From: a virus
IMG/VR virus record: IMGVR_UViG_3300020410_000079
Span: 1-20,244 of that record
Strand: one strand, 5' to 3'
DNA: 20,244 nucleotides
The notes below the pieces were generated by a model. The model had not been told where the DNA came from. It searched no databases and was given only the letters and a program-made list of their open reading frames with translations. A program made the translations under genes and the position numbers. Shown here in pieces: positions 1 through 20,244 of this stretch; positions within the stretch are counted from its first letter, which is position 1, and each line of letters starts with the position of its first letter.

Positions 1-1006
1 CACCCGAACCATGACTACTATTAGCAGTGATAGCAACAGTTGCTTGTGAGTAGTTAGTTCCGGTAGAAATCATATTGATGTAGTTCACTGCACCGGAGTT
101 AACATTAGCGAATGCTGTTGCGCCAGTACCGTCGCCGGTAATTGTAACGAGTGGACCAACCGAATATGTGGATGATGTGTTAGGTGTAACCGAGAATGTA
201 GTTTTGAGTTGTACAACCTTTGTTGCACCAACATAATCAGTAATCTCACGAACCTGACCTGAGCCAAGACCTGAAGCAATATACAGAGCCGATCCATTAT
301 AGATGTTATCTGTACCAGATGCCCCACTTGCTAAAGTCATTGTATCACCGTCAGCAACAGCAGCAAGAGTACCACTGTTTTCGAGATAAGATGAACCGCC
401 GTTCGTTACATCAATAATATCGATAGCGCCATTAGCAGCAGCTTGTTGAACATCGAACTGAGCTGAGTTATCATCAGAGGTAAGTGTTTTTACCGGTTGC
501 CAGTCAGTCGTGAGAAACTTCAGCGCATCTCCTGCACCAACCGCATACATAAACTTCCAATGATAGCCATCGGCTGTAACCAACGTAGTTGTTGCTGTAC
601 CGGTCGGTTCGACTGTAGATGCAGATCCTTTATTATTAAACAAGCACTTATATACCTGGAAAGAGCTATTCATAGCATACATTGTATTAGAACTTGCCGG
701 TGTGTCAAAGAGAGTCGTTGAGTTCGTGTTATACTCGCGATATACCTTACCACTCGACCAGTTATAGCGTGGCACCGCAAAGGTAACATCACCACTCTGT
801 GCTCTTTTCAATGAAAGCATATCCCGCCAGTTATCATATTCAGTTACCTGAATAGAATCGGTAGGAGTAGGTGGATTATTATCGTCCGGCCATGAAGAAA
901 CTCGAGCGATGAACAAATACATTTTTGTAGATACTGCTTCCGAGAATGCCTCATGAAATTGTTCGGCATTATGAATACGAAAGCGTCTGGTTACTATTCC
1001 TGGCAT
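1..1006 (-). CDS. 8: Baseplate wedge protein, gp8-like (partial, C-terminus outside window)
   Basis: This open frame starts at an ATG at 1006 and runs off the left edge with no stop, so only about the first 335 codons are seen. The N-terminus begins MPGIVTRRFRIHNAEQF and then carries NWRDM, VPRYNWSSGKVY and ADGYHWKFMYAVGAGDA. These motifs match, as I recall them, the gp8 family of T4-like phages, a wedge subunit of the contractile-tail baseplate. Glycine-rich stretches such as VTNGGSSY further in look like the beta repeats common in marine phage structural proteins. A purine-rich AAAGGG lies upstream as ribosome site, and a TATAAATA late promoter lies 40-47 bases before the start. It follows the gp7-like gene, as gene 8 follows gene 7 in T4. 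Confidence 0.85.
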   Translation of the reverse strand, partial: MPGIVTRRFRIHNAEQFHEAFSEAVSTKMYLFIARVSSWPDDNNPPTPTDSIQVTEYDNWRDMLSLKRAQSGDVTFAVPRYNWSSGKVYREYNTNSTTLFDTPASSNTMYAMNSSFQVYKCLFNNKGSASTVEPTGTATTTLVTADGYHWKFMYAVGAGDALKFLTTDWQPVKTLTSDDNSAQFDVQQAAANGAIDIIDVTNGGSSYLENSGTLAAVADGDTMTLASGASGTDNIYNGSALYIASGLGSGQVREITDYVGATKVVQLKTTFSVTPNTSSTYSVGPLVTITGDGTGATAFANVNSGAVNYINMISTGTNYSQATVAITANSSHGSG

Positions 1007-1045
1007 TATTTAACCCTTTTAATCTCTATCAAGATTATTTCTATT

Positions 1046-1053
1046 TATTTATA
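1046..1053 (-). promoter_or_regulatory. T4-type late promoter for gp8
   Basis: The minus strand reads TATAAATA exactly, the T4 late promoter octamer. It lies in the gap between the stop of the gp7-like gene (1060) and the gp8 start (1006). Transcription should begin about six bases downstream. Confidence 0.8.
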
Positions 1054-1059
1054 ATCATC

Positions 1060-3474
1060 TTATGCGGTACCTTGAACTCGTACGACTATTTGACCGACCA
1101 TTGCACCATGGTTGCCACACTGATAGAAGTATGTACCAGCTGTGTTCGGCGTCCACGATACAGTTCCAACTTGTGCACCCTGATTCGTTGCTGCTGGAGT
1201 CGTGACCTGATTGCCCGTTCCGGTTCCTGCAACCGTCTTGATGTAGAACGGATGACCCGAAGCATTCACCGCGAAGTTCACCGTGTCGCCAACATTCATT
1301 GTTACTGTCTTATTGTTACCACTCACGTTAGCCAACCTATCTACGCCGGTGAGTACGTATGCGCCTGTTCCGGAGTTAGTAACACTAATATCGTAAGTGT
1401 TGTTTTGATTTGTATTGTAGAAGAATGTACCCTGTGTAAGTGAGCTGTTTGCATAATTCATTGTAATCGTTGCGTTGGTATTCGACGATGTTGCATTGAT
1501 GAAGTATGCTCCATTCGCTGTGCCACCAACACCGACTATCATAATCTTCGTGTTGCCCATCGGTATATCGGATGTAAAGAATGTATTGTTGCCGATCAGA
1601 GTCTTCGGTGATCCGAGCGAACCGATTGCCAATGTAGCGTAAGTATTGATGACTACACTCGCGTACGCACCAATGATATTGTTCGATGTAATATCGATCT
1701 TGCCTCGGGCTGTCTTCAGTATATCGAATCGAGTCTGTGCGGTAACTGTTGGTGTTGTTGCGACCAGCGTCGGTTGTGGTATGACGAATGTGTTTGCAGC
1801 CTCGCTGATGTAATCCTGTTCACTTGCAGATACAACGGTCGGTACATTGACCTGTATCGTACTTTCTACCTGCAGTCTACCATTTCCTGTACTATCGACT
1901 GATGCAAGAGTCGTTTGCAGACCGCTATAAACTCTGTATCTGCCAAACATCTTAGTGCCGGCCGGATGAACAAGATCATTTACAATCTTACGATAAGTAT
2001 TCGTAAATTGATCTGCTCCTATCTCATATGAGAACTCTTGATAATAGTAGTTATCCTGTAGCTTGTTATTCCAAGAGATAAACCCTTTTGTATCGATGTA
2101 CTTACCTGGATAAGTAATGAAGCCAGATACCTGAGGTGCGCCCTTCGCAGCTTGTGTTCCACCACGCGTAAGGTTGTTAATTGTAACTTCTTCGTTCTTA
2201 TTATAGTTGATACCGAAGTTGGCAACATTCACTGATGTAATAGCACCAGGAACATTGTTAGCAACAAGACTTGCATTATCACCCTTTATTCCGCCACTAC
2301 CATCAGAAATGTTTAAGTTCTTGACTTCAGGCTGTGTAACAGTTACGCCCGGAAGAGTAGAATATCCATATCCGTAGTTAGACATAGAAATAGAATTGAT
2401 AGTACCATACGTACCGTTCGCGAATAGAAGTGCAGAATTGAGAGCAGATGATACGTTTGCAGAAGCAAGATTTGCACTTACTGATGCCGTATTTGCTCCA
2501 AGAGAAACGAAAGTAGATCCTGTATTCAATACGACATTTGCCATCGGCAGTATCGTATCTTGGTTTATCGCTATAACCTCAGTGCTGCTGAGCGATGCGA
2601 CTGTACCCTCTGCTTCGAAACCGCTTCCACCAGTAAGCGTAATAACCGCATTTGCTGCAAAACCAGAACCGCCGTTCAGTATAACAAACTCTATAGCACT
2701 CTTATCGCTCGTAGCTGTTACAGCTCCGTTCGCACCAGTACCAGTTGTTGCAGAAAAGCTTACGAGATCATCGGCTCGATGAAATGCTCCACCCTTTTGC
2801 ACTGTAACATTTTGTAGAGGACCTTCAGTACTGACGATAGAAGCAAAAGTTGATTCATCACTTTCAAGAGATATTCTTTCACCATCCTCGAACGTACCGA
2901 CAATATCAAGAAGATACATCTCAAAGACTCGAGCACCAGCTGCAGTAGTACTTACGATGTTGTCAACTCTGGCGGTTGCCTCTGATATGAGACCCTTGAT
3001 CTTTTCACCTTCGAAGGTGGACTTAATATCAGTAAGACCTGATGATTGAGGTTCTCCAACTCTGATAGTCGTTTCAACTACCCATCGACCATCTGACAAG
3101 CGAAGCATATCATCGCCGGGATAATAAAAATCTATCTCTTCATTATAGAGGAGTCTGAATAAAAGTCTGTATGATTGTTCTGATCCGCGTGACCGATATA
3201 GGTCCTTAATATTCTTTGCGAGTTTCTTTTTATCTGCAAGAATAGTTCTTGGAATGGTCGGCATAATCTCACGATGAAAATACTCAAAGTACTTATCGTA
3301 AGTCTTATCGACATCTTGATAATCAAGAAGACTCTTTGAAACCTCGATAGCATTATTGGCTTGATCCATCCACTCGTAGTAAGCTTTAATGAAAGCCGTA
3401 AAGTTCGGATGATCGCCCCTTACAAAGAAGGGTAGTTGATCCTCAATAATATTCGAGATCTTTTTCTCAGACAT
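1060..3474 (-). CDS. Baseplate wedge protein (gp7-like position) with C-terminal cupredoxin domain
   Basis: This 804-residue structural protein lies between gp6 and gp8, where T4 has gene 7. Its N-terminal third (about residues 1-150) is a helical domain with FIKAYYEWMDQ, YRSRGSEQSYRLLFRLLY and a DGRWV segment, which I associate with baseplate wedge proteins of marine T4-like phages. The middle consists of glycine-rich beta repeats (NGGSGF, YGYGYSTLPGVTV). The last 75 or so residues look like a type-1 copper (cupredoxin) fold: H741 in SGHPFYIKT, then C786, H789 and M792 in YFYQCGNHGAMVG. All four copper ligands are present, with amicyanin-like C-x2-H-x2-M spacing. The start codon overlaps the gp6 stop as TAATG, implying translational coupling. 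The gp7 assignment rests on position; it is much shorter than T4 gp7. Confidence 0.75.
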   Translation of the reverse strand: MSEKKISNIIEDQLPFFVRGDHPNFTAFIKAYYEWMDQANNAIEVSKSLLDYQDVDKTYDKYFEYFHREIMPTIPRTILADKKKLAKNIKDLYRSRGSEQSYRLLFRLLYNEEIDFYYPGDDMLRLSDGRWVVETTIRVGEPQSSGLTDIKSTFEGEKIKGLISEATARVDNIVSTTAAGARVFEMYLLDIVGTFEDGERISLESDESTFASIVSTEGPLQNVTVQKGGAFHRADDLVSFSATTGTGANGAVTATSDKSAIEFVILNGGSGFAANAVITLTGGSGFEAEGTVASLSSTEVIAINQDTILPMANVVLNTGSTFVSLGANTASVSANLASANVSSALNSALLFANGTYGTINSISMSNYGYGYSTLPGVTVTQPEVKNLNISDGSGGIKGDNASLVANNVPGAITSVNVANFGINYNKNEEVTINNLTRGGTQAAKGAPQVSGFITYPGKYIDTKGFISWNNKLQDNYYYQEFSYEIGADQFTNTYRKIVNDLVHPAGTKMFGRYRVYSGLQTTLASVDSTGNGRLQVESTIQVNVPTVVSASEQDYISEAANTFVIPQPTLVATTPTVTAQTRFDILKTARGKIDITSNNIIGAYASVVINTYATLAIGSLGSPKTLIGNNTFFTSDIPMGNTKIMIVGVGGTANGAYFINATSSNTNATITMNYANSSLTQGTFFYNTNQNNTYDISVTNSGTGAYVLTGVDRLANVSGNNKTVTMNVGDTVNFAVNASGHPFYIKTVAGTGTGNQVTTPAATNQGAQVGTVSWTPNTAGTYFYQCGNHGAMVGQIVVRVQGTA

Positions 3475-5324
3475 TAGTACACCACAGGATAGAGACCAGT
3501 ATCAACCACGGTAGTTGATACGCCAGAAGTTGTAGCTGCTACAGTAGTCGCATTGACCTGCGATGTTTGATCGTTGACTATAGTTGTCTTTGCGTTTGCA
3601 ATGAGAAGAATTTGATTCCTGACTGCTACAACATCCTTATCATGAGGAGTCGCAAATACACTTACCGATGATCCTTCATAAGCAGTCGGTAAGAATGCGT
3701 CGAGCTTTACGAGACCAGTAGTGTAATTCACTGTACCTGCGTCTGAATCAGAAACAACACGATTACCAGCAGAGTCAAGATAATAGATTCGAACTTTTCC
3801 GTTACCATCATCGTCAAGATAAGAGTCACGACTATTGAAAGTAAATTTAGACGATCTTATGGCGTATGCATGACCAGCGTGTGGATGAAATAACTTTTGA
3901 TTGAAAGCAATGTTATATGTTGCTGCTTTAGTTTTAGAAGGAGCAAACCTTCTTTCCATTTCTATGTCTGTTAAACTGCTGAGTATCGAAGGATCGGAAT
4001 CATCAATGGCTCGTGTGTACTTCGAGAATCTAAATTTTTGTTTATTAAAATCGCTAAGATTAGCAGACTCGAAGTTTGATATAGAAGTATTTACTTTTGT
4101 TTGTACTTCACCCGCACTAAGTGTTGTAAAATTTGGATCCCACCGAATGGTGGTCGTTGGATTTACATAGAGGAACTGAGCATCAACGAACTCTGTATCG
4201 ATAGATAGAATGTTATGCTTTTTAAGAACATCTTTAATCTGGGTCTTACGAGTAGAAGATAGAACGTTACCGGACTTTGGCTTCGCTGATACATAAACTT
4301 TACCGTAGATAGGAGGATCATTTTCTTCACCACCCCATACACTTATGGATTGTATATCTCCAGTTTCTCGAAGAATGATTCTCTTGTAATCTTCTGCAAG
4401 TACAGCACGATTCTGAGATTCAAAATTCTTTGGTGCATTAAACTTAATAGAATCGATACTCTCGAATGATGCTCCGCCTGCTGTGTTAGCATTCACTACC
4501 GTAGTAAATACAGATGATCCACCGACCGTACTCGGATCAGTGAATGTACCTATATCATTTCCGATTTCACCGTTGCAGGAACGATAATTTATAATTACGA
4601 TGTTACCGTTCTGCGGTGTCTTACCAAGTATACCGTCTCCGAAGTAAACTTCATATTGATTCTCAGCTTCTTCTTCAAGGAAGTATACAGCAGAGTTTGC
4701 TTGAACCTGCGTAAGATCAGTCGCAAGATTATACCGCGTTGAAGATGTATCGGTCGATGAAGCCTGAACATCAACTACAATAGATGTCGTATCGACATTT
4801 TCATTTGGTATAATGAACTTTTGAGTATCGAGGTTATCAACGGTAAAACGATGTGTAAGCGGCTGACCTTCAACGACTGTGATAACACCACTGTAGTTAT
4901 TTGAAGAAGTAAATGTGTATGCTTGAGGAGTTACGAACTTCAGTGTCTGACCATCTACTGATGCAGTCCATTCCGTATTCTTATCGATTGTAACATCGGT
5001 CGGTGAACCCGTAGGAGTAACCGTAACAGTAAAGTTTGTGTTTGCGCCACGAGCAGATGTCGGCATATAGTTCAACATCTTAGCTCTTGATACGACACTC
5101 TCTCGTAGCTGTGCCGAGTCAAGGAACATCTCGTTGCCGACCATGCTTGTATAGTAAGCATTCTGATATGTATTATACGCAAGCATATCAATCAATAGAC
5201 TGATAGCAGAACCTTCGAAGTTGAAATCAAGAAACTCTGGTTGTGCTCTCAAAAAATCTTTTAGTGATACCTTGATATCATCAAAGTCTAATTCAGTGAC
5301 GCTTATGGTTGAATTTGCTGCCAT
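3474..5324 (-). CDS. 6: Baseplate wedge protein gp6
   Basis: This is a 616-residue protein of the gp6/J-like wedge family, which forms the inner ring of the baseplate around the hub. The N-terminus contains LKDFLRAQPEFLDFNFEGS followed by LIDMLAYNTYQNAYYTSM, then ESVVSRAKMLNYMPTSARGA, a hallmark of gp6. A central segment has VYFGDGILGK, the typical J/gp6 motif, followed by VLAEDYKRIILRE. The length is close to T4 gp6 (about 660). It overlaps the gp25 stop upstream and the gp7-like start downstream by one base each (TAATG), so gp25, gp6 and the gp7-like gene form a tightly coupled wedge operon under the late promoter at 5773-5780. Confidence 0.93.
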   Translation of the reverse strand: MAANSTISVTELDFDDIKVSLKDFLRAQPEFLDFNFEGSAISLLIDMLAYNTYQNAYYTSMVGNEMFLDSAQLRESVVSRAKMLNYMPTSARGANTNFTVTVTPTGSPTDVTIDKNTEWTASVDGQTLKFVTPQAYTFTSSNNYSGVITVVEGQPLTHRFTVDNLDTQKFIIPNENVDTTSIVVDVQASSTDTSSTRYNLATDLTQVQANSAVYFLEEEAENQYEVYFGDGILGKTPQNGNIVIINYRSCNGEIGNDIGTFTDPSTVGGSSVFTTVVNANTAGGASFESIDSIKFNAPKNFESQNRAVLAEDYKRIILRETGDIQSISVWGGEENDPPIYGKVYVSAKPKSGNVLSSTRKTQIKDVLKKHNILSIDTEFVDAQFLYVNPTTTIRWDPNFTTLSAGEVQTKVNTSISNFESANLSDFNKQKFRFSKYTRAIDDSDPSILSSLTDIEMERRFAPSKTKAATYNIAFNQKLFHPHAGHAYAIRSSKFTFNSRDSYLDDDGNGKVRIYYLDSAGNRVVSDSDAGTVNYTTGLVKLDAFLPTAYEGSSVSVFATPHDKDVVAVRNQILLIANAKTTIVNDQTSQVNATTVAATTSGVSTTVVDTGLYPVVY

Positions 5325-5749
5325 TATCGAATTCTCTCTAACAGTACATCGACCTCGATGGGTTCGGGTATATTTCTAACGCTAAACTTTATGGTTACTC
5401 GCAGAGTATTCTGATCTTCCACGGGTGTTGTTATTATATCTTCTACTACCGCTCTAGGTTCATTGTTCTCCAATGCCCGCTTAATATTTTGCGTAACATT
5501 ATACTCCGTAATCGGAGACATATTTTCAAACAACTGAGCAAGAACATTTCCACCGAGTTCTGGCTGATAGGGCCTTTCGTAAAAATTCGTAAGTACTATG
5601 TTCTTCACACTCTGCTTTATAGATTCAGCATTTGCAACGAGCTTCATGTTACCAGTGACAGGATGAACATTGAACGACATAGGAATATCTCGATAGATCT
5701 CCTGTTCTATTTCAGACTGTAAACCGGTACTGGTGATTCTGCTTGCCAT
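5324..5749 (-). CDS. 25: Baseplate wedge protein gp25
   Basis: This 141-residue protein matches the gp25/GpW family of sheath-initiating wedge proteins. It shows the conserved order: a DIPMSF start region, the core VKNIVLTNFYERPYQPELG with the family's RP-x-P-x-x-G element, then ITEYNVTQNIKRALENNEPR, and a C-terminal beta segment VTIKFSVRNIPEPIEVDVLL. In T4, gp25 binds gp6 and gp53 and nucleates the sheath. It is the first gene behind the late promoter at 5773-5780. The gp6 start overlaps its stop codon. Confidence 0.93.
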   Translation of the reverse strand: MASRITSTGLQSEIEQEIYRDIPMSFNVHPVTGNMKLVANAESIKQSVKNIVLTNFYERPYQPELGGNVLAQLFENMSPITEYNVTQNIKRALENNEPRAVVEDIITTPVEDQNTLRVTIKFSVRNIPEPIEVDVLLERIR

Positions 5750-5772
5750 CGTAAGACTCTAATAATTTCTAT

Positions 5773-5780
5773 TATTTATA
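5773..5780 (-). promoter_or_regulatory. T4-type late promoter for gp25-gp6-gp7-like
   Basis: An exact TATAAATA on the minus strand sits just after the PAAR gene stop (5782) and 24 bases before the gp25 start. It would drive the wedge genes. Confidence 0.82.
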
Positions 5781-5781
5781 A

Positions 5782-6078
5782 TCATGGACCAGCAAATGTG
5801 TTCTCAGAACCTGTTGCAACACTCGTACAAGCCGTAATAGCATCGCCTATTCGGCCGCACCCCTTACCATTAATGAATACAGTCGTAGACCCAGTCGTAA
5901 TTGGCGCAGCATGAGTAGGACATGGAGCAGGTGGAAGAAGATGTGGTGTGTTATTATCACCCTGCCTTGATATACCAGTTCCATTTACGAATACATCAGG
6001 ACTCAACTGATCTCTACGTGGTGTAGAACAGTGAGGTACATCTGCATCAACACTGTTTCCTCTACATATTGCCGGCAC
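5782..6078 (-). CDS. PAAR-domain spike tip protein (gp5.4-like)
   Basis: A small PAAR-type protein that would cap the central spike and form the membrane-piercing point. The frame shows two PAAR-like halves: VPAICRGNS ... PHCSTPR ... VFVNGTGISRQGD, then CPTHAAPITTGSTTVFINGKGCGRIGD, with the Cys/His residues that usually bind a tip metal. I prefer the GTG at 6078, giving a 98-residue product that starts PAICRGNS like most PAAR proteins. A GGAG lies seven bases before it, whereas the in-frame ATG at 6111 has no ribosome site and would create a 50-base overlap with the upstream gene. It lies downstream of the gp5-like spike gene. Confidence 0.85.
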   Translation of the reverse strand: MPAICRGNSVDADVPHCSTPRRDQLSPDVFVNGTGISRQGDNNTPHLLPPAPCPTHAAPITTGSTTVFINGKGCGRIGDAITACTSVATGSENTFAGP

Positions 6079-6274
6079 GTTCTCTCTCCATAAGTTGTTG
6101 TAATCTTTCATTCCACATCATTGCTATCTCGTGTTCTTCTTCTGAGTGCTCTTCGGGTACTTCATCTGGTAAGAATTTAATCAAGTGCTTAAATATAAAA
6201 TCTTCAGGTATATCATCCCAATCATTGAATGTTATAAGCTCGTTGTTCGCTAACTTAAATACAAACTCAGCCAT
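6062..6274 (-). CDS. Small acidic protein of unknown function between spike and PAAR genes
   Basis: This 70-residue ORF starts seven bases after the gp5-like stop, with a short AGG ribosome site. The N-terminal half (AEFVFKLANNELITFNDW) looks like a short beta element. The second half is rich in Glu and probably helical (HSEEEHEIAMMWNERLQQL). Its 3' end overlaps the PAAR start region, so it is likely translated in series with both neighbours. I do not recognise a function. Its place between the spike and tip genes suggests a role in spike assembly or in chaperoning the tip, but that is inference only. Confidence 0.7.
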   Translation of the reverse strand: MAEFVFKLANNELITFNDWDDIPEDFIFKHLIKFLPDEVPEEHSEEEHEIAMMWNERLQQLMERERAGNM

Positions 6275-6280
6275 AATAAC

Positions 6281-8011
6281 CTACGGGTTCAAATGAATGT
6301 TCGGGCCGCCGGTGACCGTAATATCACCACCAGCAGTTGTGTTTTGTGTTGATCCATATGTTTCGGTTACCGCACCAGTTACATTCGATGCCTGTGTGCT
6401 CGATATGGTTTCACTGTGTGAACCCGTAACGTTCGTTGTATGAGAATGCGACCCAGTATCAGTGCCGTATGTTTCATTAACGTTTTTCGTAACCGTTTTA
6501 CTATTACTGCCATTTACTGTTACTGTGTGAGAATGTTCATCTATCTTTGTGCCATATGTTTCTGTCACATTACGTAAAACGGTTTCGTTTGTGCTACCTG
6601 TTACAAGTTTTGTATGAAAGTTCTTATCGATTTCAGTTCCATAGGTTTCAATGACATTTGTTTCAACTGTTTCGTTTCTACTACCTTTAATAAATGAAAC
6701 TTGATCGCCAAGAATTGTCTCGTGATGGTTACCTTTAATAGTTTCATGTTTATTGCCATCGACTTGAATATTCCAATCACCTTTAATATATGTTTTGCAA
6801 TTTGACTCGATAGTAAGATTTACGTCACCTTTGATATTAACGAAATTCGTCCCATGAACAACCTCATAGTTATTTCCAACGACTCTGACATGTTTTGTTC
6901 CATCGTGATCAACTTCATAAAAAGTTCCTGATCGATGATATTCATGGATACGTGTGGCATCTGGTGTATCATCGTATTCTTTAATGTGACCACTTTCAGA
7001 TTCAAAAACATGATTCAATGGATATGAAGTAGAGTATCTCGATTTACCCGTGTTTTTGGTTAGATGTGTCGTTTTTGGTTCATCCCATTTTTCTTTGGTA
7101 AAATCTGTTTCTGGATACTTTAATGGATTGATGCTATCGGCATTACCACTTGCATCTACTGATTGAGGAGCACCGGCCGCGGGAATAGGATGCGCATTTT
7201 TATCATTAATAAATTCGTTTTCTTCAATGAAGCTTGGTCTTGGTACAGCATTTGGCCCAGTTGACTTTCCTGACATAGTAGAATAGTTGCCAGCTGCATC
7301 AAGAAATTTATCGTCCTTCTTAACCTCATTGCCGTATATGTCTATGCCAGCGTCTCTTGCTTCAGTATCAGCATATCCCAAAGGCAATTCTTCAAACTCA
7401 TCACGTAAAGCTTGGTCACTATGAGCAATCATAACACCAGTCAGAGCAGCATTGTCTTTCGCTGCTAGAACCGGATGACTGGCGTTACGAGCAAGACGAT
7501 TCGTATCCGGCCTAAGCTTATCGTTCTCTTTCTCACCCGTTTTGAACTCTTCATTGGCTTCACTATAATTTTCGGCCGGTAGTGTCGTACCTCGAGGATA
7601 TCGACTTACGTATGGTTGATCTTCGGAATGACTTTCCCAAACACTCAGATTGTTTTCTTTCGTTCGACCCGTAGGATCATTGAATCCTAGAGAGGTATCG
7701 CCAGCTTCGCTTGGAATAGCAGAGATAGATCCCATGATAACCGGCCGCTGTGCTTCCTTACCATCGAGAAAGAATCCTACGACCCATGTTCCCTCGACGA
7801 GTCCGAGTGCGGTATGACCAACATCACCCATCGCAGCTGATGTGATTGACTGAATTGGTTGTGCCCAAGGTAGATTATCGGTCGGTGTGTCTGACTTACT
7901 CTGCGAGTGGAATCCATAACAACGTACGCGGCAGCGACCGAGCTGTAATGGATCACCTCTATCCTCTACGACTCCCATCCACCAAGTAAACTCAGTTCCC
8001 ATATTAAGCAT
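6281..8011 (-). CDS. 5: Central spike / baseplate hub protein gp5-like, without a recognisable lysozyme domain
   Basis: This 576-residue protein has the gp5/VgrG plan. Residues about 5-95 look like the OB-fold (WWMGVVEDRGDPLQLGRCRVRC, then LGLVEGTWVVGFFLDG and RPVIMGSI). A linker of about 230 residues follows, then a beta-helix needle from about residue 340 (HVFESESGHIKEYDDT, YEVDHDGTKHVRVVG) rich in T/N/G/I repeats. Residues 446-532 hold three 29-residue repeats around ETYGT. In T4 a lysozyme domain lies between OB-fold and needle; I see no such domain here, so cell-wall cutting must come from elsewhere. The start at 8011 overlaps the upstream hub gene by eight bases behind a GAGG; an alternative ATG is at 8002. 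The protein should trimerise on the gp27-like hub. Confidence 0.87.
   Translation of the reverse strand: MLNMGTEFTWWMGVVEDRGDPLQLGRCRVRCYGFHSQSKSDTPTDNLPWAQPIQSITSAAMGDVGHTALGLVEGTWVVGFFLDGKEAQRPVIMGSISAIPSEAGDTSLGFNDPTGRTKENNLSVWESHSEDQPYVSRYPRGTTLPAENYSEANEEFKTGEKENDKLRPDTNRLARNASHPVLAAKDNAALTGVMIAHSDQALRDEFEELPLGYADTEARDAGIDIYGNEVKKDDKFLDAAGNYSTMSGKSTGPNAVPRPSFIEENEFINDKNAHPIPAAGAPQSVDASGNADSINPLKYPETDFTKEKWDEPKTTHLTKNTGKSRYSTSYPLNHVFESESGHIKEYDDTPDATRIHEYHRSGTFYEVDHDGTKHVRVVGNNYEVVHGTNFVNIKGDVNLTIESNCKTYIKGDWNIQVDGNKHETIKGNHHETILGDQVSFIKGSRNETVETNVIETYGTEIDKNFHTKLVTGSTNETVLRNVTETYGTKIDEHSHTVTVNGSNSKTVTKNVNETYGTDTGSHSHTTNVTGSHSETISSTQASNVTGAVTETYGSTQNTTAGGDITVTGGPNIHLNP
6416..6676 (-). repeat. 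Three 29-residue (87-base) needle repeats in gp5-like
   Basis: Residues 446-474, 475-503 and 504-532 of the gp5-like protein are tandem units with the pattern (N/S)xTVxxNVxETYGT followed by a His-containing segment and xVxGS. Units two and three carry HSH (H493/H495 and H522/H524); unit one has a single FH. A degenerate fourth unit follows. The repeats fit turns of a trimeric beta-helix. Confidence 0.8.
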
Positions 8012-9482
8012 TAGTCACTTCCTCAACTTTCTTGCCATAAACATCTTTCACACAATCCATTACGGTATAGAAAGAACTATCTTGTTTGTTAATTATATGT
8101 CGAACCGCGCCGACGAAGAATCTTTTATTATAGAGTAGATTCTCTTTTTCCATAAACTCTTTCACTTCAGTATTCTGCGGTATGACGAGTTCAACTACCT
8201 GACCAACTTCAATATCGGAATTACCTGGAATCGTAACTTCTATTACTATATTATTGAGTTGCGTTCTTGATGTAACATCGAAGGATAGAAACTCGTGCAA
8301 CTTACGTGGGTTACGCAGCTGCTGATCCGTTTCTGTTGTAGGATCATTTGCGAACGGATCGTGAACTCTTTCCTTTACGAAGGGCACGGTTCTTGGATCA
8401 CCAATGTTAGTCGGCAGAAAATACTTATACGACGATTTAGTTGTCGTCTTGAATACCGAGTTCTTTGCATATAACTTTTCATTCGGTTTCTTTTCGAGAT
8501 GCGCGAAGTTCTTCGCATCGTCATCATAGTTGAATGTCGTCTCAGTGAATCGTTTTAGTATCGGATCAAGAGCTTCAATGTCGTGGCTATATAATCCAGT
8601 TTGAATGTTTTCCTGTGTATCGACCTGTTTTACGACTTTCAAATCTTCAATGAGCTGGCGTGGGTGAACCTTCTGAGATCCATCCATCAAAGGTTTTTCG
8701 GTACTTGCTTCTGATAAAAAGAACTTCTCGAAGGGTTCTCCTACTAACAAACTATCGATAGTTCTGAAGTTCCATCCATCATACGACTCATAGAAAACGA
8801 AGTTAGATGCTTGACTGGTATCCTCTAATGGCTCTTTAGAATCAGCACCGCCTGGAGGAATCTTTTTATTTCCAAACTTATATATGTTATTGCTACCGCC
8901 CGTTTTGACTATACCTTCTCTTGCAGCCATGTTGATAGCAGTGATTGGTTTTTCGCCAGGAAAGTTGAGGTTAAGAAAGTTAGAGCTCTCTTGTAACTTG
9001 ATCTCTTTTTTCTTTAAGAAATAATGCTCTTCTTCAATTGGTTTAAGGAACTCCTCATAGATACTCTTGGTGATCTGATCTGCTGTTAGATCCTTATATG
9101 ATTTCTTAACCGATAGTCTTTCGTTATTAATGATCTCTTGAGATACGCCTGTCAATAGATAAGCTTCGTTTCTCTCACCGGCTTTCTTTCGGTCACTAAC
9201 TTTAAAGATACGAAATACGTAAGTTCTAAAATCATCAAAGCCTGGTGTACCGAAACGAAGAACGAGTGTTTCATCACCTACTATCGGAAAGAACTCGACA
9301 AGACCAACAGCTTCCATCATTGATACTTCACAATAGATACCGTTATCCATTATGTCGTGATATATATCGATACCCAACATGATTTCTTGGATATCACGAA
9401 AGTTCTTATCATGATTGTATAGGATGCAGCTCGCAATCTCTACGTTCTTTGCCCTATACGGTAACGAAGATAATCTTGACAT
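8004..9482 (-). CDS. 27: Baseplate hub protein, gp27-like
   Basis: This 492-residue protein lies directly upstream of the gp5-like spike and is translationally coupled to it. It opens with SSLPYRAKNVEIASCILYNH and contains IYHDIMDNGIYCEVSMMEAVGL, FEKFFLSEAS and a C-terminal beta region (TIPGNSDIEVGQVVELVIP) followed by GAVRHIINKQ. That end segment resembles the tube-like hub domains of gp27/gpD proteins, in which a short 'VGQVVEL' strand precedes a scaffold loop. Length and position fit the T4 hub gp27 (about 390 residues), which forms the trimeric socket for gp5. No enzymatic motif is seen. The assignment is by context and weak pattern memory, so moderate. Confidence 0.72.
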   Translation of the reverse strand: MSRLSSLPYRAKNVEIASCILYNHDKNFRDIQEIMLGIDIYHDIMDNGIYCEVSMMEAVGLVEFFPIVGDETLVLRFGTPGFDDFRTYVFRIFKVSDRKKAGERNEAYLLTGVSQEIINNERLSVKKSYKDLTADQITKSIYEEFLKPIEEEHYFLKKKEIKLQESSNFLNLNFPGEKPITAINMAAREGIVKTGGSNNIYKFGNKKIPPGGADSKEPLEDTSQASNFVFYESYDGWNFRTIDSLLVGEPFEKFFLSEASTEKPLMDGSQKVHPRQLIEDLKVVKQVDTQENIQTGLYSHDIEALDPILKRFTETTFNYDDDAKNFAHLEKKPNEKLYAKNSVFKTTTKSSYKYFLPTNIGDPRTVPFVKERVHDPFANDPTTETDQQLRNPRKLHEFLSFDVTSRTQLNNIVIEVTIPGNSDIEVGQVVELVIPQNTEVKEFMEKENLLYNKRFFVGAVRHIINKQDSSFYTVMDCVKDVYGKKVEEVTNA

Positions 9483-10048
9483 TATTCAAATATGCTTTCG
9501 GCCTGATCTAGGAATAAGTTCAGATATACATTATCAAGAACCTTTATGATTCGGCGCTCATCGTTCTTTTCTTCTTCATAAGTATAGTTCGATACTTCAC
9601 GTTTCTGGTCTACCGGTAATCCTGCATATGTTTCAGCATCGACCTCGAAGAACTTCTTAGGTACGATAGTTCCATCGAAGAGAACCTGCTTCTCTTGATA
9701 CTTCCATTCATAATGATGTCTTGTACCTTGAGCTGATGCAACTGAACCGTACTTAGATTTAATAAAGTTGATGAAAGGATTATAGTCCAGTGGCCACTCG
9801 AACATAGGATCTATGATCTCGTTCACTTTATAGATGACCCAGTCGAGTGTAACATCACCATAGAACCTATCAGCAATGAACTGTGCAGTCTGACCTTCCT
9901 CTACCGTATGTGTATAGTAGATAGCAGAACGTTCATTCCACACATCTCGCAATCTATACCTGACGAGTGGATTCTTAATTGTTTTCGGCTTATTGTTCTT
10001 TAGAAGATCAAAGTCAATGAGCGGGTGATTATTGAAGAAGTGTGCCAT
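9482..10048 (-). CDS. 53: Baseplate wedge protein gp53
   Basis: This 188-residue protein matches gp53, the wedge subunit that sits with gp6 and gp25 near the hub. The N-terminus, FFNNHPLIDFDLL, and NPLVRYRLRDVWNERSAIYY are typical. Residues about 46-82 (HTVEEGQTAQFIADRFYGD, then LDWVIYKVNEIIDP) form a LysM-like module, a feature of the gp53 family. The segment FEWPLDYNPFINFIKSKYGS follows. Its length is close to T4 gp53 (196). Start and stop overlap neighbouring genes by one base each, so gp48, gp53 and the hub gene are coupled. Confidence 0.9.
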   Translation of the reverse strand: MAHFFNNHPLIDFDLLKNNKPKTIKNPLVRYRLRDVWNERSAIYYTHTVEEGQTAQFIADRFYGDVTLDWVIYKVNEIIDPMFEWPLDYNPFINFIKSKYGSVASAQGTRHHYEWKYQEKQVLFDGTIVPKKFFEVDAETYAGLPVDQKREVSNYTYEEEKNDERRIIKVLDNVYLNLFLDQAESIFE

Positions 10049-11028
10049 TATCTGTCGAACGCCTTGATGTTTTCTTTTGTGATGATAGCAACTTCCTGCA
10101 GCTGCATTTCGATCTGCACTGCTACCGGTGCTTTTGCGGTTCCATCAGGACTGGCATGATATTGAGTGCCATCTGGATGATAATTTACAGAGAATCCTTT
10201 TAAGACCGAAGGTGCTATATTATATAAGAACTCTTTGTGATGAAAGTCGATATCAAACTGTTCTGGATAGGTTAAGAATACAGACTGGCCGGCAACATCA
10301 CCGAGACTAGATCGACCAGGTGCAGCATGATATTTGAACAGCTTAATGATATTATAGATAGTGTTAGATTCTGCATAGTTCCTTGCAACGAGTTTCCAAC
10401 TGAATGTATGTTCCCTCATAGCCGGTGAATCATAAAGTAGAGCCATAAACGGATTCCTTGCGATACCAGCTCCAGCCATTGCTCCCTTCACGGCAGGTCC
10501 TATGCCTGCACCAACCACACCAAGGACGGCTCCTTTAGCACCACCCTTAGCGGCACCAGGAAGAGCAAGACCTCCACTCTCAGCAAGCTGTGAGACGTAG
10601 TAACCCGCACCTGCTGCTAGACCTTTTGTGTCGATACTACCTTTCACTGCATCGGTTAAAGATTCGACCTTGCCTGATTTGAATGCATCTGCAATGCCGC
10701 CGCCAACAGTTGCACCAAGTGCTCCAACCGGTCCCAACGATTCAGCATTGTATCCGTGGTTGTATCCGGTTGAAAGTTGCTGTGGCATCGGTAAGAATAC
10801 ACGTGCGATATCTTTATTTATCGTTACATCTTTTCTTTGCATCAGCTCTTGTGTAAAGACACGAACTGCGCACCAATGATCGAGCTGCTCGACATCTCCA
10901 GGAAAGAATAGCTCAGTTGCATTTCCGGTATCTTTAGATCCAAGAGCTTCAGCGAGTGGTGTTCCGCCGCCTCTTTTTTCTCCGGTATTAGATCTAAATT
11001 TACTGGCTACAGGACTTGGCTTCGTCAT
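10048..11028 (-). CDS. 48: Baseplate tail-tube cap protein gp48
   Basis: This 326-residue protein looks like gp48, which binds the hub and starts the tail tube. Typical parts are LFFPGDVEQLDHWCAVRVF, VFLPMPQQLSTGYNHGYN and, at the C-terminal end, RNPFMALLYDSPAMREHTFS, FLTYPEQFDIDFHH and GFSVNYHPDG. Residues about 110-195 are a Gly/Ala-rich, poorly conserved-looking insert. The start at 11028 has AAGGA nine bases upstream. It is the first gene of the leftward late operon, behind the minus-strand TATAAATA at 11058-11065. Its ATG overlaps the first base of the opposing plus-strand late promoter. Confidence 0.87.
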   Translation of the reverse strand: MTKPSPVASKFRSNTGEKRGGGTPLAEALGSKDTGNATELFFPGDVEQLDHWCAVRVFTQELMQRKDVTINKDIARVFLPMPQQLSTGYNHGYNAESLGPVGALGATVGGGIADAFKSGKVESLTDAVKGSIDTKGLAAGAGYYVSQLAESGGLALPGAAKGGAKGAVLGVVGAGIGPAVKGAMAGAGIARNPFMALLYDSPAMREHTFSWKLVARNYAESNTIYNIIKLFKYHAAPGRSSLGDVAGQSVFLTYPEQFDIDFHHKEFLYNIAPSVLKGFSVNYHPDGTQYHASPDGTAKAPVAVQIEMQLQEVAIITKENIKAFDR

Positions 11029-11035
11029 ATAAATA
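11028..11035 (+). promoter_or_regulatory. T4-type late promoter for gp4-gp2 direction
   Basis: An exact TATAAATA on the plus strand. The expected start site is near 11041, about 25 bases before the gp4 ATG. The octamer touches the start codon of the opposing gp48 gene and faces the minus-strand copy at 11058-11065. Confidence 0.8.
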
Positions 11036-11057
11036 GTTCCTTAGAAACTGTTTTAGA

Positions 11058-11065
11058 TATTTATA
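11058..11065 (-). promoter_or_regulatory. T4-type late promoter for gp48 operon
   Basis: An exact TATAAATA on the minus strand directly abuts the gp4 start codon at 11066. The expected start site is near 11052, giving a leader of about 24 bases for gp48. Confidence 0.8.
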
Positions 11066-11512
11066 ATGAGAACGCTGAAGGGTAGATTCAAACCTCAAAA
11101 TCCGCAGAAATATAAAGGCGATCCTACGAACATTATATACCGCAGTTCGTGGGAACTTAAGTTTATGAAGTTCTGCGATCTTAGAGAAGATATCTTACAG
11201 TGGCAATCAGAAGAGTTTGCGATACCATATAAGCATCCTATCGATGGAAAGTTCCATCATTACTTTCCAGACTTTCTTGTAAAAGTAAAGACCGCAAGCA
11301 ATCAGATCGAGACGTGGGTCGTCGAGATAAAACCGTATGCTCAGACTCGAGAACCTAAGAAAACAGATTCTTGTAGAATCACAAAGAGATATATCAACGA
11401 AGTTCGGACATATGCTATCAATAAGTATAAGTGGGACTATGCCGAAGCTTGGTGTAAGGATCGTAACTATAAGTTCGTCATCTTTACCGAAAAAGAATTG
11501 AACATTAAGTAG
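11066..11512 (+). CDS. 4: Head completion protein gp4 (nuclease-like)
   Basis: This 148-residue protein matches T4 gp4 (about 150 residues), needed to finish DNA-filled heads before tail joining. The N-terminus has GRFKPQNPQKYKGDPTNI followed by IYRSSWELKFMKFCD, a strong family signature. A PD-(D/E)xK-type active site is visible: E in SSWELKF, D in HHYFPDFLV and the E-x-K of VVEIKP. This agrees with a role in trimming the packaged DNA end. No clear ribosome site precedes the ATG, which lies right behind the minus-strand late promoter, so its message should have a short leader. The pairing with gp2 matches the T4 gene order. Confidence 0.92.
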   Translation: MRTLKGRFKPQNPQKYKGDPTNIIYRSSWELKFMKFCDLREDILQWQSEEFAIPYKHPIDGKFHHYFPDFLVKVKTASNQIETWVVEIKPYAQTREPKKTDSCRITKRYINEVRTYAINKYKWDYAEAWCKDRNYKFVIFTEKELNIK

Positions 11513-11515
11513 CCT

Positions 11516-11523
11516 TATAAATA
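11516..11523 (+). promoter_or_regulatory. T4-type late promoter for gp2 and tail genes
   Basis: An exact TATAAATA on the plus strand starts just after the gp4 stop and 17 bases before the gp2 ATG. The expected start site is near 11529, leaving a very short leader that still holds AAGGAG. Confidence 0.78.
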
Positions 11524-11539
11524 ATGGTAAGGAGTAAAC

Positions 11540-12151
11540 ATGGTTGCTTACGTATTCGATAAGATTCTACAGCAGGGTGTAGCTGCAGGAGAAGTTCCCG
11601 CAAGAACTCGTGCTGCGCGTGACTGGTTTCGTGAAACTGCATCTGGGTTTCGTACGACTCCAAACGAATTGATAAGAGGAGCAGCAGAAGCTGAAGGAGG
11701 TAGTGCTCTTACGGGTAAGACACTTCCTGGTCGCATGTATACCTTCTTCTATGATCCAAAGACTAAGCGAGATCTACCTTACTACGATAGGTTTCCTCTA
11801 ATCTTCAAGATCAAGAATGTTAGTGGTGGATTCCTTGGTATCAATATGCACTATCTGCCACCGCAGTTAAGAGCAAGATTGATGGATGCGCTGTATCCAC
11901 TCGTAACGAATCGTAAGTACGATGAGACTACTCGTCTACGATTAACATATGAAATTCTGAACGGTGCAACCAAGTATCGATTCTTTAAGCCTACTATTAA
12001 GAAGTACTTGAACAGTCATGTAAGATCTCGATACGTTCTCATCAATGCAAATCAGTGGGACATGGCTCTATTCCTACCGACAGAACGTTTCGTTAAGAAG
12101 AATAAGAATTTCGTTTGGCAAGAGAGTCGTAAAGCAATAAGGAGACGCTGA
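11540..12151 (+). CDS. 2: DNA end protector protein gp2-like
   Basis: This 203-residue basic protein follows gp4. It contains the block GRMYTFFYDPKTKRDLPYYD, then RFPLIFKIKNVSGGFLGINM and HYLPPQLRARLMDAL, which I associate with gp2 of marine T4-like phages. gp2 caps the packaged DNA end and shields it from host RecBCD after injection. The N-terminal 60 residues are Ala/Arg-rich, and the C-terminus ends in a strongly basic RKAIRRR tail, suited to DNA contact. AAGGAG lies five bases before the ATG. The stop overlaps the next start as TGATG. T4 gp2 is longer (about 274), so the match is to the family core. Confidence 0.75.
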   Translation: MVAYVFDKILQQGVAAGEVPARTRAARDWFRETASGFRTTPNELIRGAAEAEGGSALTGKTLPGRMYTFFYDPKTKRDLPYYDRFPLIFKIKNVSGGFLGINMHYLPPQLRARLMDALYPLVTNRKYDETTRLRLTYEILNGATKYRFFKPTIKKYLNSHVRSRYVLINANQWDMALFLPTERFVKKNKNFVWQESRKAIRRR

Positions 12152-12831
12152 TGCCATTCAACATCAATAATTTTAGTGCAGAAATAAACAGTAATGGATT
12201 TGCGCGCGGTGATTTCTTTGATGTGTCTTTTACAGGATTTCCTATAAAGGTTGTAGCTGCTATCGAGGGGTCTACCAATCCACCTACGAATGTCAGATCT
12301 GACTTTTTAACATTGAGAGCCGAGTCTGTAACTGTACCACAAAGAGCCATCACTCCTATCGAGTACAAGGACTATGGTGCTCCATACAAGATAGGTTCTA
12401 CTGCGAACTATATCGAGATTGATGTAACATTCATTCTAAGTAAAAACATGAGGGAACGTAACTTCTTTCTTGCTTGGCAGGACGTTATCACAGGAGATCA
12501 TCGTCTTAGATCGACTAATGCACGAGGATCGTCTTTTGATCTTGGTTACTTTGATGACTATAAATGCGATGGAATAGAAATCAGACATTTTACAGGTGAT
12601 GATTCGAATGTATTAAATAGAACAGATACACCTGTATACATTACACAATTAAGAGATGCCTATCCACTGAACGTAGGTCCAGTTACAAGATCATGGGCAT
12701 CAGCAGAAATATTGAAGCAGCAGGTTACATTTACGTACCGCTACTTCTCTGAGAGACCATCCGGTTTCGTTGAAACTCGTACTAAGCCTGAACGAGTTGG
12801 CCGAAATAATTCTTTTTTCGGTGCATTTTAA
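12151..12831 (+). CDS. Tail-tube-fold protein, probable gp54-like tube initiator
   Basis: This 226-residue protein opens with MPFNINNFSAEINSNGFARG, then FFDVSFTGFP, SVTVPQRAITPIEYKDYG and, near the end, DAYPLNVGPVTRSWASAEIL followed by QQVTFTYRYF. This order (membrane-free beta barrel, a 'VP.R.i' strand, a late 'YP..v....' element and a closing strand) is the pattern of tail-tube proteins such as gp19 and the tube-initiating baseplate protein gp54. At this size, and next to the chaperone and tape-measure genes, gp54 is more likely than the major tube protein gp19 (about 163 residues), but the two cannot be separated with certainty here. AAGGAG lies six bases before the start. Confidence 0.65.
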   Translation: MPFNINNFSAEINSNGFARGDFFDVSFTGFPIKVVAAIEGSTNPPTNVRSDFLTLRAESVTVPQRAITPIEYKDYGAPYKIGSTANYIEIDVTFILSKNMRERNFFLAWQDVITGDHRLRSTNARGSSFDLGYFDDYKCDGIEIRHFTGDDSNVLNRTDTPVYITQLRDAYPLNVGPVTRSWASAEILKQQVTFTYRYFSERPSGFVETRTKPERVGRNNSFFGAF

Positions 12832-12849
12832 ATTATATGGAGATACACT

Positions 12850-13560
12850 ATGCCTTTACCAAAGTTGGTAACGCCTGAGTTTACAATTTCGGTTCCATCG
12901 ACTAAGGAACCAGTTAAGATTAGACCATTTCTAGTGAAGGAAGAAAAAGTTCTCTTCATGGCAATGGAAGGAAACGATGCAAAAGATATTGAGGGAGCTA
13001 TTACGAATATCTTAGAAGCTTGTATTCTTACACCCGGAGTAGATGTAAAGAAGTTGCCGTCATACGACTTAGAGTATCTATTTCTACAGTTACGAGGTAA
13101 GTCGGTCGGTGAGACAATCAAACTTAAGATGTCACACGGAGAAGATAAAGAGTGCAGGGCAGTCACTGACGTTGAGATCAATGTCGAGGATATCAATGTA
13201 TTCTTTGATGAAGATCACACTAATAAGATACAGATCTCTAACGAGATAGGAATTAAGTTTAGGGATCCGAGTCTGCGAGATCTGACCAGTGTAGATATTG
13301 CAGAAAATAATTATGATACCGTAGTGAATGTTGTTGCTAACTGTATTGATATGGTATACGATAAAGAAGATGTATATGATCAATTCACGAGAGAAGAAAG
13401 TGTTGAATTCTTGAATAGTATGACACAGGATCAGTTCACAAAGGTTCAAGGATTCTTTGATACACTACCAAGATTGAAGCACACTATAACTTGGACTTGT
13501 CCAGAATGCGGAGAAACAGATAGCGTTACAGTCGAAGGACTGCAGAATTTTTTTACATAG
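12850..13560 (+). CDS. 26: gp26-like baseplate hub / tape-measure chaperone, zero-frame product
   Basis: This 236-residue protein matches the T4 gp26-type base plate family: MPLPKLVTPEFTISVPSTKE, PVKIRPFLVKEEKVLFMAME and YDLEYLFLQLRGKSVGETI are the family's recognisable blocks. A CPECG knuckle near residue 218 has only one visible Cys pair. GGAGA lies six bases before the ATG. In its last codons the frame reads through seven consecutive T (13548-13554) and stops at TAG 13558-13560. The -1 frame is open from the T run to 13736 and reads as a natural continuation. The protein precedes a tape measure, so by analogy with lambda G/GT it may chaperone that protein; the chaperone role is inference. 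Confidence 0.85.
   Translation: MPLPKLVTPEFTISVPSTKEPVKIRPFLVKEEKVLFMAMEGNDAKDIEGAITNILEACILTPGVDVKKLPSYDLEYLFLQLRGKSVGETIKLKMSHGEDKECRAVTDVEINVEDINVFFDEDHTNKIQISNEIGIKFRDPSLRDLTSVDIAENNYDTVVNVVANCIDMVYDKEDVYDQFTREESVEFLNSMTQDQFTKVQGFFDTLPRLKHTITWTCPECGETDSVTVEGLQNFFT
13548..13554 (+). promoter_or_regulatory. Candidate -1 ribosomal slippery heptamer
   Basis: Seven T in a row, in zero-frame register T TTT TTT followed by ACA TAG, fit the X XXY YYZ rule. The zero-frame stop lies two codons after the slippery codons. Confidence 0.65.
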
Positions 13561-13736
13561 CGCTCAGTCATGATAACTTAGCGAATTATTATCAAATGAA
13601 TTTTTCGCTATTACAACACCATAAGTATTCATTGGCTGAGCTTGAAGATATGATACCATTCGAGCGCGACATCTATATACATATGCTCGTGCAACATTTA
13701 GAAGAAGAACAAAAAAGGCTAGAAAGAAATGGCTAA
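13548..13736 (+). CDS. -1 frame extension of the gp26-like protein (probable frameshift product, gp51-like)
   Basis: Read in the -1 frame from the T run, the extension is FFYIALSHDNLANYYQMN followed by FSLLQHHKYSLAELEDMIP and FERDIYIHMLVQHLEEEQ, ending at TAA 13734-13736. This is about 60 residues after the slip; full fusion product about 295 residues. The segment upstream of the first internal ATG (13596) already looks like protein (YIALSHDNLANYYQ), so initiation at 13596 (46 residues) would waste conserved-looking sequence. The heptamer T TTT TTT allows both tRNAs to re-pair. The stop overlaps the tape-measure ATG at 13729. Alternatives are a separate 46-residue gene with no good ribosome site, or a real single-base indel. 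Confidence 0.72.
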   Translation, partial: FFYIALSHDNLANYYQMNFSLLQHHKYSLAELEDMIPFERDIYIHMLVQHLEEEQKRLERNG

Positions 13737-16443
13737 TCTTCAAGACGTCATCGAACGTATGAAAGCGGAAGGTGATCTGACTCGAAATAGCGGCACCAAT
13801 TCTCTGAAGCAGACGAATCGTATTCTTGGTGAAGTAAGAACCGAGCTTGTTGAGATTGGTAAGAGCCTTGGCGCTATTCGTACGGTTGGAGGTCTTGGTG
13901 GCGGTCAGGTAGTACAAGTAGTCGGTGGAGCCGGTGGTGGCAGCGGTGGAACAGCAGCTGCAGCAACAGCACCCGTTTCAGGCGGTGAGAATAATGATCC
14001 ACAAACTATCATGGGTCTTCTTGGTGCAGCCATACGCAATCAAACATTGGGTCGAGTTGAAAGAGCATCTGAAGCAGCATTAGATTTCGCGGCTGAGAAG
14101 TTTAGAGAAAGTGCACTCGGTAAAGGTTTAGCTGCTACTCAAAAGTTCGCTGGTGAAAAGGTCGAGGGTACGAAGGAAGGTCTACGGGGTCTGGCTGGTC
14201 TACAGACGAACGAAGAGAGAGACGATCTGCTCAGAAAGTCTGCCGAAGAAGAGAACGCTACTCGAGAATCAATCGATAGACTCGTAGAAGTACAGACCGC
14301 CATGCTCGGTCTATCGGAAGATGAAGCGCAAGCATTACGTAACCGAGAACTTGAGAAAGCAGATCTTGGATCCGGAGGTTCAGCAGCACCTACCGCGACT
14401 ATGATAGGAGCTGGAGCGACAGGAGCGGCCGGTGGTGGTGGTGCCGGCGGTGGCGGAAGCCGCCATGGCGGTGCAAGCGGAGATGGTGCCGGTAAGATGG
14501 GAGGTATTATCGGTAAGTTCTTTGGTGGACTTGCTGGTGGAGCTCTGTCAGGCTTTATCATGGCGCTCGGTAATCCTGCCATGATAAAGGCATCAGCTAT
14601 ATTTGCTATAGTTTTACCGCTGATAGGTGTAGCTCTTGCTGGATTTATTGCTGCGCTCGGACTCGGATTCGCTGCAGCTGCAGCAGTAGCCGGTAAGGGA
14701 CTCGAAGTACTTAACGATCCGCTCGAACACTTTTCTGATGTCATGGGCAACTTCGAAATGCTCGATGGCCAGAAAATCGGAGAAGCCGGTATCGGAATGG
14801 GTACGTTCTTCACTGAGTTGCCACTCCTGAAGATTGGTGCAACGGCTGTTGTTCTTGACAAACTTGACTTAGATGGCTTAGGTAAGTTTTCTGATGCAAT
14901 GAAAGTCTTTGAGAAGACTGATGGTCAGAAACTCAGCGTAGCTGGAACGGGAATAGGAAACTTCTTTGATAATCTACCAGGCCTGGGTGATCTATTATCT
15001 GGATTGGCTGCCGGTAAAGTTAGTGGTAGTCTAGGAGCACTGGCTGACTCTCTTGTAAAGTTTAATGATGTTAACGCAGACAAGCTCAAAACTATCGGTC
15101 CTGCTGTAGGACAATTAGGTGAAGGCTTGTTAGCAGCTGGTCTCGGTGAAGTCTTTAGTACTATATCATCGGCTCTCGGAGGAGAAGGCGGTGGAATCGA
15201 AGGACAGATGACGAGCCTAGCAAATGGCTTTAGACAATTTAGTGATATCAATGCCGACGATGTTGCTAAGATCGGCCCAGCAGTTAAAAACTTAGGTGAA
15301 GGATTAAAGGCTGCAGGTGACAGTGGCGGATTCGGAAATGCTCTTGGTGGTATCGTATCGAGTATAGGTTCATTCTTTGGAGCTGAAGAAAAAGATCCTA
15401 TAGAGATGTTTAAGAAGTTTGCAGTACTCGGTGAAGGTGAGACCGGAGATAGTTTGAAGAGAGCAGGTGAAGCAGTAGGTGGATTAGGGAAAGGCCTCGC
15501 TTCTATCAACAATCTCGATATGGGTAATCTTGATGACTTTGTTGATGATATTCTCCCACCCCTCACTAAGTTAAGTTCGAGTTTTAATAGTCCGGAAATG
15601 GCTGGAGATCCACTGGGTAAATTTAGTGCAGGCCTTGTTAAGCTCGGAGAACTCGAGAAAGTAAACGGCACAGAAGTTCAAGCTAATCTTACAAATATAG
15701 GTAAGGGTTTATCCAGCTTCGCTGAAGATCTTGAAGATGGTAAAATCAAAACACTTCAAAAAGCTGCCTTTATACTTAGTATGATATTCGGTAAATCTGC
15801 TGGTGGTGGAGGAGCAGCACCTCGACAAGAAAGAGCAGGAGGAGCACGAGGAATATTCGGAAGTCCTGGAGGTGCTAATCTTTTGTATGGAGAAACGAGA
15901 TCCGCGGATCTTGAAGGAGCCACTTATCGTAATGAACTGAAATACGGTAAGGAAGCCTTAGCACAAGGTCCAAGTACGCGAGCATTACGAAAAGCAATGT
16001 TTGGCGGTGATGTTAGAAAAGATCTTGCGATGAGAAAAAGGGTCATTGAAAATCTAAAGAGACAAGGTTATACAGATGAACAGCTTTCTCCAGAAGGTCT
16101 TGAGAAACTTACTGGCAAAAAGGGTACAGGCACGGTGCAATTTGGTGGTAAAACATATGATAGTCGAGCCATCGGTTTATATAGAAATCTAAAAGAAGAG
16201 CAAGAGCGATCTCTTATGAGTCCTGGTGGTGGAAGAATGAATGGTGCTGCTATGAATGGCGCTTCGGGTGAAATTGCTGCAGGACAGAGACAGGGTGGTG
16301 GTAATATAGTAGCACCGACAGATAACAGTAATAACTCCACAAATGTTACGAATGTAAATAACGGCGGTGGTGGTGGCAGTCCTCCACCTTCTCCACGCAG
16401 ATCTCAACATCGTGGTGGAATGTATGATGTACGTAATTTCTAA
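13729..16443 (+). CDS. Tail tape-measure / baseplate hub protein (gp29-like position)
   Basis: This 904-residue protein has the layout of a tape measure. It starts with a helical, charged N-terminus (residues 1-50), then a Gly/Ala-rich stretch (about 52-85) and a long helical part with RESIDRLVEVQTAMLGLSED. A glycine hinge follows near 220-260 and a hydrophobic block near 265-325 (SGFIMALGNPAMIKASAIFA, then IVLPLIGVALAGFIAALGLG). Six degenerate repeats (about 330-675) with FSD or FxDxNAD and IGxAVxxLGEGL come next. The C-terminus is basic, then Asn/Gly-rich (NNSTNVTNVNNGGGGG). It follows the gp26-like/frameshift pair, the usual place for a tape measure. It is longer than T4 gp29 (590). The start overlaps the preceding -1 frame stop. 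Assignment rests on composition and context. Confidence 0.7.
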   Translation: MANLQDVIERMKAEGDLTRNSGTNSLKQTNRILGEVRTELVEIGKSLGAIRTVGGLGGGQVVQVVGGAGGGSGGTAAAATAPVSGGENNDPQTIMGLLGAAIRNQTLGRVERASEAALDFAAEKFRESALGKGLAATQKFAGEKVEGTKEGLRGLAGLQTNEERDDLLRKSAEEENATRESIDRLVEVQTAMLGLSEDEAQALRNRELEKADLGSGGSAAPTATMIGAGATGAAGGGGAGGGGSRHGGASGDGAGKMGGIIGKFFGGLAGGALSGFIMALGNPAMIKASAIFAIVLPLIGVALAGFIAALGLGFAAAAAVAGKGLEVLNDPLEHFSDVMGNFEMLDGQKIGEAGIGMGTFFTELPLLKIGATAVVLDKLDLDGLGKFSDAMKVFEKTDGQKLSVAGTGIGNFFDNLPGLGDLLSGLAAGKVSGSLGALADSLVKFNDVNADKLKTIGPAVGQLGEGLLAAGLGEVFSTISSALGGEGGGIEGQMTSLANGFRQFSDINADDVAKIGPAVKNLGEGLKAAGDSGGFGNALGGIVSSIGSFFGAEEKDPIEMFKKFAVLGEGETGDSLKRAGEAVGGLGKGLASINNLDMGNLDDFVDDILPPLTKLSSSFNSPEMAGDPLGKFSAGLVKLGELEKVNGTEVQANLTNIGKGLSSFAEDLEDGKIKTLQKAAFILSMIFGKSAGGGGAAPRQERAGGARGIFGSPGGANLLYGETRSADLEGATYRNELKYGKEALAQGPSTRALRKAMFGGDVRKDLAMRKRVIENLKRQGYTDEQLSPEGLEKLTGKKGTGTVQFGGKTYDSRAIGLYRNLKEEQERSLMSPGGGRMNGAAMNGASGEIAAGQRQGGGNIVAPTDNSNNSTNVTNVNNGGGGGSPPPSPRRSQHRGGMYDVRNF
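14719..15745 (+). repeat. About six degenerate repeats in the tape-measure protein
   Basis: Copies of roughly 52-70 residues begin near FSDVMGNFEMLDGQKIG, FSDAMKVFEKTDGQKLS, LVKFNDVNADKLKTIGPAV, FRQFSDINADDVAKIGPAV, FKKFAVLGEGETGDSLK and FSAGLVKLGELEKVNGTEV. Each is followed by a Gly-spaced (I/V)GxxxGxL(G/F) helix. Copies one/two and three/four are the closest pairs, suggesting stepwise duplication. Confidence 0.7.
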
Positions 16444-16473
16444 AAAAAAGAGGGGACCCAATGGACCCCCTCT
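16442..16473 (-). terminator. Rho-independent terminator of gp32
   Basis: On the minus strand, AGAGGGG and CCCCTCT (16449-16455 with 16467-16473) form a seven-pair GC-rich stem with a short inner loop, followed by eight T (complement of 16442-16449). It lies just after the gp32 stop, and its T run meets the tape-measure stop codon. On the plus strand the stem is not followed by T, so it acts leftward only. Confidence 0.85.
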
Positions 16474-16496
16474 CAAAACCAATACTAATATTAGTT

Positions 16497-17390
16497 TTAT
16501 TCGTCTTCAGCCAACTGCTTAAAAAAGTCTAGGCTGTCATCAGACGATTCATCACTACTCCAAGGAGCACTCTCTTCTTGCTTAGGAGCAGCGGATTGAG
16601 GTTCGGCGAATGCCTCTTCCTCAACTTCCTCCGCAGTGGAAGACACTGCAGTAGCACCAAGAACTCGATTGAGCTTGGCTTGCAGTTCCGAGAATGATTT
16701 GAAGTTCTTACGATCCGTAAACTCAGCAAGTGAGTACTGTGAGTTCCAGATCTTTTCAAGAGCATCGTCATCATCAGATAGAGAAGACGTCGAGTCGAAC
16801 TCAGAGCGATCGTAGTTACGATACCCTTCAACGTTACGAATCTTCATCTTAAAGTTGGCACCGTCCCAGAAGTCAAATGGATTGACTGGGCTTTCATCTT
16901 CGAACTCAGGGTTCATCTGATCATTGATCTTGTCAAAGATACGCTTACCAAACTTGTAAAGGAATACCTTACCATCGTTCTCAGGATGTGCAGGATCCTT
17001 TACGACTACGATGTTGGCGATATAGTTCAGACGCCGCTTCTGTTTGCGAGCCTGTTCCTTACCGGCATCATCGCCACGGTTCCAGAGCATGGAGTTGTAC
17101 TCGCCAACGGGATCCTTTTCGTTAAGGGTCGTCAGAGAGTTCTCGATATACCAGCCGCCTGGTCCTTGGAAACCGTGAGAAAACATACGTACCCAAGGAA
17201 GATCCTCTCCCTTAGGAGCAGGAAGGAACCGGATAACAGCATAACCGTTACCAGCCTTATCGACCTCAGGTTGCCAAAAGCGAGTATCGGCTCCACCGCC
17301 GCCACCGCTCTGCATTTTATTTGTTTCGGAAACGATCTTATCGTAGACCGATTTACGTGAACGCTTAAGTTCAGCGAAAGATGTAGTCAT
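16497..17390 (-). CDS. 32: Single-stranded DNA-binding protein gp32
   Basis: This 297-residue protein matches gp32, which coats single-stranded DNA in replication and recombination and recruits the gp59/gp41 loader. The basic N-terminus FAELKRSRKS is the self-association region. The core has FWQPEVDKAGNGYAVIRFLP, SHGFQGPGGWYIENSLTT, RLNYIANIVVVKDPAHPE and FLYKFGKRIFDKI, then NPFDFWDGANFKMKIRNVEG. The acidic C-terminus (DESSDDSLDFFKQLAEDE) is the protein-interaction tail. Unlike T4 gp32, no cysteine occurs anywhere, so the structural zinc site is absent. GAGG lies seven bases before the ATG. It is read from its own composite promoter at 17448-17478 and ends at the terminator below it. Confidence 0.95.
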   Translation of the reverse strand: MTTSFAELKRSRKSVYDKIVSETNKMQSGGGGGADTRFWQPEVDKAGNGYAVIRFLPAPKGEDLPWVRMFSHGFQGPGGWYIENSLTTLNEKDPVGEYNSMLWNRGDDAGKEQARKQKRRLNYIANIVVVKDPAHPENDGKVFLYKFGKRIFDKINDQMNPEFEDESPVNPFDFWDGANFKMKIRNVEGYRNYDRSEFDSTSSLSDDDDALEKIWNSQYSLAEFTDRKNFKSFSELQAKLNRVLGATAVSSTAEEVEEEAFAEPQSAAPKQEESAPWSSDESSDDSLDFFKQLAEDE

Positions 17391-17447
17391 TCGTATACCT
17401 CGTATATTTAATATGTTTGCTTGTCCACATAATCATAATGTATGATA

Positions 17448-17478
17448 TATTTATACCATAGTTAGAAATCATTGTAAA
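17448..17478 (-). promoter_or_regulatory. Composite early/late promoter of gp32
   Basis: On the minus strand TTTACA (17478-17473), a spacer of 17 bases and TATAAA (17455-17450) form a near-consensus sigma70 promoter. The same -10 region extends to an exact TATAAATA late octamer (17455-17448). The region 17391-17486 has no other feature I can see. Confidence 0.75.
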
Positions 17479-17486
17479 TAAGTTTT

Positions 17487-17642
17487 CTAGAAATAATTGT
17501 CTTGTTCGATACTTTTTTGCTCCCATGTTGGTTTGAAAGTTCGTAACTCATTCTGCATATAGCTAACTTCTTTCTCGAGTTCCCTTACACGCTCTCTTAG
17601 CTTCTGCAGTTCACCCGTGTATCTTTCTACTTCAAGATTCAT
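17487..17642 (-). CDS. 51-residue coiled-coil protein
   Basis: A short ORF lies between gp59 and gp32. It reads MNLEVERYTGELQKLRERVR, then ELEKEVSYMQNELRTFKP, ending NYF. Residues about 4-36 show regular Leu/Val spacing with alternating charges, as in a two-stranded coiled coil. AAGGAG lies eight bases before the ATG, inside the end of gp59, and the start overlaps the gp59 stop by 11 bases. The strong ribosome site and tight coupling argue for a real gene. I do not recognise it. The end of the ORF lies just upstream of the -35 box of the gp32 promoter. Confidence 0.75.
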   Translation of the reverse strand: MNLEVERYTGELQKLRERVRELEKEVSYMQNELRTFKPTWEQKSIEQDNYF

Positions 17643-18243
17643 TGATAGTCTCCTTGAGTTTCTTTCGATATGAAAACTTATCGTAGCTTAAAAACTGACG
17701 ATAATTAGAAATGAGTTGTTTCTTTTCCTCCCATACAATATCATCTAATCTTGCATTCCAGTACCGTATGAACTTCAATACACCATCCATTATAATAATA
17801 GTCTCGATACTGATCTTCTTCTGAAGCAATAACTTCAGTAACAAAGGATGATTGCCATCCTCTACCAGTAGTAATTTATTAAGCTCCAGATCCCGATCCC
17901 GGCAGTGATCAACAAGCCAACGTAACTCGTTATCAAAATGATAGCTAAGAGATTCACGGCGCTTCTTAAATTGTACATAGTTATCTTCACTTTCTTGGGA
18001 TACAAGATTGCCTACCCAGTTGTTGCTAATAATGAAGTTGCTGACATAGAACTCTATGAGCTCTTCCTTATCGTACTTCTTCGATAGCTTACGAAAGAAG
18101 AACCTGTCGTTACGTTTTAAAAATGACTCTTCACCTGCTCGTACTTTACCGTTATACTTAAAGTAATCATAGTTACTCGTGAAGTGCTGCTTCAGAGCAA
18201 GGTATACCTTGTAAGCATCAAAACCTTCAGTTACTTCGTACAT
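17632..18243 (-). CDS. 59: Replicative helicase loader gp59
   Basis: This protein of about 203 residues matches T4 gp59 (217), which loads the gp41 helicase on gp32-coated forks. Shared blocks are DAYKVYLALKQHFTSNYDYF-KYN, KRNDRFFFRKLSKKYDKEEL, SNFIISNNWVGN, RESLSYHFDNELRWL, and further on LLKLLLQKKISIETIIIMDG and DDIVWEE. The gene sits directly upstream of gp32 as in T4. I place the start at the ATG at 18243, which overlaps the SufU-like stop by 13 bases. The in-frame ATG at 18279 would add 12 residues and a 49-base overlap. The C-terminus is basic. Confidence 0.93.
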   Translation of the reverse strand: MYEVTEGFDAYKVYLALKQHFTSNYDYFKYNGKVRAGEESFLKRNDRFFFRKLSKKYDKEELIEFYVSNFIISNNWVGNLVSQESEDNYVQFKKRRESLSYHFDNELRWLVDHCRDRDLELNKLLLVEDGNHPLLLKLLLQKKISIETIIIMDGVLKFIRYWNARLDDIVWEEKKQLISNYRQFLSYDKFSYRKKLKETINES

Positions 18244-18647
18244 GCTTCTCTCATGGCGTGCCAACTCATCGTGGCACATTTTACTCTAGTCGGAAACTTA
18301 CTTACGCCTGATAATGATTTCATGATTTCAGTGTCATCGTCATCTTCTACTTCTTGACCAGTACACAATTTATGAAACTTATCAAAGAGTATAAGCACCT
18401 CTTCTATTGTTCTACCTTTAATCATGCTTGACATAATCGATGCACTAGCAACACTGATAGCACAACCTCGAGCTCTGTAGCTTACATCTGATACAACACC
18501 ATCCTTAATATCAACATATACAGTAAGTTGATCGCCGCACATAGGATTGTTTGCTTCTGTAGTGCATGTGTATTGTTCCAGCACTCCAAAGTTGCGTGGA
18601 CTTTTTGCGTGGTCCAAAATTACTTCTTGATACAGTTCGTCGATCAT
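18231..18647 (-). CDS. sufU: SufU-type iron-sulfur cluster assembly protein
   Basis: This 138-residue protein is of the SufU/IscU scaffold family, which receives sulfur from a cysteine desulfurase and helps build Fe-S clusters. The three conserved cysteines and the aspartate are present: C37 and D39 in NNPMCGD, C62 in RARGCAIS, and C124 in FPTRVKCATMSWHAM. The GVSKFPTRVKCAT insert before the third Cys marks the SufU branch (a zinc-dependent sulfur acceptor in Bacillus) rather than IscU. Full length, no sign of decay. Its start overlaps the gp33 stop as ATGA, so it is co-translated with gp33 and gp59. A phage copy is best read as an auxiliary metabolic gene supporting host Fe-S supply during infection; partner enzyme unknown here. 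Confidence 0.93.
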   Translation of the reverse strand: MIDELYQEVILDHAKSPRNFGVLEQYTCTTEANNPMCGDQLTVYVDIKDGVVSDVSYRARGCAISVASASIMSSMIKGRTIEEVLILFDKFHKLCTGQEVEDDDDTEIMKSLSGVSKFPTRVKCATMSWHAMREACTK

Positions 18648-18877
18648 ACTGGTAATTTCTGAATCTTTTCCTTCATCATATTGAGATCACTTGCTTCTGA
18701 AGCAATTGTTTGTTTGATCTTTGTGTTAAGAAGCTTCGCGGCTACTTCAATTTCCATGTCGTTTTTGTCACAATAATGCACAACTGCATCCATATATGAG
18801 ATCTTCAATCCACAAGCAATCTTTTCAATCTGCATTGAGAAAGAGCTCGTGTTGAATATTTTTACTGCTTCTTCCAT
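18644..18877 (-). CDS. 33: Late transcription co-activator gp33
   Basis: This 77-residue protein resembles the short gp33 proteins of marine T4-like phages: FSMQIEKIACGLKISYMDAV followed by VHYCDKNDMEIEVAAKLL, NTKIKQTIASEASDLNM and a final KIQKLPV. gp33 links RNA polymerase to the sliding clamp and co-activates late promoters; the C-terminal hydrophobic end would contact the clamp. The presence of exact TATAAATA late promoters in this window agrees with this role. The start lies inside the end of the SleB-like gene (16-base overlap) and the stop overlaps the SufU-like start. In T4, gene 33 also neighbours 59 and 32. Confidence 0.85.
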   Translation of the reverse strand: MEEAVKIFNTSSFSMQIEKIACGLKISYMDAVVHYCDKNDMEIEVAAKLLNTKIKQTIASEASDLNMMKEKIQKLPV

Positions 18878-19368
18878 CTGTAGAAAATGTGATCCTCTAT
18901 TTTAGTGGTTCTCGTCTTGGTTTTTGCCCATGATGGAGATACGTAGTATGCATGATAGTGAGTAGCTCCAGTAGTGATGTCGATCATATTCTGTTTCATT
19001 AACATCCGAGAAAGATCAACGATATCAGAATATTCTTTCTTTTGTGTTATCTTGTCAGATTTACCATCGCAATACCAAGAGAAATGACATTTATTTCTTA
19101 TAGGTATCATTTCACCAGTGCCTTTCCATGACGGGCGATGAGGTCCCTGTGTAATAACTTCGCATATCGTATTGGGGAATCTTTTATCCCGTACACGATT
19201 GAGTGTTACCTGACCAACAGCAATCTGACCTGCTATAGATTGATTTCTTGCTTCATGATAGATATTAAGAGAGAGACAACTCGTCTCATCATCTATTGCT
19301 GTAGCGCTAGATGCGTAACTGCTCATAGCTGCTATAAGCAAAGCTTTAATCGCTGCGTGTTCAAACAT
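18862..19368 (-). CDS. SleB-like cell wall hydrolase with signal peptide
   Basis: This 168-residue protein has the Hydrolase_2/SleB fold pattern: LNIYHEARNQSIAGQIAVGQ with the probable catalytic E39, VTLNRVRDKRFPNTICEVI, KCHFSWYCDGKSD, GATHYHAYYVSPSWAKT and a final HIFYRW. These enzymes cut the glycan strands of peptidoglycan. Residues 1-24 look like a signal peptide (AAIKALLIAAMSSYASSATA) with cleavage after ATA, so it may reach the periplasm without a holin. It is the first gene behind a strong sigma70-type promoter and overlaps gp33. As the gp5-like spike here shows no lysozyme, this is the only visible wall-degrading enzyme in the window. Role in lysis or entry not decided by sequence. 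Confidence 0.9.
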   Translation of the reverse strand: MFEHAAIKALLIAAMSSYASSATAIDDETSCLSLNIYHEARNQSIAGQIAVGQVTLNRVRDKRFPNTICEVITQGPHRPSWKGTGEMIPIRNKCHFSWYCDGKSDKITQKKEYSDIVDLSRMLMKQNMIDITTGATHYHAYYVSPSWAKTKTRTTKIEDHIFYRWKKQ

Positions 19369-19377
19369 GATAGAATT

Positions 19378-19406
19378 ATTATAATCTATTATAGAATGAT
19401 TGTAAA
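19378..19406 (-). promoter_or_regulatory. Sigma70-type early promoter for the SleB-gp33-SufU-gp59 operon
   Basis: On the minus strand, TTTACA (19406-19401), a 17-base spacer and TATAAT (19383-19378) form a nearly perfect host promoter 10 bases before the SleB-like ATG. The message would have a very short leader with no obvious ribosome site. There is no TATAAATA here, so early expression is expected. Confidence 0.78.
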
Positions 19407-19435
19407 TAAAAATGAGGAGCTAACCGTGGCTCCTC
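19403..19435 (-). terminator. Rho-independent terminator after the membrane protein gene
   Basis: GAGGAGC (19414-19420) and GCTCCTC (19429-19435) form a perfect seven-pair stem with an eight-base loop. On the minus strand it is followed by ATTTTTATTTA. It ends leftward transcription 28 bases after the stop at 19464, and its T tract overlaps the -35 box of the next promoter. Confidence 0.82.
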
Positions 19436-19463
19436 GCGTGCGTATTACGGCGCAACCCGATTG

Positions 19464-19760
19464 TTATGCTCCCCACATATCATCGTACTTAACACACCCA
19501 TCAACATCTTTAAATTTATCACGATGTGTGACGGGACGGTTATCACGGAATGTTTTAAATGTAAAGAACACTCCGATTAAAAACAGTACATGAATGATCA
19601 GTGAAGGTCCGAGTGTTGAATAGAGACCTGTAGCCACTGAAAAGATCATACACCACATTACGGCGAGGTACGTCATGATTTGAAACCGAACCATCTTTGG
19701 CAGATGACTCAGGGGATTTTTATCAGGGTCCATTACGCTGGACCACATACTCTTAATCAT
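19464..19760 (-). CDS. Small two-helix membrane protein of unknown function
   Basis: I place the start at the ATG at 19760, giving 98 residues (MIKSMWSSVMDPDKNPLSHL...). GAAGGA lies eight bases before it and it begins four bases after the upstream stop. The longer frame from 19844 would run far into the upstream gene. Two hydrophobic segments are clear: about residues 25-46 (FQIMTYLAVMWCMIFSVATG) and about 52-69 (GPSLIIHVLFLIGVFFTF), separated by a short turn. The C-terminal 30 residues are charged and end in KYDDMWGA. It is probably an inner-membrane hairpin with both ends on one side. Small two-helix proteins can be holins or superinfection factors; nothing here decides. Confidence 0.8.
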   Translation of the reverse strand: MIKSMWSSVMDPDKNPLSHLPKMVRFQIMTYLAVMWCMIFSVATGLYSTLGPSLIIHVLFLIGVFFTFKTFRDNRPVTHRDKFKDVDGCVKYDDMWGA

Positions 19761-19764
19761 TAAC

Positions 19765-19998
19765 TCAGTCCTTCTTGTTAATGAATGATTGTAACTTCTC
19801 AGCTTGAGCAATGACCTCTTCCGGTGTAAACATCTTCGGAACATACTTCTCTACATCTTTGTAGATAAAAGCGTTGGTCTCCATTGCCTTCGTCATCGTT
19901 TCCCAAGCCATGGTTGAAGCTTGTTCGTACTGACGGTCAAGCATATCCTTGGCCATTGTCAGTAGATCAAAGCGTATTTCGTACGGATTTTTTGACAC
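19765..19998 (-). CDS. Small conserved-looking phage protein of unknown function
   Basis: This 77-residue protein starts at a GTG (19998) preceded by AGGAG at seven bases, a strong ribosome site. It reads MSKNPYEIRFDLLTMAKDML, then DRQYEQASTMAWETMTKAM, and after a middle segment MFTPEEVIAQAEKLQSFINK. It is mostly helical. I recall similar 'NPYEIR..LL.MAK' small proteins from marine T4-like phages but know no function. It is followed after four bases by the membrane protein gene, forming a two-gene unit between the tmRNA segment and the terminator at 19403-19435. Confidence 0.82.
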   Translation of the reverse strand: MSKNPYEIRFDLLTMAKDMLDRQYEQASTMAWETMTKAMETNAFIYKDVEKYVPKMFTPEEVIAQAEKLQSFINKKD

Positions 19999-20025
19999 TA
20001 TGTTTCTCCTGTGTGAGTGTGTAAG

Positions 20026-20195
20026 TGGGAGGCTTCTGTTGCCAGGTGCCTCCCGGACCCCGATTAACTACGCTGCGAGAGCGAAGTTATCATGTGCAAA
20101 GTTATCGTTTGCATTTGTAGTGTTTGACCTATGAGGCGGTCAGCCCTGTAACTCCAATTCACTATTTACTACCAGTCGATCCTAGCACACCCCCC
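20026..20195 (-). ncRNA. ssrA: Coding segment of a permuted two-piece tmRNA (ssrA), alphaproteobacterial type
   Basis: Read on the minus strand, the segment starts with GGGGGGTGTG (acceptor strand), then CTAGGATCGACTGG, matching the conserved 5' tRNA-like part of tmRNA (E. coli: CTGGATTCGACGGG). An H-type pseudoknot at 20147-20125 fits PK1: GGGC/GCCU and GACC/GGUC interlocked, with a one-base first loop and CAUA. Thirteen bases later comes a tag frame from GCA at 20112 to TAG at 20068: ANDNFAHDNFALAA. After the tag, GGGAGGC and GCCTCCC (20054-20048 with 20033-20027) form a hairpin holding ACCTGGCAACAGAA. No T-arm or CCA follows, so the acceptor half should lie upstream, beyond 20244, as in permuted genes; 20196-20244 would be the intervening spacer. 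Confidence 0.85.
20068..20112 (-). other. tmRNA proteolysis tag reading frame
   Basis: GCA resume codon at 20112-20110, then 13 codons and TAG (20070-20068), giving ANDNFAHDNFALAA. The AND start and ALAA end are the usual SmpB-proximal and ClpXP-recognised features of ssrA tags. The central DNFA repeat (NDNFAHDNFA) is unusual. Confidence 0.82.
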
Positions 20196-20244
20196 AAAAA
20201 CACACCGCCTGTCCTGCCCATCCGACAAGTCTAAGTTAAGCCAT

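Follow-up and report, generated by a model that had tools for sequence, protein, structure and literature searches.

A probable programmed −1 frameshift joining gp26- and gp51-like sequences in an uncultured marine T4-like virus

The stretch of DNA analyzed here (the window) is the 20,244-nt IMG/VR virus record IMGVR_UViG_3300020410_000079, which comes from an uncultured marine T4-like virus related to cyanophages and includes a baseplate and tail module of the T4-like kind. A tail tube gene on the plus strand is the immediate upstream neighbor of a gp26-like gene, which is followed by an extension in the −1 frame and then by a 904-residue ORF whose first 8 nt lie within the extension (Table 1). 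The gp26-like protein matches PF12322 (T4_baseplate) over its full length and well over the cut-off (E = 3.6e-58, profile positions 2–218 of 219). The 904-residue ORF gave no profile match in a Pfam search, and its label as a tape measure gene is positional. Elsewhere in the window, the minus strand encodes a baseplate-wedge protein (1060–3474, PF23786), at the C-terminus of which a cupredoxin-like copper-site pattern can be recognized by eye (GHPFYIK...FYQCGNHGAMVG) and no Pfam domain is reported. The same strand encodes a NifU/IscU-like Fe-S scaffold protein (18231–18647, PF01592, E = 5e-25), the gene for which adjoins that of a gp59 helicase loader (17632–18279), with a cell-wall hydrolase gene (18862–19368) nearby.

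Table 1. Features of the gp26-like locus and its neighbors in the window.
Feature	Position (nt)	Strand	Basis or remark
Tail tube protein gene (lambda V position)	12151–12831	+	PHROG 45 tail tube, E = 3.5e-28; PF23849, E = 1e-6
gp26-like gene, putative TAC-N short form (236 aa, zero frame, including TAG)	12850–13560	+	PF12322, PHROG 150
Shine-Dalgarno-like (SD-like) GAAGGA, candidate frameshift stimulator	13534–13539	+	8 nt 5' of heptamer; GGAGG or GAGG there family-wide
Slippery heptamer T_TTT_TTT	13548–13554	+	Sequence; T_TTT_TTN in phase in 149/149 non-redundant relatives
−1 extension, putative TAC-C or gp51 C-terminal part (60 aa, including TAA)	13554–13736	+	PHROG 634, E = 3.5e-25
Predicted stem with inner hairpin	13562–13641	+	13562–13573 pairs with 13629–13631 and 13633–13641; 7 nt 3' of heptamer
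Probable tape measure protein gene (904 aa)	13729–16443	+	ORF; assigned from position and length

The 3' end of the gp26-like gene reads CTG CAG AAT TTT TTT ACA TAG in the zero frame, in which the heptamer is followed by ACA and then by the stop codon at 13558–13560, as a first-pass annotation of this DNA had described. T_TTT_TTT lies in the phase required for tandem −1 slippage and conforms to the X_XXY_YYZ pattern close to the point where the short ORF terminates. From 34 nt 5' of the zero-frame stop, the −1 frame is open to a TAA at 13734–13736; it supplies 60 codons, up to 13733 (YIALSHDNLANYYQMNFSLLQHHKYSLAELEDMIPFERDIYIHMLVQHLEEEQKRLERNG), and the predicted fused product has 295 residues. 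The same annotation had proposed a coherent −1 extension reaching the start of the tape measure gene, and both the position of the TAA relative to the ORF start at 13729 and the match to PHROG 634 bear this out. A +1 shift was considered as well and is ruled out by the closure of the +1 frame no more than 25 nt from the gp26 stop, both in the window and in the rest of the initial set of relatives.

The extension aligns with positions 58–113 of the 121 in the PHROG 634 (gp51) profile, also matches the end of PHROG 150, and shares homology with the C-terminal end of T4 gp51. Across 84 independent pairs of relatives, substitutions in this region fall mostly at third positions of the −1 frame, for which pN/pS is 0.159, compared with 1.2 and 2.7 for the other two frames. 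These values indicate strong purifying selection on the extension, acting in the −1 frame only.

Relatives were retrieved using gp26 patterns and patterns within the extension, with the heptamer outside all of them, and the loci counted were those on the plus strand of IMG/VR contigs and cultured phages. T_TTT_TTN is in phase in 205 of these loci, 203 of which have a recognized −1 extension. The plus-strand loci that lack the heptamer in phase belong to the Ackermannviridae, to one T4-type gp51 locus, and to a single broken contig, the sole exception outside those two groups, in which the gp26 frame is apparently broken. Dereplication at 80% DNA identity left 149 non-redundant loci, and a comparison of the two frames across them, which the first-pass annotation had suggested as a check, found the heptamer in phase and the −1 frame open in every one. 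The last codon of the heptamer is TTC in 102 loci, TTT in 42, TTA in three and TTG in two. The codon preceding the Phe pair is NNT in 149/149, whereas codon usage predicts 90; given the amino acids, the retention of both NNT and a leading TTT throughout corresponds to a log10 P of about −57, a value that is indicative only, because codon usage was pooled and the genes were treated as independent. Among cultured phages, the heptamer is present in several groups: Syn1, S-PM2, S-CAM4, S-T4 and HTVC008M; KVP40; a CC2-like phage, PX29 and VmeM-32; Stenotrophomonas Ps15; Rhizobium N34; and Caulobacter Cr30.

This conservation bears on the other ways in which the junction could be read. Homopolymer runs are prone to error, and one such reading is that a single intact gene has been broken by an indel introduced into its T run during sequencing or assembly, but the phase is identical across 205 loci and many cultured genomes. 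Because these contigs and genomes were sequenced independently, an indel is excluded in practice; moreover, no single miscalled run length can account for the loci, since most carry the shorter TTTTTTC, and we regard the chance of such an error as negligible. It is also very improbable, if slightly less so, that the Phe pair is kept for reasons of protein function, with TTT TTT as a by-product and the −1 frame as a decaying relic. The pair is indeed retained in the gp26 of T4, VR7 and JD18, where the −1 extension is absent, but there it is encoded as TTC TTT and no T_TTT_TTN heptamer results, whereas TTT always comes first in the frameshifting lineages. The strong purifying selection on the extension is likewise at odds with decay.

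The strongest competitor, which we nevertheless consider improbable, is that the extension constitutes a small gene in its own right (gp51), expressed through re-initiation or from a separate start. Separate gp51 ORFs are annotated in most cyanophage records, and a start overlapping the gp26 stop is found in KVP40 and Rhizobium N34 (12 of the 149 loci have such a start). However, 81 of the 149 loci, including the window, have no ATG, GTG or TTG in the −1 frame up to 10 nt beyond the stop, and conserved residues of the extension lie 5' of the annotated internal starts. An independent gp51 gene would also leave the heptamer and its codon bias unexplained, and in T4 gp51 both parts are found in one protein.

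Two further elements surround the heptamer. In most relatives GGAGG, GAGG or AAGG occurs 10–15 bases 5' of it, and the Glu codon at this SD-like site is GAG in 80 of 112 cases (71%) compared with 27% elsewhere (p = 1e-22), while the Leu or Val codon 5' of that Glu ends in G in 50% compared with 20%; both preferences are synonymous choices. On the downstream side, folding energies compared family-wide with dinucleotide shuffles are strongest for 60-nt stretches beginning 4–10 nt 3' of the heptamer, and the mean z against synonymous shuffles over the 90 nt downstream is −2.09, as opposed to −0.25 to −0.60 in control stretches. The best helix begins 5–9 nt 3' of the heptamer in 44% versus 19%. 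The 98-nt fold of the window itself has an energy of −25.9 kcal/mol (z = −3.93), its first pair being 13562–13641. RNAalifold returned no consensus structure for 13 near relatives, covariation in the window's own helix was no greater than in shuffles, and long-range helices of at least 50 nt were no commoner than in control windows. Because the RNAalifold and covariation tests were null, the case for a stem is built on family-wide statistics of energy and position; as the individual helix differs from relative to relative with covariation at chance level, these statistics support a stem in a fixed place and give no support to a single conserved structure. Taken with the codon bias at the SD-like site, the downstream structure peak suggests that the frameshift signal is probably three-part, comprising an SD-like sequence, T_TTT_TTN and a downstream stem.

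In T4 itself, gp26 and gp51 are encoded on opposite strands, and both proteins match PHROG 150 strongly. T4 gp51 (249 residues) is collinear with the predicted 295-residue fusion over its whole length and through the junction (~240 columns, 99% probability), and the first ~190 residues of gp51, taken by themselves, match gp26 at 97–98% probability, while controls (gp25, gp27, gp28 and UvsY, together with reversed and column-shuffled gp26 profiles) reached at most 2.2%. As the N-terminal ~190 residues of gp51 are gp26-like, the counterpart of the entire frameshift product is T4 gp51, and that of the short form is T4 gp26; judged from these alignments, the long form is encoded in T4 as a separate gene. 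The T4-type gp26 and gp51 clades are sisters in a gp26/gp51 tree, with support of only 77, which is consistent with a single duplication. We also observed a weak match of T4 gp26 (positions 3803–4429 of its record) to PHROG 1140, the gp28 family (E = 9e-4), which may be a further relative, although an hhalign comparison of gp51 with gp28 was unsupportive. It was noted previously that cyanophage and vibriophage gp51 proteins lack the first ~200 residues, so that they look cut down to ~20% of T4 gp51, and that Aeh1 seemingly has no gp51 (Sullivan 2010, PMC3037559). Both the truncation and the apparent absence would be explained if gp26 supplies the missing part through frameshifting, and the Aeh1-type phages that we examined (Aeh1 itself not among them) have the gp51 part as a −1 extension.

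Relatives with separate genes and no slip site, the pattern that the first-pass annotation had set against its own reading, are seen, among the loci surveyed, only in the T4 branch, and the Ackermannviridae keep a homologous −1 extension without T_TTT_TTN (23 loci). These viruses have [AC]TT TTY, placed one codon ahead of the stop, in most cases within R ATT TTC AT[TC] TAA. In four cyanophage and pelagiphage records, the extension is either unannotated or entered as a short ORF of its own that begins at an internal start, and none of the public records inspected joins it to gp26. Tentatively, at somewhat less than even odds, we propose that T4-like phages outside the T4 branch use a complete three-part frameshift signal of the bacterial kind, made up of an SD-like site, T_TTT_TTN and a stem 5–9 nt downstream that changes rapidly in sequence while holding its position, that gene duplication replaced this signal once in the T4 branch, and that the Ackermannviridae have a non-canonical [AC]TT_TTY site where the heptamer would be.

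In lambda, the tape measure protein is coated by TAC-N (the G protein), while GT recruits tail tube subunits by way of its extension. The predicted structure of the gp26-like protein (mean pLDDT 86.7) has 3FGX, 3KLU and 2OB9 as its best solved matches (Z = 7.6–7.8, the next rows being 5.4 and 2.6), although a Z of 7–8 is moderate, covers residues 1–95 only, and is accompanied by non-significant Foldseek E-values. All three are described as phage tail assembly chaperones (PMC9603447). The heptamer, the coding −1 frame, the gene order and the predicted chaperone-like fold of gp26 together fit the lambda G/GT arrangement, and by this analogy the locus most likely acts as G/GT does, yielding TAC-N and TAC-NC. 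We consider it highly probable (about 0.93) that a programmed −1 slip yields the TAC-N and TAC-NC chaperone pair of this T4-like marine phage. Most ribosomes would halt at the TAG at 13558 and release the 236-residue TAC-N (gp26), while a minority, aided by the SD-like sequence upstream and the RNA stem downstream, would slip back by one base on T_TTT_TTT and continue to a 295-residue TAC-NC, the last 60 residues of which match the C-terminus of T4 gp51. TAC-N would then coat the tape measure protein, with the extension of TAC-NC recruiting tail tube subunits. That slippage occurs, its rate, the ratio of the products and their action as chaperones are what we infer from the slip site, the conserved −1 frame, the SD-like and structure signals, the gp26/gp51 homology and the TAC-like predicted fold.

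The likeness to lambda lies in the order tail tube, G, T, tape measure, in a −1 shift shortly before G ends, and in a major short product and a minor long one, the latter proportion being a prediction for the window. The slip site of lambda is G_GGA_AAG, unlike T_TTT_TTT here, and the resemblance is one of arrangement and probable fold. In drawing the parallel with G/GT, the first-pass annotation was right about the heptamer and the coding −1 frame, and its equation of the gp26/gp51 pair with G/GT is supported, except that T4 gp51 corresponds to the whole fusion and not to the T part only. A further parallel is the TAC locus of the Vandenendeviridae and Andersonviridae, which likewise has a conserved −1 frame after TAC-N and a T-rich motif, although this motif is GTTTTT rather than T_TTT_TTN (PMC12846349). 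The novelty implied for the arrangement is not supported, since the T4-like case, as it is presented in papers citing the original study, is already published (PMC10274946, PMC12846349). According to these accounts, some T4-like phages have two TAC genes, one of them short and the other a long fusion (Vladimirov, Gautam & Davidson 2022, Virology 566:9–15, cited in PMC10274946), and poly-T slippery sites are known in T4-like TAC-N genes (Vladimirov 2022, cited in PMC12846349); beyond that study and the papers citing it, our literature search found no other description of a T4-like frameshift. With the chaperone role of gp26/gp51 and the poly-T sites published, as far as the citing papers convey, the window adds a well-supported member to a known system. 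It shares its protein families and poly-T slip signals with the T4-like phages of Vladimirov 2022 as cited there, and differs in coming from an uncultured marine virus and in having its SD-like and stem signals measured in the present analysis; novelty may lie in the three-part signal and in the Ackermannviridae variant. A natural comparison for the determinants of the short-to-long ratio is available between T4-like phages that have the frameshift and those that lack it.
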